From positions 1 to 53,456 of the forward strand of contig JAAYVC010000073.1 of assembly GCA_012517375.1 (NCBI GenBank): a stretch of DNA of 53,456 bases, written 5' to 3'. Every line of letters begins with the position of its first letter. Positions within the stretch are counted from its first letter, which is position 1. The notes under the pieces were generated by a model, which saw nothing but the letters and a program-made list of their open reading frames with translations, was not told the origin of the DNA and did not search any database. This DNA is from a bacterium (GTDB taxonomy: Bacteria; Hydrothermota; Tepidihabitantia; B3-TA06). The position numbers and the translations under genes were made by a program. Of the stretch, positions 1 through 53,456 are shown piece after piece.

Positions 1-1542
1 AACAAGGGCACACACATAGGAATAGAGGGAATACACTATGATACATCATCCAGTGATGGCACAATGAGACTTTGTATAAGACGCAGCCGCATTTGGACTG
101 ACGAAGAATTGGCAATGGATAGAACAACCCAACGCAAATTAATTTACTCCTCAGATAGTTCAACCTATCACTTTGTCTATCCTTCAAAAGGTTATATTTA
201 TTATACCCGCAGCACTGAACCTTCAGAATACTGGAAACCCGCCATAAATAGGGGGAGTAATGGGGCTCTTTTAGGTCGTGGAATATGGCCTGCAATGACT
301 CTTGATCAAACAAGTAAACCTATCGTAGTCTGGATGGACACCCTTGACAGTTTTCGAGTACATTACAACTATTGTCCTTGGGCAAATACGATTTTCACAT
401 ATCAGTGCCCTGAAAATTTAGATTGTGAACTTAGGCTATCCGGTGTGCCTGGGCCTGTAGCCATAGACTATGGTTTCGGAAAAGTTGGCAGTACCGTAAA
501 CCCAGGTGGTTTTGATGTCAGCAACCCGCCAAGCGGAAGTAATGATACTGGAACAGTACATCTTGCTTACATCAATGACGAAAATGAACTTCATTACGTT
601 CATTTTTTTAGGTCCACGCCAGAATCTCTCGTTGACCAATGCCTTGATGATGATATTGATATAAGCTCGCGCATAACAGGAACGTCGATAGAAGTTGACT
701 CAATCGCAAAAAAAATCTACATTGCTTATGGATGCGTAAAAGATGATATAGCAGCGTGCTATTATTTTGAGAAGGATTCTAATGGCACATGGCACGGCCC
801 AACAATGTTACCTTCGAGTATAAGCGATTCGACAAGTGAACCATTAGTTCCGTTTCTTGACATAGATGGTCTATTCTTGCGCGCCGTTTATAATGCTAAT
901 GACAAAATCTATTATAATCAAAAGTACCGGTATGTTGGATATCAAGGATGGCTGTCTCCATGTAGTTTGATTACTCAAATGTCAGGGAAAAACCATTATC
1001 CACAAATTGCAGGCAACCAGATAACTTGGACGAATTACGTAACCACTGATTCTAGCAATGTCTGGGCGAGATCTTTGAATGGTTCAGCTTTCAGACTTGA
1101 CACGGCATATCTCGGAAAGAGCTACTTTTGTCATACTACAAAAGAGGGTTCAGGTTCGGCACAACTTTATCAGCATGGTGTTTTCTCAGGCCCTAAGTGG
1201 GCGATATACTATCGAGGTTCTAACGGTTTTGGAGGTAACCAAGAAAGAGAAGGGGAACCCATTGCCTTTGTTCCCAAGGAACCGATATTCAAGATGTCCA
1301 TACCTAACAACATCCTTGTAGGTTCACGACTGAGCATCTTCACGACGGGCGGCGACTGCCGTATATTAGTCTATGACATAACCGGACGCCAGATTGCGAG
1401 CCAGGACATTAAGGATGTTTCAAAGCTTGCAAGAATCGAGACACCCCTTGACTGCAACGGATGGGCCAAGGGCGTCTACTTTGTGCGGGCAGTACCCCGT
1501 GAAGGTGAAGCAAAAACTTCAAGAGTAGTGCTCTTGAAGTAA
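1..1542 (+). CDS. Secreted protein, 5'-truncated, with C-terminal sorting domain
   Basis: The frame is open from the first base of the window, so the gene begins upstream and the ATG at 64 is internal. I recognise no enzyme family: the visible part is a beta-rich, aromatic and Asn/Asp-rich extracellular-type protein. The last ~75 residues resemble a type IX secretion/FlgD Ig-like C-terminal domain, with VYDITGRQI, then GWAKGVYFVRA and a terminal RVVLLK. The same kind of tail ends the proteins starting at 7512, 16222, 18572 and 36167. The tail suggests export across the outer membrane and retention at the surface; the substrate or partner is unknown. Confidence 0.75.
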   Translation, partial: NKGTHIGIEGIHYDTSSSDGTMRLCIRRSRIWTDEELAMDRTTQRKLIYSSDSSTYHFVYPSKGYIYYTRSTEPSEYWKPAINRGSNGALLGRGIWPAMTLDQTSKPIVVWMDTLDSFRVHYNYCPWANTIFTYQCPENLDCELRLSGVPGPVAIDYGFGKVGSTVNPGGFDVSNPPSGSNDTGTVHLAYINDENELHYVHFFRSTPESLVDQCLDDDIDISSRITGTSIEVDSIAKKIYIAYGCVKDDIAACYYFEKDSNGTWHGPTMLPSSISDSTSEPLVPFLDIDGLFLRAVYNANDKIYYNQKYRYVGYQGWLSPCSLITQMSGKNHYPQIAGNQITWTNYVTTDSSNVWARSLNGSAFRLDTAYLGKSYFCHTTKEGSGSAQLYQHGVFSGPKWAIYYRGSNGFGGNQEREGEPIAFVPKEPIFKMSIPNNILVGSRLSIFTTGGDCRILVYDITGRQIASQDIKDVSKLARIETPLDCNGWAKGVYFVRAVPREGEAKTSRVVLLK

Positions 1543-1617
1543 AGCTCTCTTGATAGTACAGACAGATAGTTTTTAGCGGAAGACAACTCTGTACAAGAAA
1601 GGCGTTTTCCGAAGCGC

Positions 1618-1645
1618 TTGACTAGCCATGACTCATGCGTATCAT
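1618..1645 (+). promoter_or_regulatory. Promoter of the adenylate cyclase gene (leaderless geometry)
   Basis: TTGACT at 1618-1623, a 16-base spacer, and TATCAT at 1640-1645. Seven bases separate the -10 box from GTG 1653, so the predicted transcript starts on or next to the start codon. The upstream ATG at 1635 lies inside the spacer and cannot be the start of this transcript. Confidence 0.65.
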
Positions 1646-1652
1646 TCTACTC

Positions 1653-3134
1653 GTGAGAATCAGCATCCGCTATAAGATAGCCGGTCTCCTCGTAGTACTC
1701 GTATTCCTCTTGATGGGCGGCACAGGTTTCGCGATTATTAGACTTGTGCGCCAGTCTTTTTTAGAGGAGATAAAGCTCCGTGGTATAATTCTTGCCCGCA
1801 ACGTCGCCTTTTCGGCAGAAGACCCCCTGATGGAGCAAGACGACCTTACCCTGGCGATTCTTTCAAGGGATGCCTTGAAGCATAAGGGAAGCGTTTACGC
1901 TTTTATACTTGACCAGGACGGTCTGGCAGCCTCGGCGCCTGCAAGAATGGAGCGCAATAAGGATTCAACTAGAATCTTTTTCCAGGACAGCTTATGGCGC
2001 AAAAGCATCCCTCATGCCATAAAAATACCTAAAGGACAGGATTACGCCGCACAGACGGTCTACGATAAGCACTGGGGCGAGATATACGAGGTTGCGGTAC
2101 CCGTTATGCTCGGAGGACAGAAACAGATAGGCGAAGTCCATGTTGGAATCGACCTTACAAGCCTGCAGGAGGCCTCGAGAAACATTCAGCTCGTTGTGGG
2201 CGGAATCGCTCTTGCCGGCATCCTTGTCGGCATCCTTGGAGCGTTCGGACTCGCTTCGCTCCTCATAAGACCATTGAAAGCGCTCGTTTTCGGTGTTCAC
2301 GAGATAGGCAGGGGAAACTTCGAGTTTCGCATAAAGAAACAGGCTAACGACGAGATAGGCGATCTTACGGTCGAGTTCAACAAGATGGCAAAAGACTTGA
2401 AGGACAAGGTGCTTATCGAGGATGCATTCAAGCGCTATGTTTCTCACCAGGTTGCAGAAGAAATACTCAAGGACCCGGACGTCTTCGCGAAATCCCTGAA
2501 GGGCGAAAAGAAGCCTGTAACGATATTCTTCGGCGATATAAGGGGTTTTACGACCATATCCGAGCAGCTGCCGCCGGAGGAGGTGGTCGCGTTCCTCAAC
2601 TTTTATCTGACCGAGATGACGACCATCATCTTTCAGAACGAGGGGACAATCGATAAGTTCATGGGCGACTGCATAATGGCGATATTCGGAGCGCCTGTAA
2701 AACACGATGCCGATGTCTTTCATGCGGTAAACTCGGCTGTAGAGATTCAAAAGAAGGTCGAGGAACTCAACAGACAGCGTCTACTGGAGGGCAAGCGCGA
2801 CATTCACGTGGGAATCGGCATCAATTACGGCGAGGCGGTCGTCGGAAATATAGGTTCCACACAAAGGCTCGAGTACACCGTAATCGGCGACAGCGTAAAC
2901 ACAGCGGCAAGGCTTCAGACTCTTGCAAAAGGAGGCGAGATAGTTGTTTCGGAATCCGTCTATCACGAGGCGAAGGACAAGTTCGACTTCATCCCGATGG
3001 AACCTGTACAGGTAAAGGGCAAGTCAAAGCTTTTGAACGTGTGGAAGTTAAAACTACCCATATACACAAGCGCAACATACGAAAGCACTCCGCCTGTTAA
3101 GCCTCACGGCGCCGATGAAAAGAAAGCGGATTAG
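1653..3134 (+). CDS. Membrane class III adenylate/guanylate cyclase with HAMP domain
   Basis: Predicted to make cAMP (or cGMP) at the inner membrane. Transmembrane segments lie at about residues 9-30 and 180-206 around an extracytoplasmic sensor region; a HAMP linker covers about 205-250 and the cyclase catalytic domain about 289-460. Metal-binding Asp residues sit in FFGDIRGFT (D295) and KFMGDCIMAIFG (D339); the Lys before the latter (K335) fits ATP selectivity, and VIGDSVNTAARL carries the Asn/Arg transition-state motif. GTG 1653 is preferred over the in-frame ATG 1635 because a promoter ends 7 bases before it, leaving a natural MRISIRYKI start. No Shine-Dalgarno site is visible. The Wbp-like genes follow 24 bases later with no evident promoter, so read-through is possible. 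Confidence 0.9.
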   Translation: MRISIRYKIAGLLVVLVFLLMGGTGFAIIRLVRQSFLEEIKLRGIILARNVAFSAEDPLMEQDDLTLAILSRDALKHKGSVYAFILDQDGLAASAPARMERNKDSTRIFFQDSLWRKSIPHAIKIPKGQDYAAQTVYDKHWGEIYEVAVPVMLGGQKQIGEVHVGIDLTSLQEASRNIQLVVGGIALAGILVGILGAFGLASLLIRPLKALVFGVHEIGRGNFEFRIKKQANDEIGDLTVEFNKMAKDLKDKVLIEDAFKRYVSHQVAEEILKDPDVFAKSLKGEKKPVTIFFGDIRGFTTISEQLPPEEVVAFLNFYLTEMTTIIFQNEGTIDKFMGDCIMAIFGAPVKHDADVFHAVNSAVEIQKKVEELNRQRLLEGKRDIHVGIGINYGEAVVGNIGSTQRLEYTVIGDSVNTAARLQTLAKGGEIVVSESVYHEAKDKFDFIPMEPVQVKGKSKLLNVWKLKLPIYTSATYESTPPVKPHGADEKKAD

Positions 3135-3158
3135 CACTTAAAAAGGAGTTCCTTAAAA

Positions 3159-4151
3159 ATGATTCGTCTAGGAGTTATAGGAGCAGGATACTGGGGGCCG
3201 AACCTCATACGCAACTTCGCATCGCTAAAAAATGTAACACTTGAAAAAATAGCCGATCTTGATCTGGCCGTTCTCGATAAGATAAAACCCGAATACCCCA
3301 ATACAAAATTCACGCAAGATGCGGACGAGCTTTTCGATTCGGATATCGATGCGATTTGCGTCGCTACGAGCGCGCCCACGCATTATGAACTCGCAAAAAA
3401 AGCGCTTCTTGCAGAAAAGCATGTATTCTGTGAAAAGCCCCTGACCCTGAAATCGGAAGAGGCAAGGGAGTTGGTGGAGCTTGCCGAAAAGAAAGACCGC
3501 AGGCTGATGGTCGGACACCTTATGCTCTATCATCCGGCGATACGTAAGCTGAAGGAATTCATAGACTCCGGGAAATTAGGAGAGGTCTTTTACGTAAATT
3601 CCATGCGGGTAAATCTGGGAATAGCGCGTTCCAACGAAAACGCTCTGTGGAGTCTTGCCCCTCACGATATCTCGATAATACTCTATCTTTTCGGTTCAAG
3701 CCTTCCCGTAGGCGTATCGGCAACAGGCAAGGATTTCTTGACCAAAGGGGTGGAGGACATAGTTTTTGCATCGCTATTCTTCAACGGAAACCAGATGGCC
3801 CATACAAGAGTCTCATGGCTTGACCCTGAGAAGATACGTCGAGTGAAGGTAACGGGATCCCGAGGCATTGCGATTTTTGACGACGTTGGAAAGGACTCGG
3901 TCGTCAAGTTTCACGAGGACTGGATTGAACCAAAAGAAGCGGGTGATTTCACATATCACAAGAGCAAAACACCCGGGATTTTTGAATTGGATAAAGTTGA
4001 ACCTCTTAAGCTGGAATGCGAGCACTTTGCTGAGTGCGTAATCCAAGGAAAGAAACCGTTAACGGACGGCCAGAATGGAGCCGATGTGGTATCCATACTG
4101 GAACGCGCCGAGGAATCTTTGAAAGACAAAGGAGCATACAAATCCTTATGA
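3159..4151 (+). CDS. Gfo/Idh/MocA-family oxidoreductase, WbpB/WlbA-like
   Basis: NAD(P)-dependent sugar oxidoreductase. The N-terminal Rossmann fold shows GAGYWGPN at residues 8-15 and the family motif CEKPL at 91-95; the C-terminal half is the usual alpha/beta substrate domain. At 330 residues it has normal length. A good ribosome site (AAAGGAG) precedes the ATG. Its stop overlaps the start of an acetyltransferase matching WbpD, followed by a WbpE-like aminotransferase, so the likely reaction is oxidation of UDP-GlcNAc uronic acid at C3 in the UDP-2,3-diacetamido-uronic acid pathway. The family is certain; the substrate is inferred from neighbours. WbpA- and WbpI-type enzymes are not in the window. 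Confidence 0.85.
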   Translation: MIRLGVIGAGYWGPNLIRNFASLKNVTLEKIADLDLAVLDKIKPEYPNTKFTQDADELFDSDIDAICVATSAPTHYELAKKALLAEKHVFCEKPLTLKSEEARELVELAEKKDRRLMVGHLMLYHPAIRKLKEFIDSGKLGEVFYVNSMRVNLGIARSNENALWSLAPHDISIILYLFGSSLPVGVSATGKDFLTKGVEDIVFASLFFNGNQMAHTRVSWLDPEKIRRVKVTGSRGIAIFDDVGKDSVVKFHEDWIEPKEAGDFTYHKSKTPGIFELDKVEPLKLECEHFAECVIQGKKPLTDGQNGADVVSILERAEESLKDKGAYKSL

Positions 4152-4732
4152 ACGAAAAGAAATACTTCGTCCACCCTACAGCCGTGGTGGATGAACCTGT
4201 CGATATCGGAGATGGCACCAAGATATGGCACTTTTCGCACATATCGGGCGGAGCCAAGATAGGCGAACGCTGCACCCTTGGGCAGAACGTGTACGTGGCA
4301 TCGAGAGTGACAGTTGGCAGCAACTGCAAGGTTCAAAACAATGTAAGCATATACGATCTTGTCACGCTCGAGGACAACGTATTCTGCGGACCAAGCTGCG
4401 TATTCACCAACGACATGAATCCGCGCGCAGCATACCCCAAAGGCGGAGCGTGGATACCGACGCTCGTCAAGGAAGGAGCGTCGATAGGAGCTAATGCGAC
4501 AATCGTCTGCGGAACAACGCTGGGCAAATGGTGCTTTGTCGGCGCAGGAGCCGTTGTAGCGAAGGACGTTGCGGACTACGCGGTGATGGTCGGCGTTCCT
4601 GCAAAAAGGATAGGCTGGATGTGCGAGTGCGGTAACCGCATGGATTTCAAGAACAGCGACACTTTTTTATGCAGCGACCGCTGCAAGGGCACTTATAAGC
4701 TCGAAGCGGACGTCGTAAGGAGGATAAAGTGA
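4148..4732 (+). CDS. wbpD: WbpD/WlbB-type left-handed beta-helix N-acetyltransferase
   Basis: Predicted acetyl-CoA-dependent 3-N-acetyltransferase acting on a UDP-amino-sugar uronic acid. The 194-residue protein is a hexapeptide-repeat beta helix with blocks strongly resembling WbpD: KVQNNVSIYD, NVFCGPSCVFTND, SIGANATIVCG and MVGVPAKRIGW. The ATG at 4148 overlaps the preceding stop (ATGA) and gives the family-typical start; a longer frame from 4034 would run into the upstream gene. After residue 158 a four-cysteine zinc-ribbon-like tail (CECG... CSDRC) is added, seen in some homologs but absent from the Pseudomonas enzyme as I recall it. The stop overlaps the next gene's GTG start, so the three genes are translationally coupled. 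Confidence 0.85.
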   Translation: MNEKKYFVHPTAVVDEPVDIGDGTKIWHFSHISGGAKIGERCTLGQNVYVASRVTVGSNCKVQNNVSIYDLVTLEDNVFCGPSCVFTNDMNPRAAYPKGGAWIPTLVKEGASIGANATIVCGTTLGKWCFVGAGAVVAKDVADYAVMVGVPAKRIGWMCECGNRMDFKNSDTFLCSDRCKGTYKLEADVVRRIK

Positions 4733-5829
4733 AGGTTCCTGCGATAGACATGTGGGCTCATCACGAGCCTTTAATGGCCGAGTTCAAGGAAGCGCTCGAG
4801 AGCACAGTTAAGGCAGGCGATTTCATTCTGGGAAAGGAGGAGAAGGAGTTCGAGGCTGAATGCATTAAGTATCTGGACGTCAAGTATGCGATAGGCGTCG
4901 GCAACGGCACTGACGCCCTAGCGATATGTTTGCGAGCAATGGATGTTGGTCCGGGCGACGAGGTAATCACTACTCCCTTCACCTTTATTGCGACCGCAGA
5001 GGTGATTGTCGCACTGGGCGCGAAGCCCGTTTTTGCGGACATAAAGCCCAATACCTTCAATATCGATCCGGCAAAGATCGAGAAAGCGATTACTGGAAAA
5101 ACCAAGGTCATCTTGCCCGTTCACCTTTACGGCCAGGCAGCCGAGATGGAACCAATTCTTGAGTTAGCAAAAAAACGCAATATCAAGGTTCTTGAGGACG
5201 CAGCCCAGGCATTCGGAACGACCTACAAGGGAAAGAAGGTCGGCGGACTCGGAGATTTGACTATATTCTCGTTCTTCCCGACAAAGAATCTAGGCGCACT
5301 CGGCGACGGCGGACTTATTACAACCAATGACGATGCGCTTTATGAAAAATGCCGCTTGATAAGGGTGCACGGCGCGCCGAAGAAGTACTACCATACATTG
5401 ATTGGCCAGAATTCAAGGCTCGATACCCTGCAGGCCGCTTTTTTGAGAATCAAGCTTCGCCATCTGGACCGCTACAACTCAACAAGGGCAAAGAACGCGG
5501 AAGCTTACAACAAAGAACTCGCGGACAAGGTTAATACTCCGTTCGTTCATCCGGATTCCAACCACATCTATCATCAGTATACGATTCGCACCCCGAAGCG
5601 GGATGCCCTTATTGAGTTTCTTAAGCAAGCTGAGATAGGCACTGGCGTTCACTATCCGTATCCCCTGCACCGCCAGCCGGTTCTTGAATTTCTGGAACTT
5701 GGCGAAGGCTCTTTCCCTGAATCGGAGAAGGCGGCAAAAGAAGTCATATCGCTTCCCTGCTACCCTGAGATGACCCAAGACCAGCGCTCATGGGTAATTG
5801 CGAAGATACGGGAGTTTTTCGCGAAGTAG
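4729..5829 (+). CDS. wbpE: DegT/DnrJ/EryC1 sugar aminotransferase, WbpE-like
   Basis: PLP-dependent, fold-type I sugar aminotransferase. The PLP lysine is K186 in FFPTKNLG; LEDAAQ (D157) contacts the cofactor ring, and GNGTDAL and GDEVI near residues 58-80 are standard. The 366-residue length is normal. The GTG start overlaps the upstream TGA. Together with the two preceding genes it forms a WbpB-D-E set, so it probably transfers an amino group to the 3-keto UDP-sugar uronic acid. The sugar may be an envelope polysaccharide precursor. Family assignment is firm; pathway assignment rests on the trio. Confidence 0.88.
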   Translation: MKVPAIDMWAHHEPLMAEFKEALESTVKAGDFILGKEEKEFEAECIKYLDVKYAIGVGNGTDALAICLRAMDVGPGDEVITTPFTFIATAEVIVALGAKPVFADIKPNTFNIDPAKIEKAITGKTKVILPVHLYGQAAEMEPILELAKKRNIKVLEDAAQAFGTTYKGKKVGGLGDLTIFSFFPTKNLGALGDGGLITTNDDALYEKCRLIRVHGAPKKYYHTLIGQNSRLDTLQAAFLRIKLRHLDRYNSTRAKNAEAYNKELADKVNTPFVHPDSNHIYHQYTIRTPKRDALIEFLKQAEIGTGVHYPYPLHRQPVLEFLELGEGSFPESEKAAKEVISLPCYPEMTQDQRSWVIAKIREFFAK

Positions 5830-5832
5830 CCA

Positions 5833-6678
5833 ATGGCCTTCTGGTACGCCAGGGGGAACCTCCCCCATGCAGGAGTAATGATTCTGGCTGTTCCGCTGGA
5901 GCAGACCACTACCGGCATACCGGGAACCAGGCTCGGTCCGGACAGGATAAGACAGTTCTCGGAAAACGCGGAGAGCTATAGTCCTTATTTCAAGAAGGAC
6001 CTGGCGGATTGTTCTATTTCGGACGCAGGCAATCTTGAGTTTGACTACTTGCCGACGATTAATGAGAAGCTTGCACTGATTCAAAAAAAGGTTTCGGACT
6101 GTCTCACACAAAAGGCCAAACCCCTCCTCGTGGGCGGAGAACACACGTTGACGCTCGCTGCTGTCCGGGCGATGATTTCGAAATATCCTGATCTTGCTCT
6201 ACTTCAGCTCGACGCCCATGCGGATCTTAGGGATGTTGGAGAATCGGGTTCTAAGACCGCGCACGACACCGTTATTAAAAGGGTTTCAGAGATCCTTAAG
6301 CCGGATTCGATCATACAGACAGGCATACGTTGCATGTCAAGGGAGGAGAGTGCGCTATCTGAGGCCTTGACTATGGATATAACCGACATCGAAGGCATAA
6401 GGAAAAAGCTCGCTAAAAGACCAGTGTGGCTGACGTTAGACCTCGACATACTCGATCCATCCATAATGCCTGCAGTAGGGACCCCTGAACCAATGGGCGC
6501 AAGCTACCGGGAGGTCATTGACCTTTTAGTGGGACTCAAGGGTATCAACTTCGTAGGTGCTGATATTGTGGAGTTCAACCCGCTCGCCGCCGATTTCGCG
6601 GCGCCTGCAGTTACCGCGGCCAATCTGGTGAGAGAGGCTTGCTGTCTTTTGGTCTGGTCAGCACATGGGCTTCAATAA
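5833..6678 (+). CDS. speB: Arginase/agmatinase-family ureohydrolase
   Basis: Mn-dependent ureohydrolase, most likely agmatinase (agmatine to putrescine plus urea). Metal ligands are visible: GGEH (H104), LDAHADLRD (D127, H129, D131) and TLDLDILDP (D203, D205), followed by VGTPEPMG. Length is 281 residues from ATG 5833, three bases after the preceding stop. ATG 5878 would give a start (MILAVPLEQ) closer to the family and has AGGAG just before it, though only two bases away, so the first 15 residues are doubtful. Arginase or formiminoglutamase activity cannot be excluded. Probably the last gene of the operon above. Confidence 0.85.
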   Translation: MAFWYARGNLPHAGVMILAVPLEQTTTGIPGTRLGPDRIRQFSENAESYSPYFKKDLADCSISDAGNLEFDYLPTINEKLALIQKKVSDCLTQKAKPLLVGGEHTLTLAAVRAMISKYPDLALLQLDAHADLRDVGESGSKTAHDTVIKRVSEILKPDSIIQTGIRCMSREESALSEALTMDITDIEGIRKKLAKRPVWLTLDLDILDPSIMPAVGTPEPMGASYREVIDLLVGLKGINFVGADIVEFNPLAADFAAPAVTAANLVREACCLLVWSAHGLQ

Positions 6679-6992
6679 AACTCATCGGATACATTAAGTA
6701 CACTTTGCAATTCACCAGTCAACCAGACCGCTAAAAGTATATGTAGCCGTTCATAGAATCGTTTTTTTCGTTAAAATACTATTTTTTTTCCGTCCGGCAA
6801 ATATCCTTAATTCAGAAAAGCACAAACTTGAATAAGGTATAGTGATGCCCTTAGGGTAAAAAGAGCAATACTTTACTCCTCCCGCAACCACTCGAGCTTG
6901 TTTTACTTTTAGGGTGCCGCTAATGGGCATGACTTTTTTTGTTCTTTTTGACTGGTGTCTAAAAGACAACGTTAGTGTTTTCTTGGGATTAA
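6679..6992. other. Intergenic spacer with no supportable gene
   Basis: About 310 bases between a rightward and a leftward gene, AT-rich with several T-runs. The only frames are short, lack a credible start and resemble nothing. The notable structure is an imperfect inverted repeat: GTGATGCCCTTAG at 6842-6854 against CTAATGGGCATGAC at 6920-6933. No clear intrinsic terminator is seen. Confidence 0.5.
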
Positions 6993-7361
6993 TTATTCTT
7001 CTATAACGGCGACTGCGGTCGCGTACTCCCTTAGGTGGGAGATGGAGATGTGGGCTTTCATCCTGCCCATAAACTCGGCAACCTTTCCATAGACCTTGAC
7101 AGTGGGACGCGAAAGCTCGTTATCAATTATCTCGACCTCGGTCCATTTGACGCCTCTTGAGTATCCGGTTCCGAGCGCCTTAAGGACTGCCTCCTTTGCT
7201 GCCCAGCGCGCGGCAAGACGTTCCGAAGGGTCCTCGTGCCTAAGGCAGAATTCAAGCTCCCTATCTGTGTAGACGCCCTTATGGAACCGCTCACCGAGTC
7301 TTTGGTGCGCCTTGCGTATGCGCTCGACCTCGATGATGTCTATTCCTACTCCAAAAATCAT
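6993..7361 (-). CDS. acpS: Holo-[acyl-carrier-protein] synthase
   Basis: Transfers 4'-phosphopantetheine from CoA to apo-acyl carrier protein. The 122-residue protein has the AcpS signature: GVGIDIIEVERI with metal ligand D8, and RWAAKEAVLKALGTG with E57, then HISISH near the C-terminus. The ATG at 7361 is chosen over an upstream TTG because it gives the standard MIFGVGIDI start and because a promoter (7368-7395) ends six bases before it. There is no Shine-Dalgarno site, so the mRNA is probably leaderless. Single-gene unit, convergent with the agmatinase gene. Confidence 0.93.
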   Translation of the reverse strand: MIFGVGIDIIEVERIRKAHQRLGERFHKGVYTDRELEFCLRHEDPSERLAARWAAKEAVLKALGTGYSRGVKWTEVEIIDNELSRPTVKVYGKVAEFMGRMKAHISISHLREYATAVAVIEE

Positions 7362-7367
7362 CCTGCG

Positions 7368-7395
7368 AGCATAAGGCAAAGCGTGCAAAAGTCAA
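7368..7395 (-). promoter_or_regulatory. acpS promoter (leaderless)
   Basis: Read on the minus strand: TTGACT (7395-7390), 16-base spacer, TATGCT (7373-7368), then six bases to ATG 7361. The predicted start point coincides with the start codon. Confidence 0.6.
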
Positions 7396-7411
7396 GGACC
7401 AGCCTTTCCTC

Positions 7412-7439
7412 TTGACAATGAAGTGCCCTACCGTATAGT
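7412..7439 (+). promoter_or_regulatory. Promoter of exported propeller gene
   Basis: TTGACA at 7412-7417, 16-base spacer, TATAGT at 7434-7439. The leader is about 65 bases and contains a hairpin (7461-7470 with 7478-7487, one G-U pair) just before the ribosome site. Confidence 0.65.
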
Positions 7440-7460
7440 TATTCAAGGTCTTCTAACGGG

Positions 7461-7487
7461 TCGGGTAAGATTTTCCTTCTTGCCCGA
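7461..7487 (+). promoter_or_regulatory. Leader hairpin before the exported propeller gene
   Basis: TCGGGTAAGA pairs with TCTTGCCCGA over ten positions (one G-U) around a 7-base loop. No U-tract follows. It sits 13 bases before the AAAGGAGG site and could stabilise the mRNA or set ribosome access. Confidence 0.45.
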
Positions 7488-7511
7488 CTGAGAGCACAAA
7501 GGAGGAAAAAA

Positions 7512-9212
7512 ATGATTAAATCACTCCAGGCTTTCTTTGCATTATTTTTATTTGCGACCTCACTCACCGCCCGGACGCCGGATACTCTCTGGACACGGGT
7601 CTACGGTGGTTCAGGGGCAGACGTCGCCTACTCAGTCATCGAGACCTCGGACGGGTACTACCTGGCGGCAGGTTATACGGGTTTCGGAGCAGGTCTCCAG
7701 GACTGCTGGCTCATGAAGCTTGATAAATCTGGTGATACGCTCTGGACAAAGACGTTCGGCGGAACCGCAGAGGACGGCGCGCACAAGGTCGCGGAAGCGC
7801 ACGATGGAGGCTACATTGTTGTCGGCTACACAGAAAGCTCAGGTTCTGGCGGCAAGGATGCATACATCGTAAAAACGGACAGGAACGGAGCAACGAAGTG
7901 GACAAAAACTTACGGCACGGCTCTGCAGGAAGCTTTATACGGCATCGCTCCGACAACGGGCGGCTACGTTGTATGCGGCTACCGCAACGGTCCCTCCGGC
8001 TGGACCAAGGGCGACTTGTGGATTATAAAGATAGACGAATCAGGCGACACTCTGTGGACGAAAACATACGGCGGTCCGGGAGAAGAATCGGGCACAGCAA
8101 TCCAGAAGCTCGATGACGGATTCATCCTCTCAGGTTCAACCGCCTCGTTCGGCGCAGGCGGAAAGGACGCATGGCTCGTAAGGATAGACGAGTATGGCGA
8201 CACCCTGTGGACGCGCACTTACGGTCAGTCGCTCGAGGACGTGGCTTACGGACTCAACGTAACCAACACGGAAGGTTTCGTAATGACCGGCTACATTGAC
8301 GGCACGGGTGCCTGGACTGCCGGCGATTTATGGATAATCGAGACTGACAAGGATGGAAATACATTCTCCACCAAACGCTACGGTTCGGCAGGCGAGGATT
8401 TCGGTTTCGACATCTGCCAGACTACGGACGGAGGCTACGTGACAGGCGGCGAACGCGCTTTGAATGCAGGCGATATGTGGATTCTCAAGACCGACAAAGA
8501 TGCCGATACCATGTGGGGGTGGATTTGCGGTATGCCTGCGATGCAGAGTTCGCTTTCGCTTTTCCCCGCATCGGACGGCGGGTACATAGCTGCGGGCTTC
8601 GCGATGCAAGGAGCCGCACCCGATTTCTATATAGTCAAGACCAGACCTGCACTCTCACTCGTCTCGCCGAACGGCAGCGAAGAGCTTGCATCTGGAGCGC
8701 CCTATCCGATTCGCTGGCATGTGGAGAATTCTTCAAAACCGCCTCATACATTCAGGCTGCTTTGTTCTGAAGACGCGGGAACGAGCTTTCCGGATACCAT
8801 AGTCTCGGGAATCAATCCCGCTGACTCATCATACACATGGACGGTTTCATTGAATCAAGGCAGCAGCTTCCGCATAAGGATAGAACTGCTGGATGAGTCA
8901 AACGAAGTTCTAGCTGCAGATGAAAGCGACGATAATTTCATCATAGGAACCGGCATAGAGGAACCCGTAACACCCACCACCCCCTCCCTCCTGCTCGACG
9001 TCGCTGATCCGTCCTCAATCCGATATTCCCTGCCCTCAGGCGAGCGTGGAACGATTACCCTTTACGACCCCTCGGGCAGAAGGATCGAGAGCTACCGAGT
9101 TCAGGGTGAGGGGCAAGTGGCGATGAAATCGAGTCTCTCGTCGGGCGTCTACTTCGTGAAGCTTGAAACGGGAAAGGTGTCGATTGCCAGGAAGGCAGTG
9201 GTGCTCAACTAA
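7512..9212 (+). CDS. Exported seven-repeat beta-propeller protein with Ig-like and sorting domains
   Basis: Signal peptide MIKSLQAFFALFLFATSLTA, then seven repeats of about 50 residues (to ~residue 375) built as WTKTYGG...GGYVVxGYT...DxWLxKxDxxGDT, the right number for a closed seven-bladed propeller. Next comes a Kre9/KNH-like Ig domain opening SLVSPNGSEELASG (about 378-470), then a C-terminal sorting domain (GTITLYDPSGRRI, GVYFVKLE, RKAVVLN). A strong AAAGGAGG site precedes the ATG, and the gene has its own leadered promoter. Surface role; no catalytic residues or ligand can be named. The protein starting at 36167 has the same architecture. Confidence 0.85.
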   Translation: MIKSLQAFFALFLFATSLTARTPDTLWTRVYGGSGADVAYSVIETSDGYYLAAGYTGFGAGLQDCWLMKLDKSGDTLWTKTFGGTAEDGAHKVAEAHDGGYIVVGYTESSGSGGKDAYIVKTDRNGATKWTKTYGTALQEALYGIAPTTGGYVVCGYRNGPSGWTKGDLWIIKIDESGDTLWTKTYGGPGEESGTAIQKLDDGFILSGSTASFGAGGKDAWLVRIDEYGDTLWTRTYGQSLEDVAYGLNVTNTEGFVMTGYIDGTGAWTAGDLWIIETDKDGNTFSTKRYGSAGEDFGFDICQTTDGGYVTGGERALNAGDMWILKTDKDADTMWGWICGMPAMQSSLSLFPASDGGYIAAGFAMQGAAPDFYIVKTRPALSLVSPNGSEELASGAPYPIRWHVENSSKPPHTFRLLCSEDAGTSFPDTIVSGINPADSSYTWTVSLNQGSSFRIRIELLDESNEVLAADESDDNFIIGTGIEEPVTPTTPSLLLDVADPSSIRYSLPSGERGTITLYDPSGRRIESYRVQGEGQVAMKSSLSSGVYFVKLETGKVSIARKAVVLN

Positions 9213-9218
9213 ATGAGC

Positions 9219-9275
9219 ATTCCCTTCGGGAATAGATTGCTTCGTCTTCTCGACGAAGACTCGCAAAGACATATT
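9219..9275. repeat. REP-like palindromic element
   Basis: Two adjacent hairpins: ATTCCC/GGGAAT around TTC (9219-9233) and CTTCGTC/GACGAAG around TTCTC (9240-9258). The second is framed by GATTGC... on the left and TCGCAAAGACA on the right. I recall this ATTGCTTCG...CTCGCAA(T)GACA layout as a scattered intergenic repeat in many bacterial genomes. It lies seven bases after a stop codon and may also work as a transcript end. Confidence 0.55.
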
Positions 9276-9330
9276 GCGAGTTCTGTTAAATCTGAACGCA
9301 TACCATCAATTCTGACCTCAAGAGGTGTCC

Positions 9331-9434
9331 CTTTTTGTCTAGCTTTTGTCTACGTTTTGTCTATCTTTTGGGTACTCTTCTGTCCATCTTTTGTCATGCT
9401 TTTGTCCACCTTCTGATCATGATTCTGGGCTACG
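9331..9434. repeat. Degenerate ~11-bp tandem repeat, consensus CTTTTGTCYAY
   Basis: About eight to nine head-to-tail copies of 10-13 bases: CTTTTTGTCTAG, CTTTTGTCTACG, TTTTGTCTAT, CTTTTGGGTACT, CTTCTGTCCAT, CTTTTGTCATG, CTTTTGTCCAC, CTTCTGATCATG. The top strand is strongly pyrimidine-rich. There are no spacers, so it is not a CRISPR array. A 67-residue frame across it is an artefact of the repeat. Confidence 0.75.
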
Positions 9435-9462
9435 TTTCTTTAATCCTGAGTCGGTTCGGGGT

Positions 9463-9493
9463 CCCCAACGGGGTGCGCAGCAACCTGTTGGGG
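9463..9493. repeat. Hairpin 1 of a GGGTCCCCAA pair
   Basis: CCCCAAC (9463-9469) pairs with GTTGGGG (9487-9493) around a 17-base GC-rich loop. It is preceded by GGGT, as is the second hairpin 79 bases downstream. Confidence 0.6.
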
Positions 9494-9541
9494 TGAATGA
9501 TTCCTGACCACAAAGAATTAACCCTGCACTGATTTCAGGGT

Positions 9542-9572
9542 CCCCAAAAAGTTATGGAGTAACTTTTTGGGG
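9542..9572. repeat. Hairpin 2: perfect 13-bp inverted repeat
   Basis: CCCCAAAAAGTTA (9542-9554) pairs perfectly with TAACTTTTTGGGG (9560-9572) around TGGAG. It starts, like hairpin 1, with GGGTCCCCAA and ends TTGGGGT. It lies nine bases before the -35 box of the tRNA promoter, so it could end incoming transcription, although no U-tract follows. Confidence 0.7.
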
Positions 9573-9580
9573 TTGTAAGA

Positions 9581-9608
9581 TTGACAAAAACCGGGCGCGG
9601 AGTAGAAT
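9581..9608 (+). promoter_or_regulatory. tRNA-Arg promoter
   Basis: TTGACA at 9581-9586, 16-base GC-rich spacer, TAGAAT at 9603-9608. Predicted start is about 33 bases before the mature tRNA 5' end. Confidence 0.7.
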
Positions 9609-9647
9609 ATTTGTTTAGTATCGATTAAAAGATTTTGAATATTCTAA

Positions 9648-9721
9648 GCCCCCGTAGCTCAGAAGGATAGAGCGATGGTTTCCTAAACCATAGGTCGTGG
9701 GTTCGACTCCCTCCGGGGGTA
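9648..9721 (+). tRNA. tRNA-Arg (anticodon CCU)
   Basis: Cloverleaf read directly: acceptor GCCCCCG/CGGGGGT, D arm GCTC/GAGC, anticodon stem ATGGT/ACCAT with loop TTCCTAA (anticodon CCT at 9682-9684, reading AGG), variable AGGTC, T loop TTCGACT. Two flaws: a G1-U72 wobble and a U-U mismatch at the second pair of the T stem. No CCA is encoded. The next gene starts 17 bases downstream and is probably on the same transcript. Confidence 0.93.
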
Positions 9722-9738
9722 TTTAAGAAAGGAGTTTT

Positions 9739-10461
9739 ATGCCTAAGAGATCGGTATCATACCATAAAGGAAAACACTTACACAGGGAAGACGCTTTCAC
9801 AAAGGTGATTGAAAAAGTCGCACAGTATTACACTAAGTCGCCTTTCCAAGCAATATTAACGACAGTTGCCGCTATCGGCATTGTCGTATTCGGAAGTATT
9901 TTTCTTGTTAGGATTCTCGGAGGAGGACCGCCTGCACCGCCGAAAGAGGCATCGTTAAACCTCAGGACTGCGCAAGTTTTATTGCAGCAGCAAAATCTCA
10001 AGGCTGCCGAAGATACTTTAAGAAGTGTTATTAAAAAGTACCCTAGAACGATGCCTGGACAGAAATCGCATTACTATCTGGGACAAGTGCTTTATTATCA
10101 AGGTAGATACGGTGAGGCCAGGGCGGAGTTTGCAGAATTTGAAAAAGTATACTCGAACAAAAAATCCTTCCTGATGGCATCATCGCTTTACGGACAGGCC
10201 AACTGCTATGAAGAGGAAGGCAACTTAGACGAAGCGGCAAAAACGTATCTGCAACTCCCTGAAAAGTATAAAGAATCCGGTCTCGTTCCAGACGCAAGAC
10301 TTGGTGCAGCAAGGTGTTATACGCTTGCTAAACAATACGACCGGGCGGCTGAAATCTACGAACAGCTATTGAAAGATTATCCCCGTAAGGACTTTCCTAT
10401 AATTTACTCTAAAGCTGAAAGCGGCTTAGGGAAAATTGACGCCTTGAAGAATCTTTTCTGA
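9739..10461 (+). CDS. Membrane-anchored TPR protein, YfgM/BamD-like
   Basis: 240 residues. One membrane segment at about 37-59 follows a basic cytoplasmic N-terminus (SYHKGKHLHR), so the rest is probably outside the inner membrane. The remainder is tetratricopeptide repeats: AAEDTLRSVIKKYPR, YYLGQVLYYQGRYGEA, ANCYEEEGNLDEAAKTY and AARCYTLAKQYDRAAEIYE. The layout resembles YfgM-type ancillary translocon proteins or YbgF/BamD-like scaffolds. A clear AAAGGAG site precedes the ATG. The partner is unknown; the call rests on repeat pattern and topology. Confidence 0.75.
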   Translation: MPKRSVSYHKGKHLHREDAFTKVIEKVAQYYTKSPFQAILTTVAAIGIVVFGSIFLVRILGGGPPAPPKEASLNLRTAQVLLQQQNLKAAEDTLRSVIKKYPRTMPGQKSHYYLGQVLYYQGRYGEARAEFAEFEKVYSNKKSFLMASSLYGQANCYEEEGNLDEAAKTYLQLPEKYKESGLVPDARLGAARCYTLAKQYDRAAEIYEQLLKDYPRKDFPIIYSKAESGLGKIDALKNLF

Positions 10462-10486
10462 AAAAGCTGCAAGCTTGACTTTCAGT

Positions 10487-10990
10487 TTATGGGTTCCTAG
10501 GTTTTCGTTTTAAGTCTACTTCTTCAAGTAACGAAATATAATCCATGCGTGCGGCCTTGAATGAGGCTTTGGCAAGTTCTTGCTCGTTTAATTTAGGTTT
10601 AGTTGTATCATCACCAAGTATTTCTTCTCTGACGTACCTATCCCCTTCTCTTATGCCGTCCGAAAACGCCAGACGGTAAACGCCCTGCAGAGCATTAGAA
10701 AGAGATGAATCAAGTACAAGACCTGCAGAATCGCAAAACAAGGCTAATGTTCTAACGCCGTTATTACGCCAGGAATCCAACGCCTCGAACTCGACATCTA
10801 TCTCCGATGAAGAGAGCGTTCCCGCAAGAAACCCGGCTGCAGCTTCCATTGTGAAGATCATGCCGTCTACAAAGCCAATTTCGTACGCATGTTGTGCAAG
10901 AGCTTCGCGCAGTTGCCTATCCTTGCTGTCGCAATTGATGATAAATAAAACAACCGGAACAATTGCTAACAGAAAAATGTTTCTTTTCAT
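10487..10990 (-). CDS. Hypothetical lipoprotein
   Basis: 167 residues starting MKRNIFLLAIVPVVLFIINC, a lipoprotein signal peptide with the acylated Cys at residue 20. The mature part is acidic and helical and not recognised. ATG 10990 is used rather than an upstream GTG because a promoter at 10996-11024 ends five bases before it. The gene is divergent from apbE with back-to-back promoters in 75 bases. No function can be assigned. Confidence 0.7.
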   Translation of the reverse strand: MKRNIFLLAIVPVVLFIINCDSKDRQLREALAQHAYEIGFVDGMIFTMEAAAGFLAGTLSSSEIDVEFEALDSWRNNGVRTLALFCDSAGLVLDSSLSNALQGVYRLAFSDGIREGDRYVREEILGDDTTKPKLNEQELAKASFKAARMDYISLLEEVDLKRKPRNP

Positions 10991-10995
10991 TCGAA

Positions 10996-11024
10996 AGTAT
11001 ATGTGCTTGCTTAGCACAAGTCAA
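10996..11024 (-). promoter_or_regulatory. Lipoprotein gene promoter (leaderless)
   Basis: Minus strand: TTGACT (11024-11019), 17-base spacer, TATACT (11001-10996), five bases to ATG 10990. It lies back to back with the apbE promoter. Confidence 0.6.
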
Positions 11025-11032
11025 TCTTTACA

Positions 11033-11060
11033 TTGACACCATCCGTCGTAAACGTATCAT
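11033..11060 (+). promoter_or_regulatory. apbE promoter (leaderless)
   Basis: TTGACA at 11033-11038, 16-base spacer, TATCAT at 11055-11060, five bases to ATG 11066. The in-frame TTG that would extend the gene is itself the -35 box, so it is not the start. Confidence 0.65.
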
Positions 11061-11065
11061 CTTCG

Positions 11066-12046
11066 ATGATACGAAGAAGCTTATTCGCGTTTTTTTCATT
11101 CCTGTTCATCTCCTGTTCGCAGGAAAAGATGCACCAAGAAACAAGATTTCCAATGCATTCATATCTTACGCTTAAGATCTGGGGGAATGAAGAAACACTT
11201 CTCGACAAAGCTGCAAAAGAGTCTTTTGAAGAAGCGGATAGAATCGACAGCATCCTGGATGTGTTCAATACGACAAGTTTGGTCTGGAGACTGAATAACG
11301 AAGGAACGCTTGTCTCATCTGAATTGCGGGAAATCCTTACGAAAGGTCTTGATGTTTCCAAACTTACCAATGGAGCTTTCGACCCGACGATATTGCCGCT
11401 CATGGAATTATGGGGTTTCATGGATTCTTCCAGTAAGACACGTACAGTTCCTGATTCCAGCCTTGTCTTAAGAACAATTTCTGCAGTTGATTACAGAAAA
11501 GTAATTATCCGCGGTGACACTATAAGCCTTGGTAAGAACAGCAGTGATAACTCACAATTAATGCTCGATCTTTCCGGAGTCGCCCAGGGGTATGCGGTTG
11601 ATCGAATAGTTGATATTCTAAAGTCTATGGGGATAAAGAAGGCCCTTATCGACATGAGCGGAGACATTTACTGTTTTGGTCCAAAAAAGGGAGGCTGGAG
11701 CATCGGAATACGGAACCCAAGAGGCGATGGGCTCTTAGGTATAGTTGAACTGGATTCCGGAGCTATTGCGACTTCTGGAGACTACGAAAATTATTTTGAG
11801 GCGGAAGGTGTACGTTATCATCATATAATGGACCCCGCTACGGGTTATCCTGTAAGAAATGTAGTATCATCAACCGTAATTGCAAAAACGGCAATAGAAG
11901 CCGATATATGGTCCACCACCCTTTTCGTTCTTGGTGAAAAAGGGCTAGGCCTGCTGGATTCGATGCAAAGCGTCCAGGGAATGATAGTGCTGGAAAATGG
12001 AAAAGTGTTGAAAACGAAAGGGTTTCCTGAGATAAAGAAGCCGTGA
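11066..12046 (+). CDS. apbE: FAD:protein FMN transferase (ApbE), lipoprotein
   Basis: Attaches FMN covalently to Thr/Ser of target flavoproteins such as RnfG/RnfD or NqrB/C, outside the inner membrane. Lipobox LFISC puts the acylated Cys at residue 17. Family motifs in order: GAFDPTILPLMELWGF, DLSGVAQGYAVD, LIDMSGDIYCFG, HHIMDPATGYP and AIEADIWST. Length is 326 residues. The start is fixed by the promoter. The stop overlaps the GTG of the radical SAM gene. The likely local customer is the Rnf complex, of which rnfE/A/B lie 14 kb away. Family assignment is firm. Confidence 0.92.
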   Translation: MIRRSLFAFFSFLFISCSQEKMHQETRFPMHSYLTLKIWGNEETLLDKAAKESFEEADRIDSILDVFNTTSLVWRLNNEGTLVSSELREILTKGLDVSKLTNGAFDPTILPLMELWGFMDSSSKTRTVPDSSLVLRTISAVDYRKVIIRGDTISLGKNSSDNSQLMLDLSGVAQGYAVDRIVDILKSMGIKKALIDMSGDIYCFGPKKGGWSIGIRNPRGDGLLGIVELDSGAIATSGDYENYFEAEGVRYHHIMDPATGYPVRNVVSSTVIAKTAIEADIWSTTLFVLGEKGLGLLDSMQSVQGMIVLENGKVLKTKGFPEIKKP

Positions 12047-13026
12047 AAGAAGCTCTTTTTTACGAGTGTTTGGAGAATAAGAAGGTCAAATGTCGGCTGT
12101 GTTTTCACGAATGCAAGATTGACGAAAATAAAGAAGGCTTATGCATCGCAAGGCGCAACATCGCAGGAAAACTCATCGCCTCGACCTATGGAGAACTTGT
12201 AGCAGCCAATCTCGATCCTATTGAAAAAAAGCCTTTGTATCACTTTCATCCCGGCGAAGAGATATTGTCCGTTGCAGCAAACGGCTGTAATCTTGACTGC
12301 CCTTTCTGTCAGAATGCTGATATATCAAGGGGAAAAACCTCATCCAGATATGTTCCGCCAGAAAAACTGATTGAGATCGCCTCGGAGAGACGCTCAAAGG
12401 GAATCGCTTACACATACACAGAACCTTTAATATGGTTCGAATACCTGCTCGATTCATCAAGGATTGCGCACGAACAAGGTCTTTACAATGTGATTGTCTC
12501 CAACGGAACAATAAATGAAAAACCTTTGACAGAGCTTCTCCCCTATATAGATGCCGCCAATATTGATATTAAAGGGGATAACGAGTTTTACCGAAAAGTA
12601 CTGAAAGGCGACATGAATTCAACATTAAGAACTATCCGGACGCTTTACAGGGCTGGGGTTCACACAGAAGTTACTCTTTTGTTGGTTCCTGGCGGAAACG
12701 ATTCCGTCGAACAGATCAATGAAGTAATTTCGTTCATCGAATCGTTGGACCTGCGGATCCCTTTTCATATATCGAGATACTTTCCTCATAACCAGTATCC
12801 TGCTCCTCCAACTCCTGAGGAAACAATGCTTCGTGCTTACGGGCAGACTAAGGGGCGTCTTTTATATGCATATCTCGGTAATATTGCATTTGAGCATGAC
12901 AACAACACTTATTGTCCTTCTTGCGGCGCATTACTTATAGAAAGAGCAGGATATAGCGTAAATATCATTGGCGTAGAAGAAGGGCGCTGTTCATCATGCA
13001 AGAGAAAAGCTGACGTAGTAGTATGA
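12043..13026 (+). CDS. amrS: AmmeMemoRadiSam-type radical SAM enzyme (AmrS)
   Basis: Radical SAM protein related to pyruvate formate-lyase activases. The 4Fe-4S motif is CNLDCPFC (C82, C86, C89). An N-terminal cysteine set (C17, C20, C24, C34) and the block LVAANLDPIEKKPLYHFHPG identify the AmrS subfamily; a C-terminal CPSC...CSSC pair (C291, C294, C316, C319) looks like a zinc or rubredoxin-type knuckle. GTG start overlaps apbE, and the stop overlaps the next ATG. The usual partners Memo and AMMECR1 are not adjacent. The reaction is unknown to me; placement inside an Rnf/flavinylation-type operon is the only local clue. Confidence 0.88.
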   Translation: MKEALFYECLENKKVKCRLCFHECKIDENKEGLCIARRNIAGKLIASTYGELVAANLDPIEKKPLYHFHPGEEILSVAANGCNLDCPFCQNADISRGKTSSRYVPPEKLIEIASERRSKGIAYTYTEPLIWFEYLLDSSRIAHEQGLYNVIVSNGTINEKPLTELLPYIDAANIDIKGDNEFYRKVLKGDMNSTLRTIRTLYRAGVHTEVTLLLVPGGNDSVEQINEVISFIESLDLRIPFHISRYFPHNQYPAPPTPEETMLRAYGQTKGRLLYAYLGNIAFEHDNNTYCPSCGALLIERAGYSVNIIGVEEGRCSSCKRKADVVV

Positions 13027-13391
13027 AACTCTCTTTGAAGCGCGGTGATGCTATTCTTATCATCTGTTTTCTGTTTATTAGTCTGGTAGGTATTGTTTTT
13101 ATACTAAGCATAAAATCGGATAGAGAACCCCAAATGATAAAAATCAGTTCCGAAGGAAAATTCTTTGAGTTACCCTTGCGCGATACCTTATTCCAGGTTC
13201 AAGGTCCATTGGGGGTTACGGACGTCAGGATCAACAAAGGACACGTTTACGTGACAAAAGCGCCCTGCCCGAACAAGCTATGCATGAAACAGGGAAAGAT
13301 TTCTAGGAATGGAGAATCGATAATATGTATCCCTAACAAGATCATTATAACGATTGAAGGAAACCGTAAAACGGATGCCACTACATACTGA
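13023..13391 (+). CDS. NusG domain II-containing membrane-anchored protein
   Basis: 122 residues: one N-terminal membrane segment (about 10-30, LIICFLFISLVGIVFIL), then an extracytoplasmic beta-barrel with the family cysteines in APCPNKLC and the IICIPNKIIITIEG ending typical of NusG_II proteins. In other bacteria these genes commonly sit beside apbE and Gx-type genes near rnf loci (family knowledge). ATGA overlap with the upstream gene. Possibly an accessory factor for flavin- or iron-sulfur-dependent membrane complexes; no activity is established. Confidence 0.85.
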   Translation: MKLSLKRGDAILIICFLFISLVGIVFILSIKSDREPQMIKISSEGKFFELPLRDTLFQVQGPLGVTDVRINKGHVYVTKAPCPNKLCMKQGKISRNGESIICIPNKIIITIEGNRKTDATTY

Positions 13392-14016
13392 AACTCGCCC
13401 GCAAAAGAACAAAGGCGGTAAAAAAGTCGGGGGCAACGAAAATCATCTGAACAAAAGGGATGGCGAAAAAACAATTACACAGAGTATTAACGGCACGATA
13501 GAGCTTTCACCCAGACAACGAAATCTGGCTTTACTGGCAGGACTCTCGGCAGCGCTGTATACGGTCGAAAACCTTATACCGCTGCCGATTCCCTGGCTAA
13601 GGATAGGCATAGGCAACGTTGGGGTTCTTCTGGCTCTGTATGTTCTTACTCCTCTGGACGGTTTTTTCGTACTCTTGATAAAAATAATCATAGGGTCTTT
13701 GCTTTCCGGTAGATTTTTGAGCCCTTTCTTTTTATTTGCTCTCGGTGCGGGAGTACCCTCGTACTGGATTATGGCTGGTATGAAAAAACTTCTGGGCAGG
13801 GTTTTCGGACCCGTAGGCATCAGTGTGATTGGAGCGGTTGCTCACAATTTATTACAGCTTGCCGTTGCGTATTTCCTTTTGATGAACAGCCTAAAGTTAT
13901 TATACCTCATACCCGTGCTTGTATTGATAGGAACTCTTTCAGGTTTACTCGTGGGTTCAATAACGAAATCCACACTGCGTCATATGCACATAAACGTTGA
14001 CAATTCTAAAGCATAA
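13375..14016 (+). CDS. Gx-type transporter/heptaprenyl diphosphate synthase component I family membrane protein
   Basis: 213 residues with a hydrophilic, basic N-terminal tail (about 45 residues) and five or six membrane segments. The block LSAALYTVENLIPLPIPWLRIG followed by GNVGVLLALY is characteristic of this ECF-S-like family. The ATG at 13375 lies inside the NusG_II gene (17-base overlap) and is preferred to an upstream TTG. The name heptaprenyl diphosphate synthase component I is historical; these proteins look like small-molecule transport subunits. It is consistently found with NusG_II and ApbE in other genomes, as here. Confidence 0.85.
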   Translation: MPLHTETRPQKNKGGKKVGGNENHLNKRDGEKTITQSINGTIELSPRQRNLALLAGLSAALYTVENLIPLPIPWLRIGIGNVGVLLALYVLTPLDGFFVLLIKIIIGSLLSGRFLSPFFLFALGAGVPSYWIMAGMKKLLGRVFGPVGISVIGAVAHNLLQLAVAYFLLMNSLKLLYLIPVLVLIGTLSGLLVGSITKSTLRHMHINVDNSKA

Positions 14017-14029
14017 GATAAGATTAGTG

Positions 14030-14317
14030 ATGCAGACCACTAAGAAGAAGAAAATTACCTGGACGATATGGGGAGCAATACTCGGAATCCTTCTGGGAAC
14101 GGCTACATCTTCGGCTATCGCGCATCTTGTGAAACCTCAATGGCTCAAAAATCTTCTTGTTGAAGGAGTTGCAATCGGATTTCCTGAGATCTCGACCTCT
14201 CTTGGGTTCTTTTCTCTTCATTTCGGTTTCTCGTTGCGCTTCACGCTTCTCTCCGGTCTCTTTATGATTATAATAGGAGGGGTTATGCTTTTGGTCTCTT
14301 TCAGGGAAGATTCCTAG
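14030..14317 (+). CDS. Small membrane protein, DUF4321-like
   Basis: 95 residues, two membrane segments (about 10-30 and 68-90), with a C-terminal half (SLGFFSLHFGFSLRFTLLSG) that matches the pattern of DUF4321 proteins. ATG 14030 is chosen over an in-frame TTG inside the preceding gene. It follows the Gx-type gene by 13 bases and is probably the last gene of the apbE operon. Function unknown. Confidence 0.65.
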   Translation: MQTTKKKKITWTIWGAILGILLGTATSSAIAHLVKPQWLKNLLVEGVAIGFPEISTSLGFFSLHFGFSLRFTLLSGLFMIIIGGVMLLVSFREDS

Positions 14318-14419
14318 GCTTTCAAATTATTCCTCAACCGCAGTCTCGCAATAGAATTTACAACAAATTAGGTATGACCGTTAAGCTCTCATTTTAAGAA
14401 CAGATAACTCTAGAGAAAC

Positions 14420-15751
14420 CTATCTCTTAAAAACCTCTTTCAGCGTATCCTCGAAAATAGATAAAGCCTCATCGGAGTCTTCTTTAGTGACAACAAGAGG
14501 CGGTATCAAGCGGATTCCTGAGGCTCCGCAACCGAGGATGATAAGTCCTCGCATGAAAGCCTGCCTGACGATTGCGTTACGCTTTTCGGGCCACCCTTCA
14601 CGAGTGTCTTTTGATTTCACGATTTCAACGCCAATCATAAGGCCTCGGCCGCGAGCGTGATCTAGAATGTCCCAGCGCGAAACTAGTTCTTCGAGCTTTG
14701 AAAGGAGATAGGCTCCAACCTTTGATGCGTTCTCGACAAGACCTTTCTCTAAGAGATCGATGGTGGCTATAGCCGCACTGCAAGAAACAGGGTTTCCACC
14801 AAACGTGGATGCATGTGAACCTGGCTCCCAATCCATTATCTTTGAAGAAGCGACAGTCGCGCCCAGAGGCATGCCGGAAGCGATTCCTTTCGCAATTACG
14901 ACGATATCGGGAAGAACGTCCTCATGCTCAATGGCAAACATCCTGCCTGTTCTGCCCATTCCGGCCTGAATCTCATCGTCAATAAAGAAAATGCCTTTGC
15001 TTTCAAGCAGTTTCTTTAATTCCTTCATGTATCCTGAAGGCGGTATGTTATAACCGCCTTCACCCTGAATGGGTTCAATAAAGAACCCGGCAATCTCTTC
15101 CGGATGAACTTCACGCTTAAAGACCACATCCTGGATGTAGTGAAGACAATTCAGATTACATTTGGGAAAAGTCTCGTGAAAAACGCAGCGATAACAATCT
15201 GGATAAGGTACATGAACAACATGCGGAACCAATGGAGCAAAATGGGCCCTTTGTACCGCTTTTGAACCGGTCAAGGATAAAGCGCCGAAAGTCCGGCCGT
15301 GAAATGCGCCGTAATAGGCTATCCAGTATGGTCTGCGCGTCTTGTATCGTGATAATTTCATGGCTGCCTCAATAGCTTCGGCGCCTGAGTTGGAGAAGAA
15401 AACCTTCTTGTTCCCGGAACCGGGTGTTATCTCGGCAAGTTTGGCGGCTAAATCGACCTGTGAAGGGTAGTAAAAGTCTGTCCCTGACATATGAAGGAGC
15501 TTCGAAGCCTGCTCCTTAATTGCATCAACGACTTTCGGATGACAATGGCCTGTTGAACACACTGCTATACCCGCTGCGAAATCAAGGAAACAGTTCCCGT
15601 CAACGTCCCATAATTTGACACCTTCGCCACGTTCGGCTGCAATAGAGTAAAAACCATCCCTCGTGTAGGATGGAGAAATATACTTTTCTTCCTTTTGTAC
15701 TAGGGCCTTGAATTTCGGTCCTGGAAGGTTCTTTATTTCGACTTTTGGCAT
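14420..15751 (-). CDS. Class III aminotransferase with four-cysteine insert
   Basis: PLP enzyme of the acetylornithine/4-aminobutyrate/ornithine aminotransferase class, 443 residues. PLP lysine is K288 in IAKGIASGMPLG; D259 sits in FIDDEIQAG; the phosphate site is SNSGAEA. An insert at about 183-204 carries C186, C189, C198 and C202, a feature of the branch that also contains the archaeal ornithine aminotransferase and broad-specificity amino acid racemase (family recollection). The substrate is therefore open: ornithine, lysine, GABA, or even racemisation. A strong GGAGG site precedes the ATG; a promoter and an 8-bp leader hairpin lie upstream. Confidence 0.85.
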   Translation of the reverse strand: MPKVEIKNLPGPKFKALVQKEEKYISPSYTRDGFYSIAAERGEGVKLWDVDGNCFLDFAAGIAVCSTGHCHPKVVDAIKEQASKLLHMSGTDFYYPSQVDLAAKLAEITPGSGNKKVFFSNSGAEAIEAAMKLSRYKTRRPYWIAYYGAFHGRTFGALSLTGSKAVQRAHFAPLVPHVVHVPYPDCYRCVFHETFPKCNLNCLHYIQDVVFKREVHPEEIAGFFIEPIQGEGGYNIPPSGYMKELKKLLESKGIFFIDDEIQAGMGRTGRMFAIEHEDVLPDIVVIAKGIASGMPLGATVASSKIMDWEPGSHASTFGGNPVSCSAAIATIDLLEKGLVENASKVGAYLLSKLEELVSRWDILDHARGRGLMIGVEIVKSKDTREGWPEKRNAIVRQAFMRGLIILGCGASGIRLIPPLVVTKEDSDEALSIFEDTLKEVFKR

Positions 15752-15779
15752 ATATCCTCCAGCGTTGTGTCATATTGAA

Positions 15780-15798
15780 TTATCTCCAGGGGAGATAA
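15780..15798 (-). promoter_or_regulatory. Leader hairpin of the aminotransferase gene
   Basis: TTATCTCC (15780-15787) pairs with GGAGATAA (15791-15798) around a 3-base loop. It lies in the predicted leader between the promoter and the ribosome site. It could pair with or mimic the Shine-Dalgarno sequence, since its arm contains GGAGA. Confidence 0.4.
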
Positions 15799-15826
15799 AA
15801 TGCTCTAAGTTGCTTGATTAAGTATA

Positions 15827-15855
15827 ATTGTACGCATGATATTGCTGAAAGTCAA
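15827..15855 (-). promoter_or_regulatory. Aminotransferase gene promoter
   Basis: Minus strand: TTGACT (15855-15850), 17-base spacer, TACAAT (15832-15827). The predicted leader is about 70 bases. Confidence 0.5.
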
Positions 15856-15980
15856 TAGCTTGATGTTCGTGCACCCATCAGCATCCTCAGACAGTATCGA
15901 CTGCAGAAGAACATCTAAAGAAATTATTAAATTCGAAGAATACCATATAAGCAACTGCCTAGATTTGTCATAAAAAGACC

Positions 15981-16008
15981 TTGACAATAATATAGATTTG
16001 ACTATTAT
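15981..16008 (+). promoter_or_regulatory. Promoter of FG-GAP gene 1
   Basis: TTGACA at 15981-15986, 16-base spacer, TATTAT at 16003-16008, in a very AT-rich setting. Predicted start about 16015, giving a leader of about 207 bases, the longest in the window. Confidence 0.65.
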
Positions 16009-16016
16009 ATTATATA

Positions 16017-16203
16017 CGCGCGGGTTAAAGGGCTAAATTGTTTTGATTTCGAAAAAACTGCGCGGACATTCAGGAGGCCAGATTGCTATCATCTAGCAAA
16101 TATTTCCATGAGTGTAAAGTATTGGAGAAGCGAGCAACGGTAACTATTGAGAAGAAAACTGCTTGCGGAATAAAATAATTAACCAGAGAGTCTTAAACGG
16201 ACT
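16017..16203 (+). ncRNA. Candidate structured 5' leader
   Basis: Possible stems in order: CGCGC (16017-16021) with GCGCG (16060-16064); TTGCTA/TAGCAA (16083-16099); GCGAGCA (16130-16136) with TGCTTGC (16160-16166, one G-U); GAGTC/GACTC (about 16186-16203). The ribosome site AAAAAGGAG follows the last stem. No known riboswitch consensus is recognised. Confidence 0.3.
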
Positions 16204-16221
16204 CGCAAAAAGGAGCATTAG

Positions 16222-18480
16222 ATGAATGCTTTAATGTTTTTATTAGTCCTTGGAGCACTCGAATGGAGGGAGACAACGTTCGAGGATTTCAGGGACGGAT
16301 CGACCGATCCAATGATGTACACCTCTCACAGAGCACAATACGAGGTAGAACCTGGCTGCGTCGAGTTCTATGCCCGATGGGACGCTGACAACAACGGTTT
16401 TTATGACCTGTTCGTGGCAGGCCGAAGCTCCTATGGCCAGAAGCTGTTCATGGGCCAGTCAGGAGCATCATACGATGTCGGGCATACCATAACGTACCTA
16501 GATTGCCAGCCGTATTCCGGGGATGCATCCGGCGGTATTGACCTGGCTGACCTCAATATGGATGGTTATCCGGAAGCTATCCATTCAGGTGGCTGGTACT
16601 CGCCTGCGGCCTACCTCTATTGGGGAACACCTACAGGCCCTTCACCTTCGAATCCCACCCTCCTGCCTATGCGAACTAACTACGGCAACTGTCACGAAAC
16701 TGCGTTCGTTTACGATATCGACAAGGATGGATATCTGGATATCACCGTCTGCGGCGGAACAGGAACTCCAAGCCAGAACTACACGCGAATTTTCTGGGGC
16801 GACGAGACATTTCTATACTCAGTCTACACAGAACTTCCCTCTGGAATCGGATGCCAGCATAATCTTGAGATGGCCGACCTAGATCATGACGGCTGGGTGG
16901 ATATGATTATTCCGAATTACGGAACAACCAACGCATCCATTGTCCATTGGAGCGAAGGTAGAAATTACTCCGTTGAAACCCTGAGTCTTTCCCTTCTTGG
17001 CGGAACGAGCCTTCACGGTTTGACCATCGCCGATTTCAATAAAGATGAATTGCTTGATATTGTCTTTACCGGCTACTCGAACATCAGCAAGGCCGTCATC
17101 TTCTGGGGGAACGAAGACGGATATTCAACAGCGAATACGCTTGTCCTAAACGCTGGCCAATGCTATGGAGGCAGTTCATCGATGGATATAGACTCGGATG
17201 GAGATCTGGATATCATATTCCACAGAAACGGCAGTTCCACGACTTATCCAAGACTTTATTTAAACCTCGGGGAATCTCCCTACTTCAAGGATTCAAATCA
17301 CCCGGATACATGCCGTAACCTCGGTAACGTTCCTGTTAACGGAACAGGTGGATTCACGGCAGACTTCAACTACGATGGAAATCTGGACATATTCCTGAAC
17401 GCCCACCAATCAGGCAATCCATTCACAGGACAGTCTCCGATACTGTGGGGGCCTCACTACACAAACGTCACCTTCCTGCCTCACCAGGGTTACGATCATC
17501 ACGGAGTCTTCCGCGAACCAGGCAACGTTTACGACCGCAGTTTCTCGGCCTGGTATTACTCGTCGGTGTTTGACTGCGGCGAAGACTATGACCGGCCCAA
17601 GGAAGGCTTGCTCGACTACATAGGATATGAGCCTACGGGGTCAAGGATAGCGTTCAGCATGCGTTCAGGACCCGATTCAATTCCCGATATCTATTGGTCT
17701 AAATGGTATCCTGTTGAGAACGGCTACGCTGATCCGCGCTCGTTGACCAGGCGCTACGTTCAGTACAGGGCGGAATTCAGCTATCAGCGGCCTTCATGGC
17801 TGCCGTGGCTTGAAGAGATAGGCATCTCATTCCGGGTTCTTAACTTCGGCTTGAAGCTCTGGCCGGACAGCGTTACATCGGCGTCTCCGACGAATTACGC
17901 CGACTACAAGTGCAAGCTATGGTATATGGGTGATAACCGAGATTCCTTCCATCTCAATATCCGGGAAGATGTTCTTAAGCCTGACTGGAGAATCGAATTC
18001 TGGGATACGCTTTACCTTGACACTATCCCCCACTTTATCAAATTAGACGGTAATATGCAGATTGGCAAGGATACCGCTTTCATCGCCAGGATTTTCGCCC
18101 CTCAGAACGCAATCGTAGGCGACTCGAATATCACTATCGTATGGACCAAGACCAGGTACTGCTCAAAGGACATGAAGGATTCAGTCATGCTGATAACCAG
18201 AGTGGCCGCCCCTGGCGTTCTGGAAACAAGAATAGTACAACCCGCTCATCTTGAGGCATCAACATTATCCAATACCGGCGTCATTAATTTCTTTATTCCT
18301 ACAGGCGAAAAAGCTAAACTTGTTGTTTATGACGCTTCTGGCAGACGAATCTATGTAACCCAGATTCAAGGTTCGGGTCAAATTGAATGGTCAACGCCTT
18401 CCACGGCTTCAGGGCTTTATTTCGTAAGACTTGAAGGATCTTCTGAAACAATCGTCAAGAAGGTTGTTCTGACCAAGTAA
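16222..18480 (+). CDS. Exported FG-GAP/VCBS seven-bladed propeller protein, copy 1
   Basis: 752 residues. A short signal peptide (MNALMFLLVLGALEW) with no Lys/Arg is followed by seven calcium-loop repeats of the DxDxDGxxD kind: DADNNGFYD, DLNMDGYPE, DIDKDGYLD, DLDHDGWVD, DFNKDELLD, DIDSDGDLD and DFNYDGNLD. A cysteine-containing beta region with REPGNVYDRS follows, then a sorting tail (VVYDASGRRI, GLYFVRLE, KKVVLTK). The start is certain: a TAG in frame directly precedes the ATG and an AGGAG site is well placed. Its neighbour is a full-length paralog. Probably a calcium-stabilised surface adhesin or scaffold; the ligand is unknown. Confidence 0.88.
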   Translation: MNALMFLLVLGALEWRETTFEDFRDGSTDPMMYTSHRAQYEVEPGCVEFYARWDADNNGFYDLFVAGRSSYGQKLFMGQSGASYDVGHTITYLDCQPYSGDASGGIDLADLNMDGYPEAIHSGGWYSPAAYLYWGTPTGPSPSNPTLLPMRTNYGNCHETAFVYDIDKDGYLDITVCGGTGTPSQNYTRIFWGDETFLYSVYTELPSGIGCQHNLEMADLDHDGWVDMIIPNYGTTNASIVHWSEGRNYSVETLSLSLLGGTSLHGLTIADFNKDELLDIVFTGYSNISKAVIFWGNEDGYSTANTLVLNAGQCYGGSSSMDIDSDGDLDIIFHRNGSSTTYPRLYLNLGESPYFKDSNHPDTCRNLGNVPVNGTGGFTADFNYDGNLDIFLNAHQSGNPFTGQSPILWGPHYTNVTFLPHQGYDHHGVFREPGNVYDRSFSAWYYSSVFDCGEDYDRPKEGLLDYIGYEPTGSRIAFSMRSGPDSIPDIYWSKWYPVENGYADPRSLTRRYVQYRAEFSYQRPSWLPWLEEIGISFRVLNFGLKLWPDSVTSASPTNYADYKCKLWYMGDNRDSFHLNIREDVLKPDWRIEFWDTLYLDTIPHFIKLDGNMQIGKDTAFIARIFAPQNAIVGDSNITIVWTKTRYCSKDMKDSVMLITRVAAPGVLETRIVQPAHLEASTLSNTGVINFFIPTGEKAKLVVYDASGRRIYVTQIQGSGQIEWSTPSTASGLYFVRLEGSSETIVKKVVLTK

Positions 18481-18514
18481 AACAATCGTATAATGACTTA
18501 AGTACAAATTGATT

Positions 18515-18551
18515 AAGGATATCCTCCCGTGAAACAAGGGAGGATATCCTT
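18515..18551. terminator. Perfect 14-bp hairpin between the FG-GAP paralogs
   Basis: AAGGATATCCTCCC (18515-18528) pairs perfectly with GGGAGGATATCCTT (18538-18551) around a 9-base loop. No U-tract follows; the ribosome site of the next gene begins five bases later. It may be a partial terminator, an RNA-stability element or an RNA-processing site rather than a classic terminator. One arm contains GGGAGGA, itself Shine-Dalgarno-like. Confidence 0.6.
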
Positions 18552-18571
18552 ATGAAAGGAGAAGAATAGGC

Positions 18572-20836
18572 ATGCTCGTGTTATTTTTATTTACAGGAGC
18601 TCTTGAATGGACAGAAACAACGGCTGAAGATTTCATTTCCAATCTCGGTCATGACCCTATGCTTTACATCTCGCAAAGGGCTAATCTTGAAACCGTTCCG
18701 GGCTGCGTTGAGTTCTTTGCCAGATTCGACGTTAACAACGACGGCTACTATGACGTATTGGCCTCCGATGAAGGAGGCACAACCAGATATTTGAGGCTTT
18801 ATAAAGGTTCCGCCAGCGGCTTCAATCCATCTGACTCAATTTATTATCGCATATCTTCGGGCGGCGGTGGCTGCGATCTTGCAGATCTCTCTCTTGACGG
18901 TTTTGCCGAATTGATTCATTCAGGATATTCAGCGAGACGTATAACTATATACTGGAACGACGGAATCAACGGTCCAAATCCGAATGATACTACCGTTCTT
19001 ACGCCTCCGAACAACGGCGACCCTGAAACAGTCTACATCTACGACCTCGATAAGGATACTTATCTCGATGTCCTCGCGGCTGACGCTAGCTCGCATCAAT
19101 TGATTGTATTTTGGGGATTCCCTACCGGGAATCCATCGCGGCCTGTCGGCTATTCGAGCGCCATAGTATCGTCCTTCAATCAAGGCGGCGGAGAACACAA
19201 TATAGAAGTCGGCGACATAAACAAAGACGGATGGGGCGACATCATAGCGGGCGGCGACAATACGTCCCAGTACAATCACATATACTTTTGGGGTCCCTAC
19301 AGGACACCGTCTGCAAGATGGGACATTCTTGGCGCTGGAGGTTCGAATCATGGTACGTCGATGGCGGACCTTAACAATGACGGATGGCTTGATATTGTTT
19401 TCACTCTCTCATACGCAGGCGGGGGACAGAAAGCCAGGGTATACTTCTACGACCCCGAGTCCGAATCCTATCCGTCAACAAAAACCATACTTCTGACACC
19501 CGGATCATGCTACGGAGGTTCAGCGGTTTGGGACTGGGGAGATACGAAGGGTAATCCCTTTCCTGATGGAAACCTTGATATAATATTTTTCAGGGCAGAT
19601 CCGAACAACAGACGCCCGCCTGTGGTTTACTATAATCAAGGTGAAGAACCTTACTTCTGGGATTCCGACTCGACCACCAAAAATCTAGGCAACTCTAATA
19701 TAGTTTGTTCTGGCGGCTTTGTAGCCGACTTCAACTACGACGGCTGGTGGGATATCTATCTTAACGCTTACGTAAATCATAAAGCCTCTTACATTCTTTA
19801 TGGTCCTGATTACCGTATGCAGGACGCCGATTCAGTCCCGGTTAATGCCGATCACCATGGAGTGTTCCGCGAACCGGGCAATATCTATAATCGGAACTAC
19901 ACGGCTTGGTATGACTCCGATATATTCGACTGCGGCGAATACTATGACGGAGCAAAAAACGTAGAAGTCACATATGTCGCAAAAAAACCAGGAACATCTT
20001 CGATGGAATTCTACATGCGCTCTGGGCCGGATTCGGTTATCTCTTCAGGCTGGACGGACTGGTCTAAGGTTGAAAACGGACAATGCGACCCCCAGGCTTT
20101 GAGGTGGCGATACGTTCAGTACCGTGCTGAATTCTGCTATCCTAAACCAGCATACCTTCCCTGGCTGGAATATGTAAAATTCGCATTCAGACCCCTGGAT
20201 TTCAAACTCAAGCTTTGGCCGGACAGCATCAAAACCATATCCGCAAGCAACTATACAGATTACTACCTGCAGCTTTACTACAGAGGCGACGAACACGACT
20301 CATTCCATTTGAGCGTTCGAGAGGACATCATGAAGCCTGGCTGGCGGGTCGAATACTGGGATACAGCTTATACGGACACTATTCCTAGATACATCAAGAT
20401 GAAGCCCATCATCCCAAATGGAGACGATACGGCTTTCTACGCAAGGATATATGCGCCTGCAGACGCTCAGGTCGGCGATTCTAACATTACGCTGATTCGC
20501 GTTAAAACCAGGTACTGTTCGCGCGAGATGAGGGATTCAGTAATGCTCATAAGCAAAGTTGTTGCGCCAGGCGTTATCGATAGCCGATTAGTCAGACCAG
20601 AAGCTTTGACCGTAGAATCGTTTTCAAGCAAAGGATTATTGAGCTACGCTTTATCCCCTGACGAAAAAGGAACTATTCATGTTTTTGACGCTTCGGGAAG
20701 ACTTTTATACGAACGCGATGTTACGGGTTCCGGAACTCTTGAATGGTCCAATCCCTCAACTCCATCCGGTTTGTATTTCGTAAGGCTTGAAAGACCTTCT
20801 GGAATAGTCGTCAAGAAGGCGGTTCTGACTAAATAA
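18572..20836 (+). CDS. Exported FG-GAP/VCBS seven-bladed propeller protein, copy 2
   Basis: 754 residues, colinear with the preceding paralog from signal peptide to tail. The signal peptide MLVLFLFTGALEW again lacks a positive charge. The seven calcium loops include DVNNDGYYD, DLSLDGFAE, DLDKDTYLD, DINKDGWGD, DLNNDGWLD and DFNYDGWWD; blade six has a small insertion (WGDTKGNPFPDGNLD). Shared blocks include HHGVFREPGN, FDCGE and RTRYCSxxMxDSVMLI-type sequence near the end, then the sorting tail KKAVLTK. GAAAGGAG precedes the ATG. No promoter is evident, so it is read from copy 1 through the hairpin. Function as for copy 1. Confidence 0.88.
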   Translation: MLVLFLFTGALEWTETTAEDFISNLGHDPMLYISQRANLETVPGCVEFFARFDVNNDGYYDVLASDEGGTTRYLRLYKGSASGFNPSDSIYYRISSGGGGCDLADLSLDGFAELIHSGYSARRITIYWNDGINGPNPNDTTVLTPPNNGDPETVYIYDLDKDTYLDVLAADASSHQLIVFWGFPTGNPSRPVGYSSAIVSSFNQGGGEHNIEVGDINKDGWGDIIAGGDNTSQYNHIYFWGPYRTPSARWDILGAGGSNHGTSMADLNNDGWLDIVFTLSYAGGGQKARVYFYDPESESYPSTKTILLTPGSCYGGSAVWDWGDTKGNPFPDGNLDIIFFRADPNNRRPPVVYYNQGEEPYFWDSDSTTKNLGNSNIVCSGGFVADFNYDGWWDIYLNAYVNHKASYILYGPDYRMQDADSVPVNADHHGVFREPGNIYNRNYTAWYDSDIFDCGEYYDGAKNVEVTYVAKKPGTSSMEFYMRSGPDSVISSGWTDWSKVENGQCDPQALRWRYVQYRAEFCYPKPAYLPWLEYVKFAFRPLDFKLKLWPDSIKTISASNYTDYYLQLYYRGDEHDSFHLSVREDIMKPGWRVEYWDTAYTDTIPRYIKMKPIIPNGDDTAFYARIYAPADAQVGDSNITLIRVKTRYCSREMRDSVMLISKVVAPGVIDSRLVRPEALTVESFSSKGLLSYALSPDEKGTIHVFDASGRLLYERDVTGSGTLEWSNPSTPSGLYFVRLERPSGIVVKKAVLTK

Positions 20837-20876
20837 AAACTATTTTAACAAGGTAAAAAGTAAAAGTGCAACAGGA

Positions 20877-20901
20877 GACAGGCGCCTTTTAGGCGCCTGT
20901 C
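20877..20901. terminator. Bidirectional-type terminator hairpin
   Basis: GACAGGCGCC (20877-20886) pairs with GGCGCCTGTC (20892-20901) around TTTTA, followed on the plus strand by ATTTTAATTTC. It ends the FG-GAP operon, and the last codon of the converging gene overlaps its edge. Confidence 0.85.
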
Positions 20902-21193
20902 ATTTTAATTTCTTATATAGATACCAATCCCTGCGTCCGGCTCCCCTGTCTAAATAAATCTCGAACACTTCATCTGAACTTGTCTTTACAAGAAAAACAT
21001 TGCGGTGACGGCGCATGAGCCAAGTGCGCCTTTTCGGAGAAGCTTCGGAGAAACTGTGATCCTGCCAGCTCTTAATGATTTCCGTGACGCAGAAGCTCTT
21101 CTTCGCCCATATGAAACTCACGGGAACAGGCTCATCCTCCATCGTCTCAACCTTTATCTTCTCGCCGACGAACTTGCCTTTCTCGTCAATCAT
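20900..21193 (-). CDS. DUF6504-like small protein
   Basis: 97 residues opening MIDEKGKFVGEKIKVETMED, with FIWAKKSFCVTEIIKSWQDH and a closing DRGAGRRDWYLYKKL, the pattern of DUF6504 proteins as I recall them. In some bacteria that family is found near Y-family polymerase genes, but nothing here supports a repair role. It lies 58 bases downstream of a three-gene leftward group and may be its last member. Start ATG lacks a good ribosome site. Confidence 0.65.
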   Translation of the reverse strand: MIDEKGKFVGEKIKVETMEDEPVPVSFIWAKKSFCVTEIIKSWQDHSFSEASPKRRTWLMRRHRNVFLVKTSSDEVFEIYLDRGAGRRDWYLYKKLK

Positions 21194-21251
21194 TTTAATA
21201 AGGCTTCTCCACTTGTTTCAATCTGAAGTACAATACTAGCAATCCGGATCG

Positions 21252-21740
21252 TTACTCGTATTCTGACCAGAGAGTTCTCCAGCTTTTCGTATCTCCTGTG
21301 TCGGGAGCCTTAACAAGAGCCATTCCGGCAAGATGGCCATCGTCCATTCTCAGGTAAAGCAGGTTTTCTTCAAGGAATACTACATCATCAGAGGACTTAA
21401 CGCTCCACTGCCCGCCTACAGCAGTTCCTAGGGATATTATCTCATTAAGAGTATCCGGATCGAGAATTTTCTTCAGAATGGCTGTATACGAAGGAGATAT
21501 CTCCTTCGCTTGCTTCAATTCAGCACTTAGCGAATCTATCTTAGTTCCAAGAATCTTGATTTGTTTAGTTTTTTCTGATAGCTCCTTCTCGAAATTCGTG
21601 TGGGATACCGGTCCCAGGAAATAGAAACCAACAGCGCCTATTCCTATTCCAAGCACAAACGCTATTATTCCGATAAGAACCTTGGAAAATCCGCCTTTGC
21701 TAGTCGATTTCGTAGGCTCTGATGAATCTGATTCAATCAT
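21252..21740 (-). CDS. Membrane-anchored coiled-coil protein, unknown
   Basis: 162 residues: Ser/Thr-rich cytoplasmic N-terminus, one membrane segment (about 20-43, VLIGIIAFVLGIGIGAVGFYF), then a coiled coil (about 50-82, KELSEKTKQIKILGTKIDSL) and a small C-terminal globular part. Not recognised. Its ATG overlaps the stop of the CBM9-type gene (ATGA), so the two are translationally coupled and probably work together on the envelope. Confidence 0.75.
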   Translation of the reverse strand: MIESDSSEPTKSTSKGGFSKVLIGIIAFVLGIGIGAVGFYFLGPVSHTNFEKELSEKTKQIKILGTKIDSLSAELKQAKEISPSYTAILKKILDPDTLNEIISLGTAVGGQWSVKSSDDVVFLEENLLYLRMDDGHLAGMALVKAPDTGDTKSWRTLWSEYE

Positions 21741-22969
21741 CTTTCCTCCTTAGTAATTGGTTCTATACCCCAGTATGTACGTCTGGGTATGGTAGTGCTC
21801 AAAACTCCAAATGTGAAAGGATCTGCCCATTTAAGCTCAGAAGTAGCAATCAGGGTTTCCTGTTTTGGTTTGGATTTGTTGTCTGAATCTGAATAAACAA
21901 GACTGAAGGATGCGCAGCTTGGCGAACATTCGTAGTCGAATTCGGACCACGGTATTGCAAGCTCATAATTGACGCCCTTCTCGCTTTTTGAAAACCCGGC
22001 TTTTACGAAAACTCGGGTATCTGAGTCTTCGGGCAGCCAGCGCTCGAGAATCGGTTTTGAGGCCGAACCCTCGGCCAATGCAATCTGCGATACGTAGGGA
22101 TCCTTGACCCTGTCCCATAACTCTGGATAATAATCCCCGGCTTCACTGACCAGAGAAGTAAGTTTATCAATCCAAAGTTCTAGGTGATCGCAAGACATCA
22201 AATCTTCTATCTTCGCGGGTTTGACGTATGAGTCATCAGCGACCTTCACGAAGATGTAGACATTTTCATCGTCGTACAATGCGCGAGTAGACATCCAGCA
22301 GTCCTCCTTTCCCTCCCAGGAGTTTCTACCGTAGGTTATCCAGCAGGTGTCAAGTGTTCTGACGCCCTTCCACGCTGCTTCATCATCATTACCATCAATA
22401 TTGAGGACACCGCCCAGTCTTTCCGCGTAGATTGTCGCATAACTAGCGGTTTTTTCAACGTCATCCCAAATCTTTTCGATGTATCCTATGCCTGTCTCCT
22501 CATCAAAGCTAGTTGCGGAACCAAGTCCTGCCACACCACCCGACGAAAATGAACGAGTCCAGAACTTGTTCTGCACAGAATCCCAGGAAAGGATCCACTC
22601 GCTGAATTGATTCATTACACCCCGGTGTTGGAATATATCAAGCATACCGCAATCCAGGTCGATTTGGACTGGCGTTCCGTAATCGAATTCGCCTGCTAGA
22701 GGTTGATCGACTACCCTTTCAGACGACTTGCCCTTAGAGATGAGAACAAGAATACGGTTGGTTCTGTTTTCTATCTCACCTAGACTCGTTGCGACCTTGT
22801 AATAACATAGAGCAATATCACTCTTGCCGTCGACATTAAAGTCTCCTGAGGCGACGCTTTCCTCGTCTATTATCCAGCCCTTCGGAATAAACCTTTCAGC
22901 ATCCTTGCGAATATCAGCTGAAAGCAAAGATAGGGTTGCAAACGCAAAAACGATGATTGACTTAATCAA
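21737..22969 (-). CDS. Secreted protein with CBM9-like domain
   Basis: 410 residues. Signal peptide MIKSIIVFAFATLSLLSA; the N-terminal third has one FG-GAP-like segment (SGDFNVDGKSDIALCYY); a carbohydrate-binding family 9-like domain begins near residue 190 with NIDGNDDEAAWKGV and continues through DDENVYIFVKVADDS and DHLELWID to about 390. TTG start, chosen because GGAGGAG lies seven bases before it. A possible promoter (TTGCAA, 16 bases, TATGAT) lies upstream in the spacer shared with the divergent lipoprotein gene. Likely polysaccharide binding; the catalytic partner is unknown. Confidence 0.8.
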   Translation of the reverse strand: MIKSIIVFAFATLSLLSADIRKDAERFIPKGWIIDEESVASGDFNVDGKSDIALCYYKVATSLGEIENRTNRILVLISKGKSSERVVDQPLAGEFDYGTPVQIDLDCGMLDIFQHRGVMNQFSEWILSWDSVQNKFWTRSFSSGGVAGLGSATSFDEETGIGYIEKIWDDVEKTASYATIYAERLGGVLNIDGNDDEAAWKGVRTLDTCWITYGRNSWEGKEDCWMSTRALYDDENVYIFVKVADDSYVKPAKIEDLMSCDHLELWIDKLTSLVSEAGDYYPELWDRVKDPYVSQIALAEGSASKPILERWLPEDSDTRVFVKAGFSKSEKGVNYELAIPWSEFDYECSPSCASFSLVYSDSDNKSKPKQETLIATSELKWADPFTFGVLSTTIPRRTYWGIEPITKEER

Positions 22970-23086
22970 CTTTACTCCTCCATGGATTTATGAATAATCA
23001 TATTGACTATTTGCTTTTTTGCAAGTTTTTTAACACAAGTATTGACAAAAGGGTTCTCCAAGTTTTGCTTTAACAAAGGAGGCTTA

Positions 23087-23620
23087 GTGATAAAGTATAT
23101 TTCATTTTTTTTGATAGTCTTTGTGGTGGGTTGCGGAAAGGAACGTAAAATCGTTAACACATGGTTCACTCTTGACAACTACGCTATAAGTATAAATGCC
23201 GATTCAATCTCGACCGATATTAACGTCTCCCCTTCCGTGCGTATTGCAGCTGACGACACGGTATTCAAGGGCTCACTCAAGCTTACGTTGCGTTACCCTA
23301 AAGCCGATGAACGGGCGGATATAGGTTTTATAAGTCTTTTCTCGTCTGCCGAGACAAAAGTAAAACTGCCTAAGGCGAAGTTCGATGTATCCTACCTCTT
23401 ACTGGACACGCTGATCGAAGACAAGAGCTTCACGAACCCGTTGATAGAAAAAGGCGCATGGGCTGGCGGCTGGCTCTATACACTCAAACCCGGTCAGGAA
23501 GTAAAGCTCAAGATTGAAATTCCAAGCCACGCAAAGCTAGTGATAGTGAGAACGCAGATCTACGCTGAGGACGGCAAGACGCTTTTATTGAGATACCTGC
23601 ACGGGTTCGAGATAGAGTAG
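23087..23620 (+). CDS. Hypothetical lipoprotein
   Basis: 177 residues with lipoprotein signal MIKYISFFLIVFVVGC (acylated Cys 16). GTG start is set by AAAGGAGG six bases before it; a longer frame would add a non-coding N-terminus. The mature part is beta-rich (SLKLTLRYPKADE, FSSAETKVKLPKAKFDVSY) and not recognised. TTGACA at 23042-23047 with a weak TTTGCT box may be its promoter. Confidence 0.75.
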   Translation: MIKYISFFLIVFVVGCGKERKIVNTWFTLDNYAISINADSISTDINVSPSVRIAADDTVFKGSLKLTLRYPKADERADIGFISLFSSAETKVKLPKAKFDVSYLLLDTLIEDKSFTNPLIEKGAWAGGWLYTLKPGQEVKLKIEIPSHAKLVIVRTQIYAEDGKTLLLRYLHGFEIE

Positions 23621-23733
23621 CACACGTATTTCTTTGCTTTTTTTAACCACCACAATCGAATGGAATTCCGAGAGATATACTTAAGTTCTAACGCCTTTAT
23701 ACCTCTCCTTTCCAAATTAATAAGAGAGGCTCT

Positions 23734-23792
23734 ATTGAGGCCGTCTTTCGCCGGCTCAATTTCAAATACGATCTTTTCGCCTATGCGAAAAG
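23734..23792. terminator. Hairpins between converging genes
   Basis: Two stems: ATTGAGGCCG with CGGCTCAAT (23734-23760, one bulged base) and CTTTTCGC/GCGAAAAG around CTAT (23773-23792). They lie between a rightward and a leftward gene and could end transcription from either side; U-tracts are weak. Confidence 0.45.
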
Positions 23793-23798
23793 GAGCAA

Positions 23799-25340
23799 TT
23801 ACTTGTTATGCAGCTTCTCGTACGGACAGCCGCCGCAGCCGGATGAGGGCTTTTCATTTGAAGGACAATCGGAGGGCGCAGAGGGCGTTTCTTTTTCCGC
23901 GTGGTCGCATTCATCCGGAATGGGCTGTTCGAGTATCCAGGCGGTAACGGTGGGTAGGAAGCAAGGCGTGAACTCTTTTGGAAGCTTCGCGTATTCGGAA
24001 ACAGCACCTGTCTTTGCAGGCTGGAATAGATGGTTAGCCTGGCAGCATATCTTTATGAGATAGTTCTCCTTGCCTGCATCCTTAAAAACCTTCTCAAGTT
24101 CCTTCGACTGCGATTCAGCAGGAACCTGCACATCCAGCTTGCCGAAGAATGCAAGCACGCGGCAGTCAACCTTGGCGAGTGTAGGACGCGGGTCGTATTC
24201 AACAAAATACTTCATCCATGGACTCTTGATGAACTCCATCTGCGCATCGGCAACATTCTTGGCATACTTGTTTATGTTGCCCAGAGCGCTGCGCTCTTCC
24301 TTAGGCATTGCCTTGGCTTCTTTAATCGCGGCCTTGCGTATCTCTTCCCTAAGCTCATCGAAACCGGTTCCAGACTTTATGGCATCAAGCACTTTCTGCT
24401 GAAGCACAAGGTTTTCCTTAATGTCCTCTTCGCTTCTGCCCTCCGCCTTTGCAACCATTGCGGCCTGTTCCTTGAGCAGCTCCTCGCCTTTTACTGCCGG
24501 TCCGGCCATCATCACGATGAACGCAACATCCCTGTGCTCGGAAGCAACCATGGGAGCAATGATGCCGCCTTCGGAATGACCGATTATGCCGATATTTTCC
24601 GGGTCGATCTCAGGGCGCGTTTTGAGATACTCAAACTGAGCAACTGCATCGTCATAAAAATCCCTGCTTGTTGCCTTTGTCCGGTCTCCGATGGATTTTC
24701 CAGCGCCGCGATCGTCGCACCGAAGTACTGCTATGCCCTTACGTGATAGATGGTCGGAAATAACCTTGAAAACCTTAAAACCCAACACATCTTCGTTTCT
24801 GTCCTGGGAACCGCTCCCGGTTATCATCAGTACGGCAGGGAACGGACCAGCCCCATCTGGAATTGACAGGGTTCCTGCAAGTGTTACTTGCTCGTTGACC
24901 TTTACGGATACTTCTTCTTCCTTATAAGGAGGAGGAGGTGTCGCCTCTTTTTTTGAAGGTTCGAGGAAGAAAGTTCCATTGGCTGCACCCTGTTTGAAGA
25001 CACCCTCAATTCGCTTTTCTTTTAAGGTTCCATCATAAACAGCTCTGCTTATTTGAGTAGGCAGTTCAAAATGTATCTTCTGACCGTCATATTGAATACC
25101 TTCAAGCTTCAAACCATAGGCGCCCTGCATGGGTATATCAATACTCGCCTTAAGGGTATCATTTTCCGTAAAGAACTTCACCAGCATGCCTATCTCGGCA
25201 CCTTTAATTTGTATAGGTCCCTCCCACTCTCCGAGAAGAGGTTTTACGTCTCCGGTCACCTTGTACTTTGCAGAACCCGCACAAGCGACCAAAGGAAGAA
25301 ACATTATAATCGCTAAAACACCAGCTTTTAAATTTCTCAT
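23799..25340 (-). CDS. Alpha/beta-hydrolase lipoprotein with Cys-rich tail
   Basis: 513 residues. Lipobox LVAC puts the acylated Cys at residue 20. A lipocalin-like or DUF3887-style N-terminal beta domain (about 30-128) precedes a hydrolase core: oxyanion region MITGSGSQDRNED, nucleophile S256 in GHSEGG, acid D403 in FFGKLDVQVP and base H437 in QANHLFQP, a complete triad. An alpha-helical lid fills 285-375. The last 35 residues are Cys/Pro-rich (DECDH... CPSNEK... GCGGCPYEK), unusual for the family. AAAGGAG precedes the ATG; TTGATA, 16 bases, TAAACT (25418-25391) is a possible promoter. Substrate unknown, perhaps an ester or peptide in the periplasm. Confidence 0.85.
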   Translation of the reverse strand: MRNLKAGVLAIIMFLPLVACAGSAKYKVTGDVKPLLGEWEGPIQIKGAEIGMLVKFFTENDTLKASIDIPMQGAYGLKLEGIQYDGQKIHFELPTQISRAVYDGTLKEKRIEGVFKQGAANGTFFLEPSKKEATPPPPYKEEEVSVKVNEQVTLAGTLSIPDGAGPFPAVLMITGSGSQDRNEDVLGFKVFKVISDHLSRKGIAVLRCDDRGAGKSIGDRTKATSRDFYDDAVAQFEYLKTRPEIDPENIGIIGHSEGGIIAPMVASEHRDVAFIVMMAGPAVKGEELLKEQAAMVAKAEGRSEEDIKENLVLQQKVLDAIKSGTGFDELREEIRKAAIKEAKAMPKEERSALGNINKYAKNVADAQMEFIKSPWMKYFVEYDPRPTLAKVDCRVLAFFGKLDVQVPAESQSKELEKVFKDAGKENYLIKICCQANHLFQPAKTGAVSEYAKLPKEFTPCFLPTVTAWILEQPIPDECDHAEKETPSAPSDCPSNEKPSSGCGGCPYEKLHNK

Positions 25341-25527
25341 TGACTACTCCTTTGTCCAATTTTTATGATTTCTATACAACAGAACAAGATAGTTTATTCA
25401 TAACAACGAATATATCAACCTTTTACGTATATGAAAGACTTCTGCTTCTCTCATGATTGATAATCCTTGGGTCGTAAGACTTTCAATTCTAATATATTCA
25501 GGTTGTTAGTGAAAATATCAGCCGTAA

Positions 25528-26535
25528 CTAAACGACCGGAACCCGAGTCTTACTCGGTTGTGTACAGGCGCCTGTTGGACAAGCCTTGACGCATTCACCG
25601 CATCCAACGCATTTTTCAGATGAGACGATGTGAATCTGGCCTTCCTCGCCTTCAATAGCCTTGAATTTACATACTTGAGTACAGGCATGTTTTCCTTCGC
25701 ACTTGGAAGGCTCAATCTCCGCCTTGGGTCTTGGAGCCGCGTAATCGACGTACGAGCTCTTAACCGGGCATTTCTGATAGCATATACCGCAATCGACGCA
25801 CTTTTCGAGATTCATTACCGGCAGGTTGTTGACCATATCAAGCGCACCATAAGGACACATCTTTACGCATATTGAACAAGCATGACATCCTTTAGAGCAA
25901 GCATCCCTCACGGCTTTACCTTTATCGAGAGAATTGCAAGCCAGGTATACTTCCTTGGATATCGGTATGAGCTTGAGGATATTCTTGGGGCAAGTCTTTA
26001 CGCAGATTCCGCAGCCGGTGCATTTTTTGCGGTCAACCAACGGAAGACCCTCAGGTCCCATATGAATCGCATCAAAGGGACAGACAAGCGTGCAGTCCCC
26101 GAATCCGAGACAGCCGTATGAGCATGCCTTTGTTCCGCCGCCGATGAGGTTGGAGGCTCTGCAGGTCCTGACGCCTTTGTAGTCTGCAGACTGCGCAACG
26201 ATGTCGGAACCGCCCTGACACAGCAGAAACGCGACTTTTGGTTCGCCTCCGGAAACTTCGATACCCATTATCTCACCTATCTTTTTGGCTACGCCTGAGC
26301 CGCCCACCGGGCATGCATCCGCAGGCGCGTCGCCTTTTGCCACTGCAGCTGCATAAGCATCACAACCAGGATACGAGCAACCTCCGCAGTTCGCGCCAGG
26401 AAGAACCGAGCGGACCTTCGCCTCAAGAGGATTGGGCTGAACGAGAAAAACCCTGTTAGCAAGAATCAGCATAAGCACAAGAAGCACACCTAAACCACCC
26501 ATTAGCGCTGCAGCTATCCAGAGAATAGTAACCAT
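25528..26535 (-). CDS. rnfB: Electron transport complex subunit RnfB
   Basis: Ferredoxin-like subunit of the Rnf ferredoxin:NAD oxidoreductase. The N-terminal membrane anchor (about 4-27) is followed by the RnfB-type 4Fe-4S site (C50, C53, C58, C75) and a long array of cysteine motifs: CSYGCLGFGDC, CTGCGICVKTC, CHACSICVKMC, CVDCGICYQKC, CEGKHACTQVC and CVGCGECVKAC. At 335 residues it is the extended, many-cluster form known from anaerobes. Third gene of the rnfE-A-B unit, four bases after rnfA. Family is certain. Confidence 0.95.
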   Translation of the reverse strand: MVTILWIAAALMGGLGVLLVLMLILANRVFLVQPNPLEAKVRSVLPGANCGGCSYPGCDAYAAAVAKGDAPADACPVGGSGVAKKIGEIMGIEVSGGEPKVAFLLCQGGSDIVAQSADYKGVRTCRASNLIGGGTKACSYGCLGFGDCTLVCPFDAIHMGPEGLPLVDRKKCTGCGICVKTCPKNILKLIPISKEVYLACNSLDKGKAVRDACSKGCHACSICVKMCPYGALDMVNNLPVMNLEKCVDCGICYQKCPVKSSYVDYAAPRPKAEIEPSKCEGKHACTQVCKFKAIEGEEGQIHIVSSEKCVGCGECVKACPTGACTQPSKTRVPVV

Positions 26536-26538
26536 GAT

Positions 26539-27156
26539 TTAAATCCCGAAAAGGTTGGCAAAGCCGAAGAAAGCAAGTGAAACCAGCGAAGCCGCGATGA
26601 ACGCTATAGGATATCCTTTGAATGACTTGGATATCGGAGCCAGTTCAAGTCGTTCCCTTAAAGCCGCGAAAAGAATCATTACAAGACCGAAGCCTGTTCC
26701 AGTACCAAGGGCAAAGACTGTACCCTGTATGAAGCTGAAGCTGCTATCAATCACGATGAATGCCACACCGAGAATGGTGCAATTCGTGGTGATAAGGGGA
26801 AGATAAATGCCCAGAGCCGAATAGAGAACCGGCACGTACTTCTTTAAAAACATCTCGAGGAGCTGCACAAGCGCCGCTATGACGAGAATGAAAGAAAGTG
26901 TTCGCAGAAACACCACGCCGCCCGGAAGAATGCTCCCTAGGAGAACCGAATGAGGAGCAAGAGCCAAATAGTAGATTCCCCAGGTGATCCAGGTTGACAT
27001 CACCATTACGAAAAGCACTCCCCCGCTCATACCTATGGCTGTCGAGAGTCTCGTGGATACTCCGAAGAACGGGCAAAACCCCAGGAACCGGATTAGGACG
27101 ATGTTGTTGACGAATATCGAACCTATGAGAATTGCAATTAAAGAGTTGGGTACCAT
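26539..27156 (-). CDS. rnfA: Electron transport complex subunit RnfA
   Basis: Integral membrane subunit, 205 residues with six membrane segments. Diagnostic blocks are FVNNIVLIRFLGFCPFFGVS near the N-terminus and LPLITTNCTILGVAF, each carrying one of the cysteines that hold the intramembrane iron-sulfur centre shared with RnfE. Starts two bases after the rnfE stop and ends just before rnfB. Confidence 0.95.
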   Translation of the reverse strand: MVPNSLIAILIGSIFVNNIVLIRFLGFCPFFGVSTRLSTAIGMSGGVLFVMVMSTWITWGIYYLALAPHSVLLGSILPGGVVFLRTLSFILVIAALVQLLEMFLKKYVPVLYSALGIYLPLITTNCTILGVAFIVIDSSFSFIQGTVFALGTGTGFGLVMILFAALRERLELAPISKSFKGYPIAFIAASLVSLAFFGFANLFGI

Positions 27157-27158
27157 AT

Positions 27159-27842
27159 CTAGCCTACCCTTTTAAATATCTTGTTTATGCCGGCCTTGAG
27201 CAAGCCAATTACAAAGAAGGCGCCCGGAGCAAGACCGAAGAATAGGATGGGGTTCTCACGAAACCCCTGAGGCATGACCGGCATCTTGAACCAAGAACCT
27301 TTTCCTAAAAGCTCGCGTATCGTACCCATAAGAACTATAGCCACGGCAAAACCGAGTGATTTGTTTATGCCGTCGAGAAAAGAGCCCCAGACGCCGTTCG
27401 TGTAGGCATATGCCTCGGCGCGACCAAGGATGATGCAGTTGACAACAATCAAGGGTACGAAAATACCCAAAACCCTGTACAACGCAGGCTGGTATGCCTG
27501 CATCACATAGTCTATTATCGTAACAAACGTGGAGATGATGACGATGAATACTGGAATTCGAACCTCGTTTGGAATAATCTTGCGGAGCATTGAAATAACC
27601 ACGTTGGATAGTACGAGAACAAACATCACTGCGGCGGACATGCCTGCCGCATCGAAAGCGGTTCCAGACGTGGCCAGCGTAGGACAAAGACCGATCATTA
27701 AGATGAGCACGGGGTTATCAAGTATTATGTCCTTGAAGAATTTGACAAACCCAGACTCACCCTTCTGTTTTTCGAGCACTTGAACTTGCTCAGCACCCTC
27801 TTGGAGGGCGAGCGGCTCTTGGGATTCAGCTTGGGTATTCAT
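27159..27842 (-). CDS. rnfE: Electron transport complex subunit RnfE
   Basis: Integral membrane subunit, paralogous to RnfA, 227 residues. Diagnostic blocks: DNPVLILMIGLCPTLATSG and FVPLIVVNCIILGRAEAYA, each with a cluster cysteine. The first ~30 residues form a hydrophilic, Glu/Gln-rich extension not typical of the family. A promoter ends 10 bases before the ATG, so rnfE is first in its transcript and rnfC, rnfD and rnfG are not upstream. No Shine-Dalgarno site, so a leaderless start is likely. Confidence 0.95.
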   Translation of the reverse strand: MNTQAESQEPLALQEGAEQVQVLEKQKGESGFVKFFKDIILDNPVLILMIGLCPTLATSGTAFDAAGMSAAVMFVLVLSNVVISMLRKIIPNEVRIPVFIVIISTFVTIIDYVMQAYQPALYRVLGIFVPLIVVNCIILGRAEAYAYTNGVWGSFLDGINKSLGFAVAIVLMGTIRELLGKGSWFKMPVMPQGFRENPILFFGLAPGAFFVIGLLKAGINKIFKRVG

Positions 27843-27852
27843 ATTGGGAACA

Positions 27853-27880
27853 AGTATACACTAGCTAATTATATTGTCAA
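27853..27880 (-). promoter_or_regulatory. rnfEAB promoter (near-leaderless)
   Basis: Minus strand: TTGACA (27880-27875), 16-base spacer, TATACT (27858-27853), then 10 bases to ATG 27842, giving a leader of only a few bases. It partly overlaps the divergent lipoprotein promoter region. Confidence 0.7.
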
Positions 27881-27894
27881 GAATAACGCAAGGA

Positions 27895-27922
27895 TTGACC
27901 AATTATGAATTTCGTGTAACAT
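27895..27922 (+). promoter_or_regulatory. Lipoprotein gene promoter (leaderless)
   Basis: TTGACC at 27895-27900, 16-base spacer, TAACAT at 27917-27922, five bases to ATG 27928. Confidence 0.5.
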
Positions 27923-27927
27923 AGGAC

Positions 27928-28755
27928 ATGCAAAAAAACATCTTATTGGTTTTAATGACGATCCTTTTAGTGGGATTCTCCGGTTGCACAACCTTTAACC
28001 GGGACGAGGCAGTGGAATCCATTAAAGATATTATCTATTCAGAAAACACTCGACTCCCCAGAGCAGGTATTGAGATAGTTGCGTCATTTCAGGATACTAT
28101 AATGCTGGACTCGCTCTGCAGACTCGAGGAAATGAATTTTTCGACCACTCTTGCTTCGGATTCTCTAAACTTCGTTTTCAAACAAACATCAAGAAACGAC
28201 AGCTTAATAACTATAGGTGATTCCTCGATTGTGACCATTCTGCGGTCTTATTCCGGGATAATGGAGTCAAAGATACGATCGATTGATAATGACAGTTCGA
28301 GGACGATTGAGAAGAGTTTTTCGAGCCAGCGCAGTCAGTATGCCCTCTTTACCGACAACGACGGATGGAACCTCTCAGGTTATTCCTTTGCTGAAGAACG
28401 TTCGGACACCAATACAACTCAGATATTCTCCCTCAGCATAAAAACCAGTACCCTTGACACTACACTATATTCAACGGCATCAATCTCTCCACTTGCAGAC
28501 CTGCCAGTCATCTTAAAAGGGACGCCTCTTTCATTAGTGTTGAGGACTGCGGCTGATACCAGCGAATTAGTCTGTCTTGTCTTGTCGGATAACGTCGTGC
28601 GGTTTCGCCCTAAACCCGGCGAAAGCAAACACTGGACAGCAGAAACGACAATGGGCCCGGGAAGCCTTGTGATAGCGATTTTTAGTAAAAATGCGCTCCT
28701 GGATGAAACTTACCCTGCAGATTTCGATTTCTGGGTCGTTCCTTATTCCGAGTAG
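27928..28755 (+). CDS. Hypothetical lipoprotein
   Basis: 275 residues with lipoprotein signal MQKNILLVLMTILLVGFSGC (acylated Cys 20). The mature protein is Ser/Thr/Asp-rich and predicted beta-rich, with no recognised domain. It is divergent from rnfEAB and convergent with recO, ending three bases before the recO stop. Start supported by a promoter five bases upstream. Confidence 0.75.
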   Translation: MQKNILLVLMTILLVGFSGCTTFNRDEAVESIKDIIYSENTRLPRAGIEIVASFQDTIMLDSLCRLEEMNFSTTLASDSLNFVFKQTSRNDSLITIGDSSIVTILRSYSGIMESKIRSIDNDSSRTIEKSFSSQRSQYALFTDNDGWNLSGYSFAEERSDTNTTQIFSLSIKTSTLDTTLYSTASISPLADLPVILKGTPLSLVLRTAADTSELVCLVLSDNVVRFRPKPGESKHWTAETTMGPGSLVIAIFSKNALLDETYPADFDFWVVPYSE

Positions 28756-28758
28756 AAT

Positions 28759-29478
28759 TTAAAGTACGAGCTTCGGATCTGCGTGAAGATGATATACTGC
28801 ATACTGACGTAGCAGCTTTGAAATTAATGGCGTGATGCTATTGTATTTTTTAGACAAGTTTTCAACCGAAAATTCCGATAATTCGTAAAGCATTATTCTT
28901 TCTTGTTTCGTAAGGTACAGTGTTGAATCCTCTTTCGAGTGCTCGCTGCACAAAAAACCACCGCTCACAATGGAGAACTTACCCTCCGTTTTCTTTCCGC
29001 AAATAACGCACCTTTCGTCTATTCCTGGATGATAACCTACAGTGGATGCGGTATGTAAAAGGTAATACTCGAATAGATAACCAATGCTGTTTCCTTTATC
29101 CATTGCATTAAGAAGTGACACGGTTAGATTGTAGAGTCCGGAGTTAGACTCTCCCGGATGGGAGATGTGGGAAAGGAATCCAAGAACCCGATAAAGCAGC
29201 TTAAGACTATCCCTGGATTCCCTTAGCTTTTGATGAGATACAATAATATCTGCAGAAGACAGCGTCAACAGATTCTTGTTTTCGCGTTCATAATAAATAA
29301 GCGAGAGCTCGGTTCCAGGTTCAAGGCTTGCTCCGAACTTGGACCCCGGTCTTCGAGCCCCATGCGCTAGGACATCAATCCTTCCTGACTTGCGCGTGAA
29401 TATCACGGCAATTTTCGAGGACTCCCTGAAAGGTCTTGAAGACAAAACCAGACCTTCGGTACGAGTGATTTTAGACAT
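28759..29478 (-). CDS. recO: DNA repair protein RecO
   Basis: Recombination mediator that works with RecF/RecR to load RecA and anneal strands. 239 residues: N-terminal OB fold (TEGLVLSSRPFRESSKIAV, then GRIDVLAHGARRPGSKFG), helical middle, and a zinc site CVICGK...GGFLCSEH. The ATG overlaps the mgtE stop by one base (TAATG), so it is translationally coupled behind mgtE. Family assignment is firm. Confidence 0.9.
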   Translation of the reverse strand: MSKITRTEGLVLSSRPFRESSKIAVIFTRKSGRIDVLAHGARRPGSKFGASLEPGTELSLIYYERENKNLLTLSSADIIVSHQKLRESRDSLKLLYRVLGFLSHISHPGESNSGLYNLTVSLLNAMDKGNSIGYLFEYYLLHTASTVGYHPGIDERCVICGKKTEGKFSIVSGGFLCSEHSKEDSTLYLTKQERIMLYELSEFSVENLSKKYNSITPLISKLLRQYAVYHLHADPKLVL

Positions 29479-30818
29479 TACGCTGGAAAGAACCTTAAAG
29501 CAAGGGCGGCAAGTCCAAGAAGCGTTAAAAACCCCAATGTATCAGTTGTAGCCGTTAAGAGAATCCCGGAAGCTATAGAAGGATCTAATTTTAACTGGCG
29601 AAGCAGCATTGGAACGAGAGTGCCTATGAATCCTCGAAGAAGTATGTTCATTGTCAGAGCCAGGAAAACAAGAGGTGAGAGGATTACTGGAAATTTGAAA
29701 AGAAACGCTCCTGCACCCACAAGAATGCCTGCCCCGAGACCAAGAAGCAAACAAGTAAGTATCTGCCGTCGCAGCAGACGCCAGGCATCCGCCGTTGTTA
29801 TTTCGCCGAGCGCAAGACTTCTTGCGACCATCACTACGGTCTGCGTGCCGGCATTCCCGCCTATTCCTGCAACAATTGGAGGAAAAACCGTAATAAGAGA
29901 CTTGATTGTCGATTGGAATAAACCTACAACGGCTGCCGCGATAGAAGCCGTGACAAGATTGACAAAAAGCCATGGAAACCTGCGTATGGCTGACATGCCT
30001 GGCGATTCAAAAAGCGAGGTTTCTCTACCAACGCCTCCTGATCTATAAATATCCTCGGCAGCCTCTTCCTGGATAACGTCTATGATATTGTCTATCGTTA
30101 TTATTCCACGGAGCTTATCCTGTTCGTCCACAACAGGAAGCGCCGGCATGTCAGATTTCTGAGCCTTTGCCGCTACACTCTCCTGGTCCTCCGGAACAAA
30201 GACCTTGGCGGGAAAAGGTTCCATCAAATCTTTAATCTTAGCTTTAGGAGTGTTAAACAAGAGCTTTTCCATTCGGAGGGAGCCTTCGAATCCGCCTTTC
30301 CTGTCGGTCACAAAAAGTATGCTTGCGTAAGCGGCCTCTCTTTTTTGACGCCTGAGCCTTGATATGACTTGTTTGACTGTATGGGAAGTATACGCCTGTA
30401 TAAAGTCTACGGACATAATCCAGCCTGCGGTGACCTCAGGGTATTGAAGCAGCTCTCCAACGTCACGCCTGTCTTCAGCAGGAAGCCTCGATATTACCGC
30501 TTGCCTGTCCTCCGGCTCCATATCGGCAAGAATATCGGCTGCATCATCGGAATCAAGCTCTTTGACAAGCTGCGATATCCTGTCGTTTTCCAGCTCACCC
30601 AGTATGATGTTTCTTGTCGCGTCGTCTATCTCAAGAAGCACATCTGCTGCTTGATCCGTATCAATCAGATGAAAAAAGGCAATCAGGGAATTTCTATCCA
30701 GACGTTCCGGAAGTCTTGCCAAATGATGTGGAGGCGGCCGCTCAATAAGATTTCGTATCCCGGCATTTTTGCCTTCTTTGATTAGTTCTTGTATGCGTGC
30801 GAGGAAATCGCCATCCAT
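29478..30818 (-). CDS. mgtE: Magnesium transporter MgtE
   Basis: Mg2+ channel of the inner membrane, 446 residues. N-terminal superhelical Mg-sensing domain (about 1-125, with SDDAADILADMEPEDRQAV), paired CBS domains (about 135-255), a plug helix, then five membrane segments (about 285-446). The signature GGNAGTQTVVMVARSLALGE and the conserved pore-side Asp in TTDTLGFL are present. The ATG lies six bases after a -10 box, so the mRNA should begin at the start codon. Operon with recO. Confidence 0.93.
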   Translation of the reverse strand: MDGDFLARIQELIKEGKNAGIRNLIERPPPHHLARLPERLDRNSLIAFFHLIDTDQAADVLLEIDDATRNIILGELENDRISQLVKELDSDDAADILADMEPEDRQAVISRLPAEDRRDVGELLQYPEVTAGWIMSVDFIQAYTSHTVKQVISRLRRQKREAAYASILFVTDRKGGFEGSLRMEKLLFNTPKAKIKDLMEPFPAKVFVPEDQESVAAKAQKSDMPALPVVDEQDKLRGIITIDNIIDVIQEEAAEDIYRSGGVGRETSLFESPGMSAIRRFPWLFVNLVTASIAAAVVGLFQSTIKSLITVFPPIVAGIGGNAGTQTVVMVARSLALGEITTADAWRLLRRQILTCLLLGLGAGILVGAGAFLFKFPVILSPLVFLALTMNILLRGFIGTLVPMLLRQLKLDPSIASGILLTATTDTLGFLTLLGLAALALRFFPA

Positions 30819-30824
30819 TCGTCA

Positions 30825-30852
30825 ATCATAGTTGGCGGATATGAATTGTCAA
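30825..30852 (-). promoter_or_regulatory. mgtE-recO promoter (leaderless)
   Basis: Minus strand: TTGACA (30852-30847), 16-base spacer, TATGAT (30830-30825), six bases to ATG 30818, so the start point falls on the A of ATG. Confidence 0.75.
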
Positions 30853-30864
30853 GAATATATTCTT

Positions 30865-32724
30865 CTACACGAGTATAAGGATGAACTCTACGACAAGAGA
30901 AGCAAGAGCTAGAATCAAAAGAAGGTAAGAAAGATTCCTCGGCAGCGAAGCGTATAGCGGAAACACCTTGTACCCATTCTTTTCAATTTCGTATTGGTTG
31001 ATTCTGGAAGTTGAAGATTCGCGAGGGTCGTGATTGATTGTAAAACGTTGATTTGCTATGCGGTAGAATCCAGGTTCATAGGTATAAGGGAAAACGACTT
31101 CGAACCTCTTACCGTTGAATAAAGGTTTCAATTCGTATTGAACGGATGGTGTTTCGACAATAACAGGATTATCATTCGAAGTAACAACCTTGACAGTATC
31201 ACCTACGTTGTGATTGGAGCTAGAGGCATCATTCAAAGCATACTCGGAAATTCGATATACCATTGCCGGGAAAACCGAGCGATAGATAATATTGGTATTC
31301 TCGGGTGTGAATCTGGTAGTAACGATTATTATTCCTGTAGGGTTGTTCCTGAATATGAAAGGCTCTCCTGAACTGAAGGATACCAGTACTCTGCCTTTTG
31401 AAGGTTTAACCCTGCTATAATTCCAAATCCTTATCTCTCGGAGATCGTTATCATCAATCTGGGAGAAAAGATCGGAGTTTGAAAGTACTTCGAAGGCATT
31501 ACCCGCCTCCGTAAAATCCGTTTCCCCGGATACGTCAAATATCCCGGGAACGTCTTTAATCCCCTCGCCAAGAAGGGCGATAACAGGCAATCCTGATGAT
31601 GCTGCTTCCTTTATTGCCTCAGATATATCGTTGGTTCCGTCGCATATCAACAAAGAGTAAATTTCTTGAGACAACCCTGGAAGCTGAGCTTGCGGTATCC
31701 TTTCAACGTCGAACCCACCGCTTGCCTCTAGGGCTAGCTTGAGAAAGTCGGATTTTTCATCACCAACCAGAGCTACTCTGACCCGCTCGTTGTTTCTAGG
31801 CAGAATATAATACTCGTCATCCTGGGGTATTGAGTCCGCATCAAGATTAATTTTCAGGTTTTCAGTCACAGATTTCAGGTCAAATTGAATTTTTTTTGAC
31901 CCGTTACCCATATTCACCAAGAGTTGGTCTATTGTCTCAACGCCATCCTTAAGAACAACTTGATTGTCTATTCTTCCGCCGTTTCTTGAAAGCTCCACCT
32001 GGATAATCTGCCGCTCTCCAGGCAAAGGATATTCAGGAACAAGTTTCATGCCTGTAATCGATGCATTTTCCGGGGAAGGACGGTTATCAAGAAAGAACAT
32101 GACTTCGCAATCCAAGGGATTCTTGACTTTGCGGACGAATTCAAGCGCTCGCTCCTGCCCGTCAGATACCACGGCTATGATTCCTTTCTTGGTTGGGTTT
32201 TCTTTGATTAGTTCTTGCGCATTCGACCAGGCTGAGCTAATATCCCTACCACTGTAAGAAGCAGTCGTTTTCTCTATCTTTTCCCTGATGAATCGGGGTT
32301 CGTCCCAGCTTGTATCAGAGAAGGAACCCGAAGAGGTAATCAGAGCCGCTCTGCTTTGGGGAGACAACTCGGAAAGAAGCCGCAGCGCCGTCTGTTTTAA
32401 GTCATTAAATCTGGATGCAGTAGAGTATGAATCGTCCAGAATCACGACCAGATCGGCTTTTTTTCCCGTAAACGGCAGGCTGCCTTTCCAGGAAGGACCT
32501 GCAAGGGCCAGCACCAGAAAAAGAAGAAACAACGATCTGAGCAGGAGAAGAAGCCAGTCGCGGAGATTGAGCCACCTGAAACGACTCTCATGCATACGCC
32601 TTAGAAAGAATAAAGAGCTGAATTCCTTCTGTTTGAGTCTCGCTCTGCTGAGCAGGTGAAGTATCAAAGGACCCGCAGCAATAGGAAGAAACAGAAGAAA
32701 CCATGGTTGAGCGAAACCAATCAA
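30865..32724 (-). CDS. BatA/vWA-domain membrane protein
   Basis: 619 residues. The N-terminus matches the aerotolerance regulator (BatA) region: a membrane segment in FAQPWFLLFLPIAAGPLILHLL and a second at about 57-78. A von Willebrand A domain follows (about 88-260) with MIDAS motif DDSYS. The rest is extracytoplasmic and ends in a membrane segment (about 597-618). TTG start, supported by GGAGG eight bases upstream. It follows a DUF58 gene, a usual partner, but the MoxR ATPase that normally completes the set is not adjacent. Probable role in envelope complex assembly; not experimentally defined. Confidence 0.82.
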   Translation of the reverse strand: MIGFAQPWFLLFLPIAAGPLILHLLSRARLKQKEFSSLFFLRRMHESRFRWLNLRDWLLLLLRSLFLLFLVLALAGPSWKGSLPFTGKKADLVVILDDSYSTASRFNDLKQTALRLLSELSPQSRAALITSSGSFSDTSWDEPRFIREKIEKTTASYSGRDISSAWSNAQELIKENPTKKGIIAVVSDGQERALEFVRKVKNPLDCEVMFFLDNRPSPENASITGMKLVPEYPLPGERQIIQVELSRNGGRIDNQVVLKDGVETIDQLLVNMGNGSKKIQFDLKSVTENLKINLDADSIPQDDEYYILPRNNERVRVALVGDEKSDFLKLALEASGGFDVERIPQAQLPGLSQEIYSLLICDGTNDISEAIKEAASSGLPVIALLGEGIKDVPGIFDVSGETDFTEAGNAFEVLSNSDLFSQIDDNDLREIRIWNYSRVKPSKGRVLVSFSSGEPFIFRNNPTGIIIVTTRFTPENTNIIYRSVFPAMVYRISEYALNDASSSNHNVGDTVKVVTSNDNPVIVETPSVQYELKPLFNGKRFEVVFPYTYEPGFYRIANQRFTINHDPRESSTSRINQYEIEKNGYKVFPLYASLPRNLSYLLLILALASLVVEFILILV

Positions 32725-32782
32725 AACGACGCCTCCGATAACGCGGAAGCAAAACCTTTAAGCATGCCCGGATTCGACATGA

Positions 32783-33673
32783 TCATTTGAGTCTTCTCCT
32801 CTTTTCGAGATATCGAAACAAGGCATGATCAAGGCTTTGATCGGTCAAGATTGGATTATAGTCAATTGACTGCTCGTTGCAGGCGGATTTTATGAGCGAG
32901 CGGTAAGCATTCAGGGCTTTTTCGTATTCCTTTCTTACAAGACGCGGGTCAAGCCCAATCTCTTTCCTTGTTTCCATGTCCACGAATCTGAATGGCGTTG
33001 AAAAATCAAATTTATCTTCCCTCGGGTCAAGGATGTGGAAGATTATGACCTCGTGCTTGCGATGCCTGAAGTGACGTAGCGCAAGAAGTATCCTTTCCGG
33101 CTCATCAAATAAATCTGAAAGTATTATTATGAGGCCTCGCTTACGGGTATGCTCGGCAAGATAATGAAGACTCTCGGAAATATTCGTCTCTCCCCCGGGT
33201 TTGAGATTCTCAAGTCTCGATAGAATCATTTTGAGATGATTGGCGGTTGAACGAGGAGGTATAAGCTCTCTTATCTTTGTATCGAAAGTCGCGAGGCCTA
33301 CCGCGTCTTTCTGTCTGGTGAGAAGGTACGAAAGGGCAGCCGCAAGAGTCGTAGCATAATCAAGCTTGGAAAGGGCTCCGGAGCAATATCCCATCGATGC
33401 GGAAGCATCAATCAAGAACATAGCCCTGAGATTTGTCTCCTCCTGGTATTCTCTTACATAATACCTGTCGCGTTTTGCATAGACCTTCCAATCTATGCGG
33501 CGAGGTTCATCGCCAGGTATATAAGACCTGTATTCTGAGAATTCCACCGAAAAACCTTTATAAGGAGAATGATGCAGACCTTCAAGAAACCCTTCCACCA
33601 CCAGCCTTGCCTTTATATCAAGCCCTCTCAGACGTGCAAGTGTCTCCGGACTAAGAAGTTCTTCCCTTTTCAT
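32783..33673 (-). CDS. DUF58 domain protein (MoxR-associated vWA-like)
   Basis: 296 residues. The family signature is GFSVEFSEYRSYIPGDEPRRIDW followed by a vWA-like fold with MIDAS motif DASASMG and TFDTKIRELIPP. Soluble, with no signal or membrane segment. It lies between panC and the BatA-like gene on the same strand. DUF58 proteins normally work with a MoxR AAA+ ATPase and vWA membrane proteins in chaperone-like systems; here only the vWA partner is present. The start has neither a clear ribosome site nor a clear promoter. Confidence 0.88.
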   Translation of the reverse strand: MKREELLSPETLARLRGLDIKARLVVEGFLEGLHHSPYKGFSVEFSEYRSYIPGDEPRRIDWKVYAKRDRYYVREYQEETNLRAMFLIDASASMGYCSGALSKLDYATTLAAALSYLLTRQKDAVGLATFDTKIRELIPPRSTANHLKMILSRLENLKPGGETNISESLHYLAEHTRKRGLIIILSDLFDEPERILLALRHFRHRKHEVIIFHILDPREDKFDFSTPFRFVDMETRKEIGLDPRLVRKEYEKALNAYRSLIKSACNEQSIDYNPILTDQSLDHALFRYLEKRRRLK

Positions 33674-33747
33674 TTTTATTTGACTAAATCCACGTTAAAG
33701 TAATCATTTCGTACAACTGCTTTTAATGTTATAAGTCGGAATCATAT

Positions 33748-34596
33748 TCAAGCAATAGAGCAAAGGCGGTTGTCAATCAATCTTGCCTTACCGAACTTAA
33801 CTGCCAGAGCAAAAAGCACCGGTCCGTCAATTTTTTTTACGTTTTGGAGACTCTCGGGGTCGACGGCCGAAACGTAATCGATTCTATCCGGTTTAGAGGA
33901 GGCGATTAATTCGGATATCTTTTTTAATATGACTTCACAATCCCTTTGGCCTTGCTTAACCATCCTCTCAGCCTCATCAAGAGACCGGTTGAGAACAAGC
34001 GCTCGCGTGCGTTCATCTTGAGAAAGATAAATGTTGCGTGAACTCATGGCAAGCCCGTCCTCTTCTCGAACTATGGGACAAACTTCGATATGGATGTCGA
34101 AGTTTAAGTCTTTAACCATCCGGCGTATTACCGCCTGCTGCTGCCAGTCCTTGGCTCCGAAGTACGCTCGGTTGGGTTTCGTGATGTTAAAAAGCTTGGC
34201 CACCACTAAAGCAACACCCTCAAAATGACCCTTGCGCTGAGCGCCGCACAATCCATCAGTCAGGCGGTTTATGAATAAATGCGTCAGACTGGGTTCAGGG
34301 TACATCTCCTGCACGGACGGATAAAACAAAACATCCGTTTTTTCCTTTTCCAGAAGATACCGGTCGCTTGCAAAATCCCTGGGATATGTCGATAAATCCT
34401 CGCACGGGCCGAACTGCACCGGGTTAATGAAGATACTCGCTACGGTGATGTCATTCTCCTTTACGGCTGTGCGAACAAGGGAAAGATGACCCTCGTGCAA
34501 GAAACCCATCGTAGGAACAAACCCTATGGTCTTTCCTTTCGCCCTTGCGTTCTCTGAGAATTCACGCATATCATTGATAGAAGTGATAACGTCCAT
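33748..34596 (-). CDS. panC: Pantothenate synthetase
   Basis: Joins pantoate and beta-alanine using ATP (coenzyme A pathway, cytoplasm). 282 residues. The nucleotide-binding HxGH-type motif is HEGH (H34, H37) in PTMGFLHEGHLSLV; FGAKDWQQQAVIRRMV and the KMSKS-like MSSRNIYL follow. ATG 34596 is chosen because it gives the family start and lies eight bases after a -10 box; a frame starting 50 codons earlier would include the promoter. Probably heads a panC-DUF58-BatA transcript. Confidence 0.95.
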   Translation of the reverse strand: MDVITSINDMREFSENARAKGKTIGFVPTMGFLHEGHLSLVRTAVKENDITVASIFINPVQFGPCEDLSTYPRDFASDRYLLEKEKTDVLFYPSVQEMYPEPSLTHLFINRLTDGLCGAQRKGHFEGVALVVAKLFNITKPNRAYFGAKDWQQQAVIRRMVKDLNFDIHIEVCPIVREEDGLAMSSRNIYLSQDERTRALVLNRSLDEAERMVKQGQRDCEVILKKISELIASSKPDRIDYVSAVDPESLQNVKKIDGPVLFALAVKFGKARLIDNRLCSIA

Positions 34597-34604
34597 ATCT
34601 ATCC

Positions 34605-34632
34605 ATATTAATCGGAAGAAACATGATGTCAA
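34605..34632 (-). promoter_or_regulatory. panC promoter (leaderless)
   Basis: Minus strand: TTGACA (34632-34627), 16-base spacer, TAATAT (34610-34605), eight bases to ATG 34596. Confidence 0.7.
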
Positions 34633-34753
34633 CGTACAGAACGTTTTCGAAAAATCACAAGGAATTGTATTAAATCCAAACAGTCCAAATCCTGCGTATC
34701 TGCTTAGTCCATTTCTAAGTGAAAGAAAATGATAACATATATACACAACAATC

Positions 34754-34768
34754 TGGCAACGAAATTGC
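34754..34768 (+). promoter_or_regulatory. Candidate sigma-54 promoter
   Basis: TGGCAACGAAATTGC matches the -24/-12 consensus TGGCACG-N4-TTGC in spacing exactly, with GG and GC in place and A for C at one position. Predicted start is about 34780, giving a leader of roughly 43 bases to ATG 34823. No sigma-54 or activator gene is in the window, so this is provisional. Confidence 0.4.
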
Positions 34769-34822
34769 TAAGGAGTTAAGATATAAGTATGGGGTGGGAT
34801 AACTCAAAAGATGAGGTTGTAA

Positions 34823-35197
34823 ATGGACAGACTATCATCATACGAGAGGAATCTCGCTCCAGGGGAAGCAGTGTACAAACAGGGTGAAAAAGGAAGGGAG
34901 ATGTATTTCGTAAGAAAAGGAAGGATTAAAATCTTTGCTACGAACTGGGGTAGAGAAACGCTTCTTTCTACGGTCGACGAAGGAGGTTTCTTTGGAGAAA
35001 ACGCGCTTATAGACAATATGCCGCGCCCGCATTCAGCTGTGGCCATTGAAGAAACAGAACTCTTGGTCATAAACGAGGAGTCTTTTCAGACCATACTTAC
35101 TTCGAATCCCGTGCTGAAGTACATTATTGAGATGTTAATCCAGCGTTTGAAAGAAGTTTCCTCTCTTGTCTACGATAGTGAAAGTATAAGTATATAG
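34823..35197 (+). CDS. Stand-alone cyclic nucleotide-binding domain protein
   Basis: 124 residues, a single Crp-type beta-roll: LAPGEAVYKQGEKGREMYFV, RKGRIKIFA, then the phosphate-binding cassette FFGENALIDNMPRPHSAVA. The cassette keeps Gly-Glu and the Arg, but RPHSA replaces the classic R-[ST]-A, so cAMP binding is plausible but not certain. A C-terminal helix follows, with no helix-turn-helix or effector domain. GAGG lies seven bases before the ATG. It may act as a cAMP-sensitive adaptor; the window's own class III cyclase at 1.65 kb is an obvious candidate source. Confidence 0.8.
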   Translation: MDRLSSYERNLAPGEAVYKQGEKGREMYFVRKGRIKIFATNWGRETLLSTVDEGGFFGENALIDNMPRPHSAVAIEETELLVINEESFQTILTSNPVLKYIIEMLIQRLKEVSSLVYDSESISI

Positions 35198-35342
35198 GTA
35201 AAGAGACCGTTTAAAATCTCTGTTTTAACTCTCTGCAATCTGTTCTGAATCAATACAGCTTCCGGATGAAAATCAAACATTCGATAGAAACCATCCCCCT
35301 TATTCCCTGCCTTTTTAACTCACGCAGTTCAATGTATTCTCC

Positions 35343-35370
35343 TTGACACTTTAAATAATATCAATATTCT
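35343..35370 (+). promoter_or_regulatory. V4R-like gene 1 promoter (leaderless)
   Basis: TTGACA at 35343-35348, 16-base spacer, TATTCT at 35365-35370, eight bases to ATG 35379. An ATG at 35372 opens only a four-codon frame. Confidence 0.65.
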
Positions 35371-35378
35371 TATGACTA

Positions 35379-35954
35379 ATGAGTAGACCCTGGGATGAGC
35401 TCCGGACAAGAGGAATAACCCTGGTTGCTATGACTAAATATCTTATCGAAAAGTTTGGAGAAGAAGAAGCCCTTAAGGTGATATCGGCTTTGCCGCCCAG
35501 GGAATCAAAAGAGATTGTCGGTGCGAAGAAGAGCGAGTGGTATCCTTTTGAAACCCAACGCCTCTTGAGGGAAGCGATTATTTCCAACGTGAATGCTCTC
35601 GAACCTCTTGACGTAACTTATCAATTAGGTTATTTTACCGCTCAATGGGAACTTTCAACATTCCTTAAAGCTCTATTCACCTTCATCCCTATCAAGACGA
35701 TTCTGAAGCAATCCGCGGCCCTATGGGGCAAATACTACGACAAAGGCAAAATGACGGTTGCAAACTTCGAAAAAGGTTCTGCATTACTTGAACTTCGCGA
35801 GTTCCCTTGCGATGAATATTTTCATCAATTGACAACATCGTGGATGATTGTAGCGCTTGAAACCATCGGCGTAGAAAATCCTAAAGTTTCCTATAGTTCT
35901 GACTCTTCCGCCACGCCGCCAATACTCAGGTTTTTGCTTTCATGGGATACATAG
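35379..35954 (+). CDS. V4R/DUF2378-like domain protein, copy 1
   Basis: 191 residues, soluble, no signal. Resembles the TIGR02265/DUF2378 and V4R/heme-NO-binding-like ligand-binding fold: FGEEEALKVISALPP, then SEWYPFETQRLLREAI, SAALWGKYYDKGKM and a C-terminal strand. Compared with its paralog starting at 37893 it has lost the C-terminal Cys-x(4-5)-GDxxC motif (SDSSATPPILRFLLSW instead). This suggests a lost ligand or metal site. Leaderless promoter. Function unknown; a sensory role is inferred from the fold only. Confidence 0.7.
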   Translation: MSRPWDELRTRGITLVAMTKYLIEKFGEEEALKVISALPPRESKEIVGAKKSEWYPFETQRLLREAIISNVNALEPLDVTYQLGYFTAQWELSTFLKALFTFIPIKTILKQSAALWGKYYDKGKMTVANFEKGSALLELREFPCDEYFHQLTTSWMIVALETIGVENPKVSYSSDSSATPPILRFLLSWDT

Positions 35955-36039
35955 CCTGAATTTATCGAAAATGACATTTTTATCTGTTTTCTAAGAACAA
36001 AATCAAATGCAACTTACACTTCAACGGATTTTACCCCTC

Positions 36040-36067
36040 TTGACAAGCTTGTCCATTTGTTTATACT
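36040..36067 (+). promoter_or_regulatory. Promoter of the second exported propeller gene
   Basis: TTGACA at 36040-36045, 16-base spacer, TATACT at 36062-36067. The leader is about 93 bases and holds two small hairpins (ACTCC/GGAGT and GCAG/CTGC, around 36094-36121), then a GAGGAG site. Confidence 0.7.
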
Positions 36068-36166
36068 TAAACTTAATTAGGAATCAATCTTAATTACTCC
36101 AAAAGCAGGAGTCTTTCTGCAAGGGCAAAGGAAATTTTAAAAACAAAAAGCAGAGGAGAAAAAATC

Positions 36167-37846
36167 ATGAGAGTGGTAATAACTCTTACAATGCTGTTAG
36201 GGGTTAGCACTCTGTTTGGCGCGAAACTCAACATTATCTGGAACGAAACAAGAGACGTAGCAAATAATGATTGCCCTTTCGGAATTGCCGTAGATAGTTC
36301 AAAGGAAAGATGTATTTATGTTGCCGGAAAAGCAGACTCGGGAAGCTCGAGTTCTCAGACATTAAAATACAGCGACAACGGAATTTATCAATGGATTAAA
36401 CCTTTCACTGCGAGTCCTACCGAAGCGTGCGATGTAGCCGCCCTGCAGGATTTCGCCTATGTAGTCGGATATCGGTTCAACGGCGAAAACAACGATCTTC
36501 TCGTAGTAAAATACGGCTCAAATGGTGATACTGTGTGGTCAAGACGATACGACACAGGCATAAACGAACAGGCAACCGGTGCGGCAGTTGACGGGATGAA
36601 TCTTTACGTTACAGGCTTCACATCCGACCTTACAGGTACAAATGCAAACTTCCTGACCATGAAATATACGTTGGATGGAGATACAGTATGGACGAGGACA
36701 TATAACGTTTTAGGATACGATGTTTCGAATGCGATTACAATAGACGAGGATAATGTTTACGTTGCAGGCTACACTCAGAATAATACAACGGATGATTTCA
36801 GGGTTATCAAGTACAGCAAACAAGGCAGTCTTCAGTGGAACAGAACTTATGATAGCGGCAAGGACGACGAAGCTCAGGGAATAGCCATTGACAATGTCGG
36901 CTGTATCTATGTAACAGGCAAGGCAAGCCTATCAAATATTGGAGATTTCTATACCGTAAAGATCGATGACGACGGAGATTTAATTTGGTCGAAGTTTTAC
37001 AGCACCCCTAACGATGAAGGCGCTCAAGGCGTCTCGTTCTACAAGAGCCGCATCTATGTAACAGGTTATTCAAAGAATCAGAATGATTGCGACTTCCTTA
37101 CAATAAGGTACAATCCCGGCGGCGATTCAGTTTGGACAAGCAGGTACGACAGCGGCGATGACGATATAGCTTACGACATAACCACTAATTCCAATTACAT
37201 CTATTTAACAGGTATATACGATAACGGCATCAATTCGGACTTCAGGGTAATGAAGCTTGAAGAAAAAGAAGTTCAGCTATCGTTGCCAAACGGCTCAGAA
37301 CAGCTGGTTATTGGTTCAAAGTACGATATTAAATGGAATTGGATAAGCGATATAGACAGTGTCCTTCTTGAATTCAGGAATGAATCAACCGGTGATCTGG
37401 ACACCATTGGAGTTGTCCCTAACACAGGCGCTTATTCATGGACTGTTCCGAATAAACCGGGCTATCTTACAAAAGCCTTCGTCTCCGACCCGACTGACTA
37501 TCTGGAAGTCAGGGATTCTAGCGACAGTTACTTCACAATTGCTTCTACAGGTTTAGAGGAAGCTGCGCCTTCGGCCGCAACTAATCTTTTCGTGGAGCAG
37601 GATGCCTCGAATCAAGTTTTGATTCATTACGTAATTGCAAACACTTCATCAAACCCCCAGTTGAGGATCTTTTCTGCGGACGGAAGAATGCTTAATGATC
37701 TGACTCACAAGATGCTGGCTTCAAAGGGAACGATTTCATGGAACTTCAGGGATTCCAAAGGCGACATAATGGCAAAAGGAGTGTATTTCATAGAACTAAA
37801 TGCTACTGGTTATTCTTGCACTGCAAAAGTCGTTAAAATCCAATAA
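36167..37846 (+). CDS. Exported seven-repeat beta-propeller protein with Ig-like and sorting domains
   Basis: 559 residues, same architecture as the protein starting at 7512: signal peptide MRVVITLTMLLGVSTLFG, seven repeats of about 48 residues (WTRTYN...NVYVAGYT...DFRVIKYSxxGD), a Kre9/KNH-like Ig domain opening LSLPNGSEQLVIG (about 367-460), and a C-terminal sorting domain (LRIFSADGRML, GVYFIELN, AKVVKIQ). GAGGAG precedes the ATG. It sits between the two V4R-like paralogs but has its own leadered promoter. Probably surface-exposed; no ligand or activity can be named. Confidence 0.85.
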   Translation: MRVVITLTMLLGVSTLFGAKLNIIWNETRDVANNDCPFGIAVDSSKERCIYVAGKADSGSSSSQTLKYSDNGIYQWIKPFTASPTEACDVAALQDFAYVVGYRFNGENNDLLVVKYGSNGDTVWSRRYDTGINEQATGAAVDGMNLYVTGFTSDLTGTNANFLTMKYTLDGDTVWTRTYNVLGYDVSNAITIDEDNVYVAGYTQNNTTDDFRVIKYSKQGSLQWNRTYDSGKDDEAQGIAIDNVGCIYVTGKASLSNIGDFYTVKIDDDGDLIWSKFYSTPNDEGAQGVSFYKSRIYVTGYSKNQNDCDFLTIRYNPGGDSVWTSRYDSGDDDIAYDITTNSNYIYLTGIYDNGINSDFRVMKLEEKEVQLSLPNGSEQLVIGSKYDIKWNWISDIDSVLLEFRNESTGDLDTIGVVPNTGAYSWTVPNKPGYLTKAFVSDPTDYLEVRDSSDSYFTIASTGLEEAAPSAATNLFVEQDASNQVLIHYVIANTSSNPQLRIFSADGRMLNDLTHKMLASKGTISWNFRDSKGDIMAKGVYFIELNATGYSCTAKVVKIQ

Positions 37847-37855
37847 GCCTTGAGG

Positions 37856-37883
37856 TTGACATAGGGTTATCTTCGAGTACTCT
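37856..37883 (+). promoter_or_regulatory. V4R-like gene 2 promoter (near-leaderless)
   Basis: TTGACA at 37856-37861, 16-base spacer, TACTCT at 37878-37883, nine bases to ATG 37893. Confidence 0.55.
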
Positions 37884-37892
37884 TATTCTTGC

Positions 37893-38477
37893 ATGGAGGA
37901 ATATCCGAAGCCCTGGAGTAGCATTCTGACTCGCGGACTTACTCTTTATCAATTCAAAAAATATTTTATAAATTCCATTGGAGAAAAGGAAGCGCTAAAA
38001 TCATTTGCAACGCTTCCTGAAGGCGCCCGCGATACCGTTTTAGATGTTAAAAAAAGCAGCTGGTATCCTTTTGAAACACAAAGATTGCTACGAGAATTGA
38101 TAATATCCAAAACCGACCCCGGAAATCCTCTTGAAGCAATATTCAATATGGGACTGGAAACCGCTTCCTGGGATTTTTCGGGCTTCCTAAAACCTCTCTT
38201 CTCATTCATTCCGCTCGAAACAATATTAAATAAAACCGCCGCGCTGTGGAATAAGTATTACAATACCGGGGAAATAACGGTTCATTCCTTTACTAAAGGA
38301 CTGGCCAGAATCGATTTACATTCCTTTCCGTCGGACCAGCATTTCTGCCCGGTAATAACATCTTGGATGACTATGGCTCTCCGAACATTAAAAAAGAAAG
38401 CCCCCTGTGTTAACCATGATATCTGCATCCATAAGGGAGATTCTTTCTGCAGATTCGATCTTACTTACACGCCCTGA
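37893..38477 (+). CDS. V4R/DUF2378-like domain protein, copy 2
   Basis: 194 residues, clearly paralogous to the protein starting at 35379 (shared SSWYPFETQRLLRELI, TAALWNKYYNTGEI). It keeps the V4R-type C-terminal motif CIHKGDSFCRFDL, with an extra upstream Cys (APCVNHDIC), a likely metal or cofactor site. Soluble. Near-leaderless promoter of the same layout as copy 1. A small-molecule or redox sensor is plausible from the fold; no output domain is attached. Confidence 0.7.
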   Translation: MEEYPKPWSSILTRGLTLYQFKKYFINSIGEKEALKSFATLPEGARDTVLDVKKSSWYPFETQRLLRELIISKTDPGNPLEAIFNMGLETASWDFSGFLKPLFSFIPLETILNKTAALWNKYYNTGEITVHSFTKGLARIDLHSFPSDQHFCPVITSWMTMALRTLKKKAPCVNHDICIHKGDSFCRFDLTYTP

Positions 38478-38555
38478 ATGAATTTTTTTCCTTCGTAATA
38501 AAGAAACGACAAACTGATAATGAAACAACATAGCATTTCATTAATAGATAACCAA

Positions 38556-38568
38556 GTGAATATTTCAC
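38556..38568. promoter_or_regulatory. Palindrome upstream of plsC promoter
   Basis: GTGAATATTTCAC is a near-perfect palindrome (GTGAA/TTCAC) ending 28 bases before the -35 box of the acyltransferase gene. A related TGAAA...TTTCA pair lies at about 38521-38540. This is a candidate operator only. Confidence 0.3.
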
Positions 38569-38596
38569 TAACTAAATCAATGTAATTCTCTTTTCC

Positions 38597-38624
38597 TTGA
38601 CTTTTGCCGAAATCTGAGTTTCAT
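38597..38624 (+). promoter_or_regulatory. Acyltransferase gene promoter (leaderless)
   Basis: TTGACT at 38597-38602, 16-base spacer, TTTCAT at 38619-38624 (weak -10), seven bases to ATG 38632. Confidence 0.45.
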
Positions 38625-38631
38625 TAACCTG

Positions 38632-39879
38632 ATGCTGCGAGAATGGCTGTCATTTCTGTGGAGGGACATCTTCTGGTGGTGGATTAAGATTTTTATCGGA
38701 CCACCATTCCGTCTCTTCTGGCAAACAAGGGCTTGTGGAAAGAAATTCTTTCCGCGAAGAGGACAGGCTGCATTTCTGCTTGCCAATCATACCAATACGG
38801 TAGACCCCTTTATGCTAGCTGATTTCGTGCTGAGGCCTATTCGATATGTCGTTTCGGATGAATACTTCCGCTACAAGCCCTTGAAAGTAATGCTTGGGTG
38901 GCTCAAGGGAATACCCAAGACAAAGAACATCCCCGACTCGGTAACCATGCGGGAATTGCTGAAAGCCGTTAAACGCGGAGAGATTATCGGCGTTTTCCCC
39001 GAAGGTCAGCGCAACTGGGACGGCGAAACCATTCCGCTCGAGGATACTATCCCGAGACTCGTGCAGAAGTTGAAAATACCTGTTATATGCGTTAAGCAGC
39101 GGGGCTCTTACATGTCGTGGCCGAGATGGTCGAACAGAATAAGAAGAGGCCGGATTATCTTTGAATTCCACTATCTTTTCGAGGACCCCTCCTCCATACC
39201 GGAAGATGTCGCTGAGATAAAGCGAAAAATCGAAGAAAAACTGAATTACAACGAACTCGAAGACCCCTTTGTTACGAATCAGCTGTTCGATAGCCCAAGG
39301 GTTGCCGAGCACCTTGAGCTTCGCTTGTGGCTTTGCCCGCATTGCCTGAGTTTCTTTACACTCGAATCAAGCGAACGGTTTGTAGAATGCAGGCACTGCA
39401 AAGCCAGATGGCAATTCGCAGGCAACGGGACTTTTGCGCTAAAAAAAATGGGGGATAAATACGGAAAGGATTCCCTGAATTTCAGCCTATATATCGACTG
39501 GGCTAAATGGACGAACAAGAAAACCATGGAGATATTAGGAGAACGCCAAAAAAACCTTAATACTCTTGTGGAACAATCTGCGAAGTTTTGGTCGGCAGAG
39601 ACTGATGACATAAGAACCAGGCACTTCCGTTTCCAGGGTACTGGCAAGGCTCAGTTGACACGTGATTACCGTCTGGTCTTCATTCGTGAGGACGGCAAGG
39701 TTTTACTCGATTCTTTCCTTTCAGATCTGAGAGGCGCAAATGTCGCTTGGAATCAAAAGTTCGAATTCTTTCTTCCTGGAATGGCTTACCGAATGACATT
39801 CTTCGGTCAATCCGCCTACTTCTGGGACTTCATCACGCAGAAAGCAATGTTAGAAAAAAGCGAAGGAGGAGTTTCATGA
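38632..39879 (+). CDS. PlsC-type acyltransferase with C-terminal zinc ribbon
   Basis: 415 residues against about 240 for typical PlsC. The catalytic motif is NHTNTVD (H53, D58); substrate motif VFPEGQRN is at 121-128. An interfacial N-terminal helix is rich in Trp (REWLSFLWRDIFWWWIKIF). After the acyltransferase core, C235-x2-C238...C253-x2-C256 forms a zinc ribbon, followed by a ~155-residue domain of unknown type. Likely acylates lysophosphatidate or a related lipid at the inner membrane; the added domain suggests another substrate or a binding partner. The stop overlaps the ATG of a GltS-like gene. Confidence 0.85.
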   Translation: MLREWLSFLWRDIFWWWIKIFIGPPFRLFWQTRACGKKFFPRRGQAAFLLANHTNTVDPFMLADFVLRPIRYVVSDEYFRYKPLKVMLGWLKGIPKTKNIPDSVTMRELLKAVKRGEIIGVFPEGQRNWDGETIPLEDTIPRLVQKLKIPVICVKQRGSYMSWPRWSNRIRRGRIIFEFHYLFEDPSSIPEDVAEIKRKIEEKLNYNELEDPFVTNQLFDSPRVAEHLELRLWLCPHCLSFFTLESSERFVECRHCKARWQFAGNGTFALKKMGDKYGKDSLNFSLYIDWAKWTNKKTMEILGERQKNLNTLVEQSAKFWSAETDDIRTRHFRFQGTGKAQLTRDYRLVFIREDGKVLLDSFLSDLRGANVAWNQKFEFFLPGMAYRMTFFGQSAYFWDFITQKAMLEKSEGGVS

Positions 39880-41312
39880 GTTATCCATGGGACCTTGTGA
39901 TGGATCTTGGTTACATAGCCGTACTTCTGATAGTGGCCTGGCTCATCCGAAAAGCGCTTCCGTTTCTCAAAACCTTTCGCGTACCCGATGCAATCATAGC
40001 AGGCATCATTGGCGTGATTCTTGGCCCAAGCATTTTGAAGATACTGCCTTTTCAAACCGATCGCATGGCCGCAATAGTTTATCACTTTTCGACTATTGCC
40101 TTTACGGCTCTTGCTCTGCGAAGGGAGGAACAGAAGGGCCGAACGCGCACTGCCATTTCGACAGGATTCTACAACGGCGTCTCTTACGCCATCCAGGGTG
40201 GCCTTGGGCTTCTCATAACCTTGATTCTTATAAAGACTATCTACCCTAATCTCTTTCCGGCTTTTGGGCTGTTCCTGCCCTTTTCATTCGCGCAGGGACC
40301 GCAGATGGCTGGCTCAATGGGCACGGAGTGGGGCAACATAGTCCTCCCGTCAGGAAAGAAAGCGCTCGAATTCGGCACGTCCGTCGGATTCAGCTTCTCG
40401 ACGATCGGGCTCTTCTGGGCATGCTTCGTGGGCGTCCCCCTGATGAACTGGCTGATACGAAGACGCCTCAAAAAAGAAGGCAAGAAACCTAGAGAAGTGC
40501 TGAAGGCGACCCCGGAGAGCGTGAAGGTCGAGGAAAAAGGAACCACAAGCGATTTTTCGGTTGATAAGATGACCATCCAGGTTGCTATTATACTTGTAAT
40601 TTACGTTATCCTTTTCTTTTGCCTCAAGGGTCTCACATGGGTGCTAAGTACGTATACCCCGAAGGACTTAGCCTCGACGATAGTTCCCATTTTCTGGTCA
40701 ATTCAGTTCGTGTTCGGAGCGCTTATAGGTACGGCGGTTGGAAAGATAATCCACACCCTTGAGGACAGAAAAATACTCAAGGAACGCATCTCCGACGATC
40801 ACCTCCTGCAGCACCTCGGAGGTCTTGCAATTGACTTCATGATTGCTGCATCTATAGCCGCAATAGATATAAGGGTCTTCCAGGCTTACATCGTACCTAT
40901 CCTTCTTATAACGACACTGGGCGGACTCGCGACAATTGGTTATACATGGTTTCTCGTAAAGCTCGTGTGGCCTAAGACTTTTGTGGAGCATTTTGTCGCG
41001 TTCTTCGGAGACCAGACCGGTACGCTTGCTTCAGGCATGGCGCTTCTGCGCGGTGTAGACCCTGAGTTCAAGACGTCCGCAACTTCTGATCTGGTTTACG
41101 GCTCAGCAATGGCTTTGCCCATAGCGGCTCCTTTGATCTTTGTCGCGGCAATACCAATATATGGTTTAAAGACCGGTCAGCCGCAATACTACTGGTGGAC
41201 TCTATTGATACTTCTGGGGTATCTGGCTCTGGTGCTTGGGCTTTGGCTCAACCCCTGGTCGTTTAAATATCTGACCAAACATTCCAGGGTGGATAAAGTT
41301 GAGAAAAAATAG
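39876..41312 (+). CDS. GltS-like sodium/glutamate symporter family protein, copy 1
   Basis: 478 residues with about 12 membrane segments in two inverted halves. ESS/GltS-family features include FRVPDAIIAGIIGVILGPS, FSFAQGPQMAGSMG, and in the second half FVAFFGDQTGTLASGMALLRGVDPEFKTSATSDLVYG. A longer hydrophilic loop (about 225-270) separates the halves. ATG 39876 overlaps the acyltransferase stop (ATGA) and has AGGAGG before it. The substrate may be glutamate or another carboxylate; longer than E. coli GltS (about 400). A paralog follows directly. Confidence 0.83.
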   Translation: MSYPWDLVMDLGYIAVLLIVAWLIRKALPFLKTFRVPDAIIAGIIGVILGPSILKILPFQTDRMAAIVYHFSTIAFTALALRREEQKGRTRTAISTGFYNGVSYAIQGGLGLLITLILIKTIYPNLFPAFGLFLPFSFAQGPQMAGSMGTEWGNIVLPSGKKALEFGTSVGFSFSTIGLFWACFVGVPLMNWLIRRRLKKEGKKPREVLKATPESVKVEEKGTTSDFSVDKMTIQVAIILVIYVILFFCLKGLTWVLSTYTPKDLASTIVPIFWSIQFVFGALIGTAVGKIIHTLEDRKILKERISDDHLLQHLGGLAIDFMIAASIAAIDIRVFQAYIVPILLITTLGGLATIGYTWFLVKLVWPKTFVEHFVAFFGDQTGTLASGMALLRGVDPEFKTSATSDLVYGSAMALPIAAPLIFVAAIPIYGLKTGQPQYYWWTLLILLGYLALVLGLWLNPWSFKYLTKHSRVDKVEKK

Positions 41313-41377
41313 AAACCAAACATCCTGGATGAAGGAATTCATAATGTTTAATCCGAAAAGAAAACAAGGAGGCTTTA

Positions 41378-42832
41378 ATGGGTGCGCCCTTCTCGTATGA
41401 TTTGATACTCGATTTTTGCTACATCGCCGTTCTGCTTCTCATTTCCATAACTATCCGAAGATATGTGCCCTTCTTTTCTAAATTCCGCATTCCCGACGCG
41501 ATTCTTGCCGGCCTTTTAGGAATTGTGGCAGGACCTAGCGTCCTCAAGATAATACCTTGGAATACTGACAGACTCGCGGCAATTGTCTATCACCTGATGG
41601 CTATAGGATTCATTGCCCTTTCGCTGAAGAAGTCGGAGGTAAAGGATAAAGCTAAAACGGCGTTTTCTGGAGGTTTCTTTACAATAGCCTCGTATGGCAT
41701 ACAGGGATTTTTGGGGCTAGCAATCACCTTAATCCTCATTCTAACGCTATACCCAAGTCTCTTTCCGAACTTCGGATTTCTTCTGCCTTTGGGGTTCGCC
41801 CAGGGACCGGGACTGGCAGGCGGAATGGGTCACACGTGGCAGACCCTCCCCCTTCCTCAGACGCTTGTATTTGCCGATAAAACCATGCCTGCCGGTTCCT
41901 CGACATTCCCCAATGGAACATCCATCGGATTCAGCTTCTCAACTCTTGGATTCCTCTGGGCCTGCTTTGTCGGGGTTCCTCTCATGAACTTTCTCATGCG
42001 CAGACGCGCCAGGAGAGGCGAACCCTCGCCTGGTCTTGAAGGCAAACCGGCGGCAATGCTTGTGGAAAAAGAACGTGATTTTGAGGGAATGTCGCGTTCC
42101 GTAGACAAGGCTTCCACTCAGATCATGCTCGTTGGAGTTGTGTATCTCGGCGTCTACTTCATGATTTTAGGTCTGACTACGCTCCTGACCAAGGCTTTCC
42201 CAGGGAATCTGGCAAAGAATTTAAATTCCCTTCTGTGGGTTCTCGTGTTCGCTTTCGGAGCGCTTGTGGGCAACCTCTTAACCAAGCTTATAGACGTGCT
42301 GGAGGACAAAGGAATCTTACTAAAGGATAAAACCCGCAGTAATTACATCCTGAACCATATCGGCGGCATAAGCGTCGACTTCATGATTGCCGCTTCGATT
42401 GCCGCGATTGACCTGAGGGTATTTGCCGACTACGTCGTTCCATTGCTAATAGTAACCACTGTAGGAGGCGTTGCAACCATCTTCTACACATGGTTCTTCG
42501 TGTCAAAGGTCTGGCCCAAGACCTTCGTCGAGCATTTTCTCGCGTTCTTCGGTACCCAGACCGGCACAGTGGCAACCGGCATGGGGCTCTTGCGCGGTGT
42601 TGATCCCGAGTTCAGAACATCGGCGGCTTCCGATCTGGTTTATGGTTCAGGCATAGCGGTGATTCTTGGACTTCCGCTTCTCTTCATGCCCGCTTTTCTG
42701 ACAGAAGGATACCAGATGCAGAAGCACAACCTCTACTGGATAACGCTTGCCGCCACCGCCGGCTACACTTTATTGATCCTTCTGGCATGGTTCATATTCT
42801 TCAAGCTCTCAAACCGCAAGAGAAAGACCTGA
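41378..42832 (+). CDS. GltS-like sodium/glutamate symporter family protein, copy 2
   Basis: 484 residues, colinear with the upstream copy: FRIPDAILAGLLGIVAGPS, LGFAQGPGLAGGMGHTW, then FLAFFGTQTGTVATGMGLLRGVDPEFRTSAASDLVYG. It differs by an insertion around 155-175 (LPLPQTLVFADKTMPAG) in an early loop and a shorter central loop. AAGGAGG precedes the ATG; the gap to copy 1 is 65 bases. Same family and probable topology. The two copies may form a pair with different substrates or a heterodimer (inference). Confidence 0.83.
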   Translation: MGAPFSYDLILDFCYIAVLLLISITIRRYVPFFSKFRIPDAILAGLLGIVAGPSVLKIIPWNTDRLAAIVYHLMAIGFIALSLKKSEVKDKAKTAFSGGFFTIASYGIQGFLGLAITLILILTLYPSLFPNFGFLLPLGFAQGPGLAGGMGHTWQTLPLPQTLVFADKTMPAGSSTFPNGTSIGFSFSTLGFLWACFVGVPLMNFLMRRRARRGEPSPGLEGKPAAMLVEKERDFEGMSRSVDKASTQIMLVGVVYLGVYFMILGLTTLLTKAFPGNLAKNLNSLLWVLVFAFGALVGNLLTKLIDVLEDKGILLKDKTRSNYILNHIGGISVDFMIAASIAAIDLRVFADYVVPLLIVTTVGGVATIFYTWFFVSKVWPKTFVEHFLAFFGTQTGTVATGMGLLRGVDPEFRTSAASDLVYGSGIAVILGLPLLFMPAFLTEGYQMQKHNLYWITLAATAGYTLLILLAWFIFFKLSNRKRKT

Positions 42833-42852
42833 CAAATCCGAGATTGATATTG

Positions 42853-42872
42853 AGAGCTCCGCAAGGGGCTCT
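42853..42872. terminator. Terminator after the GltS-like genes
   Basis: AGAGCTCC (42853-42860) pairs with GGGGCTCT (42865-42872, one G-U) around a GCAA tetraloop, followed by TTGGTATTCTTT. It lies between converging genes. Confidence 0.65.
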
Positions 42873-42902
42873 TGGTATTCTTTGGGTTGTTCCTACAACT
42901 CG

Positions 42903-43178
42903 CTAGTCTTTATTTATCTCTGGGGAGGAAGAGCGTGCTTGTTCCAGCAGTTGTCTTATCTCGGGCTTGATGAATATCTCGTCTATGGGCATGTCGGATA
43001 ACGCCTTAAGGAAAAGCTCCGCTTTAATTTCGTCCGAAAGACGCTTATTGATAACGACGTAGCGGTTTTCCACAACCCTGCATCCTCCTCCCCTGCCGTC
43101 GAACGTATCGTATATCGTCTTGATGCCCAGATGCTCAGCGACTATCTCAAGCTCTGCAAGAAGCTTCTTTGCGGTCAA
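42903..43178 (-). CDS. Small hypothetical protein
   Basis: 91 residues, soluble. TTG start, supported by AGGAGG four bases upstream. Core GGGCRVVENRYVVINKRLSD followed by an acidic helix; not recognised as a named family. It follows the SDR genes on the same strand by 39 bases and is probably the last gene of that transcript. Function unknown. Confidence 0.7.
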   Translation of the reverse strand: MTAKKLLAELEIVAEHLGIKTIYDTFDGRGGGCRVVENRYVVINKRLSDEIKAELFLKALSDMPIDEIFIKPEIRQLLEQARSSSPEINKD

Positions 43179-43217
43179 TGTTCCTCCTTTTATGGATACA
43201 GCCGAATCCCGAAATAA

Positions 43218-44186
43218 TCAAAGCCACTTCATCTCCTTGTACCAGTCCAACGTCTCGCGAACACCCTTGTAGATTTCTGTTCGAGGTCTCCATCCCAGTT
43301 CAAGGTTCGCACGCCTGGGCGAGATGAGCCAGTATCGCTTGGAAAACATCTCCAGCTGTTCGGGATTGAAGGCTGTCTTTGCCTTGAGAACCTTGGAGAT
43401 AAACCATGCTCCGAACATGATCAAGGCGAAGGGGACGGGGATGCGAAGCGCCCATCTATGCCATACCTGGCCTATTATCCGGTACAGCTCGTTGAAAGTA
43501 TTATTCGAGCCGTCTGAAATGTTGTAGATGCTTCCGCTTTTAACTTCGGACTCTATTGCCGCAACTACAGTCCGGGCAGCATCCTTAACATAGACAACGG
43601 ATATGAAGCGGTGCCTGACACCCACGCTGGGATTGATGAATATGTTGAACGTCTTGAATAACCTTAAGCCCTGCGTATCGCGAGGACCATAGATCATGGG
43701 GTAACGAAGTATTACTATGTCAATATCCTTGCTCAGACCAGTGAGGAACCTCTCAGCATCTTTTTTGCTTATGCCGTAGAGCGTGCAGGGAGCATCGGGT
43801 TCGTTGCCGTCCCTCTGAACTGGTCCGTTGCTCGGGCCTCCGGCTGCTATGCTCGATACGTAAATGAATTTCTTAATGCCAGCTCTGACGCTCTCCTCCG
43901 CGATGGTTTGCGTTATATCCGTATTAATCGAATGGTAATCTCCCCATAGAGCGCCTGCGGCATGTACTACGGCATCGACCCCGCAAAGAATTCGTGAGAG
44001 CGCGACCCTGTCGCTCAACTCGGCTACATGAATCCTAAGCCAGGAATGACTTATCCAGCGCCTCGAGCTCGTGGAACGGACAAGCGCATGCACCCGGTAT
44101 CCTGCTTCGTGGAGCGCCTCGCATATGTGCGAACCGAGGAACCCGGACGCACCGGTCACGAGAACGCTTCTGATATTCTTCTGCAT
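43218..44186 (-). CDS. NAD-dependent epimerase/3beta-HSD-like SDR, paralog 1
   Basis: 322 residues, extended SDR. NAD(P) motif TGASGFLGSHIC (11-22), catalytic Ser in YVSSIAAGG (111/112) and Y137-x3-K141 (LYGISKK). A hydrophobic stretch near 255-275 (FALIMFGAWFISKVL), as in HpnA/3beta-hydroxysteroid dehydrogenase-like enzymes, suggests a membrane-bound or lipidic substrate. C-terminal WRPRTEIYKGVRETLDWYK is shared with three paralogs upstream in tandem. TTGCCT, 16 bases, TATCAT, nine bases, ATG is a possible internal promoter. Exact reaction unknown. Confidence 0.83.
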   Translation of the reverse strand: MQKNIRSVLVTGASGFLGSHICEALHEAGYRVHALVRSTSSRRWISHSWLRIHVAELSDRVALSRILCGVDAVVHAAGALWGDYHSINTDITQTIAEESVRAGIKKFIYVSSIAAGGPSNGPVQRDGNEPDAPCTLYGISKKDAERFLTGLSKDIDIVILRYPMIYGPRDTQGLRLFKTFNIFINPSVGVRHRFISVVYVKDAARTVVAAIESEVKSGSIYNISDGSNNTFNELYRIIGQVWHRWALRIPVPFALIMFGAWFISKVLKAKTAFNPEQLEMFSKRYWLISPRRANLELGWRPRTEIYKGVRETLDWYKEMKWL

Positions 44187-44263
44187 CTTATACCAATGAT
44201 AATCCGATTATAATCAGAGGCAACAACCCTTGTCTATGTCAACATTTCCTTTTTTTAGTAAGG

Positions 44264-45244
44264 CTATAGCCACCCCTCGCTCCTGTACCACTCTGATGTA
44301 AGCGCAACACCCTCATCTAGCATTGTTTCCGGTTGCCAGTTCAGTTCTCTTGCTGCCCGCTCGATGGATACGAGACGATAACGATATCGGAAATCCCTGA
44401 TAGTCTCGGGCGTAAGCGCCAGTTCCCTCGTTCTCGACCCGTACATCAGTCCAACAAACGCTGCCGCCGGCCTTGCAGGGACCCTTATGATTCTTGGTTT
44501 TTTCCCAAGCGAAGAGGCGATTGACCTGTAAAAATCCTCAAGCGTGTGCGGCATACCGTCGGAGACGTAGTACGTTGAACCCGAAGGAACGGACGCACAA
44601 AGGGATGCAAGCACGGCCAGAGCCACGTCCCTGACAAAAACAAGAGACATATATACGGGTCTTGCACCAACGATAGGAACCGCCGGCATCGTTTTGATTA
44701 GTTTGAACAATCGAAAAAGATGCTTATCGCGCGGCCCGTAAATGAGGACGGGTCTCAGATTGACTATTGATATCTCATTCTTAAGGGTAGCAAGCGCCTC
44801 TTCCGCGTGCTTCTTGCTTTTGCCGTAAGGGGTATGAGGATTGTCAGGATCCGATTCCTTCTTAGGGATTATGTTTCGTGAGAATCCGCCCGCATCCCTG
44901 CTCGAAATGAACACGAATCTTCCGACGCGCATCCTTACTGCCTCCTCGGCCAGTATGCATGTAGCTTCAACATTGACTTTCTGCAAATCGTCAACACTTG
45001 CACCAATAAGTTCCGCAGCGGAATGAATAACCGCATCAAAACCTTTAAGCAGGGAGCGCAGACTGTTACGGTCGGTGAGTTCGAACGTATGCAGTTTGAG
45101 CCACGATTGACCAAGCCACTTTCTTGAGCTTGACGCGCGAACAAGGGCGTGTACTTCGAATCCCTCTTCATGAAGCGCGTCGCATATATGAGAGCCCAGG
45201 AAGCCGGATGCGCCTGTAACCAGAATCTTTCTTGTCTTTATCAT
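44264..45244 (-). CDS. NAD-dependent epimerase/3beta-HSD-like SDR, paralog 2
   Basis: 326 residues from ATG 45244, which gives the start MIKTRKILVTGASG; a frame extending 55 codons further runs into the upstream gene's 3' end and is not used. NAD motif TGASGFLGSHIC, active-site ISSRDAGG, Y140-x3-K144 (PYGKSKK). C-terminus NWQPETMLDEGVALTSEWYR. The hydrophobic segment is weaker than in paralogs 1 and 3. Closely similar to its neighbours throughout (VHALVRASSSRKWLGQSW), so it arose by local duplication. Confidence 0.83.
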   Translation of the reverse strand: MIKTRKILVTGASGFLGSHICDALHEEGFEVHALVRASSSRKWLGQSWLKLHTFELTDRNSLRSLLKGFDAVIHSAAELIGASVDDLQKVNVEATCILAEEAVRMRVGRFVFISSRDAGGFSRNIIPKKESDPDNPHTPYGKSKKHAEEALATLKNEISIVNLRPVLIYGPRDKHLFRLFKLIKTMPAVPIVGARPVYMSLVFVRDVALAVLASLCASVPSGSTYYVSDGMPHTLEDFYRSIASSLGKKPRIIRVPARPAAAFVGLMYGSRTRELALTPETIRDFRYRYRLVSIERAARELNWQPETMLDEGVALTSEWYRSEGWL

Positions 45245-45299
45245 CGTAATATCTCGACTATTGGTAATCCCATGCCCGTACATTGACAGAATAGTCCTT

Positions 45300-46286
45300 C
45301 TATATCCACTGATAAGTCCTGTACCATTCGGTCGTGCGCTTAATGCCTTCGCGAAGAAGCACCTCGGGCCGCCATCCGAGTTCCTTTTGCGCCTTGTCAG
45401 AGGAGGCAACCCAGAACTGGGCCTTCATCTCTTTAACCTTATCAGGAGTCAACGGCGTCCGTTTCTTAAGCAGCTTGACTAATATGAATACGGCAACGTC
45501 GAGAAGGAAAAAGGGAAGCTTGATAAGGATTCCTTTGCTGCCAAGGGAATCGGAAATCAGGTTATAGAGATACTCCATTGTCACAAGATAATCCATGCCG
45601 TCATTGATGTAGTAGAATGATCCGGACTTAACATTCGCGGTTACGGCTGCAACAGCCGCCTTGGCTGCATCGGTTACATAGAGCATCGAGACATAGGTGG
45701 GTCTGAACCCCGGATGAGGCTTTATGAAACTGCTAAGCATCTTGAAGACGCCCAGGAGTTCGGTTCCTCGCGGCCCGTAAATAGTCGGAAACCTCAAGCT
45801 CACGACTTCTATCCTATCGCGAAAAGAATAAAGCACTTCCTCGGCTTCTTTCTTGCTCTTACCATACCGGGATATGGGGCAATCAGGGTCTTCTTCTGTC
45901 TTCGTAATCTTGTCTTCGGTAGGGCCTCCTGCTGCATGGCTCGATATGAATACGAATCTACGCACTCCGGCTTTGATGCATTCCTCGACGAGGTTCTTCG
46001 TGCCTTCTACGTTAACCTTGTGATAAATCTCGGTATCTATCTCATTGGTTGCGCCTGCGTTGTGAATTACTGCGTCCATTTGCTTAAGCAGTGAGGCTAT
46101 ATCAGAGCATTCGTTGAGATCAACCGTATGCAGGTTAAGCCAGTAGTACTTAAGCCACTGACGCGAGCTCGTTTCTCGAATAAGGGCGTGCACTTCGTAA
46201 CCGGCTTCATGCGCAGCCTCGCAGATGTGTGAACCAAGGAATCCCGATGCTCCAGTAACGAGTATTTTTTTTGCCGAGCGCTTCAT
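45300..46286 (-). CDS. NAD-dependent epimerase/3beta-HSD-like SDR, paralog 3
   Basis: 328 residues from ATG 46286 (an in-frame ATG at 46298 would add four). NAD motif TGASGFLGSHIC, FISSHAAGG, Y141-x3-K145 (RYGKSKK). A long hydrophobic stretch FFLLDVAVFILVKLL lies near 260-275. C-terminus GWRPEVLLREGIKRTTEWYR. A TTGACT box (46321-46316) lies upstream with a poor -10, perhaps an internal promoter. Part of the four-gene SDR array. Confidence 0.82.
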   Translation of the reverse strand: MKRSAKKILVTGASGFLGSHICEAAHEAGYEVHALIRETSSRQWLKYYWLNLHTVDLNECSDIASLLKQMDAVIHNAGATNEIDTEIYHKVNVEGTKNLVEECIKAGVRRFVFISSHAAGGPTEDKITKTEEDPDCPISRYGKSKKEAEEVLYSFRDRIEVVSLRFPTIYGPRGTELLGVFKMLSSFIKPHPGFRPTYVSMLYVTDAAKAAVAAVTANVKSGSFYYINDGMDYLVTMEYLYNLISDSLGSKGILIKLPFFLLDVAVFILVKLLKKRTPLTPDKVKEMKAQFWVASSDKAQKELGWRPEVLLREGIKRTTEWYRTYQWI

Positions 46287-46335
46287 GAAATAATCCATCT
46301 AATGGGATTAGCCGGAGTCAACGATACAAAATCAA

Positions 46336-47313
46336 TCACAGCCATCCATGTTCCTTGTACCAGTCAACGGTTGCACGAAGACCTTCCTTAAGTCTGAACC
46401 CCGGTTTCCAGCCAAGCTCCCTTCTTGCCTTTTCAGCAGACGCGTACCAGTAAAGGGCTCTGAATTGGCGAACCTGGTCAGGAGAAATTCCGCGGGCGTT
46501 TGCAATATCGTGGTTCCACCATGCTGCAAGCGACACAAGCCAGAACGGAATCTTACGCCTGCGTCCTTTTTTTTCCTTTCCTAGAACATCCTCTATGCAA
46601 TCGTAAAGCAAATCCAGAGTGTAGCACTCTCCGTCAGTAATCTGATATACCCCTCCGGGCTCGACTTCGGCGGAAAGGGCTGACAGGGCTGCGTTAGCGG
46701 CGTCCTTGACATAGACCATCGAAGTGTAGATAGGTTTATACCCCATCAGAGGAATTGTCCTGCCGCTGGCGGCCTTGAAAAAGCCGAGAATATTGCGGTC
46801 CCGAGGCCCGTATATCATCGAATAGCGCAGGCTGATTGTGAATAGGCTTTTGGATAGTGATGACAGGGTTCTTTCGGCTTCAAGCTTGCTCCGGCCGTAG
46901 TGGGATACAGGTCTATCGGGATCGGTCTCTGTTCTTGCCTCGGGTCCGCTCCCCGGACCTCCTGCGGCAAGGCTCGATACGAAAACGAATCGTTTGACTC
47001 CTTTGTTGATGCACTCCACGACAAGTTTCTTTGTCAGTTCGAGGTTTGTTCGGCGCGAATCCCTTTCATTTCTCGAAGTAGTGGCTAGCACTCCTGCGTT
47101 ATGGATGACATAGTCGATTCCCTCAAGATACGAGGAGATTTTATCCTTGTCAGAGAGTTCCGCCCTGATGACGTTTAAGCCCTCGCCGAGCCACCCGGCG
47201 GAGCTTTCCGGCCTTATGAGCGCGTAAACATCATAGCCACGGCTTCTTGCAGCTTCACATATGTGAGAGCCCAGGAAGCCGGATGCACCGGTAACGAGTA
47301 CTCTTTCAGACAT
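46336..47313 (-). CDS. NAD-dependent epimerase/3beta-HSD-like SDR, paralog 4
   Basis: 325 residues. NAD motif VTGASGFLGSHIC, FVSSLAAGG, Y139-x3-K143 (HYGRSKL). Shares the C-terminal GWKPGFRLKEGLRATVDWYK with its neighbours but is the most diverged in the first 60 residues (YALIRPESSAGWLGEG). Its start overlaps the end of the deaminase gene by eight bases, so the two are translationally coupled. Hydrophobic segment IPFWLVSLAAWW near 265. Confidence 0.83.
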   Translation of the reverse strand: MSERVLVTGASGFLGSHICEAARSRGYDVYALIRPESSAGWLGEGLNVIRAELSDKDKISSYLEGIDYVIHNAGVLATTSRNERDSRRTNLELTKKLVVECINKGVKRFVFVSSLAAGGPGSGPEARTETDPDRPVSHYGRSKLEAERTLSSLSKSLFTISLRYSMIYGPRDRNILGFFKAASGRTIPLMGYKPIYTSMVYVKDAANAALSALSAEVEPGGVYQITDGECYTLDLLYDCIEDVLGKEKKGRRRKIPFWLVSLAAWWNHDIANARGISPDQVRQFRALYWYASAEKARRELGWKPGFRLKEGLRATVDWYKEHGWL

Positions 47314-48628
47314 TAGCTCTGGAATCTCTGATCTTTTTAGACCAGCATCTTGCCTCTTTCAAGACCTCCGCTTCATCGAGACCGGTGACTTTTCCATCCT
47401 TAAGAACCCTTCTGCCTTCAACATACACATCCCTTACATCAGACCCTCCTGCCGCATAAACAAGAGTCGAATAAACGTCATAAGAAGGCGTGTTATGCGG
47501 CCGCGACAGATCAACAACCACAACATCAGCCTTCTTTCCAACCTCGATTGATCCGAGTTCGGCCTCAATGCCCCATGTACGGGCGGCATCGATGGTGACG
47601 GTTCGCAGAGCCTCCTTGGCAGAAAGCGATGTAGGGTCAAGAGAACTCCCTTTTGCAAGGAGCGCGGCAAGCCGCATCTCCTCCCAGATATCCAGATTGT
47701 TGTTCGACGCCGCGCTGTCCGTTCCGAGCGACATGCGGATACCTTTTTTCAAATAGAGTCCGAAGGGCGGTATTCCCGATGCAAGCTTAAGGTTCGATTG
47801 AGGACATAGCACAACACCAATATTATCCTTCTTTAGGAGGTCCAGGTCCCCTTCCTGAGGCCAAACCATGTGGACAAGACCAATCCGGGTATCAAGCAGA
47901 CCTATTTCGCTCAAGTATGCAACCTGGCTCTTACCGCGTTTGGCAATGGATTCCTGCGCTTCTTTTTCCGTCTCGGCGCAGTGTATCTGTACTGGCAGAT
48001 TCCACAGCGAGGCAAGTTCTGCCGCACGGTGCAGCTGGTCTTCGGTTGTCGCATAAGTGGAATGACAGGCTATGGATAGGTGCACAAGCGAATCGTCCCG
48101 ATACTTCTCGTATTGCTCCTTGATGTTCTTGAAGGTATCTTCGGGGTTCTTGGCCGAAGGCGTAGGGAAAGCAAGAAGCCCTTCTCCTAGCTGGATTCTT
48201 ATGCCGGCATCTTTTGCGGCTCGGGCAGCCTCGTGCTCGAAAAAGTACATGTCGGAGAAAAAGGTTGTTCCGGACTTAAGCATCTCGACCGCAGCGAGCC
48301 TTACACCTGCCCTGATAAACTCCGGAGAAAGATGTTTTGCCTCAAGCGGCCAGATGTGTCCGGAAAGCCATTCATCCAGGGGAAGATCGTCCGCAATACC
48401 CCTGAAGAGACACATTGCAGCATGGTTGTGGGAGTTGATTAACCCCGGTATTATGGCAGCATCACCGTAATCAATGGTTTCGACTGAAAAAACTTTATCC
48501 TCTGTGCTCCCCGTCGACTTAATCGTGCCTCCCTCTATCTCCACATAGCCTGGAGAAAAAAGAGAAGCTTTCTCGTCCATTGAAACTACGTGCTTCGCTT
48601 TAAGCAGGAAGTGATTGCTTGCGTTCAT
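47306..48628 (-). CDS. mtaD: MTA/SAH-deaminase-type amidohydrolase
   Basis: 440 residues. Metal-dependent amidohydrolase of the 5-methylthioadenosine/S-adenosylhomocysteine deaminase branch. Ligands and motifs in order: NSHNHAAM (H67, H69), FRGIADDLPLDEWL, IHCAETEKE, VHMVWP and LGTDSAASNNNLD. The ATG at 48628 is chosen over a GTG at 48634 because the promoter's -10 box ends seven bases before the ATG. First gene of a leftward unit of probably six. Chlorohydrolase-like relatives with other aminated purine or triazine substrates are an alternative. Confidence 0.85.
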   Translation of the reverse strand: MNASNHFLLKAKHVVSMDEKASLFSPGYVEIEGGTIKSTGSTEDKVFSVETIDYGDAAIIPGLINSHNHAAMCLFRGIADDLPLDEWLSGHIWPLEAKHLSPEFIRAGVRLAAVEMLKSGTTFFSDMYFFEHEAARAAKDAGIRIQLGEGLLAFPTPSAKNPEDTFKNIKEQYEKYRDDSLVHLSIACHSTYATTEDQLHRAAELASLWNLPVQIHCAETEKEAQESIAKRGKSQVAYLSEIGLLDTRIGLVHMVWPQEGDLDLLKKDNIGVVLCPQSNLKLASGIPPFGLYLKKGIRMSLGTDSAASNNNLDIWEEMRLAALLAKGSSLDPTSLSAKEALRTVTIDAARTWGIEAELGSIEVGKKADVVVVDLSRPHNTPSYDVYSTLVYAAGGSDVRDVYVEGRRVLKDGKVTGLDEAEVLKEARCWSKKIRDSRANV

Positions 48629-48635
48629 TATCACG

Positions 48636-48664
48636 ATGATATCGATTTTAACTATTCAAGTCAA
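48636..48664 (-). promoter_or_regulatory. Deaminase-SDR operon promoter (leaderless)
   Basis: Minus strand: TTGACT (48664-48659), 17-base spacer, TATCAT (48641-48636), seven bases to ATG 48628. Confidence 0.6.
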
Positions 48665-48891
48665 GCAAAAAGCACGCAGCGATGCTGTGAGTCGCGGATA
48701 CAACGACATTATTTAACAGGTATCTATCTCCATGATATATGCACCGCGGCTACGGGCCAATCATGATAATAACAAGTAGCTTCCAATACAATCTTGCTCA
48801 ATACTCAGCAAACGACTGTAATTTTGACCCATTTCTATCATAGTTGACAATTGCCCGTGTCGAGTTATCGTGCCTGTGATGGATAATTGTC

Positions 48892-48919
48892 TTGACTCAG
48901 CCGTTCTTTGGCTTAGAAT
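48892..48919 (+). promoter_or_regulatory. Promoter of the DUF3857 gene pair
   Basis: TTGACT at 48892-48897, 16-base spacer, TAGAAT at 48914-48919. Leader about 49 bases, ending in a strong CCAGGAGG ribosome site. Confidence 0.65.
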
Positions 48920-48974
48920 TATTGAATTGTAGGCGTCGGATTGTTCGAAAGTTTTTCATATCCCAGGAGGATAA

Positions 48975-51062
48975 ATGAGACGTAGTATAGTACTTGTATG
49001 TCTTTCATTTTTAACAGGTTTCGGCGTTAAGCTCGAACTGCACGACGGCCGAACACTCAAGACTAGCGATATATTTTTCAACGGAAAACAGTTCATCACT
49101 GATACGGACACAATACCGGCAGGCGAGGTTAAGGAAGTCATCTTTGAAAACACGACCGGTCAGGGTTCGGGAACAGCAAGAGTAAGCGGCGATATTGCTG
49201 AACTTTTAAGCAATGCTCAAACAGCGAAGGAGAAATTCCCTGATGCAAAGGGAATACTGCTTCTTGATGACGGAAGCGATATCCTGATGGATGACCGCAC
49301 ACAGATTTATTCATATCACATGGCTTATCTCGTGCTCTCAGAAGCGCGGAAGGATATTGCCACTTTCAGGGCATACTACAGGGAGGGTGAGAACGACGTA
49401 AAGGTCCACTTTGCAAGGGTAATAAAGCCCGACGGTAAGGTCATCGAACTCGACAAGTCGACGATAAGGATAGAAACCCCGCCCAGGGAGGATATAGTCT
49501 TTTTCGGAAAAGGGCAGTGGATGACGTTTACACTTCCAGGCGTTGAGATAGGCGATATTGTTGAGTATTCGTACGAAAGCATAGATTTGAACCCGTGGAA
49601 CAAGGATATATTCGATGCCGGTTTTTATTTCGAGGGCGAAGACCCCTACGTCTTTTCCCGGCTTACCGTGGACGTGCCCGAGACCGAATTCATAAAATGG
49701 AGGTCGTACCGGATGCCTGCGGGAGCATCCGAACCCGTAATCTCGACGAAAGACGGCAGAAAAACCTATGTCTGGACAACTAAAAACATGAAGCCGTATA
49801 TACCCGAGTCTAACTCTCCTCCTGCAGGCGATTTTCTTGCAAGGGTTGACGTCACGAACCAGGAATCCTGGGATAAGCTTTTCGACTGGTACGCAGCCTT
49901 CCAGACCGAGAGAATGAAGGTTACGCCCCAGATTCAAAAGCTCACCGACAGCCTTGTTGCCTCTGCCCTGACTAAGGACGATACAATAGCGGCGCTCTAT
50001 TACTGGACTCAGCTCAACATCCGCTACATATCCATTAAAGGAAGCGCGTCCTCCGGGGTATCAGGTCATCCTGCCCAGTTCACTCTTGACAGAGGCTTCG
50101 GAGATTGTACGGACAAGGCTATACTCTTTTCCACCATGCTGAAATCACAAGGAATAGAGGCCTATCCAGTGTATCTCGGAACGAACGACGAGGACCCCAT
50201 GCTCGACCCGGATATTCCGAGCTACTACGGCAATCACTGCATAACCAAGGTTTATCTGCCCGATACAAGCTTCTATCTTGATGCAACAGGTTCGTCTGAC
50301 GGCGGGTTCTCTCGTTATCCATCCTTTTCATCCATGGATCACGGCGTTTATTCGGTAAACGCGCTAAAACGAGAGGTTGAGATAATCCCGGTGCCGGAAC
50401 CAACGCAGGAACTGCGCGAATACCACATGGATCTTGAGATAGATGAAGACGGTTCGCTTATTGTTCGTTACCAGAGTTTCTACGACGGCGAATTCGAAAC
50501 CGGCCTGCGGTATTACTGGAACTACTTTTCCAGGGAAGAGGACAAGAGAATGCGTTTCGAGCAGATGGTCAAAGCCGAATCGCCCGATGCCGAGTTAATC
50601 GACTACGATGTTGTGAACATCGGGGATCTCAGCAAGCAGCTGAGCCTCAAGATAACATACAAGGTAAGGAATTACGTGGCATTTGCAGGGTCTGTAGGGC
50701 TCGTCAACCTGCCTGAGATTGCACGCAGGTACACTTTTGACGAACTCGACCTTGAATCGAGAAAGCTTCCCCTTGCCTACAGCACAAGCGAGGGAATACG
50801 TCATACAGTCACTCTGAGACTTCCCGAAAACTGGAAACCGGACTTTATACCTCCCGAGATAGACCTCAAAACACCGGACGTTTCTTACCGCGCTTCTTAT
50901 ACCGAAGATGAGGACGGACTCATACACTTCGAAGACGACTTTGCACGCTCGTCACGGCTTATTCCGCCTGAAAGATACAAATCCTTCAAAAAGCTTCTGA
51001 ACTCGATAACGAACTACCACAAGAAACCTATCCTTGTCAAGGTCGAAGGAGGTGGCCAATGA
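48975..51062 (+). CDS. Exported DUF3857/transglutaminase-like protein, catalytic triad intact
   Basis: 695 residues. Signal peptide MRRSIVLVCLSFLTGFG, a small N-terminal beta region (LELHDGRTLKTSDIFF), a DUF3857 domain (about 100-280) and a transglutaminase core with triad C378 (GFGDCTDKA), H421 (GNHCITKV) and D436 (YLDATG). The C-terminal part is another beta domain ending at LVKVEGG. Such proteins are periplasmic and may cut or crosslink peptides or peptidoglycan; the substrate is unknown. AGGAGG precedes the ATG, and the stop overlaps the start of a paralog. Confidence 0.85.
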   Translation: MRRSIVLVCLSFLTGFGVKLELHDGRTLKTSDIFFNGKQFITDTDTIPAGEVKEVIFENTTGQGSGTARVSGDIAELLSNAQTAKEKFPDAKGILLLDDGSDILMDDRTQIYSYHMAYLVLSEARKDIATFRAYYREGENDVKVHFARVIKPDGKVIELDKSTIRIETPPREDIVFFGKGQWMTFTLPGVEIGDIVEYSYESIDLNPWNKDIFDAGFYFEGEDPYVFSRLTVDVPETEFIKWRSYRMPAGASEPVISTKDGRKTYVWTTKNMKPYIPESNSPPAGDFLARVDVTNQESWDKLFDWYAAFQTERMKVTPQIQKLTDSLVASALTKDDTIAALYYWTQLNIRYISIKGSASSGVSGHPAQFTLDRGFGDCTDKAILFSTMLKSQGIEAYPVYLGTNDEDPMLDPDIPSYYGNHCITKVYLPDTSFYLDATGSSDGGFSRYPSFSSMDHGVYSVNALKREVEIIPVPEPTQELREYHMDLEIDEDGSLIVRYQSFYDGEFETGLRYYWNYFSREEDKRMRFEQMVKAESPDAELIDYDVVNIGDLSKQLSLKITYKVRNYVAFAGSVGLVNLPEIARRYTFDELDLESRKLPLAYSTSEGIRHTVTLRLPENWKPDFIPPEIDLKTPDVSYRASYTEDEDGLIHFEDDFARSSRLIPPERYKSFKKLLNSITNYHKKPILVKVEGGGQ

Positions 51063-53125
51063 AGCGCCTTCTTTATATCGCGATTATTGTTCTTCTTTCA
51101 GGATGCAGACCCTCAGTACGTTCGAGCCATGACGTAATATACCTGGTCAACGGAGAGGAAAAAACAGGCACCCTTGAAAAGATTACCTCAGACAGCGTAT
51201 GGTTTTCAACACCGGAAGGAAAGCTTGAAGCCGCCAAATCAGAGGTCGCAAGCATCGATATCCCGCAGCCGCGCGAAGGAGACCAGTGGAAGACCGTCAA
51301 GGACATAGACGATCCGGTATTGAAGGAAGTCCTTTCGAGCTTCACCCCTCCTGAAGACATTGGTCTTTCCGACGTGAACTTCATCAACCTTTACGTTGAA
51401 CACACCTACTCCTTGCGTGATGACGGAAAAGCAGAGGTTCGCGAGCGCGTGATTCGTTTCATCACTGCTGAAGCGGGAAAGGGTCAGGCCGCCAACAATA
51501 CGTGGCTTTATCTTTCTGACCGCTCCCGCGCAAAGCTCGATTTCGCCCGCGGCATAACACTCGAAGGAATAGTAACATCCATCAACGAAGCTGCAATTAA
51601 CCGCACGAGCCTTTACCCCGCGCCTGCCGAATACAGCAATTTGATGCAGATTCAGATAGCGGTTCCGGAATCGAAACTTGGCTCGATTTTAGATTTCCAG
51701 TTTTCAAAGATAGTGGACGTCATTGACAGCCTGCATCCATTCTCTGAACAGCTCATTCTCGAATCAAACGAACCGACCCTCAAGGAGATTGTAAAGGTCG
51801 AACAGCCTCAAAACGGTCCGCTAGCGGTCTGGGTCTCGACCGGCGATGCTCCGCGCAAGGAGACAAGACAGGGCAGGGAGATTCTTACATGGGAGATTCC
51901 GACACAGCTTCCTAAAAGGTTCGAGTATAATCTTCCTCCCTCAGCGGACTACCTGCCGCGCTTTATCGTAAGCGAAAAGGGCGACTGGCAGACCATCGCG
52001 GCGAGACTTAAGCCGTCGTTCGACTATGCGGTAACGCCTGGCAGTACGCTTGCCTCGCTGGTCGATTCGCTCACGAAAGGTCTTTCGACGAGTGAGGAGA
52101 AGGCCCGGGCGCTTTATTCGTTCGTCGCGACGAACGTGCGCTATACAGGCCCCGCTCCTGACCGCTTCTCATACGCGCCCACCCAGTGCGAGGATGTGCT
52201 TTCGCGCAGATTCGCTAACAACCTCGACCGCGCCACTCTTCTTTACGCAATGATGCTCGAAGCCGGTCTCGATGCGGACCTCGTTCTCATACGCAGCCGT
52301 TGGTCCGGCAGGCTTATCCCCTCCTTCCCCTCGCTCGGTCAGCTTAACTACGCGCTCGTGCTTTTTGAAGACCGCATCTGGCTCGACCCAGTACCCGATC
52401 TTGCATACGGCACGCTCAACGAGCAGGACGCTATGGGTTTATCTATATCTTCGGGAAAGCTGAAGAAAACGCCGTTCTTGAGTCCTGCGGAGGACGCATC
52501 CGTCACGCATTCCGAAGCAAGGCTGAACTCAGACGGCTCCCTCGATTTGACTACGCGGGTCGATTTCACTGGCAGGACTTCGTACTCATGGAAAAGCTAT
52601 CTTAAGCCCATGTCCGCGGACGAGCGAAAGCAGGAAGCCGAAAGGCTTGCATCCGAGATTCATCCGAACGCGGCGCTGCGCTCATTCGAGTTCAAGGGCG
52701 TTGAAAATCTTAACGACAACGTTTCGTACACGCTCAGGGTCAGCATTCCCGACTACGCCGTGAGCGCGGGCGACTACTTGCTTTTCTATCTGCCGGGAGT
52801 CACGCATTCAGCGTATTCGGTCGGTTCAGCGCAAAGGCTCTACCCCATTGACCGCCGGACGCGCACATCCGATATGCTCGATTTGACGTTAGAGCTTCCT
52901 GCGGGCGCAGTCCTTCTCGAACTGCCGAAGGATGTATCGCTGAAGACGAAGCAGGACTCATATTCGGCGACCAACCTAACGCCAAGACCGGGCGCAATGA
53001 AGTTCACGGAAAGCGTGCAGGTTCTTGACCCCTGGATTGCGCCTGAGGCTTACCCTGAATACAAGGCGCTTATCGAAGGCATGGCGCGCGTGAACCAGAA
53101 GCCGCTGGTGCTTAAGCTCAAGTAA
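51059..53125 (+). CDS. DUF3857/transglutaminase-like lipoprotein, catalytically degenerate
   Basis: 688 residues, same domain order as the preceding gene. Lipoprotein signal MKRLLYIAIIVLLSGC (acylated Cys 16). The transglutaminase fold is present, but two of three catalytic residues are replaced: the Cys position is N388 (RFANNLDRA against GFGDCTDKA) and the His position is Y431 (LNYALV against NHCITKV), while D443 (WLDPVP) remains. It is probably a binding or regulatory partner of the active copy. ATGA overlap gives coupled translation and suggests a complex. No frameshift is seen; the frame is long and well kept. Confidence 0.85.
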   Translation: MKRLLYIAIIVLLSGCRPSVRSSHDVIYLVNGEEKTGTLEKITSDSVWFSTPEGKLEAAKSEVASIDIPQPREGDQWKTVKDIDDPVLKEVLSSFTPPEDIGLSDVNFINLYVEHTYSLRDDGKAEVRERVIRFITAEAGKGQAANNTWLYLSDRSRAKLDFARGITLEGIVTSINEAAINRTSLYPAPAEYSNLMQIQIAVPESKLGSILDFQFSKIVDVIDSLHPFSEQLILESNEPTLKEIVKVEQPQNGPLAVWVSTGDAPRKETRQGREILTWEIPTQLPKRFEYNLPPSADYLPRFIVSEKGDWQTIAARLKPSFDYAVTPGSTLASLVDSLTKGLSTSEEKARALYSFVATNVRYTGPAPDRFSYAPTQCEDVLSRRFANNLDRATLLYAMMLEAGLDADLVLIRSRWSGRLIPSFPSLGQLNYALVLFEDRIWLDPVPDLAYGTLNEQDAMGLSISSGKLKKTPFLSPAEDASVTHSEARLNSDGSLDLTTRVDFTGRTSYSWKSYLKPMSADERKQEAERLASEIHPNAALRSFEFKGVENLNDNVSYTLRVSIPDYAVSAGDYLLFYLPGVTHSAYSVGSAQRLYPIDRRTRTSDMLDLTLELPAGAVLLELPKDVSLKTKQDSYSATNLTPRPGAMKFTESVQVLDPWIAPEAYPEYKALIEGMARVNQKPLVLKLK

Positions 53126-53145
53126 TAGAATTAGAAATTTGCATT

Positions 53146-53176
53146 AAAGAGGCGGGGCAACCCCGTCTCTTTTTTT
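53146..53176 (+). terminator. Intrinsic terminator of the DUF3857 operon
   Basis: AAAGAGGCGGGG (53146-53157) pairs with CCCCGTCTCTTT (53161-53172, one G-U) around CAA, followed by a T-run. A classic rho-independent form. Confidence 0.92.
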
Positions 53177-53264
53177 GCCCAAACCTTGACATTTGCGTTT
53201 TTTTTTACAATTAAGATACAGATGAGAAGCAATAAAGCTTCTCGTTCTAACCTCGGAGAAAATC

Positions 53265-53456
53265 ATGAAACCCTTAAGTATTGGAGGAAGGGCTTTACTC
53301 GCACTGCTGGTCATTGCTGCAGGCTTCGCGGCTTTCGCCGACACCGACTGGTCAGGCTACGGAACGGGCGATTGGGGAGGTCTGCATCCCTTCTACATCT
53401 GGCAGGGAACCCTTGTAACCAGCTCAACGCCAAACAAGTTCGAGGGCTACTGGGGT
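53265..53456 (+). CDS. Exported protein, 3'-truncated by the window
   Basis: The first 64 residues only. Signal peptide with basic n-region and a clear hydrophobic core (LLALLVIAAGFAAFA), then a Trp/Gly-rich mature start (DTDWSGYGTGDWGG, FEGYWG) like beta-rich surface proteins of this type of genome. CGGAG precedes the ATG. TTGACA at 53186-53191 is a likely -35 box, but the long T-run after it leaves the -10 unclear. The family is not recognised. Confidence 0.7.
   Translation, partial: MKPLSIGGRALLALLVIAAGFAAFADTDWSGYGTGDWGGLHPFYIWQGTLVTSSTPNKFEGYWG

Follow-up and report, generated by a model that had tools for sequence, protein, structure and literature searches.

A tandem of an active and a catalytically dead transglutaminase-fold paralog as a candidate two-subunit envelope system

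The two-gene unit and its products

The window, the whole stretch of 53,456 nucleotides that was analysed (contig JAAYVC010000073.1), belongs to a 2.5-Mb metagenome-assembled genome whose closest relatives with a name bear the titles 'candidate division WOR-3' and 'Candidatus Stahlbacteria'. It carries two overlapping genes, each equipped with its own strong Shine-Dalgarno sequence (Table 1). Since the neighbour 5′ of gene 1 is divergently oriented and a strong intrinsic terminator follows gene 2, the layout is that of a closed two-gene unit. RNA folding of the terminator gave −22.2 kcal/mol (z −4.35), and the element was also picked up by a consensus scan. A DUF3857 search of the window genome revealed no other gene of this type.

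Table 1. Positions of the two genes and their features in the window.
Feature	Position	Strand	Description	Basis
Gene 1	48975..51062	+	695 aa; predicted secreted DUF3857-transglutaminase-core-DUF3858-like protein with intact triad	ORF, Pfam, AF2
Gene 2	51059..53125	+	688 aa; paralogous putative pseudoenzyme, predicted lipoprotein in the window genome	ORF, Pfam, AF2
ATGA	51059..51062	+	Stop-start overlap of genes 1 and 2	Sequence
AGGAGG	48965..48970	+	Shine-Dalgarno sequence of gene 1, strong	Sequence
AAGGAGG	51046..51052	+	Shine-Dalgarno sequence of gene 2, strong, within the end of gene 1	Sequence
Intrinsic terminator	53146..53176	+	12-bp hairpin and T run, strong; closes the unit	
Cys378 codon TGT, gene 1	50106..50108	+	Predicted nucleophile; motif GFGDCTDK; invariant in alignment A1	
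His421 codon CAC, gene 1	50235..50237	+	Motif GNHCITK; invariant in alignment A1	
Asp436 codon GAT, gene 1	50280..50282	+	Motif YLDATG; invariant in alignment A1	
Asn388 codon AAC, gene 2	52220..52222	+	At the Cys position; FANNLDR aligned with FGDCTDK	
Tyr431 codon TAC, gene 2	52349..52351	+	At the His position; LNYALV aligned with GNHCITK	
Asp443 codon GAC, gene 2	52385..52387	+	Asp kept in gene 2, lost in many other dead partners	
Lipobox LSGC (Cys16), gene 2	51095..51106	+	Canonical	Sequence, pattern match

Both products matched DUF3857 (PF12969; 92.8 bits for gene 1 and 45.0 bits for gene 2, gathering cut-off 24.6 bits) and Transglut_core (PF01841; 39.4 and 30.3 bits, cut-off 23 bits). 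DUF3858 (PF12970) was matched at the expected C-terminal place with 20.0 and 14.2 bits; as these scores lie below the gathering cut-off of 27 bits, both proteins are termed DUF3858-like only. The two products are paralogs that align over nearly their whole length with 22% identity (E=2e-28). AF2 models were obtained with a pLDDT of 86.5 for gene 1 and of 89.6 for gene 2 (pTM 0.86), and the best PDB match was 3kd4 in both cases (E 1e-32 for gene 1; E=4e-33 and TM 0.83 by target for gene 2).

In a preliminary description of this DNA, a full Cys-His-Asp triad had been assigned to gene 1, and the loss of Cys and His with a retained Asp to a lipoprotein encoded by gene 2. The ORFs and the aligned catalytic columns confirmed both sets of residues: gene 1 has the complete triad (C378/H421/D436) and gene 2 lacks it (N388/Y431/D443), while the canonical lipobox agrees with the lipoprotein assignment. 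With its intact triad, gene 1 would encode an active enzyme. In all same-family homologs of gene 2 that cover the site, the Cys is replaced by Asn and the His by Y, T, K or E, which rules out an error of sequencing or alignment as the cause of the residue loss.

Occurrence and arrangement of the pairs

For the survey, regions were fetched, homologous frames were collected by iterated profile search and aligned, and the three catalytic columns were read. Homologs of gene 2 were present in 41 of 100 relatives, and DUF3857 genes in 63 of the 147 genomes of the window's phylum. Adjacent pairs were counted as complete if both members had at least 500 aa, which applied to 71 pairs; an active and a dead transglutaminase-fold protein kept together proved a far wider phenomenon than initially proposed. 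The active gene preceded the dead one in 70 of these pairs. The expectation that Cys and His are always lost in the second gene was therefore right for all complete pairs except a reversed one (L132), and did not extend to several lineages in which the genes are unlinked. Spacing was at most 60 bp in 68 of the 71 pairs (the 68 counted among those with the active gene first), 35 overlapped or abutted, and an overlap of 4 bp was seen in 22 of 71. Equal synthesis had been deduced from the ATGA coupling. It is not supported as a general rule by these overlap counts, and in the window the ATGA is no proof of it, because gene 2 has a strong Shine-Dalgarno sequence of its own.

Within the phylum, 55 resolved two-gene tandems were active-dead. 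The other patterns comprised one array of four active genes and one dead gene, one active-active arrangement truncated by the end of its contig, and a few loci in which one gene could not be read. Outside the phylum, 16 tandems were active-dead and one, the reversed L132 titled Planctomycetota, was dead-active. The balance per genome in the window's phylum was one active and one dead gene in 33 genomes, two of each in eight and three of each in one. Dead frames were intact and of full length in nearly every complete locus, across very deep divergence. The titles of the host records were WOR-3/Stahlbacteria, Hydrothermota, TA06, Latescibacteria, Zixibacteria, Planctomycetota/Phycisphaerae, a deltaproteobacterium, Riflebacteria and Bacteroidota (Parabacteroides, Persicobacter). 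As titles of metagenome-assembled genomes may be wrong or share one modern phylum, we do not give an exact count of phyla, and the pairs from Bacteroidota come from two records of a plasmid collection. Clustering of the flanking genes of all loci revealed no neighbour common across the pairs and hence no clue to a pathway, and the gene pair had no match in PADLOC-DB, a resource for anti-phage defence.

Genomes in which the two genes are separated usually still hold one active and one dead copy. Seven genomes (G103, G110, G112, G113, G115, G117 and G118), with titles of Lentisphaerae, Kiritimatiellota, Planctomycetota (two genomes) and one Paceibacterota, contained a lone active gene and one dead gene elsewhere. 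Likewise, the type A genes of G104, G107, G108, G114 and G116 were unlinked with both partners present, and the same was observed for three genomes of the window's phylum (G065, G076 and G087). As operon hitchhiking cannot explain such retention, it is the strongest argument that the two proteins work as partners. In some genomes, for example G109, G111 and G225, an active copy was detected and a dead copy was not found, some of these at contig ends; they may reflect incompleteness or real losses. Furthermore, a third active lineage with the motif GDCKD (L053, L057, L080, L087, L097 and Proteobacteria such as L157-L161) had no dead partner in the loci examined, which indicates that the fold needs no dead partner in general.

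The dead protein had also been proposed to act as the membrane anchor of the pair. This applies to the window and a set of relatives, but not as a general rule. Among 65 pairs testable with a regular expression for the lipobox, the motif was present in the dead partner only in 12, in the active partner only in 12, in both in one and in neither in 40. These counts rule out a lipid anchor as the defining feature of the pairs and fit an anchor that, where present, may be supplied by either partner.

Lineages and conservation of the partners

The pairs fall into two lineages. Lineage A, to which the window belongs, comprises 31 pairs with the active motif GDCTDK, and lineage B 38 pairs with GVCRDK or GVCKDK. 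Each lineage formed a pure active and a pure dead group in the trees, with support of 100 for A active (n=28), 100 for A dead (n=29), 99.8 for B active (n=22) and 94 for B dead (n=21). Second-gene homologs with an intact triad, or an absence of co-occurrence, had been named as findings that would contradict the proposed pairing; neither dead group contained an intact-triad protein, and co-occurrence was strong. No mixing of the lineages was observed. Dead A goes with active A and dead B with active B, even in genomes that contain both systems. Mirror-tree correlations were 0.84 for A and 0.83 for B, compared with maxima of about 0.32 after shuffling. The mirrored distance matrices show joint inheritance, which is compatible with contact between the partners and is no proof of it. 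As a counterpoint to partnership, genes inherited vertically together would also have mirrored trees and remain adjacent.

With regard to the number of times the dead form arose, 44 of 45 dead rows stood on one side of a branch with support of 81 in an early tree. In a wider tree, the A active group was placed with the A dead group (support 85, rising to 92 after long rows were dropped), and a constraint that holds all dead proteins together was not rejected (p-AU 0.56). L063 and perhaps L155 from Persicobacter look like further separate losses.

The two partners are conserved in different places. In the active proteins of lineage A, conservation is by far the highest in the transglutaminase core (0.72, and 0.84 around the Cys), whereas the core of the dead proteins is only average (0.49 and 0.50). 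For the N-terminal small barrel the order is reversed, with 0.54 in the dead and 0.46 in the active protein, and within the dead protein this barrel and DUF3857 are better conserved than the other parts. Dead proteins were also more distant from one another, with median distances of 1.80 versus 1.18 for the active proteins in lineage A and of 2.59 versus 1.88 in lineage B. Sixteen different residues occurred in the Cys column of the dead partners and 13 in the His column. Cys without His is found in one B subclade (CWD/CGD), and His without Cys in a few dead proteins (NHD/PHD); in very divergent dead proteins the His and Asp calls depend on the alignment, while the Cys motif is clear. Asp390 is invariant among the dead proteins of lineage A. 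New catalytic residues at the dead site were sought, and none was conserved. Given the variety of residues in the Cys and His columns and the confident model of gene 2, the alignments and the predicted structure indicate that the dead protein has lost catalysis, has not replaced it in the same place and has kept the fold. A drifting dead site in an otherwise constrained protein fits a non-catalytic, prozyme-like partner.

Interpretation and relation to known systems

We propose, with a probability of about 0.6, that genes 1 and 2 encode an enzyme and its dedicated non-catalytic paralog partner, which function together as a single system of the envelope, outside the cytoplasm. Catalysis would fall to the product of gene 1, a cysteine hydrolase or transferase with the transglutaminase fold, and gene 2 would provide a dead-fold, prozyme-like subunit that stabilises or activates the enzyme or presents its substrate. 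Signal peptides suggest an extracytoplasmic location of both. The lipid-anchored partner would vary between lineages and be the dead one in the window genome; physical contact and the direction of control are steps that we infer. The simplest reading of the 1:1 retention, the matching of lineages and the array of four active genes with one dead gene is a heteromer. In fact, a dead protein that serves as a shared subunit would account for the relative L041, in which a single dead copy accompanies four active ones. The dead copy is therefore probably no duplicate in decay but a partner that the system requires in order to work, and it most likely acts as a non-catalytic subunit.

Other explanations were weighed against the same data. 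The faster evolution of the dead copies is what an ordinary tandem duplicate would display, one copy decaying or unrelated in function and its adjacency inherited without meaning. Such a copy would hardly persist as an intact full-length frame over very deep divergence in nearly all complete loci, be retained after unlinking and yield a confident AF2 fold, which makes this explanation highly improbable. Catalysis by a different, new set of residues could be invoked because Asp443 is kept in gene 2, Asp390 is invariant in lineage A and one B subclade retains its Cys; in view of the variety of residues that have taken the place of Cys and His and the lack of a conserved replacement, we give this possibility next to no weight.

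The two remaining explanations accept a function for the dead fold. A stand-alone binder of a peptide, glycan or envelope polymer, acting in the same pathway as the enzyme and never touching it, would account for a kept fold with lost catalysis, for the better conservation of DUF3857 and the N-terminal barrel in the dead protein and for the tolerated unlinked arrangement. The strict matching of A with A and B with B, even where both systems share a genome, exceeds what a shared pathway would need, and such a binder appears unlikely. An inhibitor or immunity-like protein that restrains the enzyme during secretion, co-expressed as in protease-inhibitor pairs, fits the co-expression layout and the 1:1 retention equally well, and a dead homolog could obstruct the active site of the enzyme or itself bind the substrate. 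However, no conserved surface marks the former active site, where conservation in the dead protein does not exceed that of its other parts, and neither the PADLOC search nor the neighbouring genes provided a toxin or defence context; we consider restraint of this kind quite unlikely.

The only DUF3857-type structure recovered by sequence search was 3KD4, the Parabacteroides distasonis protein BDI_1141, which underlies DUF3857/DUF3858 and was deposited as a 'putative protease'. It shares the core architecture of the window proteins and is the best structural match of both models. In the alignment it reads YGTPLE at the active motif GDCTDK and has P, T and S at the Cys, His and Asp positions. 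On account of these residues, 3KD4 would correspond to gene 2 and not to a protease. In the P. distasonis locus (L154), the 3KD4 gene, recognised by eye as identical across the printed stretches of the record, lies 13 bp after a paralog with an intact C-H-D triad. The representative structure of the family is thus, by its sequence, the non-catalytic partner of a pair. It differs from gene 2 in that it belongs to lineage B, has a signal peptide without a lipobox, is 527 aa long and lacks the N-terminal small barrel. We regard it as an even bet that the two proteins are obligate subunits, one active and the other its dead paralog, of a heteromeric transglutaminase-fold envelope enzyme with two ancient lineages in many phyla, which escaped recognition because its founding structure, labelled as a protease, is the dead subunit.

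Many envelope-rich bacteria have DUF3857 proteins, for which, to our knowledge, no function has been established. As most of those examined here consist of an active and a dead paralog, assays with a single protein may fail for want of the partner. The protease annotation of dead members such as 3KD4 is probably wrong, and genome annotations can be set right by a check of two residues. Moreover, linked and unlinked enzyme/pseudoenzyme pairs provide a natural series for studying why dead enzymes persist.

In the literature covered, to which subscription journals mostly do not belong, DUF3857 received a passing mention only, as a gene adjoining lolA, and no mention of DUF3858 or BDI_1141 was found; a search for pseudoenzyme transglutaminase pairs returned nothing relevant. 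While active/dead paralog pairs (prozymes) are a known kind, the exported and very widespread version with a transglutaminase fold appears to be undescribed. Its closest counterparts in domain content are the solo DUF3857-transglutaminase proteins with the GDCKD motif from Proteobacteria and some WOR-3, which have the same domains with intact Cys and His; in the loci examined, no dead partner adjoins them. The transglutaminase fold also includes an active and an inactivated branch in PNGase and Rad4/XPC, where the inactivated branch gained a binding role; in contrast to genes 1 and 2, these are eukaryotic, encoded by unpaired genes and furnished with other accessory domains. Enzyme-prozyme pairs are represented by the trypanosomatid AdoMet decarboxylase and its prozyme, deoxyhypusine synthase and cyanobacterial ClpP/ClpR. 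They are cytoplasmic or organellar and their complexes have been shown, whereas the products of genes 1 and 2 are predicted to be exported and to form a complex; common to all is an active and a dead paralog retained as a functional unit.

Copy number and gene order in pair loci

Array L041:4857-15400 in genome G001 consists of five genes, of which the first four are active copies and the last is a dead one; it is the sole expansion of the active member of this kind seen. The dead gene precedes the active gene in one pair only (L132:2762-6936).

Genes flanking the pair in the window
Feature	Position	Strand	Remarks
NAD-dependent epimerase/dehydratase genes	43218-47313	-	four tandem paralogs in a row
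Amidohydrolase gene	47306-48634		adjoins the four-paralog run; divergent from the gene 1/gene 2 pair
Secreted-looking gene	53266-53456		starts just past the terminator; truncated by the window end

Catalytic residues of dead members

The dead partners of five loci from one subclade of lineage B (L055, L056, L058, L059 and L061) exhibit a half-dead site, in which the Cys is kept in four of the five and the His is replaced by Trp or Gly. The dead member of the pair L063:3689-7539 (G065) clusters with the GDCKD actives, the set without partners, and apparently represents a separate loss of catalysis. A lipobox is present on the active and the dead member of this pair alike.

Fold matches of the predicted models

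After 3KD4, a dead partner of lineage B, the next fold matches of the predicted models of gene 1 (m85b2f8314541) and gene 2 (m46889fd3d17b) were ribophorin I/OST1 and M1 aminopeptidase domains, all with low TM-scores. These matches of both models suggest that the predicted beta domains of the two proteins are of the type present in ribophorin I/OST1 and M1 aminopeptidases.
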